Positions 1-62,918 of a stretch of 62,918 bases of DNA are shown here, one piece after another. The stretch is from Clostridia bacterium (lineage in GTDB: Bacteria > Bacillota > Clostridia > Christensenellales > Aristaeellaceae). A model generated the notes under the pieces. The model did no database searches, was not told where the DNA came from, and saw only the letters and a list, made by a program, of their open reading frames with translations. The stretch covers positions 1 through 62,918 of the forward strand of contig JAFQIB010000086.1 of the NCBI GenBank assembly GCA_017397765.1, read 5' to 3'. Each line of letters begins with the position of its first letter. The stretch's first letter is position 1. Made by a program: the position numbers and the translations under genes.

Positions 1-187
1 ACAGGGATTCGATGTCCCGCTCCGCCTGATCCACCTCTTTATCGGCGGCGATGGCCTGCAAAGCGGCCTCCACGTCCTGCTTGACCAGCGCATCTGTGGC
101 GCTGCGGATGGCACGCTCGATCAGCGCGCCCATTTCCAGCAGCTCATGATTGAGTGTGTGCAGCTGCTCATCAAAACGATTACGCAT
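1..187 (-). CDS. phoU: PhoU, phosphate signalling regulator (3' truncated by window edge)
   Basis: The leftward reading frame starts at an ATG at 187-185 and reads MRNRFDEQLHTLNHELLEMG, the canonical PhoU N-terminus, without a stop to the window edge. PhoU couples the Pst transporter to the PhoR/PhoP sensor system and shuts phosphate uptake down when phosphate is plentiful. It lies 2 bp after the pstB stop, as last gene of the pst operon. Only about 62 residues are visible. Confidence 0.9.
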   Translation of the reverse strand, partial: MRNRFDEQLHTLNHELLEMGALIERAIRSATDALVKQDVEAALQAIAADKEVDQAERDIESL

Positions 188-189
188 GT

Positions 190-936
190 TCAGCCGAACC
201 TCCCTGTGATGTAGTCCTCCGTGCGCTTGTCCTGCGGCATGGAGAAGATCTTCGCGGTCTCGTCATATTCGACCACCTCGCCCAGCAGGAAGAACGCTGT
301 CCTGTCGGAGATGCGCGCGGCCTGCTGCATGTTGTGGGTCACCATCACGATGGTGTATTGCTCCTTCAGTTGCAGCGCCAGATCCTCAATTTTGCTGGTG
401 GAGATGGGGTCGAGGGCGGAGGTGGGCTCGTCCATCAGGAGGACTTCCGGCTCCACTGCCAGCGCACGGGCAATGCATAGCCGCTGCTGCTGACCGCCGG
501 AAAGTCCCAGCGCGTCCTTCTTCAGCCTGTCCTTCAGCTCGTCCCAGATGGCGGCGTTGCGCAAGGAGCGCTCGATGATGTCGTCCAGCTTGGCCTTGCC
601 GCGGATGCCGTGGGTGCGCGGGCCGAAGGCGATGTTGTCGTAGATGCTCATGGGAAAGGGGTTGGGCTTCTGGAACACCATCCCCACCCGCCTGCGCAGG
701 AGCGCTGTGTCGATATCGCGGTAAATATCTGTGCCGTCCAGCAGCACCTGCCCGGTGATCCTGCAGCCCTCCACCAGGTCATTCATGCGGTTGAGCGTTT
801 TGAGCAGCGTCGATTTGCCGCAGCCGCTGGGGCCGATGAAGGCGGTGATCTCCTTCTCGCGGATGGCAAGGTTCACATCCTTCAGCGCGTGAAAAGACCC
901 GTAATGCAGGTCAAGGTTGTTGATCTCTATTTTCAT
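190..936 (-). CDS. pstB: Phosphate ABC transporter ATP-binding protein PstB
   Basis: This 248-residue protein is the ATPase of the high-affinity phosphate importer. It shows a Walker A motif GPSGCGKST at residues 35-43, an LSGGQQQR signature and an [12 protein letters not shown] Walker B/D-loop, and has the usual PstB length. It works as a dimer on the cytoplasmic face beneath PstA and PstC. Its start overlaps the pstA stop by 4 bp, which implies translational coupling, and phoU follows directly. Confidence 0.97.
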
Positions 937-1754
937 GCGTGTTTTCCTCCAACTCGTTTGGCGATCAGCGCGGACAGGCTGTTGATGAGCAGCACCATCA
1001 CCAGCAGCACCACGGCAGTGGCATAGCTCTGGTCAATGTACAGCCCCTCGGTGGAGATGGTGTACATATGCACCGCCAGCGTTCGGGTGGAGTCCAGCAA
1101 AGTGTCGGGCACCTTGGCGACAGTACCTGCGGTGTAGATCAGCGCTGCCGTTTCGCCCACAATGCGCCCGATGGCCAGGATGACGCCGGAGAGGATGCCG
1201 GGGATAGCGCTGGGCAGCACCACCTTAAGGGTGGTCCGCAGCCGCCCTGCACCCAGGCCGAAGCTGCCCTCCCGGTAGCTGTCCGGCACGGCCAGGAGGG
1301 CTTCCTCCGTGGTGCGCATGATGGTGGGCAGCACCATGATGCTGAGCGTCAGCGCGCCGGAAAGCAGGGACAGCCCCATCTTCAGCGCCACTACAAAGAA
1401 CAGCGAGCCGAACAGGCCGTAGATGATGGAGGGAATGCCGGAGAGCGTCTCCGCCGTCATGCGGACGAGCTTCACCAGCCTGCTGCCGCGGGGAGCGTAC
1501 TCCGTCAGCCAGATGGCTGCACCGATGCCCAGCGGCACGCAGACCAGCAGGGACAGCAGCGTCATCAGCAGCGTGTTGATGATGGCCGGCATCATGGACA
1601 CGTTGGTGGAGTTGTATGCCCAGGCGAACAGCTCCGGCGACAGGTGGGGCATGCCTTTGATGAGGATGTACCCCACGATCAACACCAGCACAGAAACGGA
1701 GAAGGCCGCGCCCGCGTATACGGCAGCGCGGTAGAGCTTGGCTTGCAGTTTCAT
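933..1754 (-). CDS. pstA: Phosphate ABC transporter permease PstA
   Basis: This 273-residue integral membrane protein has about six hydrophobic segments and the EAA-type loop of ABC permeases (around [22 protein letters not shown]). It pairs with PstC to form the phosphate channel. It overlaps pstC by 4 bp at its 5' end and pstB by 4 bp at its 3' end, so the operon is tightly coupled. Confidence 0.95.
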
Positions 1755-2710
1755 CCGTTCGACCTCCTTTTCAGGATGCTGGTCAGCACATTGATCAGCA
1801 GGATGAACACGAACAGCACCACCGCCGTGGCAATCAGCGCCTCCCGGTGCAGATCGGTAGCGTAGCCCATTTCGATCACGATGTTACTGGTCAGGGTGCG
1901 CACGCCCTTCAAAAGCCCCTTGGGCATGGAGGTACGATTGCCCGCCACCATCATGACAGCGGTAGCTTCGCCGATGGCGCGGCCTACGCCGAGGATGATA
2001 CCCGCCATTACGCCGGACTTCGCCGCAGGAAGAATCACATGGAACACGCTGCGTTCATGCGTCGCGCCCAGGGCCAGCGCCCCCTCATAATAGGCGGCAG
2101 GGACGGCGTTCAGTGCGGATTCCGCCACGGTGATGATGGTGGGCAGAATCATCATGCCCAGCAGCACGCTGGCCGTCAGCAGGGACGAGCCTGTGCCGCC
2201 GAAAAGCTCCCGCACCAACGGTACCAGCACCACCAGCCCGAAGAAGCCGTACACCACCGAGGGAATGCCCGCCAGCAGCTGCACAGCCGGGCGCAGGAGC
2301 TTGACCATCCGCTTCGAGGCAAAGCGGGACAGGAACAGCGCCGTCATCAGTCCTGCCGGAACGCCGACAACCAGCGCACCAGCAGTCACATACACCGAGC
2401 CGGGGATGAAGGGCAATATGCCGAAGACCTCCTGCCCGGGCTTCCACTTTTCGCCGGAGAGGAAATCCCATACGCCAATCTTCACCATGCCGGGAATGCC
2501 GTTGGCAAACAGGAACACGCAGATCAGCGCGACTGCCAGAATGGAAACGAGGGCTGTGAAGGTGAACACGGCTCGCGCCGCATTCTCCTTGATCGACCAT
2601 CTCCCGGTTTTCAACCGGGCTCTGGCTGCGTGCGGCGATTGCAAGCAATCGCTCGCACTAGTCGGGCTAACGCCCGACCTCATGGCAGCCAGCACATTGA
2701 CCTTACTCAT
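1751..2710 (-). CDS. pstC: Phosphate ABC transporter permease PstC with an atypical N-terminal extension
   Basis: This 319-residue permease has the usual six membrane spans and the loop LALGATHERSVFHVILPAA. The ATG at 2710 has a GAGG ribosome site and overlaps the pstS stop, which supports it. The first 36 or so residues before the usual PstC start (TGRWSIKENAARAVF) do not look like the family: they are encoded by three back-to-back perfect inverted repeats at 2603-2678. The extension therefore looks like a palindromic repeat element that entered the 5' end of the gene in frame. Confidence 0.93.
   Translation of the reverse strand: MSKVNVLAAMRSGVSPTSASDCLQSPHAARARLKTGRWSIKENAARAVFTFTALVSILAVALICVFLFANGIPGMVKIGVWDFLSGEKWKPGQEVFGILPFIPGSVYVTAGALVVGVPAGLMTALFLSRFASKRMVKLLRPAVQLLAGIPSVVYGFFGLVVLVPLVRELFGGTGSSLLTASVLLGMMILPTIITVAESALNAVPAAYYEGALALGATHERSVFHVILPAAKSGVMAGIILGVGRAIGEATAVMMVAGNRTSMPKGLLKGVRTLTSNIVIEMGYATDLHREALIATAVVLFVFILLINVLTSILKRRSNG
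2603..2678. repeat. Three tandem perfect hairpins inside the 5' end of pstC
   Basis: CCCGGTT/AACCGGG (2603-2609, 2613-2619), GCGATTGC/GCAATCGC (2635-2642, 2645-2652) and GTCGGGC/GCCCGAC (2661-2667, 2672-2678) follow one another within 76 bp. They lie in frame in the pstC N-terminus. Such palindrome clusters are typical of dispersed intergenic repeats; here the unit is translated. Confidence 0.7.
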
Positions 2711-3569
2711 TGACCTCGCTCCAGTCGGTGATCTCGCCCATGTAGATGTCCCGCACCTGCCCGGTGGTCAGGCCGTTCGCCGGATTGTCCAGGCTCACGA
2801 TGACCGCGATGCCGTCCATGGCGATGGTCAGGCCGGTGAGGCCCTTCTCGGTTTCGGATTCCTTCAATGCACGGGAAGCCATGCCGATATCGCACACGCC
2901 GTCGATGGTGGAGGTCATGCCGGAGGAGGAATCGCTCTGCTGCAGCTCGATCTCCACATCGGCGTTGATGGCCTCGTAGGCTTCCTTCAGCTTCTCCATC
3001 ACAGGGGTCACAGAGGAGGAACCGGCAACGACGATCTTGCCCTTCACCTTACCACCAGCGAAGGCGGGAGCATCCTCCACAACGGCAATGTATCCGTTGG
3101 CCTCGATGACCGCCTGGCCTTCGGCGCTCAGGATGAAGGCGATGAAATCAGCCGCCGCATCGGAAACCTCAGCCTTGGTGGCGATGTTGAAGGGACGGGC
3201 CACCTTGTAGCTGCCGTTCTTGATGTTCTCCACGGAAGCCTCTGCAGCGTCGATCAGCAGCGCCTTGACAGTGTCATTCATGGAGCCGAGGCTGATGTAG
3301 CCGATGGCGCAATCATTTCCGGCCACGCTGGTCATCATCACGGAGGTAGAGTTGGTAATGTCGCAGTCGTCGGTGGTGTAGTCGATCTTCTTGCTGCCAG
3401 CGGGGCTCCCGTCCTCAGCATTCTTCTGCTCGATGCCGAACAGCTCGATGAACGCGCTGCGGGTGCCGGAGCCATCCTCACGGGAGATGACGTTGATCTC
3501 ATCAGCAAGCGCACAGGCAGCAGTGAACAGCATGGTCAGGGTCAACAGGATCGAGACAAGCTTCTTCAT
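2703..3569 (-). CDS. pstS: Phosphate-binding lipoprotein/periplasmic-type protein PstS, lobe order permuted
   Basis: This extracytoplasmic phosphate-binding protein delivers phosphate to PstCA. The start at 3569 was chosen because it begins a signal peptide (MKKLVSILLTLTMLFTAACA) and has a GGAAG ribosome site. The lipobox-like TAACA suggests a lipoprotein. The segment VISREDGSGTRSAF, usually in the second half of PstS, comes at residue 27, while the usual N-terminal segment KIVVAGSSSVTPVMEKLKEA follows in the second half. The protein thus reads as a circular permutation of classical PstS. It is the first gene of the operon. Confidence 0.93.
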   Translation of the reverse strand: MKKLVSILLTLTMLFTAACALADEINVISREDGSGTRSAFIELFGIEQKNAEDGSPAGSKKIDYTTDDCDITNSTSVMMTSVAGNDCAIGYISLGSMNDTVKALLIDAAEASVENIKNGSYKVARPFNIATKAEVSDAAADFIAFILSAEGQAVIEANGYIAVVEDAPAFAGGKVKGKIVVAGSSSVTPVMEKLKEAYEAINADVEIELQQSDSSSGMTSTIDGVCDIGMASRALKESETEKGLTGLTIAMDGIAVIVSLDNPANGLTTGQVRDIYMGEITDWSEVNE

Positions 3570-3603
3570 GATTTTCAACTTCCTTTCCGTTTGGTACGTC
3601 TGC

Positions 3604-3657
3604 ATCATATCACCAGCATATTTCAAACAAATACCGGGAAGGTAAAAATCGAGTAAA
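3604..3657 (-). promoter_or_regulatory. Candidate PhoP-dependent promoter of the pst operon
   Basis: Reading leftward, TTTACT (3657-3652) and TTTACC (3646-3641) are spaced exactly 11 bp, followed by GGTATT at the next 11-bp step. A TATGAT -10 lies at 3609-3604. PhoP boxes of Bacillus are TTAACA-like hexamers repeated every 11 bp upstream of a -10 without a good -35. This assignment is inference from spacing and sequence. Confidence 0.55.
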
Positions 3658-3690
3658 CATGTTCTGTGGAATCAGCCGTCCTCCTGCGGC

Positions 3691-3756
3691 TTTACAAACA
3701 TTTTACACAAGCTTTGCACAGCTCTGCTGGTCTTGACAAAACCCTGCATTTATAAT
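3691..3756 (+). promoter_or_regulatory. Candidate PhoP-dependent promoter of the Na+/Pi cotransporter gene
   Basis: TTTACA (3691-3696), TTTACA (3702-3707) and TTTGCA (3713-3718) are spaced exactly 11 bp, and a perfect TATAAT lies at 3751-3756. No good -35 is placed 17 bp upstream of that -10, as expected for an activated promoter. Phosphate starvation would then induce both the pst operon and this transporter. Confidence 0.6.
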
Positions 3757-3801
3757 GATTGCTGTCGAAATATGCAAGATTTCCGTAAAGGAGAGTCAAC
3801 G

Positions 3802-5568
3802 ATGGCGGCATACATTTTCAAGATTATTTCCCTGTTGGGCGGCCTGGCGCTGTTCCTGTTCGGTATGGATATCATGGGCAAGGCGCTGGAGCGTCAGGCG
3901 GGCGGCAAGCTGCAGACGATCCTGGCCAAAATGAGCGGCAAGGTCTGGAAGGGCTTCCTGCTGGGCATGGCCGTAACGGCGGTGATCCAGTCCTCCTCGG
4001 CTACCACGGTCATGGTGGTGGGCTTCGTCAACTCCGGCATCATGACGCTGCAGCAGGCCGTGGGCGTCATCATGGGCTCCAACGTGGGCACCACGGTGAC
4101 GGCGTGGATCCTGTCCCTGTCCGGCCTGGAGGGCGACAGCTTCCTCATCCAGCTGTTCAAGCCCTCCACCCTCGCGCCGCTGATCGGCGTGATCGGCATC
4201 ATCCTTTACATGGGCAAGTCCGAAAAGAAAAAGGGCGTCGGCACCATCATGCTGGGCTTCATGGCCCTGATGACCGGCATGGATCTGATGAGCAAGGCAA
4301 TGTCCTTCCTGAAAACCGAGTCCTGGTTTGCCGACCTGATGATCTCCTTCACCAACCCGCTGGTGGGCATCCTCTTCGGCGCGGTGCTGACGGCCGTCAT
4401 CCAGTCCTCCTCCGCCTCCGTGGGCATTCTGCAGGGCCTGTGCGTGACGGGCGCTGTCACCTACGGCGCGGCCATCCCGATCATCCTGGGTCAGAACATC
4501 GGCACCTGCGTCACCGCCATGATGGGCGCCATCGGCGCGAACCGCAACGCCCGCCGCACGGCCATCGTGCATCTGCTGTTCAATGTGGTGGGTGTGGCGC
4601 TGTTCGTGGTCGTGTTCTACGGTCTGGGGCTGTTCATCAACTGGGCATTCCTGCCCCTGCCGGTCAGCGCCTGGAACATTTCCGTGATCCACACCAGCTT
4701 CAATCTGGCTGCCACGGCAGTGCTGCTGCCCATGAACAAGCTGCTGGTCAAGATGGCCTACGCCATCATCCCCCGGGAAAACACGCCCCAGAAGCAGGAG
4801 CTGCTGGATGAGCGTCTGCTGGCCACCCCTGCCGTTGCCGTGCAGCGAGCCCAGGAGATCGCCGCCGTGATGGCAGCCGACGCCGCCAAGGCCATGCGCC
4901 TTGCCATCGGTCTGACAAAGAAGTTCGATCCGGCTGCGATGGAGGAAGTCAGGGCGCTGGAAGACCGCACCGACCGCTACGAGGATGCGCTGGGCACCTA
5001 CCTCGTCCAGCTGTCCGCGCTGAACCTGTCCATGCATGACAACCGAATCCTCAACACCCTCCTCTACACCATCTCCGACATTGAACGCATGGGCGATCAC
5101 GCCCTGGCCGTTACCAAAGCCGCGCTGGAGATTGAAGAAAAGCAGATCAACTTCTCCCAGCAGGCCAAGGGGGAGCTGGCGGTGCTGGAGCGCGCCGTGC
5201 TGGATGTTGTGGACCGCACCGTATCCGCCTACACCACCTTCGACATGGAACAGGCCATTCAGATCGAGCCCCGGGAGCAGGTGGTGGACGCCCTTGTCCG
5301 CGAGGTGAAGTCCCGCCATGTGCGCCGCCTGCGCGACGGGCTTTGCACGGTGGAATACGGCTTCGTGCTGGAGGATCTGCTGACCGCCTGCGAGCGCACC
5401 GCTGACCACTGCTCCAATGTGGCGGTAGAAATGCTGCAGGTCTCCGAGGGCAAGCTGGAGGCCCACGAGTACCTGAACGCCCTCAAAGCCGGCGAGCTGC
5501 ACGAGAGCGCTGCCTTCGCGGAGCAGTTTGCAAAGTACAAGGCGCAGTATGCGTTCCCGGAGGAATAA
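3802..5568 (+). CDS. Na+/phosphate cotransporter family protein with C-terminal PhoU-like domain
   Basis: This 588-residue protein imports phosphate with sodium. It has the two inverted transporter repeats marked by AVIQSSSATTVMVVG (about residue 65) and AVIQSSSASVGILQG (about residue 195), with GSNVGTT and GQNIGTC after them, then a helical PhoU-like domain from about residue 350 to the end. The start at 3802 follows an AAAGGAGAG ribosome site; earlier in-frame ATGs lack one. It is divergent from pstS and shares a phosphate-type control region with it. A terminator follows. Confidence 0.93.
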   Translation: MAAYIFKIISLLGGLALFLFGMDIMGKALERQAGGKLQTILAKMSGKVWKGFLLGMAVTAVIQSSSATTVMVVGFVNSGIMTLQQAVGVIMGSNVGTTVTAWILSLSGLEGDSFLIQLFKPSTLAPLIGVIGIILYMGKSEKKKGVGTIMLGFMALMTGMDLMSKAMSFLKTESWFADLMISFTNPLVGILFGAVLTAVIQSSSASVGILQGLCVTGAVTYGAAIPIILGQNIGTCVTAMMGAIGANRNARRTAIVHLLFNVVGVALFVVVFYGLGLFINWAFLPLPVSAWNISVIHTSFNLAATAVLLPMNKLLVKMAYAIIPRENTPQKQELLDERLLATPAVAVQRAQEIAAVMAADAAKAMRLAIGLTKKFDPAAMEEVRALEDRTDRYEDALGTYLVQLSALNLSMHDNRILNTLLYTISDIERMGDHALAVTKAALEIEEKQINFSQQAKGELAVLERAVLDVVDRTVSAYTTFDMEQAIQIEPREQVVDALVREVKSRHVRRLRDGLCTVEYGFVLEDLLTACERTADHCSNVAVEMLQVSEGKLEAHEYLNALKAGELHESAAFAEQFAKYKAQYAFPEE

Positions 5569-7214
5569 ACATCAGCATATGCAAAACCCAGGGCTGCACA
5601 GCGCGCGGCAGTCCTGGGTTTGTTTATTGCAAAGATGCAGGAGCATAAGCTCACTTTATCGAGGAAATAAAGAAATCCGAACCCGTTTCCAACCGGAATC
5701 AGGTTCGGATTTCTCCTGTGAAGTGGAGCATTTGCGTTCAAATCCGAACCACTGCTCTCCGATTCGTTATCCAACGATTCAGCAAGGTCAACAAAGGAAA
5801 CCTGTTTGCCGCCTTTGATGTTGTAGAAGATGATGATGCGATCATCGTACAGGTAAATGCAGTTGATAAAGGTGTCGATGATGTTGCGGCGGAACTCAGG
5901 ATCAAAGAGGTCGCCGGTGCAGAAGCGACGGAGCCATGCCCGCACTTCTTCTTCGGTGAAACGAATCTCACTGGCGATCCGCAGCTTGACCAGCTCATTT
6001 TCCATGGACGCTTTCTGCGTTTCCAGGGTTTCCATCTTCTCATAGATGCGCTTATGGGCTACCTTCGGAGCATCTACCAGGGCATCGACCAGCTTATCCA
6101 GCTCCCGCTCGTACTGCTTGATGGCCTTTTCGTATTCCTCTACCCTGCTGCCTGCAAATTCCTTGTCGTATTCCGCGACGACGGCCTTTGCAATATCCCG
6201 CATACGGGCCGGAGTGAGGACATATTGCAAGGTCTGTTCCACAACATACCATTCGATGAAGTCCTTCTTCTCGTTCTTCTTCCGGCAGGAGTGCTTCTTC
6301 TTCCGGGCGGCGCAGGAGTAATAATAATAATTGTCACCATTACGGCTCCTGCCGCTCTCGCCGATCATGTGGGAGCCGCAGTGACCACAGAACGCTTTGC
6401 CTTGCAGCAGATACTCAACCTTTGCTTTGTTGGCTGCCGGGGCGTGGGCATTGGCCTTGACGATGATCTGTACCTTGTTGAAGGTGTCCTCGTCTATCAA
6501 GGCTTCGGCAACGCCGGGAACCAATTCGCCCTTGTACATGAAATTGCCGATATAGACGGGATTTGTCAGGGCGCGGGAGAAGGTGGTGTAGGTCAGCTCA
6601 CCGCCGCGAGAGCTGCGGACGCCGCGACGTTTCAGCTCGTCGATGATCTCCTTCGTGGGGACACCCTGGGCGTACTGCTCAAATACATAGCGAATGATCG
6701 GCGCGGTCTTTTCGTCCGCCACCAGTTTTCCATCCACTGCCTTGTAGCCATACGGGATAGGCCCGCCACACCAACGGCCCTTTGCGATGGTTTCACGCTG
6801 GCCGCGAAGGATCTTTTTCTTGAGATCGAGGGAATAATACTCGGCGGACGCTTCAAGGAGGGCTTCCAGGAGAATTGATTCATCCCCTTCTCCGACGTTC
6901 TCCATGGCAGATATGACGCGGATGCCGTATTGCTTGAGCTTGTGCTTGTAGAGGGCTGAATCGTAACGATTGCGGGCAAAGCGATCCAGTTTCCAGACGA
7001 TAATCCGCTCAAATTGCTTTTTCTGAGCATCGGCGATCATGCGCTGGAAGTCCGGGCGGTCATCGGTCATGCCGGATATGGCACGGTCGATGTATTCCCC
7101 GACGATGTTTATATCATAGCGCTTGGCATACTCGTAGCAGTCCCGGAGCTGACCTTCGATGGACTGCTCCCGCTGACTGTGCGACGAGAAACGGGCGTAG
7201 ATTACAGCGTTCAA
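5259..7214 (-). CDS. Large serine recombinase, prophage integrase; 3' end replaced by host DNA
   Basis: The protein inserts and excises the prophage. The resolvase domain starts YARFSS with the nucleophile Ser10 in the YxRxS motif, followed by a recombinase domain (about 150-260), a zinc ribbon (CGHCGSHMIG...SCAARKKKHSC, about 300-335) and a coiled coil (about 370-440). The TTG start at 7214 has an AAAGGA site. Residue 497 lies at the attL core; the 154 residues after it (5258-5723) are read antisense through host DNA and the cotransporter gene and are foreign. In the excised circle the frame instead continues 27 codons to a stop (see 61029-61112), giving 524 residues, the normal length. Confidence 0.93.
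   Translation of the reverse strand: MNAVIYARFSSHSQREQSIEGQLRDCYEYAKRYDINIVGEYIDRAISGMTDDRPDFQRMIADAQKKQFERIIVWKLDRFARNRYDSALYKHKLKQYGIRVISAMENVGEGDESILLEALLEASAEYYSLDLKKKILRGQRETIAKGRWCGGPIPYGYKAVDGKLVADEKTAPIIRYVFEQYAQGVPTKEIIDELKRRGVRSSRGGELTYTTFSRALTNPVYIGNFMYKGELVPGVAEALIDEDTFNKVQIIVKANAHAPAANKAKVEYLLQGKAFCGHCGSHMIGESGRSRNGDNYYYYSCAARKKKHSCRKKNEKKDFIEWYVVEQTLQYVLTPARMRDIAKAVVAEYDKEFAGSRVEEYEKAIKQYERELDKLVDALVDAPKVAHKRIYEKMETLETQKASMENELVKLRIASEIRFTEEEVRAWLRRFCTGDLFDPEFRRNIIDTFINCIYLYDDRIIIFYNIKGGKQVSFVDLAESLDNESESSGSDLNANAPLHRRNPNLIPVGNGFGFLYFLDKVSLCSCIFAINKPRTAARCAALGFAYADVYSSGNAYCALYFANCSAKAALSCSSPALRAFRYSWASSLPSETCSISTATLEQWSAVRSQAVSRSSSTKPYSTVQSPSRRRRTWRDFTSRTRASTTCSRGSI
5584..5628 (+). 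terminator. Intrinsic terminator after the Na+/Pi cotransporter
   Basis: AAACCCAGG (5584-5592) pairs with CCTGGGTTT (5613-5621), with an inner CTGC/GCAG, followed by GTTTATT. Confidence 0.8.
5661..5713 (-). terminator. Leftward terminator, originally that of tRNA-Ala
   Basis: On the leftward strand GAAATCCGAACC (5713-5702) pairs with GGTTCGGATTTC (5683-5672) and is followed by TTTATTT. It lies in host DNA directly left of attL. Before integration the leftward tRNA-Ala now at 61110-61189 abutted it, so it was probably that tRNA's terminator. Confidence 0.7.
5702..5750. other. attL, left prophage-host junction
   Basis: The core GTGGAGCAT (5723-5731) recurs at 61112-61120. On the phage side the arm AAATCCGAACC (5740-5750) is present; on the host side GGTTCGGATTT (5702-5712) lies at a nearly equal distance. 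The crossover dinucleotide is most likely GG at 5725-5726, the centre of symmetry of the reconstructed attP. The leftward integrase frame runs across it. Confidence 0.82.
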
Positions 7215-7337
7215 TCTTAATCCTTTCCGACTTTACAACGCAGGCAGCATGTGATATACTGACTGCGGAAAGTGCTTAGTGGTGTTTGCATTTTCCTTGC
7301 GTTTGATCCGCACGGGTGACAGCCTGGGCGGATTTTT

Positions 7338-8234
7338 TTATTGGAATCTGATATACCACGCCGGACGGTGGCCGGTTCCTTTGGTTCCGTTCTCTGCGAA
7401 GTGTACCTGATAGCCTTTCGCGGTCAGATCATTCGCTGCGGCCTCTGCGAAGAAGTACAGGCTACCGCCAGCGCTTGTTTTATCGACATACTCTATTCCT
7501 TCTTCGTCAAAATGGCGAATCACTGCATCGTGGAGCAGCTTTGGCTTCGGCTCGATCATGGGATTTTCCGCCTTTCTCCTTGGTTCTTTCTTTTCTCTGG
7601 GCTGCAACGAGGCGATGTGATCCGACAAGCGGCGTTCAAGCTGCGCCCTAACCGATGGATGACCATAGCCGGAATCGTTCCAGCAAGCAAATTCATCTCC
7701 CAGCGCAGCAGACATCGAATCCTTGGCAACATCCCATAGATTGATGCGCGACCACAGAGAATGATTATCTTCGTAGCACTTTCGTGTCCAATCCCAATAG
7801 GAATCATACAGCCTTAATATCCTGCTACGATCCTTCCTTGCTTGGGTTGCATCCTGAGAGTTGGTAGTCATGATGCAGGAAAGCAAGTATTCGATCTCGG
7901 AAAGATACTTTTCCGCCTTGTCGCTCCACTTCTCCTGTGCTAAGTCCTCTGCACAGCATCTTACTTCCTGAATATCATCTTCAAAGCAGGAACGACTATT
8001 GCGGTTTGCGTGATCTCTGACGAGGGTATAGCTGGCATTCAACTGCGTGTAGCATTCCCGTGCCGTGGACAAGCTGCTGGTGTTCATTGCTTTATCATAG
8101 AGTTTCCGGCTTAATTCGTGGTGCTGCACAAGCTCTTGTTTGCGTGGAGCCGCTACAACCCCCTGATATACGGCGTAGATGATAAGCAGGATCGAAACAA
8201 TGATGATGCAGATACAGATTACCAAAGGCATCAC
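7338..8234 (-). CDS. Membrane-anchored prophage protein next to the repressor
   Basis: This 298-residue protein has one N-terminal membrane span (VICICIIIVSILLIIYAVYQG), a long helical cytoplasmic region with several cysteines, and a separate C-terminal domain of about 65 residues containing GIEYVDKTSAGGSLYFF and KGTGHRPAWYIRF. That last pattern (DK..GGSL......G...G.GHRPAW) recurs as a C-terminal module in Firmicute proteins of unknown function. Lying between integrase and repressor, in the lysogeny operon, it could be a superinfection-exclusion or other lysogenic conversion factor; that is inference. Confidence 0.75.
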   Translation of the reverse strand: MMPLVICICIIIVSILLIIYAVYQGVVAAPRKQELVQHHELSRKLYDKAMNTSSLSTARECYTQLNASYTLVRDHANRNSRSCFEDDIQEVRCCAEDLAQEKWSDKAEKYLSEIEYLLSCIMTTNSQDATQARKDRSRILRLYDSYWDWTRKCYEDNHSLWSRINLWDVAKDSMSAALGDEFACWNDSGYGHPSVRAQLERRLSDHIASLQPREKKEPRRKAENPMIEPKPKLLHDAVIRHFDEEGIEYVDKTSAGGSLYFFAEAAANDLTAKGYQVHFAENGTKGTGHRPAWYIRFQ

Positions 8235-8256
8235 CTTCTTTCAAAATCGACAAATA

Positions 8257-8631
8257 TCATATTGCCGACGCGCTTTGCCTTTCTTTTTGCATGTCGGGAT
8301 TCCCGGCGAAAGTTCGTGCGTTGGTCAGCATCAAACTCCTACCCACATCGTTCATGGAGCGATAAAGGGTCAGGAGTTCTTTTTCATCTGATCCTATGTT
8401 TTCAATCTGCCTGCCGTAGTTTCGATCTGTGATAGACGGCCTGACCAGGTAATCGAGTTCTACGGAGAAATAGTCGGCAAGTTTTATAAGAGTGCTGACC
8501 TTCGCTCCTTCATATCCCTTCTTGAACCATCCATCTATTGTTGTATAAGGAATGCCGCAGGCTTCCGAAAGAGTATGCCTATTCAGTTTGCGCTCCTGCA
8601 TAAGCAGATTAACCTTCTCTAAAAAGTCCAT
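8257..8631 (-). CDS. CI-like XRE-family repressor
   Basis: The 124-residue protein has an XRE helix-turn-helix in residues 4-62 (LNRHTLSEACGIPYTTIDGW then KVSTLIKLADYFSVELDYL). It begins with an AGGAGG-type site (GGAGGTGTGAT). It faces away from the rightward Cro-like gene with three near-identical operators between them, the classic position of a prophage immunity repressor. It has no peptidase domain, so RecA-dependent self-cleavage of the LexA type is unlikely. Confidence 0.85.
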   Translation of the reverse strand: MDFLEKVNLLMQERKLNRHTLSEACGIPYTTIDGWFKKGYEGAKVSTLIKLADYFSVELDYLVRPSITDRNYGRQIENIGSDEKELLTLYRSMNDVGRSLMLTNARTFAGNPDMQKERQSASAI

Positions 8632-8659
8632 ATCACACCTCCGAAGCGTTTTCTTCTCT

Positions 8660-8687
8660 ATTATATCATCGACGGCGGTTTTGTAAA
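8660..8687 (-). promoter_or_regulatory. Repressor promoter (PRM-like)
   Basis: Leftward TTTACA (8687-8682), 16-bp spacer, TATAAT (8665-8660). Operator 1 (8697-8710) begins 10 bp upstream of the -35, a position suited to activation or repression by the bound repressor. Confidence 0.6.
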
Positions 8688-8696
8688 GTAAAAAAT

Positions 8697-8772
8697 TACG
8701 ACCAGCGGTAAAAAACTATTGACAAACTACGAGCAAGGGTATATGATAGGTGCAGATATACGAGCAAGGGTA
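8697..8772. promoter_or_regulatory. Immunity control region: three operators at 31-bp spacing and the early rightward promoter
   Basis: TACGACCAGCGGTA (8697-8710), TACGAGCAAGGGTA (8728-8741) and TACGAGCAAGGGTA (8759-8772) start exactly 31 bp apart. The rightward promoter is TTGACA (8719-8724), a 17-bp spacer and TATGAT (8742-8747); operator 2 fills the spacer. Operator 3 lies just downstream of the expected start site. This matches a lambda-like switch with a three-turn spacing. Confidence 0.8.
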
Positions 8773-8790
8773 ATTTGGAGGTGGTAATTT

Positions 8791-9009
8791 ATGCTCAATA
8801 TCAAGAATGTTCTTACTGCCAAGGGGATTTCCACCAAAGCCTTTGCGGACTTCCTGAACGTGTCCGAAAAGACGGCCTACAACAAACTGATGGGCCTTAC
8901 TGACTTCACTTACCCGGAAGCGGAAAGGGTCATGGAAGTTCTGTTGCCGGAGTACAACGCCCGGTATCTGTTCTCTCGCTGTGATCCTATGAGCGCAAAG
9001 GCGGTGTAA
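8791..9009 (+). CDS. Small Cro-like helix-turn-helix protein
   Basis: The 72-residue protein contains an HTH (GISTKAFADFLNVSEKTAYNKL) and is the first gene of the rightward early transcript, directly behind the operator region. GGAGG lies 8 bp before the ATG. It is probably the Cro analogue that competes with the repressor for the three operators. Confidence 0.75.
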   Translation: MLNIKNVLTAKGISTKAFADFLNVSEKTAYNKLMGLTDFTYPEAERVMEVLLPEYNARYLFSRCDPMSAKAV

Positions 9010-9011
9010 TT

Positions 9012-9224
9012 ATGGAAAAGCAGGAACGTTTCATCCAGGTTGGCGTCACTGCCCTGCGCGATCCGGCGACCGGCGATTTCCTTCCTGCTGTGCCGCTGTA
9101 CATCAAGGCGGAGGACGGCGCGGAGGAATCCGCAGCGGGGTTGACGCAGGACATTGGAAAGCTGCTGGCAGAGCGTATGCGCAGATACAAGGATGCGTGC
9201 GAGGCTGCCGGTGTGGCGGTGTGA
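9012..9224 (+). CDS. Small early phage protein, unknown function
   Basis: A 70-residue soluble protein with an acidic centre and a helical, basic C-terminal half. It starts 2 bp after the Cro-like stop. I do not recognise the family. Confidence 0.6.
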   Translation: MEKQERFIQVGVTALRDPATGDFLPAVPLYIKAEDGAEESAAGLTQDIGKLLAERMRRYKDACEAAGVAV

Positions 9225-9241
9225 GAAACAGGAGGTATGAC

Positions 9242-9538
9242 ATGGCAAAGCGTTTCGTTTTCCGCAATCCCGAACAGCTCAAGGCGATTGTGGAGCTGTG
9301 CAAGGACGGCAGCGCCTCCAAGGTCATGAATGTGGCGAGGGTTTGGAGCGTGACGTGCCGCCAGAAGGAGAAAACACCCTGGGACGGCAAGATTGGTGCG
9401 TCCTTCTACACCGAGGGCCGGGAGCGCAAAGCATGTGTTTTCCGCTTCGGCACCAACGATCAGATATGCGTGCTTGGATGGCTCAAGTATAACGCGGCCC
9501 TCAAATGGTGCGAGGAAAACCTTGAGAGGGGCGAGTGA
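9242..9538 (+). CDS. Small early phage protein, unknown function
   Basis: A 98-residue protein; the ATG at 9242 follows GGAGG by 6 bp. It contains FRNPEQLKAIVELCKDGSASKV and several tryptophans and aromatic beta-type segments. It closes the short immunity-proximal operon before the RNA array. Family not recognised. Confidence 0.6.
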   Translation: MAKRFVFRNPEQLKAIVELCKDGSASKVMNVARVWSVTCRQKEKTPWDGKIGASFYTEGRERKACVFRFGTNDQICVLGWLKYNAALKWCEENLERGE

Positions 9539-9562
9539 CTGCCGGGAAAGACCGGCATTCAT

Positions 9563-9651
9563 GCGGGGTTGTTGTATGGTGCAAGCCACTCCCGGACGGT
9601 AGCGCTCCGTAGGGAGAGGAGGAGCCGGTTCGATTCCGACACGCCGCGCCA
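9563..9651 (+). tRNA. tRNA-like RNA, noncanonical
   Basis: GCGGGGT pairs with ACGCCGC (6 of 7), followed by G and an encoded CCA. A T-arm with TTCGATT and one stem mismatch and a D-like arm TTGT/GCAA with GG are visible. The anticodon arm is not standard: either a 7-base loop CCCGGAC (anticodon CGG, without U33) plus a long variable arm, or a CTCCC/GGGAG stem closing an 18-base loop. It may be a degenerate or specialised tRNA. Confidence 0.45.
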
Positions 9652-9690
9652 GCCCGATACGGGCAGATAAAACACAAGGAGGACAACACC

Positions 9691-9998
9691 ATGAGCAAGG
9701 AACCCATCTATCGTATCAAGGTTGAGGTAATCGGCGAGGAAAAAGAGGACTGCAAGCTCGACGAAAGTTTGCGGGGGGGGTTGAGTGTAGCGGCTTCGTG
9801 ATCCTCTCCAACAACGAGGATCATTCTTCGGTTGCGATTCACGCGGTATCGAACATTGACATCGCAACTATGATCGCTCCCAGCGGCGAAATGATGGCCG
9901 CGTCGCTTATTGCCCAGGCTATGCGCGAGGGAAAGAAGTATCTCAACGAAGCCAGGAATCCCCTGGCCGATATTCTCAAGGCGGCAATGTCCAAGTAA
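9691..9998 (+). pseudogene. Small phage gene broken, or frameshifted, at a run of eight G
   Basis: A good GGAGG site precedes ATG 9691. The frame reads MSKEPIYRIKVEVIGEE... and stops at 9799-9801 soon after a G8 tract (9773-9780). The remaining sequence continues in the -1 frame (GFVILSNNEDHSSVAIHAVS...) to a stop at 9998, giving about 102 residues in total. A single -1 slip on GGGGGGG joins both parts precisely. Programmed frameshifting, homopolymer phase variation, a true mutation or a sequencing error are all possible. Confidence 0.6.
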
Positions 9999-10030
9999 TC
10001 GGACTGACAGCCGGGAAAGACCGGCATCGT

Positions 10031-10121
10031 GGAAGGTTGGCAGAGAGGCCGATTGCACCGGTTTGCTAAACCAGCGAACGGGGAAACCGTTCCGAGGGTT
10101 CGATTCCCTCACCTTCCGCCA
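10031..10121 (+). tRNA. tRNA-Ser(GCT)
   Basis: Acceptor GGAAGGT/ACCTTCC, discriminator G, encoded CCA, canonical D-arm (GCA...TGC), anticodon loop TTGCTAA with anticodon GCT, long variable arm and perfect T-arm GAGGG-TTCGATT-CCCTC. The anticodon stem has one C-A mismatch. A leader hairpin ends 5 nt upstream. Confidence 0.88.
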
Positions 10122-10274
10122 ATGCTCCGTGGACACTGCATAGCAGTACAGTCGGATGGGTTTTAGGAAGTCCTGAACGAAGCCCCACAAGCCACACGGC
10201 GTCGATTGCGGTTGTGACAGTCAATCAAGAGGTGGTTTTCTCTGTCTGGCGGCCCGGAAAGACGGGCGCAATAT

Positions 10275-10377
10275 GGGAACACCCGTCTGGATCGGGTATG
10301 CCGTGGAGCCAGCCGTTCTTTTGATGTCAGTGCGGCCCATGGAGAAAATGGTGGTTCGATGCCCCTTGTTCCCGCCA
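10275..10377 (+). tRNA. tRNA-like RNA, noncanonical, 103 nt
   Basis: Perfect acceptor GGGAACA/TGTTCCC, discriminator G, encoded CCA, and a T-arm-like GGTGG-TTCGATG-CCCCT with a mismatch. A CCCG/CGGG hairpin with a GG-containing loop stands in the D-arm place and a CCAT/ATGG hairpin looks like a variable arm. Between them GCCGT/GCGGC closes a 15-base loop rather than a 7-base anticodon loop. The leader hairpin ends 7 nt upstream. Confidence 0.4.
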
Positions 10378-10533
10378 GCATAACAGGCCGACGCGGGGAG
10401 TTGATCGCCCCTGCGGTGAGTTACCCCGGAGAGAAGAACGGCGATTGGTACGGGGGTGCAGCGTGCGCGTGCGACGGCAACCGTAGCCACTCTGGCACGC
10501 AGTCGGTGACAGCCCGGAAAGACGGGCTTTTAT

Positions 10534-10614
10534 AGGGATGTTGGCCGTTGGTAGCCACGCGGGATATAGTACCTCTCCCGCAGGACGCCGGTTCGATTCC
10601 GGCCATCCCTGCCA
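10534..10614 (+). tRNA. tRNA-like RNA with expanded anticodon loop
   Basis: Perfect acceptor AGGGATG/CATCCCT, G, encoded CCA, canonical D-arm (GGC...GCC with TTGGT), variable AGGAC and perfect T-arm GCCGG-TTCGATT-CCGGC. The anticodon arm is a 6-bp GCGGGA/TCCCGC stem closing an 11-base loop TATAGTACCTC, so no ordinary anticodon can be read. The leader hairpin ends 6 nt upstream. Confidence 0.5.
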
Positions 10615-10982
10615 GGGCTTTACGGTTCAGCACGCTCCCTACGGCCTGGGAGCCGCCCCGGCACGACCGGGCAACGAAAAACCGTCCGTAGACAACGGTC
10701 TTTGAGGTTTCGACAGCGACTTTCAGGAGCGAAAGGCGGCATAGTAAACCTTACGATCCCGTGGGTACGGTCAACATCGCACGGTGGCAAAGCGGAAGTG
10801 AGCAACGCTTGACAGCTCGGACAGACGGGTGCGCTGCTGGGTCGCGCCCATCCGTAGCCAGCCGGACGGAACACAGACCGATAGTAACTGCGACACGACG
10901 GAGAGCGACGCCGCACAGTCCTGCACGGAGAGGACGGGAAGCCTGCCCCGACTGACTTTGAGAGCAGAAAAGCAGGCGCTAC
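10615..10982 (+). other. Structured noncoding interval in the tRNA array
   Basis: No convincing coding frame. It contains CCCGG/CCGGG (from 10653), ACCGT/ACGGT (from 10680), the variant GACAGA-loop hairpin (10815-10830) and a GCCTGC/GCAGGC hairpin (10941-10946, 10972-10977) that ends 5 nt before tRNA-Thr. The intervals 10122-10251 and 10378-10511 are similar: no coding frame, no complete tRNA. Confidence 0.4.
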
Positions 10983-11056
10983 GCTGCCGTAGCTTAGAGG
11001 GAAAGCGCCTGATTCGTAATCAGGGGACGCGGGTTCGATTCCTGCCGGTAGCTCCA
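10983..11056 (+). tRNA. tRNA-Thr(CGT)
   Basis: Acceptor GCTGCCG/CGGTAGC, discriminator T, encoded CCA, D-arm GCTTAGAGGGAAAGC, anticodon stem CCTGA/TCAGG with loop TTCGTAA (anticodon CGT), variable GGACG and T-arm GCGGG-TTCGATT-CCTGC. It is fully canonical. Confidence 0.93.
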
Positions 11057-11085
11057 TATCGAAAACTGAAAGAGGGTGTTTGAGG

Positions 11086-12063
11086 TTGAGAATCATTGAC
11101 GCAGGCTTTGAATACTTCGGCCTGCACGACCTGGGCAACGATCCCGTGGAGAGGGCCTACAAGATCATTGCTACGGCAGGCCGCACTTGCTACAAGAGCG
11201 AGGGCGGCAAGGACACCGACGAGGAGTTTGTGGCGCGGATCATCAAGCGTGGACATGAGGCAGTGCTTGAGCATGGCAACATCATCCTGCGCTGCGACAG
11301 TGACACGGTGCGCTGGTTCACGAACATGTGTGCATGGGCAGAACATCGGCTCCATCGGACGTACTACCTTCGTTCTTCCTTTGAGGTTGTTTCCGGCAAT
11401 ATCCGCGCATGGCGTGATTTCTTCAAAGCCGTAAATGAGCTGCGCCCTTCCGATCTGGCACACTTCTACCCGCTGATGTCCAAGTACGGCATTCTGTTTG
11501 ATGATCTGTGGGCGGATATTAAGCCGGGGATTCAGCCGTCTACGAATGTGGGCAAATGGCGTGAAATCACGGTTGATAAACTCAGGCCGGAAGAAGCACT
11601 CGCCCATCGCTGTGAAACCGTGCGTTTCATCGTGGATCGCGGTGTATCTCATGAGATTGTCCGTCACCGGCCCGCGTCGTACTGCCAGGAAAGCACCCGC
11701 TATTGCAATTACGCGAAGGATCGCTTCGGCAGCGAAATCACAGTGATTCGACCGTACCCCTTTGTTGAGGACACGCCCTCTTTCCGTGCATGGAAACGCG
11801 CCTGCGAGGCGTGCGAAAGGGAGTATTTCAATCTGCTTGAGATCGGTGAACTGCCGGAAATGGCCCGCGATGTACTGCCTACCAGCACGAAAACCGAAGT
11901 AGTCATGACCGCGACAGTTGGCGAATGGCGGCATTTCTTCAATCTTCGTGCCCTGGGGGCGACCGGCAGGCCACACCCGCAGATGCGCGAGGTGGCGCTG
12001 CCGCTGCTCCGGGTGATGGCTGGCTATCTGCCCCCCCTGTTCGGCGATCTGCTGGAGGGCTGA
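11086..12063 (+). CDS. thyX: FAD-dependent thymidylate synthase ThyX
   Basis: The enzyme makes dTMP from dUMP using methylenetetrahydrofolate and FAD. The ThyX signature RHRPASYCQESTRY (RHRxxSxxxxSxR) lies near residue 195, and the length of about 325 fits. The start is TTG; 11086 sits 9 bp after AGAGGG, and 11080 is an alternative too close to that site. It opens the early rightward block and would supply thymidylate for phage DNA synthesis. Confidence 0.93.
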   Translation: MRIIDAGFEYFGLHDLGNDPVERAYKIIATAGRTCYKSEGGKDTDEEFVARIIKRGHEAVLEHGNIILRCDSDTVRWFTNMCAWAEHRLHRTYYLRSSFEVVSGNIRAWRDFFKAVNELRPSDLAHFYPLMSKYGILFDDLWADIKPGIQPSTNVGKWREITVDKLRPEEALAHRCETVRFIVDRGVSHEIVRHRPASYCQESTRYCNYAKDRFGSEITVIRPYPFVEDTPSFRAWKRACEACEREYFNLLEIGELPEMARDVLPTSTKTEVVMTATVGEWRHFFNLRALGATGRPHPQMREVALPLLRVMAGYLPPLFGDLLEG

Positions 12064-12067
12064 CGGC

Positions 12068-12361
12068 ATGAGCAACGAGGTAAAGGTCAAGGAAATCCCC
12101 TTTGAGAATGTGATGATCTTGCCGCCGAAGCCGGGTGTATGCCGGGAGTGCGCAGTGGATCACAGGCCGGATCAGCCCCACAACCGGGACAGCCTGTACT
12201 ACCAGATGAAATTTCGCCAGAAGCACGGGCGTTTCCCGACCTGGTGGGATGCCATGGCCCATTGTGAGAAGCACATTCAAAAATTCTGGATTGACGCCCT
12301 TGCAGAGCGCGGCGTGATCGTTGAGCTGCCGGAGGAAACGGCAGACGGAGAATCTGAATAA
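12068..12361 (+). CDS. Small phage protein with CxxC motif, unknown
   Basis: 97 residues, 4 bp after thyX. It has GVCRECAVDHRPDQPHNRDS and HCEKHIQKFW, a pattern of Cys/His residues that could bind one metal ion, and an acidic C-terminus. A similar small protein often accompanies DUF551-type genes in Firmicute phages. Confidence 0.65.
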   Translation: MSNEVKVKEIPFENVMILPPKPGVCRECAVDHRPDQPHNRDSLYYQMKFRQKHGRFPTWWDAMAHCEKHIQKFWIDALAERGVIVELPEETADGESE

Positions 12362-12725
12362 CGGTTGGATTCACAGGGAGAGCCGTCTGCCTGCTGAGAC
12401 AGACGGCGATTCCACCGGCAAGGTGTTTGCGTGGCACGCCTATCAGGGTGTGATGCTTACACGATGGGACGATTTCCCCAAGAACTCGTTCAACATCTAC
12501 TGGATGCGCCTTTCGGAAGGAATCAAGGCCCCGTGGATCGTGGCAACGGAAAGAAAGCCGACCAAGGAAGATAGCGATGCGCTCAACTGCGTCCTGGCAA
12601 GGAGCAGCCATGGCGACATCAGCATAACGGGATTCCATCAATTCGACTGGAACAGCGACCTCACACACTGGTTATCCCCGCCGCTTCCGCCGAGTGATTA
12701 CAAGGAATTGCGAAAAATGCAATAA
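12321..12725 (+). CDS. DUF551-like phage protein
   Basis: The sequence NGWIHRESRLPAETDG near the N-terminus and the closing THWLSPPLPPSDYK match the DUF551 pattern (GWI..xxRLP ... THWxPLPxPP). The start is uncertain: TTG 12321 has no ribosome site, and CTG 12354 directly before NNGWI is closer to a GGAG. The function of DUF551 is unknown. Confidence 0.65.
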   Translation: MSCRRKRQTENLNNGWIHRESRLPAETDGDSTGKVFAWHAYQGVMLTRWDDFPKNSFNIYWMRLSEGIKAPWIVATERKPTKEDSDALNCVLARSSHGDISITGFHQFDWNSDLTHWLSPPLPPSDYKELRKMQ

Positions 12726-12864
12726 AAAATGCCCGCAGCTACTCGCAATAGCTACGGACGGTGGAAATCGCTCGACTTGCATCAATCTCCGTTGCTATTA
12801 TACCACAAAACACAAGTATTTACAAGGGTTTTCGCCCTGAAATACAGAGAAAGGATAATGGCAG

Positions 12865-13818
12865 ATGAACGAAATTACCACTCAGAACAGCACCGAAATC
12901 GCGGTGCTGGGGGGGCTTGCACAAGAAGCCCAGTATTACGCAAAAAGCATCGCCAACGGCATGATCCAGCTTGGCCGCGTGCTGACGGAGGCGAAACCTC
13001 TTGTTAAGCACGGCGAATGGGAGCAGTGGATCAGGGAGAACGCCGGTTGCAGCGTGCGCTATGCGCAGGTGTTCATGCAGGCATACGCCCGCTTCGGGAA
13101 CAACGCCGCCGTCGCCCAGATCGGCGAACGCGGCAAAATATTCAAGCTCCTCGCCCTGCCTGCCGGTACAGAGGAGCAATTCTTGACCGATCACGACGTT
13201 TCGGAAATGTCCACCCGTGAGGTTGAGGAAGCCGTGCGCAAAGTGCGCGAGGAAATGCGCATTGAGCTTGACGAGGAGAGGAAGGCTCGCAAAAAAGCCG
13301 AGGATCGCGCCGCCGAGCTTGAGCTGGAAGCTGACAAAGTGCCGGATCACATCATGGACGAGCTGGTGGAAAAGCAGAACACCATTGACGCCCAGCAGCG
13401 AGAGCTTGCGCGGGTTGCCGATGATGGCCGCGCTGCCTTGCAGGAAGCCCAGCGTTTGCGCCGGGAGAATGCCAATCTGAGCCGCGAGATCGAGGAACAG
13501 AACGAGCTTATCGAAGATGCCCAGCGTCAGTACGACAGCGTGCGCAGCGAACTTCTGAGCTTGCAGAGCGTGGCCGCAAAGGGCGACGCCGAGCGCGTGC
13601 CGGTGGACGAACTGACCATTGATGTTTTCGCCAGTGCTGTACGGCAATTCATCGGGACGTGTGCCAGGATGCCCCACATGGGCCATACCTTCGGAACGAT
13701 GACGCTTTCCGAGAAGAACGCCTACGACGAGCTGCTGCGCACCGTTGAGGGCTGGGCAGCCAACGCCCGTCAGGCTATGAATACCATCGCATACGAGGAG
13801 GTAGAAATCCATGGATGA
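12865..13818 (+). CDS. DUF3102 family protein with long coiled coil
   Basis: 317 residues. The N-terminal 110 (EAQYYAKSIANGMIQLGRVLTEAKPLVKHGEWEQWIREN...SVRYAQVFMQAYARFG) match DUF3102, seen in phages and plasmids. Residues 120-240 form a charged coiled coil, then a small C-terminal helical domain. Binding to DNA in partition or replication has been suggested for the family; I can only assert the family. The 138 bp before it contain a possible promoter (TTGCAT 12777, TATACC 12799). Confidence 0.8.
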   Translation: MNEITTQNSTEIAVLGGLAQEAQYYAKSIANGMIQLGRVLTEAKPLVKHGEWEQWIRENAGCSVRYAQVFMQAYARFGNNAAVAQIGERGKIFKLLALPAGTEEQFLTDHDVSEMSTREVEEAVRKVREEMRIELDEERKARKKAEDRAAELELEADKVPDHIMDELVEKQNTIDAQQRELARVADDGRAALQEAQRLRRENANLSREIEEQNELIEDAQRQYDSVRSELLSLQSVAAKGDAERVPVDELTIDVFASAVRQFIGTCARMPHMGHTFGTMTLSEKNAYDELLRTVEGWAANARQAMNTIAYEEVEIHG

Positions 13819-14329
13819 AAAGGCCCTGTCCACCCTTACGCCGGAGCAGGCCCAGGTGATCCCGGCCATTGTTCAGCACATGATGGGGCCGCTGGTGGAG
13901 GCTATGGGGAAGCTGTTGGAAAACAACACCGCTGCCCTGCAACAGCTTTCGGCGGCACAACAGGTGCAGAATGACCGGCTGGAAGCCCTGGAACGGCAAA
14001 TCCGCCTGAATACGCCTGTTACCCGCCAGCAAGTGCGCTATCTAAGTGCGGCCATGAAGGAACATGCCCTTGAATTGCTGGACAAGTCCTCTGTTTCCGA
14101 TCCCAAGGCCGTGCGCAAGCTGGTTGGGATCATTAAGAAGGATGTGCTTTCCCATTACGGCATCACTGCCCTTGAGGAAATTCCGAAGCACGAATACAAC
14201 GTTGCGATGCACAACATCGGGACGTGGAACAACATGCGCATTGTGCGCGAGGTTGTGAAGGAGGCGCGTAAGCGTGAAGAAGAAGCTGCGGAGGCTGCTT
14301 TGGCGGATGTTGAACCGGCTACGAGTTGA
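13811..14329 (+). CDS. ORF6C-domain protein, antirepressor-like
   Basis: 172 residues. The C-terminal half (TRQQVRYLSAAMKEHALELL...LVGIIKKDVLSHYGITALEEIPKHEYN) is an ORF6C domain, found at the C-terminus of phage antirepressors. The N-terminal DNA-binding domain usual in antirepressors is absent; a helical region stands there instead. It overlaps DUF3102 by 8 bp. Confidence 0.75.
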   Translation: MDEKALSTLTPEQAQVIPAIVQHMMGPLVEAMGKLLENNTAALQQLSAAQQVQNDRLEALERQIRLNTPVTRQQVRYLSAAMKEHALELLDKSSVSDPKAVRKLVGIIKKDVLSHYGITALEEIPKHEYNVAMHNIGTWNNMRIVREVVKEARKREEEAAEAALADVEPATS

Positions 14330-14330
14330 A

Positions 14331-14411
14331 ATGGCCTATCTGTACATCCCTGCCCGGATCATTAACCCTATCAGTAAATTGTGCAACGCACTATGGGAGG
14401 ATATACCGTGA
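14331..14411 (+). CDS. 26-residue leader-like ORF
   Basis: ATG 14331 starts 1 bp after the previous stop and encodes MAYLYIPARIINPISKLCNA and six more residues, ending in a TGA that overlaps the next GTG (GTGA). Its position suggests translational coupling rather than a stable protein. Confidence 0.4.
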   Translation: MAYLYIPARIINPISKLCNALWEDIP

Positions 14412-15004
14412 ATCTGAATGAGTATCAAAGGCTGGCACAGCGAACCAGCGCCACCGTCGGGATCGACAAAGTAAAAAATGGCTGCCTGGGCCTGATCGGC
14501 GAGAGCGGCGAGATCGTAGACATTTTGAAGAAGCACATGTTCCAAAGCGGAGAGAACCCGCCCTTCCCCAAGGACAAGTTCATCAAGGAAATGGGCGATG
14601 TGCTTTGGTATGTCGCGGAAACGGTAAGTGGAATGGGAATGGACTTGCGGACGGCGTTGGATAGTTCCAACGAATACGTGTTTCGGGAGCCTATCACCCT
14701 GGAGGAATGCAGCGTCCTCCTTTGCTCTGTAGCAACGTCCGCCTATGTCCGCTGCTACGTCGATAAGCACTATGAAATCGCCGTCCACGAAATCTGTTAC
14801 ATCTACGCTACTCTGCTGGAAATGTGCAAGAAGATCGACACGACGATTGACGAAGTGGCCGACACGAACATTGAGAAGCTGAAAAAGCGCTACCCGGACG
14901 GCTTCGATCCTGAGAGGAGCATTCACCGGCCCGAATATGAACGCAAGGAACAGACCGAATCAGCGTCTACGCATCTTTTCAACATGAGGAACAAGGCGCT
15001 CTGA
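14408..15004 (+). CDS. MazG-like nucleotide pyrophosphohydrolase
   Basis: 198 residues. GLIGESGEIVDILKKHMFQ and KEMGDVLWYVAETV carry the ExxE and ExxD metal-binding residues of the all-alpha NTP pyrophosphatases. The second half (YIYATLLEMCKKIDTTIDEVADTNI) repeats a similar helical pattern. GTG 14408 was chosen for the GGGAGG site 8 bp upstream. Such enzymes clean or rebalance nucleotide pools and may lower (p)ppGpp during infection. Confidence 0.75.
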   Translation: MNLNEYQRLAQRTSATVGIDKVKNGCLGLIGESGEIVDILKKHMFQSGENPPFPKDKFIKEMGDVLWYVAETVSGMGMDLRTALDSSNEYVFREPITLEECSVLLCSVATSAYVRCYVDKHYEIAVHEICYIYATLLEMCKKIDTTIDEVADTNIEKLKKRYPDGFDPERSIHRPEYERKEQTESASTHLFNMRNKAL

Positions 15005-15029
15005 TTCGAGAATCGGAGAGGTAAACACC

Positions 15030-15725
15030 ATGAGCAAGGTCAATTTCGTCAGCGAATTTAATTTGTTCATGCGATATGCCCGCGATAGCAGCCTGTCCTT
15101 GCGTGAACGTATGCTCTGGATAGCTCTGTTCTACATCGCCAACGACCGAGCGACGTATAACGAGCAGACCCAGGAATACGACTGGCCGGATGGCTTTATC
15201 CAGGTATCGAATGGCGAACTGAATTTGTACTGCTGCCTTGACAAACGTGCCATCGAGACGCTGCGAAACAGCTTAAAGCAGCGCGGATTGATTGATTTTC
15301 AGCCCGGACAGAAGAACAAGAAGAACCCGGCATACAAGATCAATTATCTTTCTGTGAATGTTGGGTACAAAAAAGTACCCAACGATGTACCCAACAATAC
15401 ACCCAAAGATGCACCCAACGATGTACCCAACAATGTACCCAGCAATGCACCTGATCCTGTACCCGACTGTGCAGGGAATGACGGTGTTTTAGGTGCAAAA
15501 ATGCACCCAACAATACCCCCATATCCTAAAGATAAATATGCAAATAATCCTCAAAGTGGATATGGTGGTGGAATAAACCCAAGCTCAGGTCAAAGGTATA
15601 CACCTGATAGAAATGGTGGAGGAAACCAACCGGCGGCTGGCGACTTTGGTTTTGTCGATCTCAGCAAAAACGGCGGCGGCTGTGAAGGATTCGTGCCGCT
15701 CCCGTGGGAGGAGGGAGACATGTGA
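15030..15725 (+). CDS. Phage replication initiator-like protein with internal iterons
   Basis: 231 residues. The N-terminal 110 form a winged-helix type domain (SLSLRERMLWIALFYIANDR, SNGELNLYCCLDKRAIETLRNSLKQRGLIDF) as in phage replisome organisers. Residues 115-147 are a run of PNDVPNN-type repeats encoded by eight 12-bp units, followed by a Gly/Asn-rich linker. The next gene is a helicase-loader type protein, as is usual after initiators. The repeats may be the origin (see 15360-15507). Confidence 0.75.
   Translation: MSKVNFVSEFNLFMRYARDSSLSLRERMLWIALFYIANDRATYNEQTQEYDWPDGFIQVSNGELNLYCCLDKRAIETLRNSLKQRGLIDFQPGQKNKKNPAYKINYLSVNVGYKKVPNDVPNNTPKDAPNDVPNNVPSNAPDPVPDCAGNDGVLGAKMHPTIPPYPKDKYANNPQSGYGGGINPSSGQRYTPDRNGGGNQPAAGDFGFVDLSKNGGGCEGFVPLPWEEGDM
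15360..15507. repeat. Eight 12-bp iterons flanked by inverted repeats, candidate replication origin
   Basis: Units based on GTACCCAACAAT run from 15375 to 15470 (starts 15375, 15387, 15399, 15411, 15423, 15435, 15447, 15459; the last two diverged). They are flanked by GTTGGGTAC-A6-GTACCCAAC (15360-15383) and GGTGCA-A4-TGCACC (15492-15507). AT-richer sequence follows to about 15600. Confidence 0.6.
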
Positions 15726-16264
15726 CCCAACAGGAGGTCAATAAGCTGCTGGCGCTGATGAAAGCCAATTACAGCTATGCCTTTAAGACCATGAGCCAGC
15801 AGGACAAGTATCTGCTGCTGAACACCTGGACGTTCGCCTTACAAGACCTGAACGCTGATGTGGTGATGATTGCGGTAATGCAGTTGATTTCTGTATCGAA
15901 ATGGCTTCCTACAGTGGCCGAGATCAGAGAGAAATGCCAGAGCCTTTACTACTCGGCGGCATACGGCGACGATAGCCTGATGGAGTGGGCCATTGAAGAA
16001 GGCCGTGCGTCACAGGATCAGATCGAGCTATACGAGCGAAAAAAGAGGGCGCGGGATTATATTGCCAGCGCGACGAACCATCTGCGCGGAGATAGACCGG
16101 CGGAATTGAAGCTCGATAGTATTCTCAGCAATCCAGCATTTACCGGCCTTGGAACTGGAAAATCCAGCTTTGCAATGCTTGGTGATGCAAAGTATGAGCT
16201 GCCAGACGGCAGCGTGGAGGGCGAAAATGAACAAGGTTATCCTGACCGGCAATCTCGCCGATGA
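15722..16264 (+). CDS. G39P-like replicative helicase loader
   Basis: 180 residues from GTG 15722, which overlaps the initiator stop and follows GGAGGGAG. Residues 1-75 (QQEVNKLLALMKANYSYAFK ... WLPTVAEIREKC) match the helical domain of SPP1 G39P-type loaders that deliver the replicative helicase to the origin-bound initiator. The C-terminus is flexible. Confidence 0.75.
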   Translation: MTQQEVNKLLALMKANYSYAFKTMSQQDKYLLLNTWTFALQDLNADVVMIAVMQLISVSKWLPTVAEIREKCQSLYYSAAYGDDSLMEWAIEEGRASQDQIELYERKKRARDYIASATNHLRGDRPAELKLDSILSNPAFTGLGTGKSSFAMLGDAKYELPDGSVEGENEQGYPDRQSRR

Positions 16265-16637
16265 TCCCAAGACCAGCGTAACGGCCAACGGCGTTACGAA
16301 ATGCACCTTCCGGCTGGCAACGCAGCGGAAGTACACCAACCCGCAGACCGGCCAGCGAGAAGCCGACTTCCACAACATCGTCGTGTGGCGTCAGCTTGCC
16401 GATCTGTGCGCGAAGTATCTTGCAAAGGGCCGGAAATGTACCGTCGTTGGCGCAATCCAGTACCGCAGCTATGATGCCCAGGACGGCAGTAAGCGCTATG
16501 TGACTGAGATTGTGGCCGATGAAGTAGAGTTTCTGACCAGTCGCCAACAGAGTGCCGGACAGACCGGGCAACCGGGCGGAGGGTATACAGAGCAAGACGG
16601 CTTTGTGCCTGTTGACGACGAAGATTTGCCGTTCTGA
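16227..16637 (+). CDS. ssb: Single-stranded DNA-binding protein
   Basis: 136 residues with an OB fold (MNKVILTGNLADDPKTSVTA, FRLATQRKY, FHNIVVWRQLADLCAKYL) and the acidic tip DDEDLPF that recruits replication proteins. ATG 16227 follows GGAGGG and the gene overlaps the loader by 38 bp in another frame. Confidence 0.93.
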   Translation: MNKVILTGNLADDPKTSVTANGVTKCTFRLATQRKYTNPQTGQREADFHNIVVWRQLADLCAKYLAKGRKCTVVGAIQYRSYDAQDGSKRYVTEIVADEVEFLTSRQQSAGQTGQPGGGYTEQDGFVPVDDEDLPF

Positions 16638-16649
16638 GGAGGTTTGAAA

Positions 16650-17045
16650 ATGAGCGACTTTTGCGAACAGCGGCAGCACAGGGCGAAGAAACCTCATGCC
16701 TGCGAACTGTGCAACAGACCGATCCTGCCGGGATGCGAATACATCCTTGTCAAAGGCAAGGTAGAAGGTCAGTTTTCGTCCTATAAAGCCCACATCCACT
16801 GCGACGCGATCATTGAAGATTATGTGAATGATTCGATGTATGACGGCTATTTCGACACCGAGGAAATGGTCGAACAGTACATCCGCAAGGCGTGTTCCGG
16901 CTGTCCAGAACGCGGCGAATATGACGATGAATGCGAAGTTGACCCGCTGTTTTGCGAAAAAGCGGCACGGAGGGCGCTCCATCCAACTGTTCTTGCTGCC
17001 GCGATAGAATCCATCAGAGCCAACAGTCAGGAGGAAAACACATGA
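16650..17045 (+). CDS. Zinc-finger-like phage protein
   Basis: 131 residues. ACELCNRPILPGCEY...KAHIHCD and CSGCPERGEYDDECEVDPLFC supply two CxxC-type clusters, likely zinc sites. ATG 16650 follows GAGGAGG. No family beyond this pattern. Confidence 0.65.
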   Translation: MSDFCEQRQHRAKKPHACELCNRPILPGCEYILVKGKVEGQFSSYKAHIHCDAIIEDYVNDSMYDGYFDTEEMVEQYIRKACSGCPERGEYDDECEVDPLFCEKAARRALHPTVLAAAIESIRANSQEENT

Positions 17046-17233
17046 GCAATGAAGCGTGGAAAGACACCGGCGACTGCGCCGAGTGCAGGCGCAAGGATTA
17101 CTGCCGAAAGACCTGTTCCGCCAACAAGCGGCGCATGGAGCGGATCATCAAGGCCCATTTCATACGTTCGGCTGTGACTGGCCGGATTTACCCCAAGCTG
17201 GCCCATCTGGCCGAGGAGAAGCAGGATGGTTAA
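17042..17233 (+). CDS. Small Cys-rich protein
   Basis: 63 residues with DCAECRRKDYCRKTC, a compact Cys4 site, then a basic helix. Starts 4 bp inside the preceding gene's stop region after an AGGAGG. Unknown function. Confidence 0.6.
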   Translation: MSNEAWKDTGDCAECRRKDYCRKTCSANKRRMERIIKAHFIRSAVTGRIYPKLAHLAEEKQDG

Positions 17234-17435
17234 GTTTCCGAAGCGCAACGCAAGCGGCTGCCCTGATCCGACGGCACATGACGCGCTGCTGCCCATTGCA
17301 CAGGCAGACGCCGCCCTTGAGGCCCGCACAACGCGGCTGATTAAGGCACTGAAAACCATGATCGACCTTGCGGGCTACGACCTGGTGGCGCGGATTGAGA
17401 TACGCGACCGAGAAAGCGGGAAGATATTCCGATAA
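17226..17435 (+). CDS. Small phage protein, unknown
   Basis: 69 residues, overlapping the previous gene by 8 bp. A helical centre (ARTTRLIKALKTMIDLAGYDLVARIEI) ends in a beta-type segment. Family not recognised. Confidence 0.55.
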   Translation: MVKFPKRNASGCPDPTAHDALLPIAQADAALEARTTRLIKALKTMIDLAGYDLVARIEIRDRESGKIFR

Positions 17436-17458
17436 CCGCGCCCGGAAAGGGATGGAAC

Positions 17459-17710
17459 ATGAAGAAGAACCTTCCGACCGCCGAGGCCCTGCTGGTTGCG
17501 ATCCGGGCAAAGTGCATGGATTGCAGCGGCAATCAGCGGAAAGAGGTTGAGCGGTGCAAGCTGAAAGACTGCCCGCTACACCCGTACCGCTCCGTAAAAG
17601 CTATCGGCGGCGAACATGAATGCCAAACAGAGATCAAGGGACAAATTGATTTGTTTGACGTTTTGATGACGATTGAGGAGGAAATACGCAATGAAAAAGA
17701 CCAAGATTGA
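17459..17710 (+). CDS. Small Cys-rich phage protein
   Basis: 83 residues with AIRAKCMDCSGNQRKEVERC followed by KDCPLHPYR, a Cys4 knuckle seen in many Firmicute prophage early genes. Its role is not established. Confidence 0.7.
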   Translation: MKKNLPTAEALLVAIRAKCMDCSGNQRKEVERCKLKDCPLHPYRSVKAIGGEHECQTEIKGQIDLFDVLMTIEEEIRNEKDQD

Positions 17711-18566
17711 TTGGGCAGATAGCACCTGGAACCCCGTTACCGGCTGCCTGCATGGCTGTGAATACTGCTACGCCAGAGCGATTGCAAACCGCTTTGGATG
17801 GCACGCGAACGAACCCGACATCAACGAGCGCGTACTGTATGAAATCCCCGTTTTTGACGGAAAGAAGCAGCCGTACCCCTTTGATTTCGCACCGACCTTC
17901 CATCAGTACAGGCTTGGAGAACCGGCGGCATGGACGAAGCCGCGCACGATCTTTGTATGTTCCATGGCTGATCTGTTCGGCGATTGGGTGCCGGACGAGT
18001 GGATCAAACAGGTGTTTGAGGCGTGCGAGGCCGCGCAGCAGCATCGCTTCCTGTTTCTGACGAAGAACCCGACGCGGTTTGGCCGTATCAACGGGTGGAA
18101 CCATCAGTACAACAACGAGTATGCCAAGGATAACATGTGGTTCGGCACGACGATTACCCGTCAATATGAGCTTAACCGCATACGCGAACTGCCCTACGGC
18201 AATGCTCATACCTTCCTGTCTATCGAGCCAATATTGGAGCGCATAGACCTTGACCGCTATCTCCCAACAACAGATACCCGGTGGCATTGTTCCTACTGCG
18301 GTCACTACACCGATACCTATACGAATCACTGTGGTTCCTGCGGACGTCGAGGCGGCTACTCTGGCTCTTTCCGCAAGCAGCCAGTCAACTGGATCATCCT
18401 TGGAGCTGAAAGCGGAAACCGCAAGGGAAAGGTGACGCCGAGGCGCGAGTGGATTGACAGCATTGTTCAGATATGCGACGAGCGCAAAATACCCGTGTTC
18501 ATGAAGGAGAGCCTGCGCGGCCTGATGGGTGATGACTTCCGGCAGGAATTTCCGTGGGAGGTGTGA
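17691..18566 (+). CDS. Phage Gp37/Gp68 family protein (DUF5131)
   Basis: 291 residues. KIDWADSTWNPVTGCLHGCEYCYARAIA is the family's N-terminal signature, with a CxxGCxYCYA cluster like that of radical-SAM or iron-sulfur proteins; an additional CSYCGHYTDTYTNHCGSCG zinc knuckle lies near residue 205. ATG 17691 follows GAGGAGG. The reaction is unknown. Confidence 0.85.
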   Translation: MKKTKIDWADSTWNPVTGCLHGCEYCYARAIANRFGWHANEPDINERVLYEIPVFDGKKQPYPFDFAPTFHQYRLGEPAAWTKPRTIFVCSMADLFGDWVPDEWIKQVFEACEAAQQHRFLFLTKNPTRFGRINGWNHQYNNEYAKDNMWFGTTITRQYELNRIRELPYGNAHTFLSIEPILERIDLDRYLPTTDTRWHCSYCGHYTDTYTNHCGSCGRRGGYSGSFRKQPVNWIILGAESGNRKGKVTPRREWIDSIVQICDERKIPVFMKESLRGLMGDDFRQEFPWEV

Positions 18567-18569
18567 CCT

Positions 18570-19142
18570 GTGAACGTAAAGCCTATTTTGTTCAATACTG
18601 CAATGGTGCAGGCTATCCTTGAGGGGCGCAAGACGCAGACACGCCGGATTATCAAGCCGCAGCCGACGAACCCCAGGTGGAACAACATCGGGTGGCTCGG
18701 CTGGGATGACGGCCACGGCTACCGCATGAAGTCCCCTTGCGAGGTTGGCGATGTTCTGTGGGTACGGGAAACATTCGACGATGTTGCAATGGGCCATCCG
18801 TGGTATTACAAAGCGGACGGCGACCTTCGCCCGGAGTGCTGGAAAGGCGAACGGTGGATGCCGTCGATCCACATGCCCAAAGAAGCGGCACGGATTTTCC
18901 TCAAGGTTAAGGATGTGCGCATAGAAAAACTGTGGGCGATGGACGAAGAAACGGCCATTGCCGAAGGTTTTGAGGATTCTCCTGCCGGAACCGATTCTCC
19001 GCTTCAACGTTTTTCTGAGCTGTGGGATAAGACGATCAAACGCGATGATCTGCGCGAGTTTGGCTACCATGCCGATCCATGGGTTTGGGTGATCGAATTT
19101 GAGCGCTGCGAAAAGCCGGAAGGATGGTGCTTGGATGAATGA
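18570..19142 (+). CDS. ASCH-like phage protein
   Basis: 190 residues from GTG. KPILFNTAMVQAILEGRKTQTRR followed by CEVGDVLWVRETF is the typical core of the ASCH/PUA-like phage family, presumed to bind RNA or modified nucleotides. It sits beside the DUF5131 gene, a pairing common in phages. Confidence 0.75.
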   Translation: MNVKPILFNTAMVQAILEGRKTQTRRIIKPQPTNPRWNNIGWLGWDDGHGYRMKSPCEVGDVLWVRETFDDVAMGHPWYYKADGDLRPECWKGERWMPSIHMPKEAARIFLKVKDVRIEKLWAMDEETAIAEGFEDSPAGTDSPLQRFSELWDKTIKRDDLREFGYHADPWVWVIEFERCEKPEGWCLDE

Positions 19143-19524
19143 TCTGAACACTGCAATGGATCTGATGAAGTGCTTTCCTGGCAGTTTCATCAATCACAAT
19201 GGGGAGTTTATTGCTCACAGGCGGGCAAATGAGTATTTCAACTTTGCGACATGCGCCGACGAGCTGGATGTGAAATGCAAGGTGTTGGAATGGCTTTCTC
19301 GCGCAGCCAGTAAAGGAGAGCCTTTCAGAACCGATCTGGAAAACAAGAATTACCAGCGTTTTATGCTGGATGGGATCAATAAGTATCTCGGAACGAACTT
19401 CTCCCATGATGACATCGACGAGGTATATACCTACCTGGGGAACCGATGCAACCACGCAAAGACCCTTCTGTTTATCGAATCCGGGTACGATGTGAGCATG
19501 CTGCCTGTACGATTGGAGGGTTGA
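19135..19524 (+). CDS. Phage protein of unknown function
   Basis: 129 residues, overlapping the ASCH-like gene by 8 bp. FINHNGEFIAHRRANEYFNF and CKVLEWLSRAASKGEPF form a conserved-looking early phage core. Not assigned. Confidence 0.6.
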   Translation: MNDLNTAMDLMKCFPGSFINHNGEFIAHRRANEYFNFATCADELDVKCKVLEWLSRAASKGEPFRTDLENKNYQRFMLDGINKYLGTNFSHDDIDEVYTYLGNRCNHAKTLLFIESGYDVSMLPVRLEG

Positions 19525-19937
19525 TGATGGCAAGCCGTTCCAAGAAGCGCAAGGCGCTTGAAGTCCATAACACGATGAAACAGATTTCCAAGCCCATGAC
19601 GATCATGGATGTGGACGCTGCGTATCGAAAAGGCTTTGCCGAGGGCTACGAGGCAGGCCGTGAGGAGGGCTTCAAACAGTCCGCCATGATGACGATTCAG
19701 CGCACCTACGGCGCGATTCTCTGTGCTGCCCATGAGCTTTTCGGTTTTGGTCAGGATCGAGGCGTCCGCCTGCTGAACAGGATGCACGAAGTCCTGGTAG
19801 AAATGCTGACCGACGAGGAGCTGGCACAGCGCGTGCTTGATGAAGTTGGCGTAGAGATTGATTGGGGCCAGCCGATTGATCTTGCCCAGCCCAAGGAGCC
19901 ACTACGGAAGAATAAGCATACCGAGGAGGCACGATGA
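19524..19937 (+). CDS. Phage protein of unknown function
   Basis: 137 residues. DAAYRKGFAEGYEAGREEGFKQSAMM is an alanine/glycine-spaced helix and the rest is helical; the pattern is common in Firmicute prophages. ATG 19524 overlaps the previous stop; ATG 19527 has slightly better spacing from GGAGGG. Confidence 0.55.
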   Translation: MMASRSKKRKALEVHNTMKQISKPMTIMDVDAAYRKGFAEGYEAGREEGFKQSAMMTIQRTYGAILCAAHELFGFGQDRGVRLLNRMHEVLVEMLTDEELAQRVLDEVGVEIDWGQPIDLAQPKEPLRKNKHTEEAR

Positions 19938-20380
19938 TGGAATACGAGCTTCATAATCCGAGTGATCCCTATACGTTTATTGCCGCCGATAAGGAAGTAG
20001 CCACCCTTGTTATCGGCCTGCTCAGTCCGGCATTTGGAGCTGATACGCAGGATGGAGCCGAGGAAAACAGAGTGCCGGTGTTCATCTTCGGCGGGTATGA
20101 CGAATGGTATCAAGAGGAGTTCGGAAGAACGCCTGTGGATGGGCTGAACGCCCGGAAGAAAGAAGTCGGTGAGGCTATGCAGTCCTTTATGCTGGGCGGC
20201 TTTGAGGACAGAGCCAGATATAACGCTGCGCTGGAAGCTATCGACGATCCTGCAAAGCGCGATGCTTTTATGGCAAAATGGCAGGATGGCCGGTCGAGCT
20301 TGAACAACATCGGCGGCGCTGCGCATGAGATCGGCAAGGCGCTGCTGCTGGAAGTAAAAGAACAGGAGGCCGCTGTATGA
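19934..20380 (+). CDS. Phage protein of unknown function
   Basis: 148 residues with VPVFIFGGYDEWYQEEFG and a helical tail; overlaps neighbours by 4 bp on each side. The pattern is found in prophages, no function known. Confidence 0.6.
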   Translation: MMEYELHNPSDPYTFIAADKEVATLVIGLLSPAFGADTQDGAEENRVPVFIFGGYDEWYQEEFGRTPVDGLNARKKEVGEAMQSFMLGGFEDRARYNAALEAIDDPAKRDAFMAKWQDGRSSLNNIGGAAHEIGKALLLEVKEQEAAV

Positions 20381-20916
20381 ACAAGCTGGTAACGGATGAT
20401 CCGAAGAACAATTTTGAAGTTGCTATGAACATGGTGTACGGCAAGGACGGATGGCATCACATCCGCCATGGCGAGGAAGGTATGCCGACTGTCGATTTCT
20501 GCTTGATGCTTTGCAAGGAACGCGGCTGCACTACGCCGGATAACTACGGCGCAGACACCAATGAGCGCAAAGATGAAATGCTCTGTGACTGCGTATTTGA
20601 GAACTGCCCCGTGGCGACGGTGTATGCGGCGCTTACCGCCTTCGGCCATGTGCGCGGCAGGCTCAAGATGTATGAGGATGCAGACATGATGCCGCCGCAA
20701 GCGGAAAAGAAGGTTTTCTACTTCGCTGTCGCCGATGGATGCTATGATCCTGAAACGGGCGAAACGGACGATGCGGGCTTGAAAATATCGGGCGAAGGAA
20801 TCCTGACAACGGAGGATGCCGTGCGCTTTGCAGTAAAGGAACTTCCTTGCTATGCCGAACGGCTCCGCCAGATCACCGAGGAAGAATATCTCCGGGACTT
20901 CGGCGACGATGAATAA
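20377..20916 (+). CDS. Phage protein of unknown function with Cys cluster
   Basis: 179 residues. The first half holds CLMLCKERGC and CDCVFENCP, perhaps a metal site, and the second half an alpha-beta segment ending EEYLRDFG. It may be two fused small modules. Confidence 0.55.
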   Translation: MNKLVTDDPKNNFEVAMNMVYGKDGWHHIRHGEEGMPTVDFCLMLCKERGCTTPDNYGADTNERKDEMLCDCVFENCPVATVYAALTAFGHVRGRLKMYEDADMMPPQAEKKVFYFAVADGCYDPETGETDDAGLKISGEGILTTEDAVRFAVKELPCYAERLRQITEEEYLRDFGDDE

Positions 20917-20933
20917 CGCAAAGGAGAATTACC

Positions 20934-21188
20934 ATGGCAGACACCATAAAGACCAGTACCGACGTGCAGTTTGATGTACTGTACGCTGATGGGACGAAAT
21001 ACCACGCCGAGGAGGGCGTGTTGTTTGAGGCCAAGGGCCAAGATATGGTTTTTCACCTGGGAACAAGCAGGCCGGAAGTGCTTTTCGCGGTGGCGGAGGC
21101 TCTGACCGAAGTGATTGTAGATATGGGGCTGGGCGAAGCATTCAAGCGCTATATCGAAAACGGAAGGGAGGGCCAGGGCCGTGAATGA
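20934..21188 (+). CDS. Small phage protein, unknown
   Basis: 84 residues, beta-rich N-terminus and helical C-terminus (FAVAEALTEVIVDMGLGEAF), GGAG 8 bp before ATG. It overlaps the methyltransferase by 8 bp. Confidence 0.55.
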   Translation: MADTIKTSTDVQFDVLYADGTKYHAEEGVLFEAKGQDMVFHLGTSRPEVLFAVAEALTEVIVDMGLGEAFKRYIENGREGQGRE

Positions 21189-22842
21189 GATCGTCGTAGA
21201 TAACTTCGCCGGTGGCGGCGGCGCTTCCACCGGCATTGAGATTGCCATAGGCCGCAGCGTGGATATTGCCATCAACCACGATCCGGCAGCCATCGCCATG
21301 CACCGCGCAAACCACCCGACGACGGAGCATTACACCGAGGACGTGTGGAAGGTTGACCCGGTGGAGGCTTGCGCCGGTCGCCCGGTCGCTCTCGCCTGGT
21401 TCTCGCCGGACTGCAAGCATCACTCCAAGGCCAAGGGTGGAAAGCCGGTCAGCAAGAAGATTCGCGGCCTCGCGTGGGTGGCTGTGAAGTGGGCAAAGGC
21501 CGTCAAGCCCCGCGTGATTATGCTGGAAAATGTGGAGGAGTTCCAGGACTGGGGCCGACTGGACGAGAAAAACCGGCCCGATCCGCGCTACAAGGGCGAA
21601 ACCTTCCGGCGCTTTGTGGGCCAGCTTGAGAAGCTGGGCTATCATGTGGAGTACCGGCTGCTGCGTGCCTGCGACTACGGAGCGCCGACGATCCGCAAGC
21701 GGTTTTTCCTGATTGCCCGCTGCGATGGGCAAAAGATCGTATGGCCGGAGCCGACACATGCCGCGCCAGACAGCATTGAGGTACGGATGGGCAGCAAGAA
21801 ACCGTGGGTTCCCGTTTCTGAGGTTCTGGATTTTTCCTTGCCCTGCCCGTCGATCTTCGCCAGCAGTGAGGAAATCATGGAACAGTACGGCATCCGCGCT
21901 GTGCGCCCGCTCTCTGAAAACACCATGAAGCGCATTGCGCGTGGGCTGATGAAGTTTGTAGTCAACAACCCCAAGCCCTTCATCGTTTCCATTGGGCAAA
22001 CCGGCTTTGCGGGCGACGGCAGGCAGCACAGCATTGACGAGCCTTTGCGGACGGTTGTTTCAAAGGCAGAGCATTGTGTGTGCGCCCCTGTACTGATGCG
22101 GAACAACGAGAATGCCGTGGGCAGCGATGCACGGGAACCCATCGGAACGATCACCACGGGCGGCCATCACATGCTGATTGCCCCATCCATGATCCAGTAT
22201 CATAGTGAACAGAGCGAGGACGTGCGCGGCCAGACGGTAGACAAGCCCATCATGACCGTGGACAGCAGCAACCGCTACGGGCTGGTAGAGCCTTTCCTGA
22301 TCCAGACCGGCTACGGGGAGCGCGAGGGCCAGAAGCCCCGCGTACTGGATATGGATAAGCCGCTGGGGACTGTGGTTGCACAGAGCAATAAATTCGCCAT
22401 GGCGGCAGCGTTCGTGACGCAGTTTAATAACAACTGCGACGGGCAAAGCATGGATGCCCCACTGAACACCATGACTGCCAAGAGCAACCACTTCGGCGAG
22501 GTGAATGCGTTCCTGGTGAAGTATTACGGCTCCGGCGACAATGCGGTTTCCTGTGAGCTGCCAGCGCCCACCATCACGGCCAAGGATCGAATGGGGCTGG
22601 TGACGGTACACGGCGAGGATTACAAGATCGTGGACATCGGCCTGCGGATGCTGACACCGCGAGAGCTGTTTGACGCCCAGGGATTCCCGCCGGATTACAT
22701 CATCGACGTGGACGCCGACGGCAAGCCCTATCCCAAATCCGAACAGGTGGCACGCTGCGGCAACGCCGTATGCCCGCCGATCCCGACGGCGCTTGTGCGG
22801 GCCAATCTGCCGGAGCTGTGCGAAATGAAGGAGGTGGGATAA
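21181..22842 (+). CDS. C5-cytosine DNA methyltransferase with repeated target-recognition modules
   Basis: 553 residues from GTG. Motif I FAGGGGASTGIE (9-20), catalytic motif IV SPDCKHHS (Cys78), motif VI ENVEEF (about 120), motif VIII RKRFFLIAR, motif IX/X at the C-terminus (QVARCGNAVCPP). Between residues 270 and 480 about six modules of 33-38 residues recur, each starting like DxPLxTVxxxxxxxLV. It is an orphan phage methylase with no visible nuclease, most likely protecting phage DNA against host restriction. Confidence 0.93.
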   Translation: MNEIVVDNFAGGGGASTGIEIAIGRSVDIAINHDPAAIAMHRANHPTTEHYTEDVWKVDPVEACAGRPVALAWFSPDCKHHSKAKGGKPVSKKIRGLAWVAVKWAKAVKPRVIMLENVEEFQDWGRLDEKNRPDPRYKGETFRRFVGQLEKLGYHVEYRLLRACDYGAPTIRKRFFLIARCDGQKIVWPEPTHAAPDSIEVRMGSKKPWVPVSEVLDFSLPCPSIFASSEEIMEQYGIRAVRPLSENTMKRIARGLMKFVVNNPKPFIVSIGQTGFAGDGRQHSIDEPLRTVVSKAEHCVCAPVLMRNNENAVGSDAREPIGTITTGGHHMLIAPSMIQYHSEQSEDVRGQTVDKPIMTVDSSNRYGLVEPFLIQTGYGEREGQKPRVLDMDKPLGTVVAQSNKFAMAAAFVTQFNNNCDGQSMDAPLNTMTAKSNHFGEVNAFLVKYYGSGDNAVSCELPAPTITAKDRMGLVTVHGEDYKIVDIGLRMLTPRELFDAQGFPPDYIIDVDADGKPYPKSEQVARCGNAVCPPIPTALVRANLPELCEMKEVG

Positions 22843-23219
22843 TGGTAAACCCCTTGAACATCATCCTGCCGTTTCTGTTTGCAAAGCCCAAACCAGCAGC
22901 AACGCCGCCGGAGAAACATCCCTTTCAGGCAGCGGAGGAATTTGCAAGCGTCCTTCGGACGGTTGCTGATGCGACGGACAACGACCTGGGCCAGCGCATA
23001 TACGAGCTGGCCGGTCGCCTGTCCGTTGCGACAACGCTCAACCGGGCGGAGGCCGTGTGCTACATCCGTGATTTGATCGAGAATAAGATCAAAAAAGGAA
23101 TGTCAGCCAATAACGCGGTGCGAGAAGCATTCGCCTATGTGACGGAAACATACCTGACGCGCCCACTTGGCGTGTTCGATAAGCGGCCCAATGTGGATGT
23201 GAAGGGTGGTGGGGGCTGA
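22842..23219 (+). CDS. Phage protein of unknown function
   Basis: 125 residues; short hydrophobic N-terminus (NPLNIILPFLFA), then helical. ATG 22842 overlaps the methylase stop. Not assigned. Confidence 0.55.
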   Translation: MVNPLNIILPFLFAKPKPAATPPEKHPFQAAEEFASVLRTVADATDNDLGQRIYELAGRLSVATTLNRAEAVCYIRDLIENKIKKGMSANNAVREAFAYVTETYLTRPLGVFDKRPNVDVKGGGG

Positions 23220-23539
23220 TGATCCAGAAACCGAAAACCGGCGAGGAGCTGGAACGGCTGATTGTGGAGCATCCCGTGAGGGCGTGCCTGCACATGAGGC
23301 TTGGGCTGCTGGAGGAGATCAACGAAAACGGCGAGGACATGATAGACGCAGCAGGGATGACCTTTGACTGGCTTGTGTATCTGGCGGTGTGCATCATCAT
23401 TGCGCTGGGCCACATGGTAATGCTGATCTTCTACCCATATTTTCTTATCCGCAAATTCATGATCCTGCGAAAACGGATCAAGAACAATCCTGGCTGCCTG
23501 CGCTTTACGGCACAGAGCAGGCCGACGAGCAAAGAATAA
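23219..23539 (+). CDS. Small membrane protein
   Basis: 106 residues with one long or two short membrane spans (DWLVYLAVCIIIALGHMVML then IFYPYFLI) and a very basic C-terminus. Starts on the last base of the preceding stop codon overlap. Function unknown. Confidence 0.6.
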   Translation: MIQKPKTGEELERLIVEHPVRACLHMRLGLLEEINENGEDMIDAAGMTFDWLVYLAVCIIIALGHMVMLIFYPYFLIRKFMILRKRIKNNPGCLRFTAQSRPTSKE

Positions 23540-23571
23540 AAGCGAAAACATTTGCGCTTTTCGGAGGGCCT

Positions 23572-24054
23572 ATGAAGGGAAAAGAACGAACCCAGGAACC
23601 ACGGATCATCAAGAACCGGGACATCCCCTTGCTTTCGCGTGTGCTGTGCGTGATGCAGGATGTGTGCAGCCTTGAGAAAAGGTGCGAATGGCAGCGCGAC
23701 CGAATGTTTAGTATCACACAGAACCTTTCTGGTATGCCCGGAGGCAAGGGGATGCCTACCGGCTTCGACGCTGCATTTGCAGCCATTGACGGAATCAACG
23801 AGGAACACCGGGAGCAGATTGCCGCGTATACGCGGGAACTGAAAGCGGCTGAGAAGATCATCAACAGCATACCGAGCCGTACCATGCGGACGTTTGTTGT
23901 GATGATGTATGTTGACGGCCTGCCGCCGGAGAAGGTGCGGGAGGAGCTGAATCTGACTGAATGGGGCTTCCGCAGGGCGCGTGACAGCGTGGAGCAGGCC
24001 CCGGATATGCAGAGCGTAGTGTGGCGCGAAAAGTACATTGTCGAAGAAAATTAA
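23572..24054 (+). CDS. ArpU/DUF1492-like late transcription regulator
   Basis: 160 residues. The N-terminal SLEKRCEWQRDRMFSITQNLSGMPGGKGM and the sigma-region-4-like C-terminus (PSRTMRTFVVMMYVDGLPPEKVREELNLTEWGFRRARD) match the phage regulators that sit directly before the terminase genes and switch on late transcription. A late promoter candidate follows 22 bp after its stop. Confidence 0.75.
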   Translation: MKGKERTQEPRIIKNRDIPLLSRVLCVMQDVCSLEKRCEWQRDRMFSITQNLSGMPGGKGMPTGFDAAFAAIDGINEEHREQIAAYTRELKAAEKIINSIPSRTMRTFVVMMYVDGLPPEKVREELNLTEWGFRRARDSVEQAPDMQSVVWREKYIVEEN

Positions 24055-24075
24055 CGCCAAAATGAAAATTCCCTC

Positions 24076-24104
24076 TTGATTCTCAGCGCTTGACATGTTA
24101 CAAT
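24076..24104 (+). promoter_or_regulatory. Candidate late promoter
   Basis: TTGATT (24076-24081), 17-bp spacer, TACAAT (24099-24104), between the late regulator and the packaging/structural operon. Confidence 0.5.
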
Positions 24105-24120
24105 GCTATTGTCGCAAGAG

Positions 24121-24152
24121 ATGGGTAACGGATAAAACCGTTGCCCATTTTC
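24121..24152 (+). terminator. Terminator-like hairpin between late promoter and first structural gene
   Basis: ATGGGTAACGG (24121-24131) pairs over 11 bp (one G-U) with CCGTTGCCCAT (24138-24148), followed by TTTTCTATTT. Its place downstream of the promoter suggests an attenuator that an antitermination mechanism must overcome. Confidence 0.55.
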
Positions 24153-24179
24153 TATTTCAGCGGATTGGAGGGGTTGTTT

Positions 24180-24812
24180 GTGGCCGGAAGTGCTATTTAT
24201 CTGGATATTGACATCAGCGATGCCAAGAAAACCATTGACGCCCTTCGCGCTGTGCATACCGAACACGAAATGAACCAGCTTCTCTACCGGGCATTCAAGC
24301 GAACCGGCGGGCGCGTAAAAACGATACTGCGGCAAGAGATTCCGCAGGATTACGAAGTAAAGGCAAGCTGGGTCGGCAGTCACGTCGGCAGTCCGCGAAC
24401 GACCATTGGCGGCGGTGGTATGGGCGTTAGCTGCTCCATCCCCATTGACGGATCGCGCGGCTCCATCGGCGGCAGATTCAAAGCCAGCGGCGGCGCTCAC
24501 GGCTGGAACGCCGCACGCGGCAAGCGTTACAAGATCAACGCCAAGATCGTGAAGGGCCAGGGCAGCACATTGCCGAGCGAAATGAGCCACCAGGGCGGGA
24601 ATCCTCCGTTCCGAAATCTCGGCTCCTCTCTCGGCGGCGCAGCGTTCACCAGAACCGGCAAGGATAGGCTTCCTATCGCCCGAGTGGTGGGCCTGGGCGT
24701 GCCTCAGATGCCTCTTAATCGCTCCAAGGAGGACGTACAGGAGGACATCATGGAAACCCTGATGAAGCGCCTGGAACACGAACACGCCTATCTCATCAGC
24801 AGATGCAGGTGA
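24180..24812 (+). CDS. Minor tail protein Z-like (GpZ) protein
   Basis: 210 residues from GTG 24180 (GGAGGGG upstream). The N-terminal half (AKKTIDALRAVHTEHEMNQL then FKRTGGRVKTILRQ) is like the GpZ/tail-completion family, with a glycine-rich beta region after it. Its place ahead of the terminase small subunit is unusual because such genes normally follow the head genes. Confidence 0.6.
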   Translation: MAGSAIYLDIDISDAKKTIDALRAVHTEHEMNQLLYRAFKRTGGRVKTILRQEIPQDYEVKASWVGSHVGSPRTTIGGGGMGVSCSIPIDGSRGSIGGRFKASGGAHGWNAARGKRYKINAKIVKGQGSTLPSEMSHQGGNPPFRNLGSSLGGAAFTRTGKDRLPIARVVGLGVPQMPLNRSKEDVQEDIMETLMKRLEHEHAYLISRCR

Positions 24813-24816
24813 TCGC

Positions 24817-25335
24817 ATGGGCATTTATCTTACCAAAAAGGAGCTTGCGACAGTCGCGGGCTATTCCTACCGGCGTCTGCATGACATCGACATGGGCTTG
24901 CCGGAGGATGGAAAATTATTTGTCAAGGGCGAGGGCGGAAAATACGACCTCGCTCTTTTTGTGCAGCGTTGGGTGCGGTACAACGTGGACAACGAAACCG
25001 GCGACGACCAGACCCTTGATGAAGTCAAGGCCCGTCATGAGATCGTCAAAACCCGAAAGACGGAGCTTGAAGTGGCCCGCCTTGAGGGAAAGCTGGTGGA
25101 TGTTTACGAAATCCGCAGGCTTTGGGGCGGCGTTGCCAATACGGTGATGCAGAATATGCTCCGCCTGCCGAGCAAAGTATCTCCGCGCCTGGTGATGATG
25201 AAGGATTCCGAAATGATAGCCGGTATCATTGACCAGGAAATCCGAGACACCCTGACGCTGATTTCTGAAACGCCGCTGCCTGTTGAGGCGGCTGCCGAGG
25301 ACACGGACGACGAGGAGGAAAGCGAGGAGGAATAA
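24817..25335 (+). CDS. Terminase small subunit
   Basis: 172 residues, DUF1441/Nu1-like: an HTH (LTKKELATVAGYSYRRLHDI), helices KTRKTELEVARLEGKLVD involved in oligomer formation, and a strongly acidic tail. It recognises the packaging site and hands DNA to the large subunit encoded next. Confidence 0.8.
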   Translation: MGIYLTKKELATVAGYSYRRLHDIDMGLPEDGKLFVKGEGGKYDLALFVQRWVRYNVDNETGDDQTLDEVKARHEIVKTRKTELEVARLEGKLVDVYEIRRLWGGVANTVMQNMLRLPSKVSPRLVMMKDSEMIAGIIDQEIRDTLTLISETPLPVEAAAEDTDDEEESEEE

Positions 25336-27198
25336 ATGGACTTGCGGGAACTCTTGCGCTTCACCTACTCCATGTTTCGTCCGCCGAAGCCGCAGACCGT
25401 ATCTGAATGGGCGGACGAAAACCGAGTGCTGACCTCTGAAAGCGCGAGTGAACCGGGTCCATGGCGCACAGATCGAGCGCCATACCAGCGCGAGATCATG
25501 GACGCATTCACCCAACCCGGCGTTTATGAGATTGTGGTTATGGCCTCTGCCCAGGTTGGCAAATCCGAAATTGAGCTGAACATGCTGGGCCGAGCGATTG
25601 ACAACGATCCGGGGCCGATGCTCTACGTTCAGCCGACGGACAAGGTTGCGGAGGACTATTCCAAGCGTCGAATTGCCCCGATGTTCCAAGCCTGCCCCAC
25701 CCTGCGTGACAAGGTTTTCAAGGCAAAAGGGCGCGACGCTGCGAACACCATCACCATGAAAACTTTCCCCGGCGGATCACTGGCAATCATCGGCGCGAAC
25801 AGCCCTTCCGATCTGGCGTCCAAGCCGGTGCGCTACATCTTTCTGGACGAGATCGACCGATTCCCGGCCAGTGCCGGTACGGAAGGTGATCCTATCGAGC
25901 TGGCAGAGCGCAGAACGGAAACCTTCCGGCACAACCGAAAGATCGTCAAGACCAGCACACCGACCATAAAGGGCGTGAGCAAGATTGAGAAGGCTTACAT
26001 GAAAGGCACACAGGAAGAATGGCATACTGAATGCCCACACTGCCATCAGTACAGCTACATCCACTTCAACGACATAAAGTTTGACAAGGAGCAATTCAAG
26101 GACGAGAACGGCGAAACCAACTACACCGTGCGCAATTCCAGATGGCAATGCCCTGTATGCCAGAGGGAAACGCCGGAGTATGAGGCGAAGCGGCTGCCTG
26201 CAAAATGGGTAGTGAAAAACGAGCGTGCGCTGGAAAACGGCGTGCGCTCTTTTCGTTTGAATGCCTTTATGTCGCCGTGGTCTGACTGGAACGACATTGC
26301 CCTGACTTTCCTGCAAGCCAAGGATGACCCGGAACTGCTCAAGGTATTCCACAATACCATGTTGGGCGAAAGCTGGGAGCTGCGCGACCGCAGCGGTATG
26401 CCTGAGAAGCTGCACGAACGCCGGGAACATTACAACGCGGAAATCCCTTCCGGCGTTTTGGTTCTGACCATGGGCGTTGATACGCAGGATAACCGCCTTG
26501 AGTATGAGGTCGTAGGATGGAGCCGGGATGAAGAATCCTGGGGCATTTCGCGCGGCATCATCCCCGGTCGCCCGGATTCACCGGCGGTATGGGAGGAGAT
26601 TGACAATCTTCTCGACCGTGAATGGCGGATGAAGAACGGCATGAAAATGCGCATCCTGGCAACCTTCGTCGATTCCGGCGGTCACTTTACCCAAGAGGTA
26701 TATAACGAATGCGCCAAGCGCGAAAGTAGGCGCGTTTGGGCCATCAAGGGCGAACCGGGCGAGGGCAAGTCCTATGTACGCCCCATGAAGTCCAGCGGCA
26801 GAAAAGCGGAAAGCGTCAAGTTCATGGTCGGCGTTGACTGCGGCAAGGAGGCTATTATTTACTCTACGACCGTAGAAACCGCAGGCCCGAAGTACATGCA
26901 CTTCCCGATGGACTACCGCTGCGGCTACGACATGGAGTATTTCCGGGGCCTTTGCTCCGAGAAGATGGTGATCCGGCGCAGGAACGGGCAGAGCGTTATA
27001 GGTTGGGAAAAGACCTATGAGCGCAACGAGCCGCTTGACTGCCGGAATTACGCCCGCGCAGCCTATAAGTTTTTCAACTGGGACTTTAACAAATTGGAAC
27101 GCATGTTGCTGGGCATCGTGGAGGAAGCGCCCATAACAAAGGCGCAGGCGGAAAAGAAGAAGCCGCGCCGGGTGATTTCCAGCGGCATCAAGATTTGA
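25336..27198 (+). CDS. Terminase large subunit, lambda GpA family
   Basis: 620 residues. ATPase Walker A MASAQVGKSE (about 72), Walker B IFLDEIDRF (about 170), a zinc-like CPHC...CPVC pair and the nuclease motif ATFVDSGGH (about 443). It cuts concatemers at cos and powers packaging into the prohead. The lambda type suggests cohesive ends. Confidence 0.95.
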   Translation: MDLRELLRFTYSMFRPPKPQTVSEWADENRVLTSESASEPGPWRTDRAPYQREIMDAFTQPGVYEIVVMASAQVGKSEIELNMLGRAIDNDPGPMLYVQPTDKVAEDYSKRRIAPMFQACPTLRDKVFKAKGRDAANTITMKTFPGGSLAIIGANSPSDLASKPVRYIFLDEIDRFPASAGTEGDPIELAERRTETFRHNRKIVKTSTPTIKGVSKIEKAYMKGTQEEWHTECPHCHQYSYIHFNDIKFDKEQFKDENGETNYTVRNSRWQCPVCQRETPEYEAKRLPAKWVVKNERALENGVRSFRLNAFMSPWSDWNDIALTFLQAKDDPELLKVFHNTMLGESWELRDRSGMPEKLHERREHYNAEIPSGVLVLTMGVDTQDNRLEYEVVGWSRDEESWGISRGIIPGRPDSPAVWEEIDNLLDREWRMKNGMKMRILATFVDSGGHFTQEVYNECAKRESRRVWAIKGEPGEGKSYVRPMKSSGRKAESVKFMVGVDCGKEAIIYSTTVETAGPKYMHFPMDYRCGYDMEYFRGLCSEKMVIRRRNGQSVIGWEKTYERNEPLDCRNYARAAYKFFNWDFNKLERMLLGIVEEAPITKAQAEKKKPRRVISSGIKI

Positions 27199-27211
27199 AA
27201 GGAGGCGGCCT

Positions 27212-27454
27212 ATGGCGGCTACGAGTGCATACACCCTTGCGGAAGCCAGGGAGCAGCTACAGCTCTGGAAGGACTGCGAAAAGGCGCTTGCCAGCGGACA
27301 GGCAAAGGCTTACCGCATCGGCACGCGCGAGTATACGGCTTTTGACCTTGCCGAGATCGCCAAGCGAATTGAGTATTTCGCAAACGTGATCGAGGCTTTG
27401 AGCGGGACGGTGCGCACCAGCAGGGTTGTCCGTGTCGTTCCGCGTGACATCTAA
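27212..27454 (+). CDS. DUF6148/gpW-like head-tail joining protein
   Basis: 80 residues: AYTLAEAREQLQLWKDCEKALASGQ and RIGTREYTAFDLAEIAKRIEYF, ending in RRVVPRD-like sequence. Proteins of this type lie between terminase and portal in lambda-like heads. Confidence 0.8.
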   Translation: MAATSAYTLAEAREQLQLWKDCEKALASGQAKAYRIGTREYTAFDLAEIAKRIEYFANVIEALSGTVRTSRVVRVVPRDI

Positions 27455-27469
27455 CGGGAAGGTATCAGG

Positions 27470-29116
27470 ATGAAGAAACAAGAACAGCCCAATTTGGGCG
27501 AACGGGCGCTTTTCCTGCTCTCCCCCGAACGCGGCAACAAGAAATTCCTTGAACGCATTGCGCGGGAACGGCAGGCCAACAAGAAGGAGCGCAAGACCAT
27601 GGCCGCCAGCGGCTACGGAAACCACGGCGCAAGCAAGACCCTTAACAGCATGATCGGCTGGATTGTGGGCGGCGGCAGCGCAGAGGACGACATCGACCTT
27701 CACGGCGCTACACTCCGGCAACGCGCCCGTGACCTGTACGCGGGCGGCGGCCTTGCCAGAAGCGGCCCTGCAACGCTGACCACCAATGTTGTAGGCTGGG
27801 GCATTCAGCCCAAGCCGAAGATCGACGGTGAGCTGCTGGGACTGAGCGACGAGGCGTGCGACGAGTGGGAACGCAACGCCCAGCGTGAATTTCAGCTTTG
27901 GGCCAGCAATGTGATGTGCGACGCAGAGCGGCAGAAGAATTTCTACACCATGCAGCAGCTTGCTTTTCTCAGCCAGCTTGTGAGCGGCGACGTGTTTGTG
28001 CTTTTCGGAATGAAAGAAAACAAGCGCACGCCGTATCAGACGGTGATCCGCATTCTGGAAGCCGACCGCGTTAGCACGCCGGACAGCTCCGGCGGCGAGA
28101 GTGAAAGCAAGGAAACGGACAGCGGCGGCAGGATCATCGACGGCGTGGAAATCGACCGCGACGGTACGGTGTTGAAATATCACATTGCCAACCGTCATCC
28201 TCTGATGGAAAGCAGCACCCAGGAGATTGAGTGGCAGACGATTGATGCCTTTGGCGCAGACACCGGCTACCCGAATATCCTGCACATCATGACCGTGGAG
28301 CGCCCGGAGCAGCGGCGCGGCATTCCTTTCGTTGCGGCTCAGATCGAGCAGATCAAGCAGCTCGACCGTTACCTGACAAGCGAACTTGCGGCCAATGTGG
28401 TTTCTGCCATGTTGACCGCTTTTGTTGTCAGCGCGGACGACGACGGCAAGACCGGCCTTGAGGACGCGGTGAATGAGGACGAAAAGGTTACGGACGACGA
28501 TCTGAAATTGGAGCTTGCGCCCGGAGCCATCTACTCCCTGCCGCCCGGAAAGAAGATTCAGGAGATCAACCCCATTCGTGCCAACAGTGCCTTTGAGAGC
28601 TTTGTTTCCACGCTGATTACGATTATCGGCGCGGGCATGGGGATTCCCAAGGAAGTGCTGATTAAGAAGTACGAGAGCAATTACACCGCAGCACGCGGCG
28701 CATTGCTGGACTTCTGGCGCGAGGTGCGCGTGCGGCGCACGGCATTCAATAACAGCTTCAACCAGCCTGTGTATGAGGCATGGCTGGCCGAGGCGGTTGC
28801 TGCCGGTCGCATTGAGGCTCCCGGATTCTTCGACGATCCGGCCATCCGGCAGGCGTGGTGCGGCTGCATGTGGATGGGCGCGAGCATGGGCCATGTTGAC
28901 CCGCTCAAGGAAGTCAAAGCCGCCACGGAGCGTATCGCCAATAACATTTCCACTCAGGAGCAGGAGGCAAGCGAGTACAACGGCAACGACTGGCTTTCCA
29001 ACATCCGGCAGCGGAAAAAGGAAATGGCGGCCTTTGATGACATGAAACCGGCGGCTCCTGCCGAGCCGACGGAACCTACCAAACCTAACGAGGAGGGAAA
29101 GCAAAATGCCGAATAA
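27470..29116 (+). CDS. Phage portal protein, lambda family
   Basis: 548 residues. TLRQRARDLYAGGGLARSGPATLTTNVVGWGIQPKP is the family's N-terminal core, with QFGIP-type central region (EQRRGIPFVAAQIEQIKQLDR) and MGIPKEVLIKKYESNYTAAR. The dodecameric portal is the DNA entrance of the capsid. Confidence 0.95.
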   Translation: MKKQEQPNLGERALFLLSPERGNKKFLERIARERQANKKERKTMAASGYGNHGASKTLNSMIGWIVGGGSAEDDIDLHGATLRQRARDLYAGGGLARSGPATLTTNVVGWGIQPKPKIDGELLGLSDEACDEWERNAQREFQLWASNVMCDAERQKNFYTMQQLAFLSQLVSGDVFVLFGMKENKRTPYQTVIRILEADRVSTPDSSGGESESKETDSGGRIIDGVEIDRDGTVLKYHIANRHPLMESSTQEIEWQTIDAFGADTGYPNILHIMTVERPEQRRGIPFVAAQIEQIKQLDRYLTSELAANVVSAMLTAFVVSADDDGKTGLEDAVNEDEKVTDDDLKLELAPGAIYSLPPGKKIQEINPIRANSAFESFVSTLITIIGAGMGIPKEVLIKKYESNYTAARGALLDFWREVRVRRTAFNNSFNQPVYEAWLAEAVAAGRIEAPGFFDDPAIRQAWCGCMWMGASMGHVDPLKEVKAATERIANNISTQEQEASEYNGNDWLSNIRQRKKEMAAFDDMKPAAPAEPTEPTKPNEEGKQNAE

Positions 29117-30269
29117 TGAGCGTTTCCGCCTGCGGTATGACTTGCAGATGAACGCCGCCGACGAGAGCGCCGATGTGATGATCTACGGCGAAATCTGCGA
29201 CGACTGGTGGAAATGGACTGAGGCCGACATCAGCGCTACGGACTTTGACAAGCTGCTGAAAGACGCCAAGGCCAAGGGCGTAAAAAACCTGACCATCCGC
29301 ATCAACAGCCCTGGCGGTGATGTGAACCAGGCCATTGCCATGCGTACCATGCTGATGAACAGCGGCATGGAGGAAATCAAGATTTCCATTGAGAGCATGT
29401 GCGCCAGCGCTGCGACGCTGATTGCCTGCCTGCCCGGTGCGCACGTCACCATGACCGAGGGTGGCGAGTACATGATCCACAACCCCAAATCCGGCGCGTG
29501 GGGCGAGGCGAAAGACCTTGAGGCGGGCGCAAAGCGCCTGCGCAACACCGAAGCGGACAGCGCCTCTATCTACGCCCGCAAGAGCGGCCAGAGCGAGGAA
29601 ACCGTTCGCGGCTGGATGAATGCTGAAACGTGGATGACGGCCAAAGAAGCCCATGAGCGCGGCTTTGTGGACGCCGTTCTGGACGCCGAGCCGATTGTGG
29701 CATCTGTATCCAACCGGGCCATGGCTGCCATGCGCAGGATGTACACGCACATCCCTGAGAGCGTGCAGGAACACGCCGACACTCCCAAAGTCAGTAACAC
29801 CGAACCGACAGTTGCCGCCGGGGAAGTGACTGAAAATAAAACTCACAACGAGGAGGAAGAAATCACCATGGAAATCAAGGACGTAACCCTTGAACAGCTC
29901 CAGGCTGAGAATCCCACCCTGCATAGCCAGATCATGCAGGCTGGTGCGCAGCAGGAGCGCGAACGCATCCAGGAGATCGACGATCTGACCCCGGCGGGCG
30001 ATGAATATGCCGAAATGGCCGCTACGGCCAAGCAGAACGGCACTACCGCCATGGACTATCACAAGCAGATTGTGAAGCACCAGCGCGAGAAGGGTCAGAA
30101 GTTCCTGGACGACCGCAAGACCGAAACCGCTCCCGCTGCCAAGGTTGAGGGCGGCGATCCCAAGCAGAACGACGGCAAGGCCGCCAAGCAGGAGCTTGAC
30201 GACTATGCCAAGGAAATGGCCGACATTGCCAAGGAAATGTACCCCGACGGCATCAACGGCATGTACTAA
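29106..30269 (+). CDS. ClpP-like prohead protease fused to scaffold domain
   Basis: 387 residues. RINSPGGDVNQA (about 65) and the serine motif SMCASAATLIA (about 100) identify the S49/ClpP-like maturation protease; MIHNP supplies the histidine. After residue 220 comes a charged helical region that probably serves as scaffold, as in lambda C/Nu3. It overlaps portal by 11 bp. Confidence 0.93.
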   Translation: MPNNERFRLRYDLQMNAADESADVMIYGEICDDWWKWTEADISATDFDKLLKDAKAKGVKNLTIRINSPGGDVNQAIAMRTMLMNSGMEEIKISIESMCASAATLIACLPGAHVTMTEGGEYMIHNPKSGAWGEAKDLEAGAKRLRNTEADSASIYARKSGQSEETVRGWMNAETWMTAKEAHERGFVDAVLDAEPIVASVSNRAMAAMRRMYTHIPESVQEHADTPKVSNTEPTVAAGEVTENKTHNEEEEITMEIKDVTLEQLQAENPTLHSQIMQAGAQQERERIQEIDDLTPAGDEYAEMAATAKQNGTTAMDYHKQIVKHQREKGQKFLDDRKTETAPAAKVEGGDPKQNDGKAAKQELDDYAKEMADIAKEMYPDGINGMY

Positions 30270-30287
30270 TCGAAAGGAGTAACCGAC

Positions 30288-30695
30288 ATGAGCATGTATG
30301 AAGTCATCGGCACGAACAACCCCGAATATCTGCTTGCCGATCCCAACGGCGCAGACATGATTGCCATTCCCTGCGAGCCTGGTAATGGCAAGATCAATCG
30401 CGGTACGGTGATGTATCGCGGCGCGGACGGCATGTGGCTGCCCGCTGCGGCTGCCGAAGCCGTGGACGCCAACTCCCTTGCCGTGCTGGATGAAACCGTT
30501 GACACTGACGCCAACGCTACCATCGCCGAGGACGCCCGCGCTTTCCGCGCCGGTCGCCTGATCGCTGGCAAGGTCACTCTCAAGGACGGCGCGGCGCTGA
30601 CCGCCGCCGTGCAGCTCGTACTCCGCAAGCAGGGTATCGTGTTCGATCAGATGGTCAACACTGAAACCTTCAACAACGGTACGGACGATGAATAA
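30288..30695 (+). CDS. Head decoration protein D-like
   Basis: 135 residues in the position of lambda gpD, between protease and capsid. Beta-rich with GKINRGTVMYRGADG and ALTAAVQLVLRKQGIVF, as in trimeric capsid-stabilising proteins. Confidence 0.8.
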   Translation: MSMYEVIGTNNPEYLLADPNGADMIAIPCEPGNGKINRGTVMYRGADGMWLPAAAAEAVDANSLAVLDETVDTDANATIAEDARAFRAGRLIAGKVTLKDGAALTAAVQLVLRKQGIVFDQMVNTETFNNGTDDE

Positions 30696-30716
30696 CGCAA
30701 AGGAGGATAAAACGAT

Positions 30717-31760
30717 ATGCCTATCGACATCTACTCTACCCGTGCGCAGCTTGCCGCGATTGAGCAGCTTCCGCGCGAATATTCCTTCCTGTACGACACC
30801 TTCTGCGCTGATATGGGCGCTGTTGAGGAAGATAAGGCGATCTGGGATTACCGCAAGGGCGAACGCCAGATGGCTCCCGTCGTTCATCCCGGCGTTGGCG
30901 GCGTGCTGATGGGCCGCCAGGGCTACGAAACCCGCGAGGTTGGCTTCTGCACCATCGCTCCCGAACGCCTGATTGCCAACCCCGACCTTCAGAAGCGCGC
31001 CTTTGGTGAGCAGATTCTTGGCGCTATGACCCCTGCGCAGCGCGAGAAGAAGATGCTCGTCCGCGATCTGGTGGACATGCGCAAAGCTATTCAGCGTCGC
31101 CGCGAATGGATGGCCCGCCAGGTGCTTCTCACCGGCAAGCTGAGTGTGTTCCGCTACACCAACGAGGGCCGCGACCTGAACACCACCATGATTGCCGACT
31201 ACGGTTTCACGCAGAATTACACCCCTGATACTCCGTGGAGCGACGGTTCCGCGAAGATCGACAACGACATGCACGAAATCTACGATCTGGTCTACGACGG
31301 CCTGGGCATCGTGGATATGATCGTGATGGCTCCTGATGTTGCGGAGGCTATGATCGACAACAGCAAGTACATCAAGCAGTTCGACGGTCGCAACATCAAC
31401 ATGGGCGAGATCAACACCAAGTACAAGGGCCAGGGCGTGCGCTTCATCGGCTGGAACAGCGACGGCGTGGAAATGTACTCCTTCTCCGGCAAGTTCACCG
31501 ACGATGACGGCATTGTGAAGCCCATCCTGCCCAGCGGCACGCTGATTGCTGGCGGCAAGGGTATGCTCAAGTGCCTGCACGGCCCCGTCACTCAGGTTGA
31601 ATCCACCGGCGCGGACGCCCAGCACAAGACCTACATCAAGAAGGAGGTTCCTCTGCGTTACGGCTCCATCGACGGCAACAGCATCAAGAACCGCCTGACT
31701 TCCTGCCCCACCATCGTTCCCTTCAACGTGGACGCCTGGGTTGTCGCCAACGTCCTGTAA
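30717..31760 (+). CDS. Major capsid protein, GpE family
   Basis: 347 residues. DIYSTRAQLAAIEQLPREYSF at the N-terminus, VRDLVDMRKAIQRRREWMARQVLLTG, and a C-terminal domain with LPSGTLIAGG and TSCPTIVPFNVDAWVVANVL match lambda E-type HK97-fold capsids. Confidence 0.95.
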   Translation: MPIDIYSTRAQLAAIEQLPREYSFLYDTFCADMGAVEEDKAIWDYRKGERQMAPVVHPGVGGVLMGRQGYETREVGFCTIAPERLIANPDLQKRAFGEQILGAMTPAQREKKMLVRDLVDMRKAIQRRREWMARQVLLTGKLSVFRYTNEGRDLNTTMIADYGFTQNYTPDTPWSDGSAKIDNDMHEIYDLVYDGLGIVDMIVMAPDVAEAMIDNSKYIKQFDGRNINMGEINTKYKGQGVRFIGWNSDGVEMYSFSGKFTDDDGIVKPILPSGTLIAGGKGMLKCLHGPVTQVESTGADAQHKTYIKKEVPLRYGSIDGNSIKNRLTSCPTIVPFNVDAWVVANVL

Positions 31761-31778
31761 GAGAAAGGAGCAGACTGC

Positions 31779-32195
31779 ATGAGTTACACCGCGAAACACT
31801 ATGTCAAGATCACCGGTCGCAAGTACACGCCCGGAGAGATCATTGACATTCCGATCCCGGAAGAAAAACTCAAGAGGCTGCTGCGGCTCAAGGCTATTGC
31901 GCCTGCTTCTTCCGCCGACCTCGATCCTGCCGACGAAACCGCCGGTAGCGACGAGGACGGCGGAAAGGAGAACGTGCGCGACAATTACGCCAGCCAGCTT
32001 GATAACCTGGGCTATGACCCTTCCGGCGACCCCAAGGAACCCCAGGACGAGGAAGAACCCACCGAGGAGGAGGCTGACGAGGAAGCAGAAGCGCCCGAAA
32101 TCGACGTGATGGACGGCATTGTTTCTGCTGCCGAGGAACCCGCCGAGGAAGCCCCCCCGAAGAAAACCACCAGTAAAGGGAGGAAAAAGGCGTGA
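31779..32195 (+). CDS. Acidic head-associated protein, unknown
   Basis: 138 residues; an SH3-like N-terminal 40 (VKITGRKYTPGEIIDIPIPEEKLKRLL) and a long Asp/Glu-rich, Lys-tipped tail. Similar proteins follow capsid genes in lambda-like heads and may join head and tail. Confidence 0.6.
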   Translation: MSYTAKHYVKITGRKYTPGEIIDIPIPEEKLKRLLRLKAIAPASSADLDPADETAGSDEDGGKENVRDNYASQLDNLGYDPSGDPKEPQDEEEPTEEEADEEAEAPEIDVMDGIVSAAEEPAEEAPPKKTTSKGRKKA

Positions 32196-32341
32196 ACGTC
32201 AAGATCATCAAGACCGGCAAGGTCGATACGGTCAGCGCAAGCTACGGTATGCGCCTGATCGAACAGGGCAAGGCTGTGCTTGCTCCCAAGCCCGCCAAGA
32301 AGCCCGACAAGAAGGAAGCGGCCAAAGCCGGTGATGCCTAA
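32192..32341 (+). CDS. Small head-region protein, 49 residues
   Basis: GTG 32192 overlaps the previous stop (GTGA) after GGGAGG and encodes MNVKIIKTGKVDTVSASYGM, an SH3-like start, then a lysine-rich tail. The stop TAATG overlaps the next ATG. The tight overlaps on both sides show that it is a real gene. Confidence 0.7.
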   Translation: MNVKIIKTGKVDTVSASYGMRLIEQGKAVLAPKPAKKPDKKEAAKAGDA

Positions 32342-32682
32342 TGGCGCTCAAGGACAAGATTCATGATGACCTGACGCGGGTGTTCATGAATCACGGCCAC
32401 TTTGCCGAATGGCACACCTGGAACGGACGCAAATTCCAGTGCGTGACAGACGATGAAACCGCCCTCAAACGAAAGAACAACAACGTCGTTGATCTTTCGT
32501 GGGACAACAACACCAGCGAAACACTGGTGTACACCCCTGTTGAGGGCTTTCCGGGCCGCGCACTGCCCAATGAGCATGTGATCTTTGATAACAGGCCCAT
32601 GAAGATTCTGCAAGTGCAGGAGGATATGGGTATGTACACAATCCTGCTCATGAGCAACGACCCCAAGGCGGTGAGTGTATGA
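32341..32682 (+). CDS. Head-tail connector (FII-like) protein
   Basis: 113 residues, beta-rich (HFAEWHTWNGRKFQCVTDDE ... GRALPNEHVIFDNRPMKILQVQEDMGMYTILL), resembling the lambda FII/Gifsy-type joining proteins in both sequence character and position. Confidence 0.65.
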   Translation: MALKDKIHDDLTRVFMNHGHFAEWHTWNGRKFQCVTDDETALKRKNNNVVDLSWDNNTSETLVYTPVEGFPGRALPNEHVIFDNRPMKILQVQEDMGMYTILLMSNDPKAVSV

Positions 32683-33335
32683 GAACGAGTGAACGGCTGC
32701 GCAAACTCAAGCAGTGGATCGAAAAGGAGCTATGCGAGGGCCGGGAGATGAAAGCCCCGGCCCCTGACATGGACATTACCAAGATCGTGCGGCAGAAGCC
32801 GCAGTGCTTCCTTGCGTGGCAGCCGACACGCCCGGATGAAACGGGTACATTGCGCATTGATCCCATCAATGTATGCCCCGGCATTCTGATTATGCCCAGG
32901 CTGTCCAACGCAAAGTACGTCGAGGAAAAGCGTTTCGACCGTTACAACGACGTACACAGACCGCAGGAACTCGGCCAGACGCTTGCGGTGGATATTCTGT
33001 TCAGTGTCTACGAACCCGGCGTTCGCCTGCCGGGATTCATTGACAGTGCGGAAAGTGAAAACGGGCTTGACATGAGCCTTTTTATGGAGGGAACCGAACA
33101 GGGACTTTTCACGCTGACCGACTGGATGGATGACTGCATCGAGAAGCTGCTGGGCGCGAAATTCATCCCCAAGACCGATCTGTTTGTCAACGAGGCGACG
33201 ATGGCGTACAGCTTGTACACCGATCAGAGCTTTGTTGTAGACAAAAGGCCGCTCTACTATGGCTTTGTAACCGTGACCTTCAACTGCTATGCAGAGGAGG
33301 GCGTAAACAACAGCCTTGACCAATATCTGAAATGA
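32679..33335 (+). CDS. Tail completion/terminator-like protein
   Basis: 218 residues, directly before the sheath. The position and the beta-alpha pattern (LAVDILFSVYEPG, LTDWMDDCIEKLL, PLYYGFVTVTFNCY) fit a tail terminator. The family is not certain. Confidence 0.6.
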   Translation: MRTSERLRKLKQWIEKELCEGREMKAPAPDMDITKIVRQKPQCFLAWQPTRPDETGTLRIDPINVCPGILIMPRLSNAKYVEEKRFDRYNDVHRPQELGQTLAVDILFSVYEPGVRLPGFIDSAESENGLDMSLFMEGTEQGLFTLTDWMDDCIEKLLGAKFIPKTDLFVNEATMAYSLYTDQSFVVDKRPLYYGFVTVTFNCYAEEGVNNSLDQYLK

Positions 33336-33349
33336 GGAGGACACACAAC

Positions 33350-34822
33350 ATGGCTGATTATCTCCATGGCGCGTATGGCCAGATTCAGGCGGTTGGCACG
33401 AAGGTTGCCATCAAGAGCCAGAACGCCATCGTCTATGTTGGTACTGCCCCCGTGCATACCGTTGCCGGTGGCGCTGCCAACGTGAACCGTCCCATTCTTG
33501 TGACCAACATTGCGGAAGCCCGCAAGCATTTTGGTTACAGCGACGAGTGGGACAAGTATACCCTGTGCGAAGCGATGCACGCCCATCTTGAGAACAAGGC
33601 CGTCGGCCCCCTGGTGCTGATTAACGTTCTCGATCCCGCGACCCACAGGGCTGCGGAGGCTGGCACTGCCAACCTGACCCCCGAAAATGGCCGCGTGACC
33701 ATCGCCAATGCTGGCGACATCATTCTGGACACCGTGGCCGTGACCGGCAAGACCAAAGGCACGGACTACACTGTTCAGTACGACTTCAAGAAGAAGCTGC
33801 TGACCATCGCTGAGATCACCAGCGGCGGCCTTGGCACTGAGGCCCTGGCCATCACCTACAACAGCATCGACGCGACCGCCGTTGACGCTGACGACGTGAT
33901 CGGCGCGACCGACGGCGCGGGCCTGAATACCGGCCTGTTCGCCATCAAGAACGTGTACCAGGAAACCGGCTTCATCCCCTCCTTCCTGCTGGCTCCCGGC
34001 TTTTCCTCCATCCCCGCCGTGCATAGCGCGATGATCCAGAACAGCCAGAAGGTCAACAGCCATTGGGATGTGTACGTTATGGCGGACATCCCGATTGTGG
34101 ACGAGAATGACGAGAAGATCACCCTTGCGACCGCTGCCACCTGGAAGAATGCCAACGGCTACAACAAGAGCAATGAAACCGTTTACTTCCCCCTGGTGAA
34201 GGGTACGGACGACAAGATTTACCACCTGTCTGTGCTGGCTGCGGCCAACTTCCAGGAGCTTCTTGTCGCGCAGGACGGCATCCCCTACAAGACTGCCAGC
34301 AATACCGAGTGCGCTATCATCAGCAACCTGTACATGGGTGAGGACAGCGCGGGCCGCGTGTTTGATGACTACCTCATCAACAACCAGCTCAATAAGAACG
34401 GCATTGCCTCTGCTGCCTATGTGGGTGGCCGCTGGGCTGTCTGGGGCTGCCACAGCGCCGACTTCTCCCAGGAGGGCGGCGATCAGATCAACGTGTCTGA
34501 AACCAACCGCATGATGCTGTACTACATCAGCAATGATTTCCAGCATCGCCGCACCCGCAACGTGGACAAGCCTCTGACCGCCAACGACATCAAGACCATT
34601 GTTGCCGAGGAACAGACCCGCCTCGATGCTCTGGTCAAGATCGGTGCGCTGACCTACGGCGTCGTCCACCTGAACGCCGAGCCTGATGCCCGCAGCGACA
34701 TCATGAACGGCGACTATTCCTTCACCTTCAACGTGACCACCACGCCGCTTGCCAAGAGCCTGACCGCGATTGTCAACTGGACGGATGAAGGTTTCGTGAC
34801 CTATTTTGCCGACGTGGCGTAA
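33350..34822 (+). CDS. Contractile tail sheath protein
   Basis: 490 residues from ATG 33350 (GAGGAGG). GTAPVHTVAGGAANVNRPILVTN near the N-terminus and KSLTAIVNWTDEGFVTYFADV at the C-terminus are typical sheath regions. Sheath makes this a contractile-tailed phage despite its lambda-like head. Confidence 0.9.
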   Translation: MADYLHGAYGQIQAVGTKVAIKSQNAIVYVGTAPVHTVAGGAANVNRPILVTNIAEARKHFGYSDEWDKYTLCEAMHAHLENKAVGPLVLINVLDPATHRAAEAGTANLTPENGRVTIANAGDIILDTVAVTGKTKGTDYTVQYDFKKKLLTIAEITSGGLGTEALAITYNSIDATAVDADDVIGATDGAGLNTGLFAIKNVYQETGFIPSFLLAPGFSSIPAVHSAMIQNSQKVNSHWDVYVMADIPIVDENDEKITLATAATWKNANGYNKSNETVYFPLVKGTDDKIYHLSVLAAANFQELLVAQDGIPYKTASNTECAIISNLYMGEDSAGRVFDDYLINNQLNKNGIASAAYVGGRWAVWGCHSADFSQEGGDQINVSETNRMMLYYISNDFQHRRTRNVDKPLTANDIKTIVAEEQTRLDALVKIGALTYGVVHLNAEPDARSDIMNGDYSFTFNVTTTPLAKSLTAIVNWTDEGFVTYFADVA

Positions 34823-34839
34823 GAAAGGAGTAAACCGCT

Positions 34840-35355
34840 ATGCCCAGCAAAGTTTATAACAACGTCGAAGGCCATCGGGTTATTGACAACGAGCGCGTTG
34901 CCGAGGACGTAACCAGCGTAAGCCTGCCGACGATTGAGCATCCCACCAGCACCATTTCCTCCTCTGGTATGGCTATGGACGTGGATATGCCCAACACCAC
35001 CCACCTGAATGCGATGGAGTTCAGCGTGAGCCACAACAACGGCGTGAACTGCAAGTACCTTGCCTCCCCTGGCAAGCACTTCATCGAAACCCGTATTGTG
35101 CGCCAGCGCTACGCCGTGGCTGCCGGTGAGATTGAGCATGAGAGCGTCAAGTTCCGCATCACCGGCGTTCACAAGTCCACCGAGAAGGGCAACATCGAAA
35201 CCGGCAACCCCTTCGGCAGCACGGACAAGTATTCCGTACTGCGCTACGAGGAGGAAATCAACGGCGAGGTGACGACCATCATTGACGCGATGGCGGGCGT
35301 TATCAAGTTCAACGGCACTGACTACACCAATCAGATCGAGAATCTGCTGAACTAA
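34840..35355 (+). CDS. Tail tube protein
   Basis: 171 residues, P2 FII-type: SLPTIEHPTSTISSSGMAMDVDMP, VRQRYAVAAGEIEHESVKFRITG and KYSVLRYEEEINGEVTTIID. It forms the inner tube and follows sheath as in P2 and Mu-like phages. Confidence 0.9.
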   Translation: MPSKVYNNVEGHRVIDNERVAEDVTSVSLPTIEHPTSTISSSGMAMDVDMPNTTHLNAMEFSVSHNNGVNCKYLASPGKHFIETRIVRQRYAVAAGEIEHESVKFRITGVHKSTEKGNIETGNPFGSTDKYSVLRYEEEINGEVTTIIDAMAGVIKFNGTDYTNQIENLLN

Positions 35356-35360
35356 TCCCA

Positions 35361-35400
35361 AGGGCGGGAAAAGCGCAAACATTTTCGTTTTTCCCGCCCT
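35361..35400 (+). terminator. Strong hairpin after the tail tube gene
   Basis: AGGGCGGGAAAA (35361-35372) pairs with TTTTCCCGCCCT (35389-35400), enclosing an AAACATTT box. No U-run follows, so it may be an mRNA-stabilising or partial terminator structure that lowers expression downstream. Confidence 0.6.
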
Positions 35401-35433
35401 ATTCCATCATCAAAAAACAAGGAGAAAAAGATC

Positions 35434-35880
35434 ATGAGCGAAGAAATCAAGAAGAATGAGCAGCCCCAGGTTGAGGAACAGCCCAAGGAGCAGGAAGCAC
35501 AGAAACCCGCTCCCATCACTCTGAGCATGATTTCCAAAGGCACGCTGGAGCTGGCCGTGCCGATCCGCGCGAGAAGCGCAGATGTTTCCGTATTACATTA
35601 CGATTTTACCAAGCTGAGCGGCTGGGAATATGTCGAGGCTATGGATTCTGACACCGCCAGCCGGAACGTTTTCCAGGTTTCCAAGAAACAGGCTCTTGCT
35701 CTGTTTGCCGCTGCCGCTGCAAAGCAGGCCCCGGTGGACGACAAGGGCGGTCGCCTCTACGATGCCAAAGACATCAAAGAGAGGATCAGCCTCTCTGATG
35801 CGCAGCGTGCGGTTCAGGTGGCTACGGTTTTTTTGGTACGGTCGGCACAGGAAGCCGGGAAGAATACATACGGCGAATAA
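35434..35880 (+). CDS. Tail assembly chaperone, short form (gpE-like)
   Basis: 148 residues. The C-terminal core (VLHYDFTKLSGWEYVEAMDSD ... ISLSDAQRAVQVATVFL) is typical of P2/Mu-like tail chaperones that bind the tape measure during tail assembly. The slippery heptamer T TTT TTG at 35829-35835 is in the correct phase, so some ribosomes shift to make the long form. Confidence 0.85.
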   Translation: MSEEIKKNEQPQVEEQPKEQEAQKPAPITLSMISKGTLELAVPIRARSADVSVLHYDFTKLSGWEYVEAMDSDTASRNVFQVSKKQALALFAAAAAKQAPVDDKGGRLYDAKDIKERISLSDAQRAVQVATVFLVRSAQEAGKNTYGE

Positions 35881-35999
35881 CTGATGCCGCCATGGCAAGC
35901 CATACACCCATCAATGTGTTTATGGATATGACGATCAGCATGTTCAACGAGTTTGTACATGCGATCCACACAGTAATTCAAGCAAGGAACAAGAAATAA
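35434..35999 (+). CDS. Tail assembly chaperone, long form by -1 frameshift
   Basis: After codon 134 (TTG, 35833-35835) a -1 shift continues as GTVGTGSREEYIRRITDAAM and on to a stop at 35997-35999, giving 188 residues. The same heptamer (TTTTTTG) makes E+E' in P2. No independent start with a ribosome site is seen for the second frame. Long and short forms are needed in ratio in many tailed phages. Confidence 0.8.
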
Positions 36000-36000
36000 C

Positions 36001-36030
36001 GCGGAGCGCCCCGGCGGCGCTCCGCTTTTT
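36001..36030 (+). terminator. Intrinsic terminator after tail chaperone
   Basis: GCGGAGCGCC (36001-36010), loop CCGGC, GGCGCTCCGC (36016-36025), then TTTTTAA. Confidence 0.85.
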
Positions 36031-36044
36031 AAGGAGGCGGCAGA

Positions 36045-36962
36045 ATGCAGCTTTTCTACGAGGGGACGGACATCACCCGCGAGGTGGACGTGGTGAAATG
36101 CGTTCACCGCGACGTTTCGGGTGGGCGATGTGACAGCATAGAGATTGAGCTGGAAAATGCCGCAGCATGGTACAGATGGCAGCCGCAGCGCGACGATGTG
36201 CTTGAGGTTCAGATGGACGGGTACAGCACCGGGATTCTGTTTCTCAATTCTGTACTACCTACGGCAGGCAAGTACAGGATCATTGCAACGAGCCTGCCCA
36301 GCGCAGCGCGGCGCAGGGTATATGCCGCCTATGAAGGGATGTGTATTGCCGACATCGTGGCCGCCTGCGCCGCAGAATGCGGCATGGACAGTGCCTTGTT
36401 TGGCATTGACAAAGATATTACCTACACTTATCTGATGCGCCACAAAGAGGGCGCTCCGGCATTTCTGAGCCGGATTTTACAATGCGAGGGTGCGGTTCTG
36501 AAAGCGCTGAACGGGCGCTTGACCGCAATCTCCATCGAATACGCGCAGGCCATGGAGGCTGCGCAGACCATCAGGATCAGCGCCGATCAGGCGGGAACGC
36601 ACTATCTGAGGCGCGACGATGTGAAGCTGGCCGGTATCACCATCAAGACGCCGTATGCAAACGGCGGTGCAGAGGACGTGGAAGCCTCCTATGGACAGCA
36701 TGAGGTTTTCACTGACTATCCGGCTATGGATGCAGCGCAGGCGGCCAGATGGGCGCGTGGGCTGCTTCTTTGCCGCAACAGGACTGCGGAGGAGCTGACC
36801 GTGGGCATGGAATACAACCCCGGCCTGACAGCCATGACGAGAATTGACGTTGACAGTCCGACGGATGCGGACGGCCAATGGCTGATTGACGAGGTGGAGC
36901 ATGACTTCTTCCGCAAGAAAAGCAAGGCCAAGCTGCTCCGCTGCGTCAGCACGATTGGGTGA
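36045..36962 (+). CDS. Baseplate hub protein, gpD-like
   Basis: 305 residues, P2 gene D family: FYEGTDITREVDVVKCVHRD, a LysM-like middle (ADIVAACAAECGMDSAL) and GQWLIDEVEHDFFRKKSKAKL. It forms part of the hub that joins tube and spike. Confidence 0.85.
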   Translation: MQLFYEGTDITREVDVVKCVHRDVSGGRCDSIEIELENAAAWYRWQPQRDDVLEVQMDGYSTGILFLNSVLPTAGKYRIIATSLPSAARRRVYAAYEGMCIADIVAACAAECGMDSALFGIDKDITYTYLMRHKEGAPAFLSRILQCEGAVLKALNGRLTAISIEYAQAMEAAQTIRISADQAGTHYLRRDDVKLAGITIKTPYANGGAEDVEASYGQHEVFTDYPAMDAAQAARWARGLLLCRNRTAEELTVGMEYNPGLTAMTRIDVDSPTDADGQWLIDEVEHDFFRKKSKAKLLRCVSTIG

Positions 36963-37204
36963 TTCCTATGGACAAGATCAGGGGATTTCCCATTTATCAC
37001 GCGATTAAACCGGGCGTCGCCCCGACCGAATATAAAGAAAAAGAAAACAAAAAGATCAAGAAAATCAGCACCAACCAACTTATCAAGAGCTATTTGTGCA
37101 GCGGAGCGAACAGCAGATGTGTGGTTTTTCGCCAGTGCGAATGCCTGGACGCTTGCCAGTACGGACAGCAATATATCAAACAGACGAGCGAGGAACAATC
37201 ATGA
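36959..37204 (+). CDS. Small tail-region protein with Cys cluster
   Basis: About 78-81 residues from GTG 36959 or ATG 36968; neither has a clear ribosome site. Lysine-rich centre and CVVFRQCECLDACQYG near the C-terminus. Unknown. Confidence 0.5.
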   Translation: MIPMDKIRGFPIYHAIKPGVAPTEYKEKENKKIKKISTNQLIKSYLCSGANSRCVVFRQCECLDACQYGQQYIKQTSEEQS

Positions 37205-37404
37205 AAAATAATTATGGAGCGAACATCGAGCGCGGGATCATTGCCGAGGTATGCGAGGACGGCTATAAGGTGCAGTCCCTCACACGTGACGGCATTATGA
37301 CGCCTGCGATCCCGTCCGTAAGCGGCGCGGCCTATAGGGCTGGTGACCGCGTTTATTTTTTCGTGTTTGACGACGGACACGGAGCGATCCTCGCGGCGTT
37401 CTGA
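37201..37404 (+). CDS. Small beta-rich baseplate/spike-region protein
   Basis: 67 residues from ATG 37201 overlapping the previous stop. NIERGIIAEVCEDGYKVQSL and GDRVYFFVFDDGHGAILA suggest an OB or small beta-barrel fold as in gpV/gp45-type spike proteins. Inference only. Confidence 0.55.
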   Translation: MKNNYGANIERGIIAEVCEDGYKVQSLTRDGIMTPAIPSVSGAAYRAGDRVYFFVFDDGHGAILAAF

Positions 37405-37432
37405 CCGAATCGCCGCAGTTAGGCGGTGAAAA

Positions 37433-40400
37433 ATGGGACAGCAGACCCTCCAAACGATTATCACCCTGAGTGGCAAAGTAGATAATACGTTTGGAAGTAT
37501 CGGTACGGCTCTGATTAACGTGGGCAATCACATCGACGCCCTCAGTCAGAAGATTATCGACTTTGGAAAGGAAAGCGTTGAGGAATACGTCGAGTACGAC
37601 GACGTAATGCGAGAAGTGCAGGCGCTTGGCGAATATGACGACAAGACGATGCGCGTCCTCAACGAGTATAACAAGACCATTGCTCAGTCGAGCAAATACA
37701 CAATGGATCAGGCCGCGCAGGCCGAAGTGATGATGGCGCAGCTTGGTTTGAACATGGAGCAAACCAAAACGCTGATGCCCACCGTCATGAACCTGGCGAC
37801 GGCGGCAAACATCGACCTTGCCGACAGCCTGGACTACTTGTACTACACGCTGAATGCGCTTGGTATGCCGATGGAGTATGCCAACACACTCAGCGATCAG
37901 ATGTCGAAAACCGCCGCCATCAGCGCTGCGGACATTGACACTCTGGGCCAATCCATGCAGCGCCTTGGCAGCGGCGCACAGTTCTTTGCAGGCGGAAGCA
38001 GTGAAATTCTCGCCATCCTGGGCGGCATTTCTCAGTTTGGTTCCGACATGCAGGGTACAAACGCCGGTACACAGCTCAGAAACTTCATGCTGACGCTGCT
38101 TGCCCCGACGCAAAGCAAGGACAAGCTGATTCAATCCCTGCGCGTGACCGAGGAGGAATGGGCGGAATTTGAATCCTACATGGAAGAAGCCGGTATTGAC
38201 GTAAACGATACGGCGGACGCCATGAACGAACTGGGCTTGTCGGTTTACGATTCGACGACCGGCGAACTGAAACCGGCTATCCAGATCATCGGCGAACTGA
38301 ACGCGGCTCTCTCTACGCTCTCTGAGGCAGAGCAGAATGAGATGCTGGGCAATCTGTTCGGCAAGCGCACCACCACCACGGCATTGAACCTGATGGCCGC
38401 GCTCGGCACGATCATTGACTATCAGCAGCAGATTGAGGGAGGCAGCGCAGGTTATACCGAATCCATGGCCGACACCATGGAGGGCGGCCTGGGCGGCGCT
38501 CTGCGCGAGTTTACCGCTTCCTGGGATGCTTTCCAGACGACCATCGGCGAAACCATTGCGCCTGAGGTCGAGGGTGTGGCCGACTTCATGACGGACATCG
38601 TGAACGGCCTTGCCAACATGGACAAGGACAAGCTGGAAGTGCTTCTCGGCGCAGCGACGGGTATTGCTGCGGCTGGCCCTACCCTGCTTCTTGCGGGCAG
38701 CGCATTCCGTCTGATCGGCTTTGCCATGACCCCCATCGGCGCGGCAGCCCTTGGCCTGACGGCCCTTGCGGCAGCGGCGGGCGCACTCTACCAGCTTGGC
38801 GAAGCCAACTTCGCAGCCCAATTCGGCGAAATGGATCTGGACACCGAGGCCCTGCTGGCGCACGTCAACGGGATTGGCGAGGCATTCAACAATACCTACA
38901 CCGACGTAAACAACTACAACACTGCTCTGCAAATGGCAGTGGAAAACTTTGAAACGGCCAGCACGACGCTCTCCGGCGATCTGCTGACCAGCATGATTAC
39001 CGGCGCAACGCTCACCCCGGAACAGATTGCCAGCATTACCTCGCTCGGCGAGACGATGGGTAATGAGTTGCTTGCCGGTATCAGTGCCAGCTTTGACAAG
39101 AGCGCAAGCTATCTCACGATGCTGTTTGGCGGCCTTGACAGCGCCGCCACGGATGACGAGTATGCGGGCGCGATCCTGCTTGCCGATACGATGTATGAAA
39201 ACCTCGTAGGGCAGGCGGAACAGCTTGGCCGCGAGTTTGGAGAAACGCTTGGCACGGCCATGGATGACGGCATTATTACCGGCAACGAGTATAACGTCAT
39301 CATGGAAAAGATGCAGGCGTACAACGACGCTATGGCGATTGCTGCCCAAGCAGATCAAGCGGCGGTTCTTGCACAGCAGCTCCACAAGGCCCAGAGTGTA
39401 AGCTGGGACAGCGCAGAATCCTTCCTCAAAGAACAGACGGAGATCATGAATGCCAATCTGGCCGAAGCCGAGGAAACGCACATCGGCGAGCGGGCTAAGT
39501 GGGGCGTTTATTACGACGAGGCCATCAGGCAAGGGTGGATCAACCCCATTACCGGCGCAGCATACAGCGAGGAGGACAAGACGGCTTTCCTGGCCGACAT
39601 GGATGCGCAGTATGCAGCAAAAATGCAGGGTTACAAAGACCAGAATGCCGAGGTCGTAATGGCTGTGCTGAACGGCCTGATCGGTCAAAGCGACTTCGGA
39701 GATGCACTTCCCCTGCTCCAAACTGCATTAGGCAATATGGACGCCATGGAGCGCGGTGCTGCTGGTACTCTGACGCTGGAGGATGTTGATTGGGCGGTGC
39801 TGGATGCCGCTGGGTTACTCCCGGAAAACATCTCTGAGCAGATGTTTGACATGTACGAGGCTTCGGATCGGCTTGAGAAGCTGTTCAAGCCCTACATGGA
39901 CAACCCAGAGGTAGCGAAGCTCATGGAACAGATGGGCTATGTGTATGCTCTTGGGCAGGAAGCGGAGTTTTACCAGTGGCGCAAGGATGATTTCAACGAA
40001 TCCGGCGGCACGATAGACCCGCGCGGAGAATTTGCCACGGCGGAACAGCTTGCATACAACCAGCGGAAAGCGGAGTTGGAAGCGAGTATTGCCGATGCAA
40101 CGGGCGCTCTTGAAAAATTGAAAGCCCAGGACGCGAAGATCAGCGCCGAAATAGCCGAACGCGAGAACCGGCTTGCCGGTAACGACCGGCCCTGGAGTTA
40201 CTACCTGACCAGCGGAGAAGCAAGCGATTACAACGCCCTTTACGGAAACGTGCTGGGCGGCAATCTGACGCAGAAGAAAGAAAGCGTCACGATTGATATT
40301 TCCGAAGCGGAAGCCCAGATTGCAGCATTGCAGCAAGAATTGGATTCTCTGACGGCGCCGGATGTAACGATTGATTCTACGGGCATGGAAGCCGATGCAC

Positions 40401-40951
40401 AGACGGCAGGCGCAGCAGCCGAAACCTCCCTCATGGATGGATTCGGAGACCCCATGCTTGATGCCACTGTTGATGCCGCAGGCATTACAGCAGATGCTTC
40501 CAGCACTGGCAGTACTGCCGTAGCCGCACTGTATGAATCCTGGGGCAGCCCGACACTGACGGCGCGAGTTTCCTATTCCGGCATCCGTAGCGGCAACAGC
40601 CTTATCGGCGGATCGAAATTCTCTCTGTTTGCAGAGGGCGGACGAGCTACCGAGGCTTCTATCTTCGGCGAAGCTGGCCCGGAATGGGCGATCCCGGAGG
40701 AACATACCGACCGCGTGGCAAGCCTGTTCAATGCAGCCCGCGAGGCCGCAGGCTTTACCTGGCCGGAGCTGATTGCTCGCAACGGTGGATTGAATGCCGG
40801 AGGTGGCACGCCTGCGCAGATCATCTATTCCCCGACGATCTACGCCAACGACGCGAACGGCGTTGAGCAGAAGTTGATCGAGGACAAGGAACGGCTCGAC
40901 CGCTGGTGGAGCGAAAAGCAAATGCACGACGATGTGGAGGTGTACGCATAA
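37433..40951 (+). CDS. Tail tape measure protein
   Basis: 1172 residues. TP901-type N-terminal core (EYVEYDDVMREVQALGEYDD, NLATAANIDLADSLDYLYYTL, GMPMEYANTLSDQMSKTAA), a hydrophobic segment near residue 420 (GAATGIAAAGPTLLLAGSAF), helical body and C-terminal GRATEASIFGEAGPEWAIPE. Length sets tail length, and it is followed by gpX-like gene as in P2-like phages. Confidence 0.95.
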   Translation: MGQQTLQTIITLSGKVDNTFGSIGTALINVGNHIDALSQKIIDFGKESVEEYVEYDDVMREVQALGEYDDKTMRVLNEYNKTIAQSSKYTMDQAAQAEVMMAQLGLNMEQTKTLMPTVMNLATAANIDLADSLDYLYYTLNALGMPMEYANTLSDQMSKTAAISAADIDTLGQSMQRLGSGAQFFAGGSSEILAILGGISQFGSDMQGTNAGTQLRNFMLTLLAPTQSKDKLIQSLRVTEEEWAEFESYMEEAGIDVNDTADAMNELGLSVYDSTTGELKPAIQIIGELNAALSTLSEAEQNEMLGNLFGKRTTTTALNLMAALGTIIDYQQQIEGGSAGYTESMADTMEGGLGGALREFTASWDAFQTTIGETIAPEVEGVADFMTDIVNGLANMDKDKLEVLLGAATGIAAAGPTLLLAGSAFRLIGFAMTPIGAAALGLTALAAAAGALYQLGEANFAAQFGEMDLDTEALLAHVNGIGEAFNNTYTDVNNYNTALQMAVENFETASTTLSGDLLTSMITGATLTPEQIASITSLGETMGNELLAGISASFDKSASYLTMLFGGLDSAATDDEYAGAILLADTMYENLVGQAEQLGREFGETLGTAMDDGIITGNEYNVIMEKMQAYNDAMAIAAQADQAAVLAQQLHKAQSVSWDSAESFLKEQTEIMNANLAEAEETHIGERAKWGVYYDEAIRQGWINPITGAAYSEEDKTAFLADMDAQYAAKMQGYKDQNAEVVMAVLNGLIGQSDFGDALPLLQTALGNMDAMERGAAGTLTLEDVDWAVLDAAGLLPENISEQMFDMYEASDRLEKLFKPYMDNPEVAKLMEQMGYVYALGQEAEFYQWRKDDFNESGGTIDPRGEFATAEQLAYNQRKAELEASIADATGALEKLKAQDAKISAEIAERENRLAGNDRPWSYYLTSGEASDYNALYGNVLGGNLTQKKESVTIDISEAEAQIAALQQELDSLTAPDVTIDSTGMEADAQTAGAAAETSLMDGFGDPMLDATVDAAGITADASSTGSTAVAALYESWGSPTLTARVSYSGIRSGNSLIGGSKFSLFAEGGRATEASIFGEAGPEWAIPEEHTDRVASLFNAAREAAGFTWPELIARNGGLNAGGGTPAQIIYSPTIYANDANGVEQKLIEDKERLDRWWSEKQMHDDVEVYA

Positions 40952-41188
40952 ATGGTTGCATTGAGTGGTTATGTATACCGTTGCAGCGCCGGTGAAACCT
41001 TTGACATGGTGGCGCTGAACATCTACGACCATGAAAAGTACGCCGCCGACCTGATGAACGCCAATCCCGGATATGTACGGCGTGCGGTGTTCCAGGGTGA
41101 TGAAGTGCTTTCCCTGCCGGTCGTAGAAATTCCCGAAAACGAGAACGAAAACGAATACGCGCCAAGCACTGCGCCGTGGAAGGAGTGA
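40952..41188 (+). CDS. Tail protein X-like (LysM fold)
   Basis: 78 residues: YRCSAGETFDMVALNIYDHE and NPGYVRRAVFQGDEVLSLP are the gpX/LysM pattern. gpX caps the hub in contractile tails. Confidence 0.85.
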   Translation: MVALSGYVYRCSAGETFDMVALNIYDHEKYAADLMNANPGYVRRAVFQGDEVLSLPVVEIPENENENEYAPSTAPWKE

Positions 41189-41194
41189 TGAAAT

Positions 41195-41932
41195 ATGGCT
41201 GAAATTGCCTCCTGGAACGGACACTCCTTCACGGTGTCGCCGAAGCTGATCCGAGGTTTTACGGGACTGACTATCAAGGGCAGCAGCGAAACCGAGGACA
41301 AGACCAGCGACGGCCAGAAATACGTTTCCCGCAAAAACAGCAATCCCTCCGAAATTACGCTGACGGCGGAGCTGAACGCCCTGACCGGCTGTGACGTGAA
41401 GAATGAGGCGCTGAAATTCGTGGATGAAGCGCGGTCGGGCGCGAAGAACTACTTTTACATGGGCGGCAAAAAGCTGATTTCCTGTCAGCTCATGCTCACG
41501 GAGGCGTCTGTGAGCGAAACAACGATTGCCCCCAATGGCACATGGATCAGCTGCAAGGTAAAGCTGACAATGAAACAGTGCGCGAAGTACGATGGAACGG
41601 GCAGTTCCTCGTCCTCCTCGTCCTCGTCGTCCAGCAGTTCCAGCAGCTCGTCCAGCAGTAAAAAAAGCAGCACAAAAACGACTTCGACCACGACGGTCAA
41701 GAAAGCGGCTGCAGCAGGCGTTGTAGGCGCGGTGGCCGGTGCGGTTGCGGCGGTCGCTTCCAAGGTAAAAACCACTGTAACGAGCGTGGCAAGCAAGGTA
41801 TCTGGCGCACTGAAATCAGCCGTTGCAGCCGTCAACAATGCCAAGAAAACATCTTCCACCACGAAGAAAACTTCCGTCGTATCAAAGGTTACAAGCGCCG
41901 CCAAGAACAAAGTCAAAGCACTTTTGAAATAA
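41195..41932 (+). CDS. gpU-like tail protein with poly-Ser linker and basic histone-like tail
   Basis: 245 residues. Residues 1-130 are a gpU/baseplate-like beta domain (ASWNGHSFTVSPKLIRGF ... TWISCKVKLTMKQC). Then comes a run of 19 serines, and residues 155-245 are almost only Lys, Ala, Ser, Thr and Val (TTTVKKAAAAGVVGAVAGAV...), like an H1-type tail. The added tail is unusual in this family. Confidence 0.75.
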   Translation: MAEIASWNGHSFTVSPKLIRGFTGLTIKGSSETEDKTSDGQKYVSRKNSNPSEITLTAELNALTGCDVKNEALKFVDEARSGAKNYFYMGGKKLISCQLMLTEASVSETTIAPNGTWISCKVKLTMKQCAKYDGTGSSSSSSSSSSSSSSSSSSSKKSSTKTTSTTTVKKAAAAGVVGAVAGAVAAVASKVKTTVTSVASKVSGALKSAVAAVNNAKKTSSTTKKTSVVSKVTSAAKNKVKALLK

Positions 41933-41947
41933 CGGAGGAGGCAGAGC

Positions 41948-42265
41948 ATGGCACAATATCAGATTACCAACCGGCCTGCACCGATTGATTTTGAGTGCAA
42001 CAACGACATCATCCTGCGCACGATCCAGAATGCGAAAAACCTTCTGATGTGCCGGATGGGCGAAGTACCCTATGACCGCTATCGCGGTTTCGACCCCGCT
42101 TTCTATGAGCTGCCGCTGCCGGAGCTGCAAGAGAAGCTGCTGCCGGAGCTGGACAGGATCATGCTGTGGGAGCCGGACGTGGAGATCGTGGACGGCGAGT
42201 GCGCCATGGACGAAAACGGCGACATCATCATTACGGCCACCATTGAAGTGACCATAGACGAGTAA
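41948..42265 (+). CDS. Baseplate wedge protein, gp25/gpW-like
   Basis: 105 residues: TIQNAKNLLMCRMGEVPYDRYRGFDPAF and the closing beta hairpin DENGDIIITATIEVTID. gp25-like proteins start sheath assembly from the baseplate. Confidence 0.8.
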   Translation: MAQYQITNRPAPIDFECNNDIILRTIQNAKNLLMCRMGEVPYDRYRGFDPAFYELPLPELQEKLLPELDRIMLWEPDVEIVDGECAMDENGDIIITATIEVTIDE

Positions 42266-42279
42266 CGGAGGTGAGAAGA

Positions 42280-43377
42280 TTGGACAACGAGATTCATTAT
42301 CTGGCATACGACCCCGAAGAACTCTGGAAGGAAATGATCGTCGCCTACGTTGAAGCGGGCGGCGATATTCTTTATCCGGGCGACGAAAAGGAAATGCTGC
42401 TGCGCGGCGTCCAGGCCATCGTTACTCAGGTCTTTGCTGGCGTAGATGCGGCCTTGAGGATGGACACCCTGCGCTATGCTGTGGGCGAATACCTGGACAT
42501 CTACGGCGAGAAGCGCAACTGCATCCGCATTCCTGCGGAGGCTGCGACCTGTACCGTGGAAATCAAATTCCGGGCCAGCGGCACGGCGAAAACCCTTGCC
42601 GCCGGTACGGCCCTGACCGCCGACGGCGAACATCTCTATCTGCTGACCGAGGCAGTGGAGCAGACCGGCTATGAGCAGACCATCAATGCCGAGGTGATTT
42701 GTCGGGAAACCGGCGGCCTTGGCAACGGCCTGCTTGCCGGTACGCAGATGCAATTCATGGTTCCGAATCCGGCGGTTCTCAGCGTATACGCCATCCGCGA
42801 TGCAAGCGGAGGCCAGGACGAGGAGGACGACGAGGTTTACCGCGAACGCATCCGCAACTTCGGCCTTATCAACACCACCACCGGCCCGCAGACGCAGTAT
42901 GAGAGCGCCGCAATGAACGTGACCAGCGAAATTCTGGACGCGCGGGCGCTCAACCTGGGCGCTGGCGTGGTCGGCATCTATCTGCTGCTGGCAAGCGACA
43001 CCGGCGCTGCGGCCATTCTGGACAGCGTGAGCGCCGCCCTGAATGCCCAGGACGTGCGACCGCTGACCGACACGGTGGAGGTATACCGCGCCACGCAGAT
43101 GCCATACGAGCTGAAAGTGCAGTATGCACAGGAGGCGGGCAGCAACATCACGACGGCCATTGGCGAGGCGGTGGAGGAATACCAGAAGTGGCAGGATGAA
43201 GAAATCGGCAGGGCCTTTAACCCTGACAAGCTGATGGCGATGCTCTACCAGGCAGGCGCGATCCGCGTTGTATGGGGCGACGGCAGCCATTTCAACAACG
43301 GCGCTGTGCAGTATACCACCATTGCCGAAAACGCCCATTGCAAGGGCAATATCACGCTGGCGGTGATGGCCACATGA
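42280..43377 (+). CDS. Baseplate protein J
   Basis: 365 residues. TTG 42280 was chosen because ACGGAGG lies 8 bp upstream. MLLRGVQAIVTQVFAGVDAALRM, ASGTAKTLAAGTALTA, DDEVYRERIRNF and GVVGIYLLLASD are the gpJ family landmarks. It forms the wedge with gpI. Confidence 0.92.
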   Translation: MDNEIHYLAYDPEELWKEMIVAYVEAGGDILYPGDEKEMLLRGVQAIVTQVFAGVDAALRMDTLRYAVGEYLDIYGEKRNCIRIPAEAATCTVEIKFRASGTAKTLAAGTALTADGEHLYLLTEAVEQTGYEQTINAEVICRETGGLGNGLLAGTQMQFMVPNPAVLSVYAIRDASGGQDEEDDEVYRERIRNFGLINTTTGPQTQYESAAMNVTSEILDARALNLGAGVVGIYLLLASDTGAAAILDSVSAALNAQDVRPLTDTVEVYRATQMPYELKVQYAQEAGSNITTAIGEAVEEYQKWQDEEIGRAFNPDKLMAMLYQAGAIRVVWGDGSHFNNGAVQYTTIAENAHCKGNITLAVMAT

Positions 43378-44285
43378 TCGACTTTACGATTCATCAGCTT
43401 TTCCCCGACTTCATTTTGGCCGACAAGAACGGCTACGCCATGGCAAAGGCCATTGAGCGGGCCTTGCAGATCATGTGCAGCACCATTCAGACGGGCGTTG
43501 ACAATCTGCAAGACATCGACAAAATGCCCGAATGGCGCTTGGATGAAATGGCCTGGGAGCTTGGTTGTCTGTATGACCACAATGCCAATATCGAAACTAA
43601 GCGGCGCTGGATCAAGGATGCAACGCCGCTTTATTCTGCCCTCGGCACGCCGCAGGCAATCTACAACTTCCTTGAGGGCTTCTTCGACCAGGTGGAGCTT
43701 GAGGAGCATTGGCAATACCCCGGCGAACCCTTCCATTTCCGCGTGACTGTTTCCGGCGAATGGAACGACGCAAACGAAGCATGGCTGCGCAGGGCCATCG
43801 AGGCCAGCAAGAATGTGCGCAGTGTGCTTGACGACATCGCCCTTGGCAGCGGTACAACGATCATCGTTTCCGGCGAGGGCGGCGTGCTGGCGCGGTACGG
43901 CCCGCCGCTGACCGGCGATGGGCTGTATGCCGGTACATACCCGGAGGAAAGCATCATCAGCAGGATTGCGGATGATGTTTACGTTATCGCCACGCGCGAG
44001 ACAAAGGGCCATGTATTCCCCTACCCGCAGGCAGGCACGCAGCCCGAAGAAACCACCGTCGGCGGCCTTGGCGAAAGCCGGATCACCGCCGCGCCGGTGG
44101 CGGAGGGACACGTTTTCCCGTACCCGGCCACAAGCGAGGAGGCGCAGGCAGGCACGCGCCCGGAGGTAAACACCATCGGCGCGATTGCCAACACCAGCGC
44201 ACAGACTGGAACCGACGGCAAGGCTACGGCCTTTTCGTACTCGCCATGCACGGACGAGAACCTGTGCGGAAGCGATGAAATCTAA
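43374..44285 (+). CDS. Tail protein I with extended C-terminus
   Basis: 303 residues from ATG 43374, overlapping gpJ. P2 gpI core in residues 1-155 (AIERALQIMCSTIQTGVDNL, LDEMAWELGCLYDH, RWIKDATPLYSALGTPQAIYN). After residue 160 a repeat-containing extension (GHVFPYPQAGTQPEE, GHVFPYPATSEEAQAG) follows that is not in P2 gpI. Confidence 0.88.
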   Translation: MIDFTIHQLFPDFILADKNGYAMAKAIERALQIMCSTIQTGVDNLQDIDKMPEWRLDEMAWELGCLYDHNANIETKRRWIKDATPLYSALGTPQAIYNFLEGFFDQVELEEHWQYPGEPFHFRVTVSGEWNDANEAWLRRAIEASKNVRSVLDDIALGSGTTIIVSGEGGVLARYGPPLTGDGLYAGTYPEESIISRIADDVYVIATRETKGHVFPYPQAGTQPEETTVGGLGESRITAAPVAEGHVFPYPATSEEAQAGTRPEVNTIGAIANTSAQTGTDGKATAFSYSPCTDENLCGSDEI

Positions 44286-44302
44286 CGGAGAGGAGGAAAA
44301 CC

Positions 44303-44608
44303 ATGCTGACGAATAGCGCCCTCAATTCGCTGCGCAATCATTTGAAAAACAATATTGCGTATGCACGATACAAAGTCGGCAGCACCTACTACCAGGCGGA
44401 AATCCAGACCGCCGAGGTGCTTGCTGATGGCCGTATCGCAGTAACCTTCATCATCGACCACACCGTAGCGGGCAACATCACCGTGACGGAAGTACAGCTT
44501 TTCGACCACAACGGTACGCTGTGGGCAAGCAAGGCCGAGAGCATCACGCGGAAGGATGCGCAGGAAGGTATTCTGTACCGTTTCCGCTTTACCATCATCG
44601 AAGAATGA
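44303..44608 (+). CDS. Tail/baseplate-associated protein, unknown
   Basis: 101 residues, beta-rich (RIAVTFIIDHTVAGNITVTEVQLFD), located between gpI and fibre genes, where phages with adhesins often carry a small fibre-joining protein. Confidence 0.6.
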   Translation: MLTNSALNSLRNHLKNNIAYARYKVGSTYYQAEIQTAEVLADGRIAVTFIIDHTVAGNITVTEVQLFDHNGTLWASKAESITRKDAQEGILYRFRFTIIEE

Positions 44609-44621
44609 GGAGGAATGACCC

Positions 44622-44906
44622 GTGGCCTTTAACCGCACCAAATGGCAGGATCACGTCGTCGAGCGCCCGAGGACTTTTACCGAAGTCACCAACGCCGACG
44701 GCAGCGTGACCCACACCCCTGCTCCTGGCGAAGTGCTGCAGCAGGGTACGCCTCAGAGCGCGACCAACTTCAACAACATTGAGGATGCCTTGCAGCATCT
44801 TTCGGTTGCGTTCGACATGTATTTCACCATCACGCAGGCCCAGCTCCGGGCGCAGGCTGACCGCATCGAGGAGCTTGAGACGCAGACTGCGACCCTGACC
44901 ACCTGA
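44622..44906 (+). CDS. Fibre-associated small protein
   Basis: 94 residues from GTG. FNRTKWQDHVVERPRTFTEV, GTPQSATNFNNIEDALQHLS and a C-terminal trimeric-type coiled coil (QAQLRAQADRIEELETQTA). This pattern is common just before tail-fibre genes in gut Clostridia phages. Confidence 0.7.
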   Translation: MAFNRTKWQDHVVERPRTFTEVTNADGSVTHTPAPGEVLQQGTPQSATNFNNIEDALQHLSVAFDMYFTITQAQLRAQADRIEELETQTATLTT

Positions 44907-44921
44907 TAAGGAGGACGCACC

Positions 44922-45428
44922 ATGAGCGATGAAATCAAGATGACCCCCGAAACCGGCATGACCGACGAGGAGATTGCCGAGCTGGAAAAGCAGCGCGAGG
45001 CCGCCAGGGAGGCCCGCCTTGCTCCCTTCAAGGCCCTGCGCCAGCGCATGGACGCCGGACTGCGCTATGCCGTAGCCAATGACGGCGTGACCGACGAGGA
45101 GTTGCTGACCATGAGCGCAGCGACGCCGGAATGGAAACCCGGCATGACCCTTGCAGTCGGCGATACCGTGATGCACGGCGGCAGCATGTTTGTCGTCATC
45201 CAGGCACACACCACGCAGGCCGGATGGGAACCCGGCACGGCTACCCAGTCCCTTTTCCGCCGCGTGCAGCAGGAGGGCAGCACCGAATGGCAGCCCGATA
45301 CCGACTACGCCACAGGTGCGGAATGCACCTACGAGGGCAGCACCTACACCTGTTTGCAGGGCCACACATCGCAGGCCGGATGGGAACCCCCGAACGTTCC
45401 TTCCCTGTGGAAACTCAAGACCGAATAA
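44922..45428 (+). CDS. Tail protein with two carbohydrate-binding (CBM5/12-like) modules
   Basis: 168 residues. After a helical N-terminus (LAPFKALRQRMDAGLRYAVA) two repeats follow, GDTVMHGGSMFVVIQAHTTQ-AGWEP and GAECTYEGSTYTCLQGHTSQ-AGWEPP, with Trp/Tyr residues in the positions used by chitin-binding CBM5/12. It probably binds host surface glycans next to the DGR-varied adhesin. Confidence 0.8.
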   Translation: MSDEIKMTPETGMTDEEIAELEKQREAAREARLAPFKALRQRMDAGLRYAVANDGVTDEELLTMSAATPEWKPGMTLAVGDTVMHGGSMFVVIQAHTTQAGWEPGTATQSLFRRVQQEGSTEWQPDTDYATGAECTYEGSTYTCLQGHTSQAGWEPPNVPSLWKLKTE

Positions 45429-45443
45429 GGAGGATAATGCAGC

Positions 45444-46664
45444 ATGAACAATTCCCCTCTGGAACAGCTTGCGCGTCAGTATGGCAACGTAGTGCAGTAT
45501 GACGCGAAAGGAAATCCGAGTATTTTCTGCAAATTCCCGAAGATGAAAAGCTCCGATCTGGACGCTTCCCTGCCGGATCACATCCACCCCGCTTTCGTCA
45601 TCAACAATGTTGAGGAGGACGCTATCCTGATCGGCAAGTACATGTCCTCCGAGCTGGAGGGCAACGGTACTCAGTATTCCCTCCCCAACATGCCCCCGCG
45701 CGTTTCCATGCACCATGACACGTTCTTGCAGAAGATGCGTGCCTTTGGCAACGGCGCATCCGGCATCACCATTGCCGACCACGGCTTTATGCTGCTGCTG
45801 GCCCACAAGAACGGGTGGGAGCCGCACGGCAATAATAACTGGGGATGCGACTACCGCGACGCTTCCCCCTGGGAGCTGGCGAAGAATTACACGGTCGGCA
45901 CGATTCGCTCTTTCCGTGGCTGGACTTACAACTGCATCAAGGCCCATACCTCCTCTGCGGAGCTGCTGCCCAGCGAAAGCCCCCTGTATTGGCAGAAGCA
46001 GAAACATGTAGGCGGCACGCCTGCGGCGGAAAGCCAGTACAACGCCGATAGCCAGTATCGCGGCTACAACACCCTGACCGGCAGCGGCCCCATTGACTGG
46101 TATCTCGGCAGCGATCCCGGCAACCTGTGTGACATCCAGGGCAATGCCTTTGAACAGGTATACGGTTTCCGTCTGGTCAACTGCGAAATCCAGATTCTCG
46201 GCGACAACAACAACGCCGCCGACGCGACCGCCGACTGTTCCGCCAACGGTGCGTGGAAAGCGATCCTGCCCAACAGGACCGACAACGGCTATACGCTGGT
46301 TGCTCCCGGCACTCCCGGCACGCTTCACTACACCTGGCAGAATAGCAAGATCACCATTGACACCGTGGAGCCTACCTTCGATGGCGAATATCGCGGCACT
46401 ACCTTCGCGTCCATGGGCGTGAACACGACCAATATTCCCTACATGCCCTCCATCATGTACGAGCTGGGCTTGGCTCCCATTCCTGGTACGACTGTTCAGG
46501 GATATTTCTATGTTCACATGACGCAGGACGAGCGCGTGGCGCGGCGCGGCGGCGGCTACCTCAGCACGTCCGGCGCGGGCATGGCTTATCTGGTTTGCTA
46601 CAGCCCGCGTTCCTACGCCGGCGCGCACTATGGCGGTCGCCCGCGCTCCCGTTTGAATCCCTGA
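45444..46664 (+). CDS. DGR target: tail adhesin with C-terminal C-type-lectin-like variable domain
   Basis: 406 residues. The N-terminal part (SSDLDASLPDHIHPAFVINN) is typical of DGR-varied tail proteins; residues 145-180 (YTVGTIRSFRGWTYNCIKAHTSS) insert a CBM5/12-like module similar to the preceding gene; the C-terminal half is lectin-like and ends in the variable repeat at residues 363-402. Ten residues (371, 373, 374, 377, 384, 386, 387, 391, 393, 395) correspond to AAY codons of the template and all ten have changed. It should lie at the tip of the tail and set receptor choice. Confidence 0.93.
   Translation: MNNSPLEQLARQYGNVVQYDAKGNPSIFCKFPKMKSSDLDASLPDHIHPAFVINNVEEDAILIGKYMSSELEGNGTQYSLPNMPPRVSMHHDTFLQKMRAFGNGASGITIADHGFMLLLAHKNGWEPHGNNNWGCDYRDASPWELAKNYTVGTIRSFRGWTYNCIKAHTSSAELLPSESPLYWQKQKHVGGTPAAESQYNADSQYRGYNTLTGSGPIDWYLGSDPGNLCDIQGNAFEQVYGFRLVNCEIQILGDNNNAADATADCSANGAWKAILPNRTDNGYTLVAPGTPGTLHYTWQNSKITIDTVEPTFDGEYRGTTFASMGVNTTNIPYMPSIMYELGLAPIPGTTVQGYFYVHMTQDERVARRGGGYLSTSGAGMAYLVCYSPRSYAGAHYGGRPRSRLNP
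46530..46651 (+). repeat. DGR variable repeat (VR)
   Basis: The 122 bp match the template repeat at 47196-47317. All 96 non-adenine template positions are identical; 15 of 26 adenines are replaced (G, T or C). The last 23 bp (GGCGGTCGCCCGCGCTCCCG region) hold no changed base and would be the IMH (initiation of mutagenic homing) end. Confidence 0.96.
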
Positions 46665-46685
46665 TCCCTGAAATCTGAACTCTGT

Positions 46686-46710
46686 GGGGGTGCGCGATAG
46701 CGCATCCCCC
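46686..46710. promoter_or_regulatory. Hairpin/cruciform with GATA loop downstream of the VR
   Basis: GGGGG-TGCGC (46686-46695), loop GATA, GCGCA-T-CCCCC (46700-46710) form a 10-bp GC-rich stem with one bulged T. It lies 34 bp past the VR. Phage DGRs such as BPP-1 need a hairpin with a GNRA/GRNA-type tetraloop just after the IMH for efficient target recognition; GATA fits GRNA. It also lies just before the avd start and could mask its translation start. Confidence 0.7.
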
Positions 46711-46721
46711 TTTCTGATGCT

Positions 46722-47135
46722 ATGAGCAATTTTAATGATGACGCCCTGCTGAATGGGCAATTTGCCCTGCAAAAGATCGACGATCTGCTGAACCGGGTGG
46801 ATAATGTGGTGAACAGATGGCCGCGCCTGTACAAAAATTCCTACGGCGAGAGGCTTTATAAGCTGCTGGCCGACATGGAAGAACTGTGCATTACTGCGGC
46901 GAAGAAGTACCACAAGAAAACCACCCTGCAAGAGCTGGACATCAAGAATGCCCAGGTGCGCATCCATATCCGCAGAATTGCCAAGACAACCTTCACGGAT
47001 AAGCGAGGCGAGAAGCGCGGCCTGATTACTCCGGGCCAGCATGAGGAATGGGTGCTTCTGAACATCGAGATCGGCAGGATCATCGGCGGATGGCTCAAGC
47101 AGCAGGCAGAGCGGAAAGAAGATGCCAAGGCATAA
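46722..47135 (+). CDS. avd: Avd, DGR accessory variability determinant
   Basis: 137 residues, basic, predicted four-helix bundle (KIDDLLNRVDNVVNRWPRLY, YKLLADMEELCITAAKKYHK, LDIKNAQVRIHIRRIAKT, WVLLNIEIGRIIGGWLKQ), in the usual place between target gene and template. Avd forms a pentameric barrel that binds the RT and the template RNA in BPP-1. The ATG has no good ribosome site: a GC-rich hairpin occupies that place. Confidence 0.9.
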   Translation: MSNFNDDALLNGQFALQKIDDLLNRVDNVVNRWPRLYKNSYGERLYKLLADMEELCITAAKKYHKKTTLQELDIKNAQVRIHIRRIAKTTFTDKRGEKRGLITPGQHEEWVLLNIEIGRIIGGWLKQQAERKEDAKA

Positions 47136-47726
47136 CGCCTTTGCATAGAGGGAATGCGCCGAGAATTGGCGGCCATTACTGCCACGGCCTTTTGTGAGCG
47201 CGTGGCGCGGCGCGGCGGCAACTACAACAACACGTCCAACGCGGGCATGGCTTATCTGAATTGCAACAACCCGCGTTCCAACGCCAACGCGAACTATGGC
47301 GGTCGCCCGCGCTCCCGATCACAGCGAGTGACCGGCACGTTACGAACGACCGGCAGCACAGAAACGGGAGGGGTGCATTTCCGTCCGGGAGGGTTTTCGT
47401 AATCGCTACGCGGGCGTGCGCGTTATAACGCGCATACATGCGTGATACGCGATAATATATCCCGGAAACAACACTCGTAACCTGCACCTATTGAGGAAAC
47501 ATGCAGATTACGAATCCCCATGAAGCGCCCGGAGGGGCGTAAGGCTATGGCTGCGTGCGGCTTATCCGATAGACGGGCTTGCCTGCCGGAAAGAAAGAGC
47601 AGCCTACGCCGAACGGGAGGTTTGCTGTCTGATGGCAGCAAAGTCGCTACGCGACCGATTTTGACAACTTCGCAGAATTTGGCAAAATCGCCATACGTCA
47701 CGCATGGTCGAAACGGAGGCGTGTCT
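47136..47726 (+). ncRNA. DGR template RNA region between avd and RT
   Basis: No credible coding frame other than accidental reading of TR. Besides TR it contains an 18-bp perfect palindrome TGCGCGTTATAACGCGCA (47417-47434) and a CGATTTTG/CAAAATCG hairpin (47656-47663, 47683-47690). In BPP-1 the RT needs RNA both upstream (avd end) and downstream of TR for priming, so this whole interval is likely functional RNA. Exact RNA ends cannot be read from sequence. Confidence 0.65.
47196..47317 (+). repeat. DGR template repeat (TR)
   Basis: 122 bp, noncoding copy of the VR with ten AAY codons in place of the variable codons. The template is transcribed, and adenines are miscopied by the RT while the cDNA is made; the product replaces the VR by mutagenic homing. 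TR lies between avd and RT, the commonest DGR layout. Confidence 0.96.
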
Positions 47727-48821
47727 TTGGAGAAGCTGCAACATCTGAAAGAACGCATCTGTTCCTTTGAGAACCTATATGCCGCATACGAGGACGCCGC
47801 GAAGGAAAAGCACTACCGCGAGGACGTGCTGGCATTCACCTTCAACCTTGAGGAGAACCTTTTCGATCTGCAAAAGGATCTGTTGGACGGCACATACACC
47901 GTCGGCCCGTACCGGGAGTTCTACGTCAAGTACCCCAAACCGCGCCTTATCATGGCGCTGGGGTTCCGGGATCGAGTGGTGCAATGGGCCATCTATCGTC
48001 AGCTCAACCCATACGCCGACAAGCGTTTTATTCAGCACAGCTACGGATGCAGGAAGAACAAAGGCACGCTCCCTGCGGCCCGCTGCCTGCTGAATTGGGT
48101 GCAGCTTATCAGCCGAAAGCCCGACACAAGGGATTGGGTGCTGATAAAGTGCGACGTATCGAAGTATTTCTACCGCGTGGATCACAAAATCGCCCTGGAT
48201 GTCTACCGGGACTACACGGACGACGAGTGGTTTCTGCGGCTGATGTCGGTGATCCTCAATAACCCGGACGTTCCCTTTGGATTGCCGCCGGGAGCCAGCG
48301 CGAACGACTGCCCGAAGGAGAAGCGGCTGTATGATGTGGGTATGCCGATTGGCAACCTGACCAGCCAGGAAACGGCAAACATCTATCTGAACCGGCTTGA
48401 CCAGTATTGCAAGCACATACTCGGCCTGCATTACTATGTTCGGTATATGGATGATTTCTGCATCCTGGTCAAAGGACGAGAAGAAGCACGACGGATCATG
48501 GCGCAGATTGATGTCTTTCTCAGGGACGAGCTGCACCTTGATCTTAGCCCAAAGAGCCAGATTGTCCCCGCTACACAGGGATGCGAATTTGTGGGTTATC
48601 GCGTAACGCCTCATGGACTGAGGCTGCGCAAGAAAACCATCCGCCATATCAAGAGCTGCCTCAAGCATATTTCGGAGCTTTACGCGGCCAACGCCATCAG
48701 CTATGACAGCGCAATGCAATCCTTGCAAAGCTACATGGGCATGACGGTCAACTGCAATGCCCATAGCGTGCGGCTGTGGATCGAGCGGAATATAGCTTTT
48801 CAGCGAAAGGAGGCGGCATAA
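47727..48821 (+). CDS. DGR reverse transcriptase
   Basis: 364 residues from TTG 47727, 7 bp after GGAGG; longer in-frame ATG starts lie inside the structured RNA. RT motifs: KYPKPRLIMALGFRDRVVQW, KCDVSKYFYRVDH, catalytic YYVRYMDDFCILV (YMDD) and CEFVGYRV. The motif 4 sequence IGNLTSQ matches the DGR hallmark [I/V/L]GxxxSQ, whereas retrons and group II introns have QGxxxSP. It makes adenine-mutagenised cDNA from the template RNA. Confidence 0.95.
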   Translation: MEKLQHLKERICSFENLYAAYEDAAKEKHYREDVLAFTFNLEENLFDLQKDLLDGTYTVGPYREFYVKYPKPRLIMALGFRDRVVQWAIYRQLNPYADKRFIQHSYGCRKNKGTLPAARCLLNWVQLISRKPDTRDWVLIKCDVSKYFYRVDHKIALDVYRDYTDDEWFLRLMSVILNNPDVPFGLPPGASANDCPKEKRLYDVGMPIGNLTSQETANIYLNRLDQYCKHILGLHYYVRYMDDFCILVKGREEARRIMAQIDVFLRDELHLDLSPKSQIVPATQGCEFVGYRVTPHGLRLRKKTIRHIKSCLKHISELYAANAISYDSAMQSLQSYMGMTVNCNAHSVRLWIERNIAFQRKEAA

Positions 48822-49069
48822 TGCTGCCGGATGCAAAAGAGCCGCCTGCAAAAGGGCGGCGTTTTTACGCCATCGACGAGAAGGACGACGGCACGGTAGA
48901 TGTTTACCTGATGCCGGACGTTACCATTTACCCCACGGAGGATGGATTCAGGGAATACGACATAAGCGTCCGTATCGTGCGCGGTGTGGTTCCCTGGGAC
49001 GGCTTGGAGGAAGATATACGCGCCCGGTTCCGGGCGTGGTGCGAGAGCGGAGAGGTGATAGACCTATGA
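48821..49069 (+). CDS. Small phage protein, unknown
   Basis: 82 residues overlapping the RT stop. YAIDEKDDGTVDVYLMPDVT is a beta-hairpin-like start; acidic C-terminus. Similar proteins stand in lysis regions of Clostridia prophages. Not assigned. Confidence 0.6.
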   Translation: MLPDAKEPPAKGRRFYAIDEKDDGTVDVYLMPDVTIYPTEDGFREYDISVRIVRGVVPWDGLEEDIRARFRAWCESGEVIDL

Positions 49070-49173
49070 AGATCAACATCCTGCATTTGCTGTGGATCGT
49101 CCCGCTCTGCGCAATGATCGGCTTCATGGCTGCCGCCATCATCTGTACAGGCAGCGACCGAGAAAGGCGGTGA
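49066..49173 (+). CDS. 35-residue single-span membrane peptide (DUF3789-like)
   Basis: ATG 49066 overlaps the previous stop by 4 bp. The peptide has one membrane span (LLWIVPLCAMIGFMAAAIIC) and a charged end (GSDRERR). Its location just before the endolysin suggests a lysis or spanin-like accessory role, which I infer only from place and shape. Confidence 0.6.
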   Translation: MKINILHLLWIVPLCAMIGFMAAAIICTGSDRERR

Positions 49174-49179
49174 CAACCA

Positions 49180-50931
49180 ATGATTATCCGCGTGAAGGTA
49201 TCGCGGGCGGAGAATCTTAGCTACTTCGGCTGCGTTGCTGGCGATATTGTGAACATCGAGATTGAGGAGTATGTCGCCGGTGTGGTTGCATCGGAGATCG
49301 GCAACTCCCATATCGAGGCTTGCAAAGCGCAGGCTATCGCGGCCAGAACATTTGCCATGAACTATGTCGGCGATGATAAGTACATCACCGACCAGAGCAG
49401 CACCCATCAGGCTTTCCGCGCTTCACGCTGGGATGCTTCGCAATATCCCAATGCCAACGAGGCGGCGGCCCTTACCGCCGGTATGGTGCTTACCTACGAC
49501 GGGAAACCCCTCAAGACTTGCAGCTATTCTTCATCCAATGGCGGGCGCACAACCAGCAGCGAGGAGCGCTGGGGCGGCTACCGGCCCTATCTGATCGCCC
49601 AGGACGACCCGTGGGACGCTGCGGCCTGTGCAGAGCGCACAGCAGCCGGGAAAAGCATTACCAAGGGCCACGGCGTAGGCATGAGCCAGTATGGCGCGGC
49701 GTGGGCTGCTAATCACGGAATCGGGTATCGTGAGATACTCGGTTTTTATTATGTCGGCGCGAAGATCGCGGCGAACTATGGAAAGGATGATGAATCGGAA
49801 ATGGCAGAGAACACGACCAACCGCGTGCTGATCCCCTTTTCCAACGAACACTTTGTAGCGTTCCTGAAGGAAATGGTGGGCCGCCCGTACTGGTACGGCA
49901 CTTGCATTTACAAATGCACCAACAGCCTGCGCACCCGCAAGGCGAAGCAGTACCCCAGCCACTACAAGGACAACCGAACCGCCACCTACAACAAGCACAT
50001 TGCCGCCAAGGAAGTGTGCGCGGACTGCATCGGCGCTGCCAAGGGCTACGCTTGGACGAATGGCGGCGAGGGTGTTGTGGAGGCCATCGGCAACGACAAC
50101 AGCATCACCAGCAAATACGGCTCCAACAAATGCCCGGACAAGGGCGCAAACAGCATGTTTGCCTACGCCAAGGACAAGGGTATGCCCTGGGGTGCAATCA
50201 GCACCATTCCTGAGATTCCCGGCCTTGCCGTGACCTTCTCCGGCCACGTCGGCTACTACATCGGCAACGGCAAGGTAATCGAGTTCAAGGGCTTCTCCTA
50301 CGGCTGCAAGGAAACCGCGCTGTCTGCCGGTAAGTGGACGCACTGGTACATGCTGCCCTTCATCGACTACGGCACGGACGCCAACACCGACACCCCGGCC
50401 CAGGGCAGCACGACCGAACCCATCAAGTACACCCTGGGCAGCCGCTTGCTCAAGCGCGGCAGCAAGGGCGACGATGTGGCCCATTTGCAGAGTATCCTTG
50501 CGGGCATGGGCTACGACCTCGGCACCTACGGCGAGAAGAACGACGGCGTAGACGGCAGCTACGGTGAAAAGACCGAAAAGGCCGTGAAGCGCTTCCAGAG
50601 CTTCGCACAGATCGAAGTGGACGGCAAGTACGGCTCCATCACCCACAAAGCCCTGATGGGCGTGCTGGACGACATCACCAAGGGCGAGAACGACGGAGCG
50701 GACGACGACGATACGCCCGTCATTCCTGCCGGAAAGCACGTAGTTGCGACCGGCGACAGCGTGAACGTGAGAAGCGGCCCCGCCACCACCTACAAGGTGC
50801 TGACCCGCGTAAACAAGGGCGACATCATGCCCTACGTCGCTACCGCCGAGGCCCTGGGCTGGCACGCCGTCGAGATCAACGGCAAGATCGGCTGGATCAG
50901 CGGCAAGTACACCGAAGTCAAGGAGGGTTAA
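49180..50931 (+). CDS. Multidomain endolysin: SpoIID-like + NlpC/P60-like + PG-binding + SH3
   Basis: 583 residues. Residues 1-200 are SpoIID-like (IEEYVAGVVASEIGNSHIEACKAQAIAARTFA, SYSSSNGGRT, GHGVGMSQYGAAW), a fold that cleaves denuded glycan strands in sporulation. Residues 215-410 look like a cysteine peptidase (GRPYWYGTCIY, ADCIGAAKGYAW, FSGHVGYYIG). Residues 425-510 are a PG_binding_1 domain (LKRGSKGDDVAHLQSILAGM), and 530-583 an SH3 domain (DSVNVRSGPATTYKVL). There is no signal peptide, so a holin should export it. Confidence 0.85.
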   Translation: MIIRVKVSRAENLSYFGCVAGDIVNIEIEEYVAGVVASEIGNSHIEACKAQAIAARTFAMNYVGDDKYITDQSSTHQAFRASRWDASQYPNANEAAALTAGMVLTYDGKPLKTCSYSSSNGGRTTSSEERWGGYRPYLIAQDDPWDAAACAERTAAGKSITKGHGVGMSQYGAAWAANHGIGYREILGFYYVGAKIAANYGKDDESEMAENTTNRVLIPFSNEHFVAFLKEMVGRPYWYGTCIYKCTNSLRTRKAKQYPSHYKDNRTATYNKHIAAKEVCADCIGAAKGYAWTNGGEGVVEAIGNDNSITSKYGSNKCPDKGANSMFAYAKDKGMPWGAISTIPEIPGLAVTFSGHVGYYIGNGKVIEFKGFSYGCKETALSAGKWTHWYMLPFIDYGTDANTDTPAQGSTTEPIKYTLGSRLLKRGSKGDDVAHLQSILAGMGYDLGTYGEKNDGVDGSYGEKTEKAVKRFQSFAQIEVDGKYGSITHKALMGVLDDITKGENDGADDDDTPVIPAGKHVVATGDSVNVRSGPATTYKVLTRVNKGDIMPYVATAEALGWHAVEINGKIGWISGKYTEVKEG

Positions 50932-50935
50932 GCCG

Positions 50936-51379
50936 ATGGAACAGATCAACGAGTGGGGCGGGATTGCCGGTTCTCTTTCGGCAATCTTCGGCCTGCTGGC
51001 TCTTATCTTGTTCAACCCCATCAAGCACTACATCCAGCGGAAACGCGAGGAACGCAAGAAGCTCAAGGAAGAACGTCTCAAAGCAGAACAGGCGGCGCGG
51101 GATGACGCTGCGGCTTTTCGCAAAGAAATGCGCGATGCCATGGCCCGCATCGACAAAACGCTTGTCACACTGACAGACGACATCGGCGATCTCCAATACG
51201 AACGGCTCTCCCAGGCGCAGGAGTTTTACACTGCGCAGGGATGGTGTCCCGGATCGAAAAAGGAAATGCTCTGCCAGATGCACAAGAGCTACCGAGCAAA
51301 AGGCAGGAACCATCTTTCCGAACACTACGAGGAAGAAATTCTCAAGCTGGACAGCAAGCCGCGCGACCAGCAGGCTTGA
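50936..51379 (+). CDS. Holin-like or membrane-anchored lysis protein
   Basis: 147 residues: one span (IAGSLSAIFGLLALILFNPI) followed by a highly charged coiled coil and a Cys-containing C-terminus (GWCPGSKKEMLCQMH). Directly after the endolysin. Confidence 0.6.
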   Translation: MEQINEWGGIAGSLSAIFGLLALILFNPIKHYIQRKREERKKLKEERLKAEQAARDDAAAFRKEMRDAMARIDKTLVTLTDDIGDLQYERLSQAQEFYTAQGWCPGSKKEMLCQMHKSYRAKGRNHLSEHYEEEILKLDSKPRDQQA

Positions 51380-51456
51380 AAAACGCAAACATTTGCGCTT
51401 TTGACCGGCGGAGGATTTCCGTATTCACTACGCGCACGGGCGCACACATGACGCGA

Positions 51457-51496
51457 AAAAGGGCGGGCCGGAAACGGGGGCAACCCCGCCCCTTTT
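51457..51496 (+). terminator. Terminator-like hairpin in lysis operon
   Basis: AAAAGGGCGGG (51457-51467) pairs with CCCGCCCCTTTT (51485-51496) with one bulged C. The 145 bp before it hold an AAACATTT box but no gene. Confidence 0.6.
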
Positions 51497-51524
51497 CATA
51501 AATCATTCTTTAGGAGGGAATACC

Positions 51525-52055
51525 ATGTTTTTTGAAATCACCGACGTGATCCTGATTGCCCTGTTCATCGAGGCCATCATCAACGCGCTCAAGCCCATCT
51601 GGACGAAGGGCGAACCCCAGCTCACGGCGACTGAGTACGTTTCCATGGGCATGGGCGTGCTGTTGGCCGTGACGTGCAAGATCAATATGCTGGCCTGGGT
51701 CGTGGAGATCGAATACCCCATGTGGGTTGAATACATCTTCTACGTCCTGACCGGCATTGCCATCGGTCGCGGCACGAACTTCCTGTATGACCTGTGGAAC
51801 AAGCTCAAGGAATGGCAGGGCGGCCAGGTTCTCCCCGCTGTGGAGGTCGAGGAGGCCGTGGAGCTGACCGAGGAAGAATTTGATATGGAGATCACCCATT
51901 GGCCGCTTGAAATGATTATCGGCTTTGCGAGGGCAAACGGTTTCGCCCTTCCTGGCAACATGCCGACCGACGAGCAGGCCGCCAAGGAGTATCTGATCGA
52001 CTACATGTTCCATGAGGAGCAGACGCAGCCGCCCGAAGCTGGCGACGCTGAGTAA
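51525..52055 (+). CDS. Phage holin
   Basis: 176 residues with about three membrane spans (DVILIALFIEAIINAL, SMGMGVLLAVTCKINMLAWV, WVEYIFYVLTGIAIGRGTNF) and a long acidic cytoplasmic tail. Size and place fit a holin that forms membrane holes at the end of infection; the long tail is unusual. Confidence 0.75.
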   Translation: MFFEITDVILIALFIEAIINALKPIWTKGEPQLTATEYVSMGMGVLLAVTCKINMLAWVVEIEYPMWVEYIFYVLTGIAIGRGTNFLYDLWNKLKEWQGGQVLPAVEVEEAVELTEEEFDMEITHWPLEMIIGFARANGFALPGNMPTDEQAAKEYLIDYMFHEEQTQPPEAGDAE

Positions 52056-52090
52056 AACCGGCGTCGCCTTTCTCATAACGACATAACGCG

Positions 52091-52129
52091 CACCCCCGGC
52101 AGGCGAAATTGCCGGGGGTGATTTTATTT
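52091..52129 (+). terminator. Intrinsic terminator after holin
   Basis: CACCCCCGGCA (52091-52101), loop GGCGAAAT, TGCCGGGGGTG (52110-52120), then ATTTTATTT. Confidence 0.85.
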
Positions 52130-52170
52130 GACCTTTTCTATTTGTCATATTACAAGGGAGTGAAAACAGA

Positions 52171-52764
52171 ATGAAAGCGGTGCAGCCGATCCGGGACATG
52201 GAGCTGCTTTATAAGTGCCTCGATATAGCCCATGAACACGACAGGAAGCGCAAAACCGGCGAAGTGAGCTGGGAACTGCTGCTGGTCGTCGGTTTCAACA
52301 CATCCCTGCGCATATCAGATATTCGCCGCTTCCGGGTGCGGGACTTGCGCGGGCAGGATTATGCCGAGATCAAGGCACAAAAGACCGGCAAAGAGGCAAA
52401 AATCCTTATCAACCCGCACGCCAGGAGGGATATAAACCGCCTGCTGGCAGGCCGCAGCGGCGATGAATACATCCTCCAAAGCAAGCAGCGCGGGCCGGAT
52501 CACAAACCGCGCCCCATCACGCGCCAGCGGGCCTATCAGATCATCAACGAGATTGCCCGCAAGGCCGGTATCAAGGATCATATCGGCTGCCATACGCTGC
52601 GCAAGACCTTCGGCTATCACTATTACAAGATGACGCAGGATGTGGTGAGCCTGCAAAGGATTCTGTGCCATTCCTCCCGCCGGGAAACGCTGATCTATAT
52701 TGGCGTTATCCAGGAGGAGATCGACGAGAGCCTTATGAAATTCAACCTGACGAGGAGGCGGTGA
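52171..52764 (+). CDS. Small tyrosine recombinase (catalytic domain only)
   Basis: 197 residues. NTSLRISDI holds the first Arg, AQKTGKEAK the Lys, CHTLRKTFGYH the HxxR pair, then CHSSRRETLIYIG with His and the nucleophile Tyr. The usual N-terminal arm- and core-binding domains are missing. Since the serine recombinase is the integrase, this one may invert or resolve DNA or act in late-gene control; unproven. Confidence 0.85.
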   Translation: MKAVQPIRDMELLYKCLDIAHEHDRKRKTGEVSWELLLVVGFNTSLRISDIRRFRVRDLRGQDYAEIKAQKTGKEAKILINPHARRDINRLLAGRSGDEYILQSKQRGPDHKPRPITRQRAYQIINEIARKAGIKDHIGCHTLRKTFGYHYYKMTQDVVSLQRILCHSSRRETLIYIGVIQEEIDESLMKFNLTRRR

Positions 52765-52766
52765 GG

Positions 52767-53297
52767 GTGAAACAGCTCAAATACACCCTCTACAAGATAT
52801 TCGATAAATGCGGGTTCCTTCTGTACCTGGGCCGCACCAAGCAGCCATTACAGAACAGGATTCGCGGACACCTATTCGCCAAACCCATGCACAGAATCAT
52901 AGACATAGATCATGTTGGCCGGATCGAGTACGCGGAGTTTCAAACGGAAGCCGACATGAATCTGTATGAGATATATTATATCCTGACGCTCAAGCCCCCA
53001 CTGAACGTCGATGACAAAACGAAAGACTATCCCACGGTCACACTGCCGGAAGTCGAGTGGACGGAATTTTCCTGCCCGCTATGGCCCAAGTGGTTAGACC
53101 AGATACATGCCGAACGCGAGAAGGGCCGCAGCGCATGGAGCCGCCTGCGTGAGATCGAGGAACAGCGAAGGGTGATTCGTTCGCGTTATCGTGTCGGCGA
53201 GATCACAGAGGAAGAATGCGAAGATGCCCTTGAGGCTCTTGAAAAAGAAAGAGAACAAATATCGGATGCGGTTGCAAAATATGCTGCCTCCTGGTAA
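52767..53297 (+). CDS. GIY-YIG-like nuclease domain protein
   Basis: 176 residues from GTG 52767 (GAGGAGG). YTLYKIFDKCGFLLYLGRTKQ and NRIRGHLF follow the GIY-YIG pattern (Y..Y, Y.G.T, R at the helix) and the second half is a charged coiled coil. It closes the rightward transcript next to the tyrosine recombinase. Could act as homing-type or packaging-related nuclease. Confidence 0.65.
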   Translation: MKQLKYTLYKIFDKCGFLLYLGRTKQPLQNRIRGHLFAKPMHRIIDIDHVGRIEYAEFQTEADMNLYEIYYILTLKPPLNVDDKTKDYPTVTLPEVEWTEFSCPLWPKWLDQIHAEREKGRSAWSRLREIEEQRRVIRSRYRVGEITEEECEDALEALEKEREQISDAVAKYAASW

Positions 53298-53302
53298 TGG
53301 AA

Positions 53303-53334
53303 GCCGGAGCATAGCGCTCCGGCGCTCTTTTTTT
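53303..53334 (+). terminator. Terminator ending the rightward late transcript
   Basis: GCCGGAGC (53303-53310), loop ATAGC, GCTCCGGC (53316-53323), then GCTC and seven T. Confidence 0.9.
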
Positions 53335-53610
53335 ATGCTCAGAAATGGTCTGGAAGCGTAGCGAAACCGGGATTATAGAATCAAAATGGGCTGTTTTTGA
53401 TTCTATCGCGTGGTATAGCGTATCAATAAGCACGAAAATGGAGCTATTTCCTCTCCGGGCGGGCGCTTAGTTGTCATAATAAGGCGTGGTAAAACAGAGC
53501 CTCCAAAACCATGTCAAAAATCAGGGACATATAAAGGAAGCGAAATTTTCAAAATACGTTTAACACAATCTCCTATTATGACAAACAGCGGAACAGGGGC
53601 GCGAGGGCAT
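53335..53610. other. Noncoding interval between convergent operons, rich in inverted repeats
   Basis: No gene. ATAGAATCAAAA (53375-53386) pairs with TTTTGATTCTAT (53395-53406), and TTGTCATAATA (53471-53481) is repeated inverted as TATTATGACAA (53574-53584), enclosing about 90 bp with an ATGTC/GACAT hairpin. It may encode a small RNA or hold a packaging or recombination site. Confidence 0.45.
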
Positions 53611-53642
53611 AAAAAAGCGGCTGCTCCGCGATGGAACAGCCG
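53611..53642 (-). terminator. Terminator of the leftward accessory operon
   Basis: Leftward CGGCTGTTCC (53642-53633) pairs with GGAGCAGCCG (53627-53618) with one mismatch, followed by CTTTTTT. Confidence 0.8.
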
Positions 53643-53658
53643 GTAAATATCGGTTTTC

Positions 53659-53967
53659 TCAGAATGTAATCTTCAAAGGCACTTCTATCTGGTCGATGCC
53701 AGCATCAATCTTGTATTTTTTCAAATCATCGAAGGAAACAAGGTGACATGCAGCAGCTATTGAAAGCATACCACTGATGACCTCGCGGCGTGCGTGTTTC
53801 TCTTGCGAGTCTCTGCTTTCCCTGTATTCGGCAATGGCTGACCGTATCGTTGCGTGAGCTGCGGCAATTCTTGATTCGTCGTCAAGCTGAAACTGCTTGA
53901 AGGCTTCGGACACGGCTTTCTTGTACTCCTTCAACTGCTGATCCAGGTAATAAGAACTATTCTCCAT
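53659..53967 (-). CDS. Last gene of accessory operon, unknown
   Basis: 102 residues, helical (YYLDQQLKEYKKAVSEAFKQ, IAAAHATIRSAIAEYRES). It follows the ribbon-helix-helix gene by 15 bp and has an AGGAGG site. Family not recognised. Confidence 0.6.
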   Translation of the reverse strand: MENSSYYLDQQLKEYKKAVSEAFKQFQLDDESRIAAAHATIRSAIAEYRESRDSQEKHARREVISGMLSIAAACHLVSFDDLKKYKIDAGIDQIEVPLKITF

Positions 53968-53982
53968 AGCTACCTCCTGTTA

Positions 53983-54192
53983 TCAAAAATGTTCTTGGGG
54001 CGTTTCGATGGGGTTACGCTCCATTTCCGCCTTTGCGCAGCGGATCAGGAATGCGGTCAAGCTCTCGCCTTTGGCCTTGGCATAGGCGGCAAAGTCCTCC
54101 TTGTCCTCCGGGTCAAGGTACATGTAGAACCGCTCCTTCTTGGCGGCCCATCGGGCGTTTGCTTCCTTGCGCTGCTCGTAGTGCTTGCTCAT
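53983..54192 (-). CDS. Ribbon-helix-helix (Arc-like) regulator candidate
   Basis: 69 residues from ATG 54192 (GGAGGG upstream). RFYMYLDPEDKEDFAAYAKA-KGESLTAFLIRCAKAEMER has the beta strand followed by two helices of RHH repressors. It is the first gene behind promoter 54220-54248, whose spacer is an operator, so autoregulation is likely. Confidence 0.75.
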   Translation of the reverse strand: MSKHYEQRKEANARWAAKKERFYMYLDPEDKEDFAAYAKAKGESLTAFLIRCAKAEMERNPIETPQEHF

Positions 54193-54219
54193 GGTGTTCT
54201 TCCCTCCTTGCTGCGCATT

Positions 54220-54248
54220 ATTATAGCACACGGTGTTGTGTCTGGCAA
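54220..54248 (-). promoter_or_regulatory. Leftward promoter with operator ACACAACACCGTGT in its spacer
   Basis: TTGCCA (54248-54243), 17-bp spacer, TATAAT (54225-54220). The spacer contains ACACAACACCGTGT (54241-54228). The same 14-mer occurs twice at the ardC promoter. Confidence 0.75.
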
Positions 54249-54262
54249 ATGGTTTTGGGGCG

Positions 54263-54448
54263 TTATGCCTCGCAGAAGTCGATGACAAAGCCATCGTCGG
54301 CGATTTCGTCCAGCTCAATGCGGGCGCGGCGTTCGTCCGGGGCTTCGATGTTGACGTGGTAGATCAGACCGGAGTATGCGATGGTGGCGGTGTAGTTCTT
54401 GCGGGCCGGGAAAAGGGTGTTGATGATGCAACGAGCGATGTTCTTCAT
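54263..54448 (-). CDS. Small accessory protein, unknown
   Basis: 61 residues from ATG 54448 (AGGAGG). NYTATIAYSGLIYHVNIEAP then DEIADDGFVIDFCE: a beta-rich, acidic protein. Stop followed by the conserved CGCCCC-AAACATTT-type element. Confidence 0.6.
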   Translation of the reverse strand: MKNIARCIINTLFPARKNYTATIAYSGLIYHVNIEAPDERRARIELDEIADDGFVIDFCEA

Positions 54449-54516
54449 GGAATGATCCTCCTTTGTTATTTCAGGGGCTATTGCGAGTAGCCCATGTTTC
54501 AAAATGGTTCGGGGCG

Positions 54517-54915
54517 TTACCTGGTTTCCAGTTCGGCGGGCATGGTGTAGCCCTGGTTCAGACAGGCGAAGGTGATGTATTTCTGATACATCCATTCGGC
54601 GCTCTTTTCCTTGGGCCAGTCGTCGCGCTCTGCAAGCTGCTGTCGCAGGGTCATGGATTCATAGAAAAGGCTGTACTGCGTTGCATAGCTCTGACCAAAC
54701 CACCAATGATAGAAGTCGAGCTGCTGGCGTCCGGCCATGTCGATGATCCGGCGCAGGGCCTCCGGGCTGGTCTTGAGGCGCTGATCGTAGAGTTTCACGC
54801 CGCCATACGCGGCGATGTGAGCGACGGTCTTATAGTCGTTGCCGGTGTCCTGGTTGCGATCCCATACCGTTGTACCGTTCCCCAGGCAGCCAAATCCGAG
54901 ATCAAATGTTTTCAC
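54517..54915 (-). CDS. Accessory protein, unknown
   Basis: 132 residues from GTG 54915. It includes VWDRNQDTGNDYKTVAHIAA and LDFYHWWFGQSYATQYSLFY; such proteins recur in gut Clostridia mobile elements next to ArdC-type genes. Function unknown. Confidence 0.6.
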   Translation of the reverse strand: MKTFDLGFGCLGNGTTVWDRNQDTGNDYKTVAHIAAYGGVKLYDQRLKTSPEALRRIIDMAGRQQLDFYHWWFGQSYATQYSLFYESMTLRQQLAERDDWPKEKSAEWMYQKYITFACLNQGYTMPAELETR

Positions 54916-54919
54916 GGCG

Positions 54920-55126
54920 TTACACTTCCTTTCCGTTCTGGATGCGGCATACAACCGTCCATCCATCATACACCATACGGCGCACAACATCGTCCAACGT
55001 GGTTACAAAGCACTGTTTACGGGGCATATCCAGCAGGGTATACAGTTGGTTCGGGAAAGACTGGCTATCTCTCATGATGCGCTGGTAGGCATCAAGGACG
55101 GTTTTCTTTGCGGGCAGCTTCGGCAT
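54920..55126 (-). CDS. Small accessory protein, unknown
   Basis: 68 residues from ATG 55126 after a GGAGG site: LDAYQRIMRDSQSFPNQLYT and TTLDDVVRRMVYDGWTVVC. Not assigned. Confidence 0.55.
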   Translation of the reverse strand: MPKLPAKKTVLDAYQRIMRDSQSFPNQLYTLLDMPRKQCFVTTLDDVVRRMVYDGWTVVCRIQNGKEV

Positions 55127-55127
55127 T

Positions 55128-55481
55128 TTATTTTCCTCCTTTGAGCGGGCAGCTTTCGCCGCCGTTGCATTTACATACTTCGTTCCAGATGATACCGGGC
55201 AGCAGCTCCTTACTGAGCGCACATTGTACGGAGCCGATACCGCCGCTTAACCAGAATCCCTCATAATGCGGGCATGAGCTGCGGTTGTGGTGGCCGCCGT
55301 GCGGGCAAAAGATACTGGCCTTTTCGGATGTGTCCACGTTCCTTGACACCCAGCCGAAGGGGCGGCCCTTCTGTTTCAGACCGTTTTCGACGCGTGCGAT
55401 GATCTCTGCAAAGGGATTGTTGCTTACTGGCTCGACCGGTTCCAGGTCGAAGATGGAAAGCTGGCTGCTTTCGTAGTTCAT
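55128..55481 (-). CDS. Cys-rich accessory protein
   Basis: 117 residues. The start MNYESSQLSIFDLEPVEP resembles the QLSLF-type clamp-binding motif (QLSIFDL); the C-terminal half has CPHGGHHNRSSCPHYE and CKCNGGESC, likely metal sites. The QLSIF motif near the N-terminus hints at binding to a sliding clamp, which is of interest because a clamp-like protein lies in the same operon. Confidence 0.6.
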   Translation of the reverse strand: MNYESSQLSIFDLEPVEPVSNNPFAEIIARVENGLKQKGRPFGWVSRNVDTSEKASIFCPHGGHHNRSSCPHYEGFWLSGGIGSVQCALSKELLPGIIWNEVCKCNGGESCPLKGGK

Positions 55482-55491
55482 GCGTTACACC

Positions 55492-55656
55492 TCAAATCCT
55501 CGTCAAATAGCAGCGTTCAAACATCTTGCGGCCAACGGTGAAGATTTTCCCGGTTTCAACGTCCGCATAGGTGACGGCCTGATCGCTGGCGTTTACGATC
55601 CTGATAACCTTGCCGTTCACGATGCCTTGAAAGTACATCCCGATTTTGATTTCCAT
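55492..55656 (-). CDS. 54-residue accessory protein
   Basis: ATG 55656 with GGAGG upstream; encodes MEIKIGMYFQGIVNGKVIRI then VTYADVETGKIFTVGRKMFE, a small beta-barrel-like protein. Short but well placed in the operon. Confidence 0.6.
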   Translation of the reverse strand: MEIKIGMYFQGIVNGKVIRIVNASDQAVTYADVETGKIFTVGRKMFERCYLTRI

Positions 55657-55710
55657 GTTGCCTCCTTGCCCGGATATAATGCCTCCGGGCGGGGCGGTCT
55701 GAAATGTTTC

Positions 55711-56166
55711 TCAGGCGTATTCGCACTGATGGAGCATGGGATAGGGCTTGGGGAATTTACGGGTTCCTTGCAGCAGCACGAATCGCTCAAGATACTTGAT
55801 GTCGGCGGGGTCAAGGCTTACCGTGTCGCCCTGGTCGTCGGTCTTGACAATGAACAGGTTCCCACAGAGCATCGGTTGGCCCAGGTTGTCAATGGCGCTG
55901 ATCTTGGGCTGATCCACGAACAGGGCCTCGTCGTCGCAAATGATGGTGAAGCGTTTGCCGTGGAAGCGGCCACGGTTCGCGCCGATCTGATGTTCCGGCA
56001 TGGAGATCAGGCGGCAGCCGATGGTCTTGTAATAGCCTTGCAGGCTCTTTTCGATGGTGCGCGGGCCGTGGGTTTCGTTCTGCACGTCGATCAGGTAGCC
56101 GGTGATGGTGCGGGGCTTCATGGCTTCGGCGAACTGGTCAAGGGTCATTTCTTCGGTGTTGAACAT
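55711..56166 (-). CDS. DUF3846-like accessory protein
   Basis: 151 residues. LQGYYKTIGCRLISMPEHQI, FTIICDDEALFVDQPKISAI and QPMLCGNLFIVKTDD match the DUF3846 pattern (small predicted nucleic-acid-related domain common in Firmicute plasmids and phages). The N-terminus carries MTLDQFAEAM, a motif shared with two neighbours. Confidence 0.7.
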   Translation of the reverse strand: MFNTEEMTLDQFAEAMKPRTITGYLIDVQNETHGPRTIEKSLQGYYKTIGCRLISMPEHQIGANRGRFHGKRFTIICDDEALFVDQPKISAIDNLGQPMLCGNLFIVKTDDQGDTVSLDPADIKYLERFVLLQGTRKFPKPYPMLHQCEYA

Positions 56167-56188
56167 GGTTTTTTACCTCCTCAAATGT

Positions 56189-56833
56189 TTACGCGGCGTT
56201 GTGAATCAGGCTTGCAAACTGGTCAAGAGATACTATGTCATCTTCTGCGGGCTTCGGCTTGGTGGTTGCCGGGTAGTTGAAAGCGCGTTCCCACCATTCC
56301 TCCCAGGTGATCGTCGGGACGTGCCATCTTGCGGCCTTGTCGAGCTGGTTCCTGCCGGGGTTCTCGGCGACGACCAGCAGCGTGCAGCGGGTGTTGATGG
56401 TTTCGTAGCCCTGGCCGCCCAGGCGGTTGACGTGGGAAACCATGTAGCGGCGTTCCATCTTGGGGCATGTGCCGGTAAAGGCGACCACTTCACCGGCGAA
56501 TGCACCCGTTTTCGGGGCGTTGTTTACCGGCTTCGGCTCCACCGGGACCGGCGCGGGCCGCTCTGCCGGGACCGGCGCGGCGGGCTTGGCCTGCTTCGGC
56601 GGATTCTTGCGGGGCCTGCCGCGCTTCCTGGGCGGCTGTGCGGCGACCGGCGCGGGCTTGCTGGCCTTGGCGGCGGCCTGCTCCTGCTTCCTGGTTTCGG
56701 CCTTGGCTTGACGCTCGGCGGCTTGGCGTTCCTTCTCTCGCTTCATCCTCCGGCGGGCGGCGGCGGGCCGGGAAAGCATAAAGACCATGTACGCAATATC
56801 GGCGATGATGAACAGGCGCAGGAATGTTTCCAT
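56189..56833 (-). CDS. Membrane-anchored BRCT-domain protein
   Basis: 214 residues from ATG 56833 (GGAGG upstream). One N-terminal span (FLRLFIIADIAYMVFML), a Lys/Ala/Pro-rich linker of about 90 residues with an AT-hook-like RKRGRPRK, then a BRCT domain (VVAFTGTCPKMERRYMVSHV, GGQGYETINTRCTLLVVAE, PTITWEEWWE). The end reads DDIVSLDQFASLIHNAA. A BRCT domain tethered to a membrane is unusual; it could place phage DNA at the membrane. Confidence 0.75.
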   Translation of the reverse strand: METFLRLFIIADIAYMVFMLSRPAAARRRMKREKERQAAERQAKAETRKQEQAAAKASKPAPVAAQPPRKRGRPRKNPPKQAKPAAPVPAERPAPVPVEPKPVNNAPKTGAFAGEVVAFTGTCPKMERRYMVSHVNRLGGQGYETINTRCTLLVVAENPGRNQLDKAARWHVPTITWEEWWERAFNYPATTKPKPAEDDIVSLDQFASLIHNAA

Positions 56834-56894
56834 TGTGTCCTCCTTCTGCCGCCCGTTGACCGGGCGGCTTGTCCTCTGAAATGGTTTCGGGGCG

Positions 56895-57287
56895 TTACGA
56901 TCTGGCGTATTCCATGCGATCAGCAGCGGCGCAGAACTCGCGGAGCTTGCAGCCATCGCACAGGGCGCGGTTTGCACCTTCCGGGTCATTCATCTGGCGG
57001 CAGGCCCGGCCATGAATGCCGCAGATCATCGGGATATAATCACCCTGCGCGGCGGCCTGCTCGTATGCCTGCTGGCGTTCGCTGGTGACAACCGGGAATA
57101 CAGGCAGCGGCGTCCTGTTCTCGGCGACGTATGCGCCCGCTGCGGGTATGTCTTTGAAGAACTTCCCGCATCCGGCATACACGAAGGTTTTACCGCCGTC
57201 GTAGCTGTGCCACAACTGGACATTGTAGCGGTATTCCGCACCGGGGTCGGGGCTGGTGATGATCCTGGGTTCACAGATGGTTTTCAT
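56895..57287 (-). CDS. Cys-rich accessory protein
   Basis: 130 residues from ATG 57287. C-terminal CGIHGRACRQMNDPEGANRA-LCDGCKLREFC is a Cys4-5 cluster reminiscent of iron-sulfur or zinc-binding WhiB-like small proteins, but not the WhiB family. The intergenic sequence after it is almost the same as that after its upstream neighbour. Confidence 0.6.
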   Translation of the reverse strand: MKTICEPRIITSPDPGAEYRYNVQLWHSYDGGKTFVYAGCGKFFKDIPAAGAYVAENRTPLPVFPVVTSERQQAYEQAAAQGDYIPMICGIHGRACRQMNDPEGANRALCDGCKLREFCAAADRMEYARS

Positions 57288-57348
57288 TCTGGCCTCCTTC
57301 TGCCGCCCATTGACCGGGCGGCTTGTCCTCTGAAATGTTTTCGGGGCG

Positions 57349-58086
57349 TTATGCTGCGAATGCTGCGGAGATTGTAGCGAACTGGTCAAGGGTTACGGTG
57401 TCGCGCTCCTTGGCAGCGGCTCGGAGGATGTTCCGGGCGGCTTCCTGCTTCTGCTTGGCGGCGGATCGGATCGGCAGCAACAGCGCGTCGCCGAACTCGG
57501 ACACGGCGTAGACGGGGTGCAGGGTGCTTTCGGGATCGGCGAAAAGTTTTGCATCCGGGTAGATGGTCAGCAGCTCATAGAGATACACGGCGTTGACGGC
57601 GGGCAGGCCGGGGCCTAAGTCCCATTCCGGGGTCTTTCCGCTCTCGGCGTACTGCAATTCGATAAAGGCTTTCACGTCGGCGCGGTCGATGTAGGGAACC
57701 GGCATTTTGCAGCGCGGCTTGTTCTGATCGAACAGCGGTTGAAGGTTGAGCGGCGGCACGTCGTCGGGCATGGTGGGCAGCTTGTCCAGGTGCTTGACGA
57801 ACCGAAATGCTCTGAAACCGTCGGTCGCGCATTGGAGCTTAACACCGTTCTGTTCCATGATCCAGGTATAATGCAGCTGCTTGCGGTCGTTGCGCTTGCT
57901 GTTCTCCTTGAGCATGGCGGCGATCATTCGCGCGGCGTTGGCTTCGGTAGTCCTGGCGACGCTGGCGCGTAGGTCGTGCATGATGCAGAACATAATGCTT
58001 TCGATCTCGGCGCGGGCCTCTGCGCTCATGTCGGCGCGGTCGATGGCCTGCAGGCGGTTGTAGATGGCGGCGGGGCTGGTGGTCAT
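57349..58086 (-). CDS. Sliding-clamp-like (DnaN-related) accessory protein
   Basis: 245 residues. HYTWIMEQNGVKLQCATDGFRAFRF, VNAVYLYELLTIYPDAKLFA and HPVYAVSEFGDALLLPIRS resemble the beta-strand pattern of one DnaN domain with the closing LP(I/M)R motif. It is too short for a full clamp. The end carries DTVTLDQFATI. The assignment rests on pattern only. Confidence 0.5.
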   Translation of the reverse strand: MTTSPAAIYNRLQAIDRADMSAEARAEIESIMFCIMHDLRASVARTTEANAARMIAAMLKENSKRNDRKQLHYTWIMEQNGVKLQCATDGFRAFRFVKHLDKLPTMPDDVPPLNLQPLFDQNKPRCKMPVPYIDRADVKAFIELQYAESGKTPEWDLGPGLPAVNAVYLYELLTIYPDAKLFADPESTLHPVYAVSEFGDALLLPIRSAAKQKQEAARNILRAAAKERDTVTLDQFATISAAFAA

Positions 58087-58191
58087 GGTGGTGTTCCTCC
58101 TTGCGTTTGTAGTGCGGCTATCCGCGACGCTGGGCAGCGTTTCGGGCCGGGGGCCACCCGGCCCATCATCGGGCGGAATGTTTTCGGGGCG

Positions 58192-59073
58192 TTATTCGGC
58201 GGTGTTCAGAATCAGCTTGACGGCCTTTTCTGCACGGGCGGCGGCGCTGACGATCATTCGCTTGTCGTTCTTGAGCGCCTTGAGCCAGGAGCGGATATAG
58301 GCGGCGGAGTTTTTGAAGGTGCCTGCGGTTTCGATGCCCAGCACATTCAAGATGGACGCCGCGCCGATCTCGGCGACAAGCTCCTCTTTGCTGTATTCTT
58401 CGCTGCCGAAATGGGCGGCGATTGCATCCTTGGGCAGCCGGTCAAGGCGCTTGGCGTGGCCGGTGGAGTGGGTCGCTTCGTGGAACAGGGTCGAATAGTA
58501 TTCGGCGGTGTCGGGGAACTGCTCCATCAGCGGCAGCCGGATCAAGTCCATGGACGGGCTGTAATACGCTTTATCCTGTCGAACGTTTTCAAAGCGTACA
58601 CCAGAGCGGGAAACGTAGTCGGCAAAGGTTTCTTCGGCGTACTGGATCGGGTCGGCGTGCTTGGTGGTTTCGGCGGTGTACTTGGGCTTGATCCCTTCGC
58701 AATCGTCGATGTGGAACACGTTGAAGTAGCGCAGCACCGGCAGGCCCTCCATGACGGGCTTCCCTTCGGTATCGGTGACGGTCTGGCCGTCGGCGTTCTT
58801 CTTCTCGCGGGGGTACACCTTCCAGAAAACAACCATCTTGGCCTTCGCGCCCTTCTTGACGCTGCCGCCCTCCTTCTTGACCTGGTTCCAGGTCAAATAT
58901 TCTCCGGGCGTTCCCAGGAGCATCTGGTTCAGCAGCGAATACGGGCGGCCCGTTTCACGGGAGATCGCGCCGGTGGTCGTGCCTGTCCAGGGCTTGTGCC
59001 ACGGGATGATCCCGTTTTCCAGTTCGGCGATGATGCGATCAGTGATAGCGGCGTAGATGTCAAAGTTTGCCAT
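58192..59073 (-). CDS. ardC: ArdC-family antirestriction protein
   Basis: 293 residues from ATG 59073 (GGAGG). N-terminal ssDNA-binding ArdC domain (YAAITDRIIAELENGIIPWH-KPW, GRPYSLLNQMLL, YLTWNQVKKEGG) and C-terminal zincin-like metallopeptidase with HEATHSTGH and the distal Glu in EELVAEIGA. ArdC shields incoming DNA from type I restriction. Promoter at 59135-59163 has operators for a regulator. Confidence 0.9.
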   Translation of the reverse strand: MANFDIYAAITDRIIAELENGIIPWHKPWTGTTTGAISRETGRPYSLLNQMLLGTPGEYLTWNQVKKEGGSVKKGAKAKMVVFWKVYPREKKNADGQTVTDTEGKPVMEGLPVLRYFNVFHIDDCEGIKPKYTAETTKHADPIQYAEETFADYVSRSGVRFENVRQDKAYYSPSMDLIRLPLMEQFPDTAEYYSTLFHEATHSTGHAKRLDRLPKDAIAAHFGSEEYSKEELVAEIGAASILNVLGIETAGTFKNSAAYIRSWLKALKNDKRMIVSAAARAEKAVKLILNTAE

Positions 59074-59107
59074 GGTGTTATCCTCCTTGCGTTTGCGGTC
59101 GTTGTTT

Positions 59108-59163
59108 ACACGGTGTTGTGTGGTGTTGGCTTGTATTTTACACGGTGTTGTGTAGCTTGTCAA
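59108..59163 (-). promoter_or_regulatory. ardC promoter with two ACACAACACCGTGT operators
   Basis: TTGACA (59163-59158), 17-bp spacer, TAAAAT (59140-59135). The operator fills the spacer (59153-59140) and is repeated 32 bp downstream (59121-59108). Confidence 0.8.
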
Positions 59164-59198
59164 GCCCCGGCGGGAAATTTTTTTCGGGGCGGGGTGGA

Positions 59199-59828
59199 TC
59201 AGCCGCAGATCGTGCGCAGCTCCAGGGCCAGCGCTTGAGCGGCGCGGAACGCCTTGTGCGTGAGCTTTTTGTTCCAGGACTGCATAGCAGGCGACCAGAA
59301 GAAACCGTGCTTGTCCAGGGCTTCGCGGGCCGCGTTGCTGGGCTTGCGCTTGAAGATTACGCGGGTACGGTCATAGCTGCCATCGAAAACGATCTTCCAG
59401 CCCTTGCCCTTGATTTCAAGGCCGACAAAAGCCTTGTCCGGCACGGGGCCGCGGGCCTGCTTCGGATCGCGGGCGGGCTGCTCCTCCTGGGGCTGCTCCT
59501 CCTGGGGCTGCTCCTCCTGGGCCTGCTCCGGCTCCACGTCGGCGGGCTGCTCCTGGGCGGGCTGCTCCGGCTCCACGTCGGCGGGCTGCTCCTGGGCGGG
59601 CTGCTCCGGCTCCGGCTGCGGCTCCTGGGCAGCGGCCAGGGCGGCGGCATAGCGGGGATCGTCGGCGGGAATCTTAATGCGCACCTTGCGCTCCTGCCCG
59701 TCTACGTCCACGGCCACGAACACGAACACGGTTCCGGCGGGGGTAACGCTGTATTCAGCGGGGCGGGTGATGCCGTCGATGGTCAAGCTGTCGCGGGTGA
59801 AGGTGCAGCGGGTGGTGGTGTCGCTCAT
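59199..59828 (-). CDS. Accessory protein with Pro/Glu/Gln repeats and conserved C-terminal domain
   Basis: 209 residues from ATG 59828 (GAGG). A beta-rich N-terminus (TFTRDSLTIDGITRPAEYSV), a linker of repeated EQPAQEQPADVEPEQ and QEEQP units (residues 75-120), and a C-terminal domain RVIFKRKPSNAAREALDKHG-FFWSPAMQSWNKKLT of a type that ends many plasmid and phage antirestriction or primase-associated proteins. First gene of the leftward operon. Confidence 0.7.
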   Translation of the reverse strand: MSDTTTRCTFTRDSLTIDGITRPAEYSVTPAGTVFVFVAVDVDGQERKVRIKIPADDPRYAAALAAAQEPQPEPEQPAQEQPADVEPEQPAQEQPADVEPEQAQEEQPQEEQPQEEQPARDPKQARGPVPDKAFVGLEIKGKGWKIVFDGSYDRTRVIFKRKPSNAAREALDKHGFFWSPAMQSWNKKLTHKAFRAAQALALELRTICG

Positions 59829-60237
59829 GGTGTGTGCCTCCTTGCGTCGTCGGTGTGGTGGTCGGCGGTGTGGGCCGCCGGTGTCGATGGCAAAAGCATA
59901 GCACAAAATCCGGGCCGGTTCCGAAAATTCCCGTTTTTTCGGGGTGGGTAATCCCCCTAAAGGGGGATTAAAAAAATTTTTTTGAGGGGCAACGGGCGCA
60001 TGTGCGATATTTGTTCCCGCGTGCGAGGGCTGCGCCGACTGCCAGCGACGCAGCGAGGCCCACATGCGCACACCCGTAGTGCATCCGGGAAAGCCCTGCC
60101 CGCTGCCGATCCGGCCCGCCGCCCTGGATCACCGGCCCGCCGGGAATGCTGCCCGCCCTGCTGGCCCGGTCTGGCCCTTTGACCCGTTCGCACCCTTGCA
60201 CCCAGGAAGCGCCGCCGGCCGGCGGCCATCGTTCGCC

Positions 60238-60448
60238 CTGGCCTGCCTGCTGCCGGAGCTGCCGCAGCGCTGGCCCTGCTCCTGCTGCCGTCGTCGATCC
60301 GGCCACGCTGGCCCGCTGGCCTGCTGCCGGAGCTGCTGCCCTGGATCACTGGCCCGCCGCCCTGCTGGCCCGCTGGCCTGCCTGCTGCCGGAGCTGCCGC
60401 AGCGCTGGCCCTGCTCCTGCTGCCGTCGTCGATCCGGCCACGCTGGCC
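60238..60448. repeat. Exact 76-bp direct repeat (two copies)
   Basis: 60238-60313 and 60373-60448 are identical over 76 bp and start 135 bp apart; both contain GTCGTCGATCCGGCCACG. Confidence 0.85.
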
Positions 60449-60584
60449 GCTGCCGCGCTGGCCATGGCCGCCGCCATGGTCCGCCGTGGCCGTCGTGCTG
60501 CTGCCCTTGCAACGATCACGCCACGCAGCACGCCACACATCACGCCGCCGCAGCATCACGCAGGCGGGCCGCCCGCCCCAGGAA

Positions 60585-60670
60585 GCAACACCGTAGGTGT
60601 TGCCTTTATCGCAACGCGATGCACCATCACGCTACGCGCACACCCCAGGTAGCAACACCTACGGTGTTGC
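60585..60670. repeat. Inverted pair of 19-bp hairpins
   Basis: GCAACACCGTAGGTGTTGC (60585-60603) and its exact reverse complement GCAACACCTACGGTGTTGC (60652-60670). Each alone folds into an 8-bp stem with complementary loops GTA and TAC. Confidence 0.8.
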
Positions 60671-60738
60671 CCTTATCGCTACGCTCGTCATGCGCACGCG
60701 CTTTCCATGAAGCAACGCCGCCAGGATCACGAAAAAAG

Positions 60739-60781
60739 TTTCCCGGAACACAGTACCAAAAAGGTACTGTGTTCCGGGAAA
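60739..60781. terminator. 19-bp perfect palindrome, probable bidirectional terminator
   Basis: TTTCCCGGAACACAGTACC (60739-60757), loop A5, perfect complement at 60763-60781; the leftward copy is followed by CTTTTTTC. Confidence 0.7.
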
Positions 60782-60920
60782 AAATCTCTTGCGGCGTCGG
60801 TGAGCCCAAGATTTGGTTAGTTTTTTAATTTTTTTTATGAATTTCATTCACTTTTGAAGGGGTTGCGTGAGGGGTTGGCTCACGCGCCCGCGCCCGCGCG
60901 CGTGCTTTAGAAGAAATACA

Positions 60921-60953
60921 AAAAAGGCAGACCATCACGCGACGATCTGCCTT
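60921..60953 (-). terminator. Leftward intrinsic terminator
   Basis: Leftward AAGGCAGA (60953-60946) pairs with TCTGCCTT (60931-60924) and is followed by TTTTG. Second of two tandem leftward terminators behind the integrase 3' end of the circular phage. Confidence 0.6.
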
Positions 60954-61003
60954 GCAAAGTTGAAAGTGAAATGAGCCTTATTTTCAATTTCACACCGAAA
61001 AAT

Positions 61004-61029
61004 GAAAAAACCGGGTGAAATCACCCGGT
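61004..61029 (-). terminator. Integrase terminator, separated from its gene
   Basis: ACCGGGTGA (61010-61018) pairs with TCACCCGGT (61021-61029); leftward the stem is followed by six T. It overlaps the stop codon of the displaced integrase 3' end. Confidence 0.85.
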
Positions 61030-61112
61030 CATTCTACATCGTTCCGAGGGAAGATGCAGCCGAACACGCCATTGACGAAGATGTATGCCGGTTCGGATTT
61101 GATGTTAAATGG
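61029..61112 (-). pseudogene. Displaced 3' end of the integrase gene (27 codons and stop)
   Basis: Leftward from the attR core the integrase frame continues in phase as PFNIKSEPAYIFVNGVFGCI and seven more residues to TGA at 61031-61029. It has no start of its own; it is joined to the gene at 5724-7214 when the phage circularises. The sequence is typical of integrase C-termini, supporting the reconstruction. Confidence 0.85.
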
Positions 61113-61137
61113 TGGAGCATACCGGATTCGAACCGGT
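61091..61137. other. attR, right prophage-host junction
   Basis: Core GTGGAGCAT (61112-61120) with the phage arm GGTTCGGATTT (61090-61100) on its left. To the right is the tRNA-Ala T-arm. Phage DNA provides the CCA end of the tRNA (61110-61112). Confidence 0.83.
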
Positions 61138-61189
61138 GACCTCTACAATGCGAATGTAGCGCGCTAATGAACTTCATGTTGTACACCCC
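61110..61189 (-). tRNA. tRNA-Ala(CGC), integration target; D-arm aberrant
   Basis: Leftward: ATGCTCC with A and CCA (61120-61110), T-arm ACCGG-TTCGAAT-CCGGT, variable AGGTC, anticodon stem CTACA/TGTAG with loop TTCGCAT (anticodon CGC). GGGGTGT at 61189-61183 can pair with ATGCTCC (using G-U, including the G3-U70 of alanine tRNAs). No D-arm with GG is visible in 61165-61182. Either the tRNA is damaged or its 5' part was cut off by the second element. Confidence 0.6.
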
Positions 61190-61209
61190 GGCCCGTGACG
61201 GCCGTTTTT
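61189..61209 (+). terminator. Rightward terminator-like hairpin
   Basis: CGGCC (61189-61193), loop CGTGAC, GGCCG (61200-61204), then five T. It sits between the tRNA and the second recombinase. Confidence 0.5.
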
Positions 61210-62869
61210 ATCCAGCAAAAGCGCTGTATGACCGCAAAATACCATCCTCGGCCTCAACAATCTCCATTTCAGGAGCGCTCTCCATTGCCTTCTCGCGGAA
61301 GTCGTCCTCCGTGATGAAAAAGGTCATGGTAATGTGGTAATTGCGGTCAACGGTGATCTTCTCGATGATCCTTGCGAGGATCATCTTTTTTGTATCGTTG
61401 TTTGCTGAACTGAACTCCTCTGCCCAGTCCACAATCTGACGGTACTGCTCTGCAAGGTAGTTAATGCGCTCGGCTTCCTTCTCGCGGTCATTCTGATACT
61501 GCTCGATCTTCTTCTGCGCAGCGGCAATGGCTGCTTCGTTTTCATCCAGCAGGGACTTGAGCATCTGAGGATCGAACAGACTCTCGCCGGACAGCGACTT
61601 GACCACTTCCTGCTTCAGGTTGGTCTGCTGCTTTTCCAGCTTGATCAGTTCAGTCTGAGCCTGCTTGATCAGCGTCCCCAGTTTGCTGCGAAGCTGAATC
61701 TTCACCTGCTCGCGCCACACCGCGTCCACCGTACGGGAGATGTTCTGGAAGTAATGCTGGACAACCTCCAGCACTGCATCCTCAATCTTTTTCGCAGAGT
61801 AGACAGTCTGACCATCGCACATCTTCGCCTTGATGGAGCCGTTGTAGCAGCGATAGATCGGACGATGGTAGGCGTGCGTCGCCAGTTGCTTGGTGCAGTA
61901 GCTGCCGACCAGACGATGTCCGCAATGGGCGCAGTACAGGATGCCGCTGAGTAGCGTCGCGCCGTAGACACTGACCTTGGTGGTCGCGTCCTCCGGCAGC
62001 GCTTCATTCTCCGCGTTGCGCTGCTCCATGTACTTCCGGGGAATCCGGCGCGTCAGGGCATAATCTGCAAAGCGCTGTGTTTCATCAGAAACTAATCGCA
62101 GATACTCCTGCGGCTCGGACAGCGTGTCGTTCATGTGCAGCCGACCGATGTAGATCGGATTGCGGACCATCGAGCGGATCGTCTGCCCCGTCCAGGTTTT
62201 GCCCAGATCGGGATACTTGTCATTCAGATAATTCGCAGCCCGCTGGATACCATAACCCTGATGGCAGATCAGATCAAAGACCTCCTGCACGATCGGGCCG
62301 GTGATTTCGTCAATCTCCAGATCATACAGCGGACGGTTCTTCTTGCCGATGCGCCCCTTGTGCACCAGCTTGTAACCAAAGGGAGCAACGCCGCCGCGCC
62401 AGATGCCATCAGCGGTCATCTGCGTATGGGCAGCTTTGACGCGCATGGATGTCTTCTCGGACTCGCCGCCAGCCTGCCAGTAGCGCATGAAATTCATCAG
62501 CTTGTCCACACGGTTATCAAGGCGCTGCTGACCCTCGCGGGTGCTCCACACCTCGATGCCGTGCTCGATAAACCACTGCACCAAGAAGGGCGTCTCGTCC
62601 TCCCTGCGGCCCAGACGATCAAACATAAACACCAGCAGGATATCAAACTTCTTCTTTTCCGCCAACGCGCGGATCTCCTGGATCGCGTCGCGCTTGGAGA
62701 CAGAAACCTTATAACCCGAAACGCCCTTCTCCATGAACTCAGCGGTGAACTGCCAGTCCTTCTGACGTTCGATGAAGTCCATGCATTCCCGGCGCTGCAT
62801 CGGGATATCGTCCTGCTTGTCAACTTGTCCTTTAGTAGATACTCTGTACAGAGTTACAACCCGCTTCAT
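61208..62869 (-). CDS. Second large serine recombinase, of a neighbouring mobile element
   Basis: 553 residues from ATG 62869 (AAGGAG). VTLYRVSTKGQ places the nucleophile at Ser11; VFMFDRLGRREDETPF is the resolvase core; recombinase domain about 160-290 (GIQRAANYLNDKYPD, IRSMVRNPIYIGRLHMNDTL); zinc ribbon LYCAHCGHRLVG; coiled coil about 400-470. It is only distantly like the integrase at 5259-7214. Its 3' end lies 20 bp from the tRNA, so it probably belongs to another element inserted at the same locus and extending right of the window. Confidence 0.92.
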   Translation of the reverse strand: MKRVVTLYRVSTKGQVDKQDDIPMQRRECMDFIERQKDWQFTAEFMEKGVSGYKVSVSKRDAIQEIRALAEKKKFDILLVFMFDRLGRREDETPFLVQWFIEHGIEVWSTREGQQRLDNRVDKLMNFMRYWQAGGESEKTSMRVKAAHTQMTADGIWRGGVAPFGYKLVHKGRIGKKNRPLYDLEIDEITGPIVQEVFDLICHQGYGIQRAANYLNDKYPDLGKTWTGQTIRSMVRNPIYIGRLHMNDTLSEPQEYLRLVSDETQRFADYALTRRIPRKYMEQRNAENEALPEDATTKVSVYGATLLSGILYCAHCGHRLVGSYCTKQLATHAYHRPIYRCYNGSIKAKMCDGQTVYSAKKIEDAVLEVVQHYFQNISRTVDAVWREQVKIQLRSKLGTLIKQAQTELIKLEKQQTNLKQEVVKSLSGESLFDPQMLKSLLDENEAAIAAAQKKIEQYQNDREKEAERINYLAEQYRQIVDWAEEFSSANNDTKKMILARIIEKITVDRNYHITMTFFITEDDFREKAMESAPEMEIVEAEDGILRSYSAFAG

Positions 62870-62918
62870 GCGTAACACTCCTTCTCTTGAGGAAGGCCGC
62901 AATCAGCATCCCTGCCAC

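What the first reader, a model, noticed from the sequence alone, without database searches (positions are those of the whole stretch)
45444..48821. Complete diversity-generating retroelement in the prophage
Seen directly: a 122-bp variable repeat (46530-46651) at the 3' end of a tail adhesin, a template repeat (47196-47317), an Avd-like protein and a reverse transcriptase with IGNLTSQ and YMDD. All 15 differences fall on the 26 template adenines; none on the other 96 positions. The ten AAY codons all changed and no stop arose. From known DGRs (BPP-1) I infer that the phage rewrites its receptor-binding tip by adenine-specific mutagenic retrohoming.
Basis: partly seen in the sequence, partly recalled or inferred. 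Interest (0 to 1): 0.9.

Follow-up and report, generated by a model that had tools for sequence, protein, structure and literature searches.

The report
Phage adhesin-diversifying retroelement in gut Clostridia
A bacterial virus integrated in a Clostridia genome carries a complete genetic device of the kind that rewrites the tip of a phage attachment protein; this is a well-known kind of device, and this is a clear new example of it.

Summary
VR 46530-46651 and TR 47196-47317 differ at 15 of 122 positions, all at the 26 TR adenines (P = 1.3e-12). The machinery is there: Avd (Pfam bAvd 1.5e-16), and an RT whose best solved relative is the BPP-1 RT (8ub7_A, 3.5e-38; group II RT 8.7e-17) and which groups with BPP-1, apart from group II introns. 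The target matches TaqVP, a C-type-lectin DGR variable protein (5vf4, 1e-46, VR included). L003, with identical TR and 98.8% identical target body, differs at 16 VR positions, all template adenines, so this lineage has been active. Caveat: a 78-bp insertion (47617-47694), absent from the relatives aligned, lies in the spacer, so activity of this copy is unproven. Verdict: an ordinary, complete phage DGR, related to that of Faecalibacterium phage Lagaffe.

The parts
45444..46664 (+). DGR target gene (406 aa tail adhesin); VR at its 3' end; central CBM_5_12-like segment aa 143-184
   Evidence: PDB profile hit to TaqVP 5vf4 E=1e-46 including VR; phrog_2889, unknown function, 1.5e-66; CBM_5_12 4.3e-05, below Pfam cut-off
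46530..46651 (+). variable repeat (VR)
   Evidence: 15 mismatches to TR, all at TR adenines
46632..46651 (+). A-free 3' end shared by VR and TR, expected position of the IMH
   Evidence: identical to TR 47298-47317; its 17-base core occurs only at these two places in the window
46686..46709 (+). target-site hairpin: 10-bp G+C-rich stem with one G-T pair, loop GATA (GRNA)
   Evidence: DNA fold z = -3.94; fits the rule in Guo 2011 (passages)
46722..47135 (+). avd, accessory variability determinant
   Evidence: Pfam bAvd 1.5e-16, PHROG 'Avd protein of DGR' 4.3e-24; NCBIfam DivGenRetAVD 63.8 bits, under its cut-off of 80
47196..47317 (+). template repeat (TR)
   Evidence: 122 of 122 identical in L003 and in G049 of another genus
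47318..47726 (+). spacer between TR and RT, presumed structured part of the DGR RNA
   Evidence: alignments A4-A7
47513..47708 (+). conserved multi-helix RNA element directly before the RT
   Evidence: in relatives 22 pairs, 15 with two-sided changes, 95% of cells paired against 25-43% in slid controls; model R1 scores 57.6 bits at 47513-47636 in the window, its 3' end forced into the insertion
47617..47694 (+). 78-bp insertion absent from the relatives aligned, in the loop of the last helix of that element; resembles in part a dispersed small repeat
47727..48821 (+). DGR reverse transcriptase (364 aa, TTG start)
   Evidence: RVT_1 4.2e-21, phrog_1423 9.8e-119, 8ub7_A 3.5e-38, tree
44922..45428 (+). 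upstream CBM_5_12 protein of the tail region (context)
   Evidence: Pfam 9.4e-28
42271..44285 (+). two baseplate genes upstream of the target (context)
   Evidence: PHROG baseplate wedge subunit 4.4e-47, baseplate protein 1.9e-37

Best explanation
A complete diversity-generating retroelement of a contractile-tailed (myovirus-like) prophage. The order is target gene - hairpin - avd - TR - spacer - RT, all on the + strand. Most likely working: the TR-spacer RNA is folded and bound by RT and Avd. cDNA is made with errors opposite template adenines. The mutated cDNA then replaces VR, guided at its 3' end by the A-free IMH and the GRNA hairpin. The template adenines allow up to about 1.8e15 protein variants with no reachable stop codon, on what is probably a C-type-lectin surface at the C-terminus of a tail adhesin. 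Shown by sequence: the parts, the adenine specificity, VR differences between near relatives confined to template adenines, the hairpin, and conserved RNA structure in relatives. Inferred from BPP-1 and other studied DGRs: RNA-primed mutagenic cDNA synthesis, retrohoming, and the role in recognising the bacterial surface.
For: Adenine-only mismatches, P = 1.25e-12. Avd and RT families; nearest solved RT chain is 8ub7_A, which is the BPP-1 RT (328 of 328 residues, 4.5e-230); RT tree. Target homologous to TaqVP over its N-terminal and VR-bearing parts. One TR and one VR in the 3.13-Mb genome, which is 88.96% complete. 72 of 80 loci encoding relatives of the RT carry an adenine-only repeat pair, TR downstream of VR in each of the 72; in every second one of these loci (40 of 80) the same scan finds an A-only pair in 36, C-only in 0, G-only in 2, T-only in 0. 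L003: body differs at 13 of 1086, VR at 16 of 122, all 16 at template adenines (Fisher, A sites against body, 1.4e-21); G049: 0 of 96 non-adenine VR positions changed against 99 of 1086 in the body (P = 1.0e-4). GRNA hairpin after VR in 46 of 79, after TR in 0 of 79, 0.09 expected in shuffles. Spacer RNA covariation. RT constrained between the window and G049: 6 synonymous, 1 nonsynonymous change.
Against: Nothing in the protein parts. Activity of this copy is not shown: the spacer RNA has a 78-bp insertion lacking in the relatives aligned, and single-sequence folding predicts that the insert can pair with native helices. The element of L003 taken alone does not fold better than shuffles either (z = -0.60), so the RNA claim rests on covariation, of which one of five measures (further pair types) is no higher than in shuffles (211 of 500). 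33 of 79 VRs have no hairpin by my rule, and 20 of 79 TRs have a hairpin with some other 4-nt loop. Avd is under NCBIfam's cut-off, and its match to the solved Avd chains is weak (4dwl 0.0051, 8ub7_B 0.033). No read data could be examined.
Confidence: 0.96

Rival explanations
1. A DGR that worked recently but is now disabled in this lysogen, because a 78-bp repeat inserted into the spacer RNA spoils the fold that recruits RT and Avd.
For: The insertion is absent from G049 and from all 11 other rows of alignment A4 and 16 other rows of A6. Parts of it (26-48 bases, 80-88%) match small repeats in 7 of 149 other genomes of the family. In the predicted fold it pairs with native parts, and model R1 does not follow the native 3' end across it.
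Against: It sits in the apical loop of the last helix; the outer stem and the CCGG hairpin remain in the predicted fold; the closing stem in the window is ACG/CGT where near relatives have GCG/CGC, that is, still paired. RT, Avd and TR are intact.
Confidence: 0.2
2. The DGR is as described but the target is not the host-receptor-binding tip; it binds carbohydrate, mucus or debris, and diversification serves attachment to the gut environment.
For: CBM_5_12-like segment in the target (4.3e-05, below Pfam cut-off) and CBM_5_12 repeats in the gene before it (9.4e-28). Some gut phage DGRs target Hoc-like decoration proteins thought to bind mucus (PMC5883640, passages).
Against: The target lies close behind two baseplate genes and matches TaqVP; [quoted passage not shown]
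Confidence: 0.15
3. The RT is a group II intron or retron RT and the repeat pair an ordinary duplication.
For: NCBIfam's best model for the RT is group II RT (118 bits), far under its cut-off of 300.
Against: Adenine-only mismatches in the window and in 72 of 80 relatives; IGNLTSQ where the six group II RTs in the same table have QGG..SP; tree; 8ub7_A best in the PDB.
Confidence: 0.005

Closest known systems
DGR of Bordetella phage BPP-1
   Same: Same parts and order: target with 3' VR, avd, TR, spacer, RT (record table) and the hairpin after VR (passages of PMC3240598); adenine-only VR/TR pair found there by the same scan; RT family.
   Different: The BPP-1 RT chain matches in two stretches, the best covering aa 5-154 of the window RT. 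Spacer here 409 nt against 144 nt between brt and TR in the BPP-1 record (2743-2886). Model R1 does not find BPP-1's spacer. The target's PDB hits (11 listed) are TaqVP and carbohydrate-binding proteins, none called Mtd.
DGR of Faecalibacterium phage FP_Lagaffe (NC_047911)
   Same: Same gene neighbourhood: baseplate J and I genes, small genes, target, avd, RT, endolysin; VR/TR pair; RT in one 68-taxon clade with the window's (support 0.933). Passages of PMC11792537 and PMC5883640 describe its DGR, with MTD-like targets.
   Different: DNA similarity is limited to 404 bases of the RT at 67%; R1 does not match Lagaffe's spacer; Lagaffe is said to use an IS30-type integrase, whereas a tyrosine recombinase and two large serine recombinases are in this window.
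TaqVP, variable protein of the Thermus aquaticus prophage DGR (PDB 5vf4)
   Same: Target is homologous, E = 1e-46, with the VR aligned at the C-terminus; C-type-lectin fold according to passages of PMC6328139.
   Different: Nearly all of the CBM_5_12-like segment (aa 143-184) falls in the stretch not aligned to TaqVP (profile positions 148-193).

Membership tests
Diversity-generating retroelement | TR/VR pair whose differences sit at TR adenines | tested here: met
   15 of 15 at adenines, P = 1.25e-12
Diversity-generating retroelement | RT of the DGR lineage | tested here: met
Diversity-generating retroelement | accessory protein Avd | tested here: met
   Pfam and PHROG models, above Pfam cut-off; under the NCBIfam cut-off
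Diversity-generating retroelement | VR at the 3' end of a target gene, in frame | tested here: met
   VR ends 13 bases before the end of the target ORF, stop included; frame offset 0
Diversity-generating retroelement | IMH and downstream hairpin with GRNA loop | tested here: met
   A-free shared 20-mer; hairpin with loop GATA against Guo 2011 passages
Diversity-generating retroelement | C-type-lectin fold of the variable protein | tested here: inconclusive
Diversity-generating retroelement | structured spacer RNA that recruits RT and Avd | tested here: inconclusive
   conserved covarying structure in relatives; protein binding cannot be tested; the window copy has an insertion
Diversity-generating retroelement | mutagenic retrohoming in the living phage | not testable with these tools
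   only indirect: VRs of near relatives differ at template adenines only
Group II intron or retron RT | grouping of the RT with those families | tested here: not met
   NCBIfam scores far under cut-offs
Prophage | phage structural genes and recombinases next to bacterial genes on one contig | tested here: met
   portal, protease, capsid, sheath, tape measure, baseplate, terminase; ABC transporter and Na/Pi cotransporter at the left end, serine recombinase at 5262-7214. Attachment sites were not mapped.

The most novel reading that the evidence does not exclude
The spacer of this lineage of phage DGRs holds a conserved multi-helix RNA element (outer stem, CCGG-closed hairpin, long arm, short hairpin) immediately before the RT gene, without a match in Rfam 15. 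It is the docking and priming core of the DGR RNA, and can take up a mobile small repeat in one apical loop without losing function.
Probability: 0.4. Interest if true: 0.45.

Novelty: new member of a known kind. Interest (0 to 1): 0.3.

Why it matters
DGRs aim very large numbers of mutations at one short stretch of one protein. Passages of PMC8144416 report more than 30,000 of them, three clades mainly in phages. This one adds a clean natural series: identical template, closely related phage, different VR, in two bacterial genera of one family by MAG binning. It also adds a covarying spacer RNA that could help to annotate the RNA part of DGRs, for which Rfam gave no match in the loci searched.

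Tried and rejected
Ordinary duplication or chance: rejected. Further VRs in the genome: none besides the known one in the 88.96%-complete assembly. The same IMH in other phage genes: an exact scan of viral contigs gave 4 stretches; three are contigs already found as DGR relatives (L003, L004/L014 and L013 contigs) and the fourth is L005. A longer target gene in L003/L013/L014, suggested by the joined tblastn range, was an artefact of the preceding gene; in L003, L004 and L013 the target is 406 aa. The 78-bp insertion as a repeat of this genome: one copy only, and no exact 23-mer in viral contigs, but partial relatives in other genomes. Rfam match for spacer or hairpin: none at gathering score; a weak ftsZ-DE hit (E 2.1) on the hairpin is far under its cut-off. 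R1 as a general DGR RNA: it finds 12 of 69 more distant loci at E <= 10, 5 of them at E <= 0.01, all 12 in the stretch before the RT, and not the BPP-1 or Lagaffe spacers. In 200 genomes of the family R1 matches in 8: the window's, five next to a related RT, one (L142) next to avd and TR without RT, one (L143, E 0.0086) next to neither, perhaps chance. Literature on the spacer RNA: library searches listed no paper on a covariation model of it, but a passage of PMC8867640 already says that the RNA after TR is predicted to have a conserved structure that interacts with the RT, and a passage of PMC12875486 that the BPP-1 spacer folds and recruits RT and Avd; the 2025 Nature paper cited there is not held and was not seen. 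An earlier count said that the hairpin is in all relatives; the count is the right statement.
Full report
Observation. The 15 differences all fall on the 26 template adenines; with 26 adenines in 122 positions the chance is 1.25e-12. Substitutions are A>G 9, A>T 4, A>C 2. All ten AAY codons differ; the six adenines outside AAY codons do not (P = 0.002). That no stop codon arose is guaranteed: none is reachable by changing any template adenine in this frame. The theoretical repertoire is 1.8e15 proteins.

Machinery. The 137-aa product at 46722 is an Avd (Pfam bAvd 1.5e-16, PHROG 'Avd protein of DGR'), though under NCBIfam's cut-off (63.8 against 80 bits) and only weakly similar to the solved Avd chains (4dwl 0.0051, 8ub7_B 0.033). 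The RT (364 aa from TTG 47727) is PHROG 1423 (9.8e-119). Its closest solved chain is 8ub7_A (3.5e-38), ahead of group II RTs (best 8.7e-17); 8ub7_A is the BPP-1 RT, matched over 328 of 328 residues by the brt gene of NC_005357. I built a tree of 116 RTs: 120 were collected by a profile search and 4 fragments dropped by me (L035, L085, L113, L124); only 2 of the 6 retron-family loci passed that search. The tree was rooted by me on the group II RTs. The window RT lies in a 99-taxon clade (support 1.0) that joins BPP-1 in a 104-taxon clade (0.921); the two retron RTs attach next (0.86), and the group II RTs are outside. The RT carries IGNLTSQ and YMDD; the six group II RTs in the same table have QGG..SP and YADD.

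Target. The 406-aa target has no Pfam domain above cut-off; a CBM_5_12 segment scores 23.9 against 26.2 bits. A profile of 13 relatives finds one solved protein over its N-terminal and VR-bearing parts: 5vf4, E = 1e-46; the other ten hits match only the CBM segment. 5vf4 is TaqVP, the C-type-lectin variable protein of the Thermus aquaticus prophage DGR (passages of PMC6328139). The gene follows two baseplate genes and a tail region with sheath and tape measure, so an adhesin or receptor-binding role is likely but inferred.

(1) A 10-bp hairpin with loop GATA begins 34 bases after VR. Passages of Guo 2011 (PMC3240598) describe such hairpins in phage DGR targets, with 7-10 bp G+C-rich stems, 4-nt GRNA loops and distances of 4-34 bp. 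With one strict rule, 46 of 79 VRs (window, 6 IMG/VR loci, 72 genome loci) have a GRNA hairpin within 90 bases, at distances of 24-53; 0 of 79 TRs have one; 0.09 are expected in mononucleotide shuffles. With any 4-nt loop the figures are 48 VRs, 20 TRs and 1.38 expected. Some of the 33 misses appear to have stems with bulges that the rule does not allow (for example L007, L009; sequences, judged by eye). The loci are not all independent; some are near copies. (2) The spacer before the RT holds a conserved RNA element. On 15 sequences (12 distinct), 22 pairs form in 95.0% of cells and 15 pairs have changes on both sides. In four of five measures no shuffle of 500 reaches the observed value; in the fifth (further pair types) 211 of 500 do. 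Slid controls pair in 25-43%. The alignment was made without the structure (MAFFT), but the structure was derived from that alignment. No Rfam match reached gathering score in the window or in 8 related loci. [quoted passage not shown] A structured spacer is therefore expected; this fold is the local version.

Relatives and activity. IMG/VR gave 16 different loci over two protein searches (10 and 7 loci, one shared); L004 and L014 lie on one contig. A closely related prophage is in G049, another genus of the same family: it aligns in pieces over window 5.7-53.6 kb, the two longest at 93.1% and 92.9%. By length and match its contig is the public MAG contig CALVVZ010000001.1. Its TR is identical (122 of 122), the RT differs by 7 bases of 1092 (6 synonymous), the target body by 99 of 1086, and the VR by 12, all at template adenines. 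Given the body's rate, no change in 96 non-adenine positions has P = 1.0e-4, as expected if VR is repeatedly overwritten from TR. For L003, L004 and L013 the same test says nothing, because their bodies differ too little (P 0.24-0.31). These three share one VR; it differs from the window's at 16 template-adenine positions while the bodies differ by 13-16 of 1086. Results against a strict rule: L006 has one non-adenine change, L004 two (where its own TR differs from near relatives), and four loci differ at the first base of the repeat; in all, 7 of 1133 non-adenine against 163 of 321 adenine positions in 12 pairs. Left out of that count: L005, L012, L013, L015, L017 and L018, for which both repeats were not in hand, L011 and L014 as near copies of L010 and L004, and the loci other than L020-L022. 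L015 and L016 VRs differ from the window's VR at 3 and 12 non-adenine positions; L016's own TR agrees with its VR at all non-adenine positions, and L015's TR is not on the stretch held. Of 80 genome loci with related RTs (the best 80 of 270), 72 have an adenine-only pair; several of the 8 without are cut by a contig end.

Caveat on this copy. The window's spacer is 409 nt against a median of 244.5 in 72 loci (range 147-827). About 60 nt are shared with L003-L005. A further 78 bp (47617-47694) are missing from G049 and from all other rows of alignments A4 (11) and A6 (16). Parts of it, 26-48 bases at 80-88% identity, match small repeats in 7 of 149 other genomes of the family. The insert lies in the loop of the last helix. 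The closing stem is still paired (ACG/CGT, where near relatives have GCG/CGC). Minimum-energy folding nevertheless lets the insert pair with native parts, and model R1 places its 3' end inside the insert. I put 0.2 on this copy being disabled.

Placement. It meets the DGR features that could be decided here; fold, RNA binding and activity stay open. The closest well-described relative by gene order is Faecalibacterium phage Lagaffe, whose DGR and two targets are in print and whose virions were detected in both Faecalibacterium and Blautia cultures (passages of PMC11792537 and PMC5883640). The cross-genus relative in G049 fits that picture, though host assignment rests on MAG binning. Phage DGRs of gut Firmicutes are a known large group (passages of PMC8144416). 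Hence a new member of a known kind.

Noticed in passing
L142 (G222:C40) 1-1800: A sister DGR with target VR, avd, TR and the start of the spacer but no RT gene found behind it; the best RT matches elsewhere in that 89%-complete MAG are distant (2.8e-10, 33%). A natural RT-less DGR.
   Followed up: partly
L010 1154-4660; L011 1749-5255: The DGR target gene is tandemly duplicated (unit 1752 bp, exact copies; in L010 both VRs checked and identical) in two viral contigs: recent duplication, homogenisation, or assembly artefact.
   Followed up: partly
47617-47694: 78-bp insertion with several predicted hairpins (z = -3.15), partly matching small repeats in other genomes of the host family (up to 6 listed copies per genome), here inside the DGR spacer.
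   Followed up: partly
L020 (G049) around VR: The 3' end of the target and the stretch up to the hairpin look, by eye, like L006, while avd and RT look like the window: the target's 3' end may have been exchanged by recombination near the hairpin.
   Followed up: no
46530-46651: Over 12 VR/TR pairs the second adenine in AAC context changed in 54 of 115, but adenines in GAG (0 of 12), CAT (0 of 6) and CAC (1 of 9) context hardly at all: selection, position or context bias of the RT.
   Followed up: no
5262-7214 (-), 52171-52764 (+), 61211-62902 (-): Two large serine recombinases and one short tyrosine recombinase in one window; which one integrates the phage was not determined.
   Followed up: no
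21181-22842: C5 cytosine methyltransferase with roughly 250 extra residues between its two conserved parts, repetitive by eye, like a multi-target phage methyltransferase (the comparison is recalled).
   Followed up: no
58195-59163 (-): Phage anti-restriction protein (phrog_7245, 1.7e-68) near the right end.
   Followed up: no
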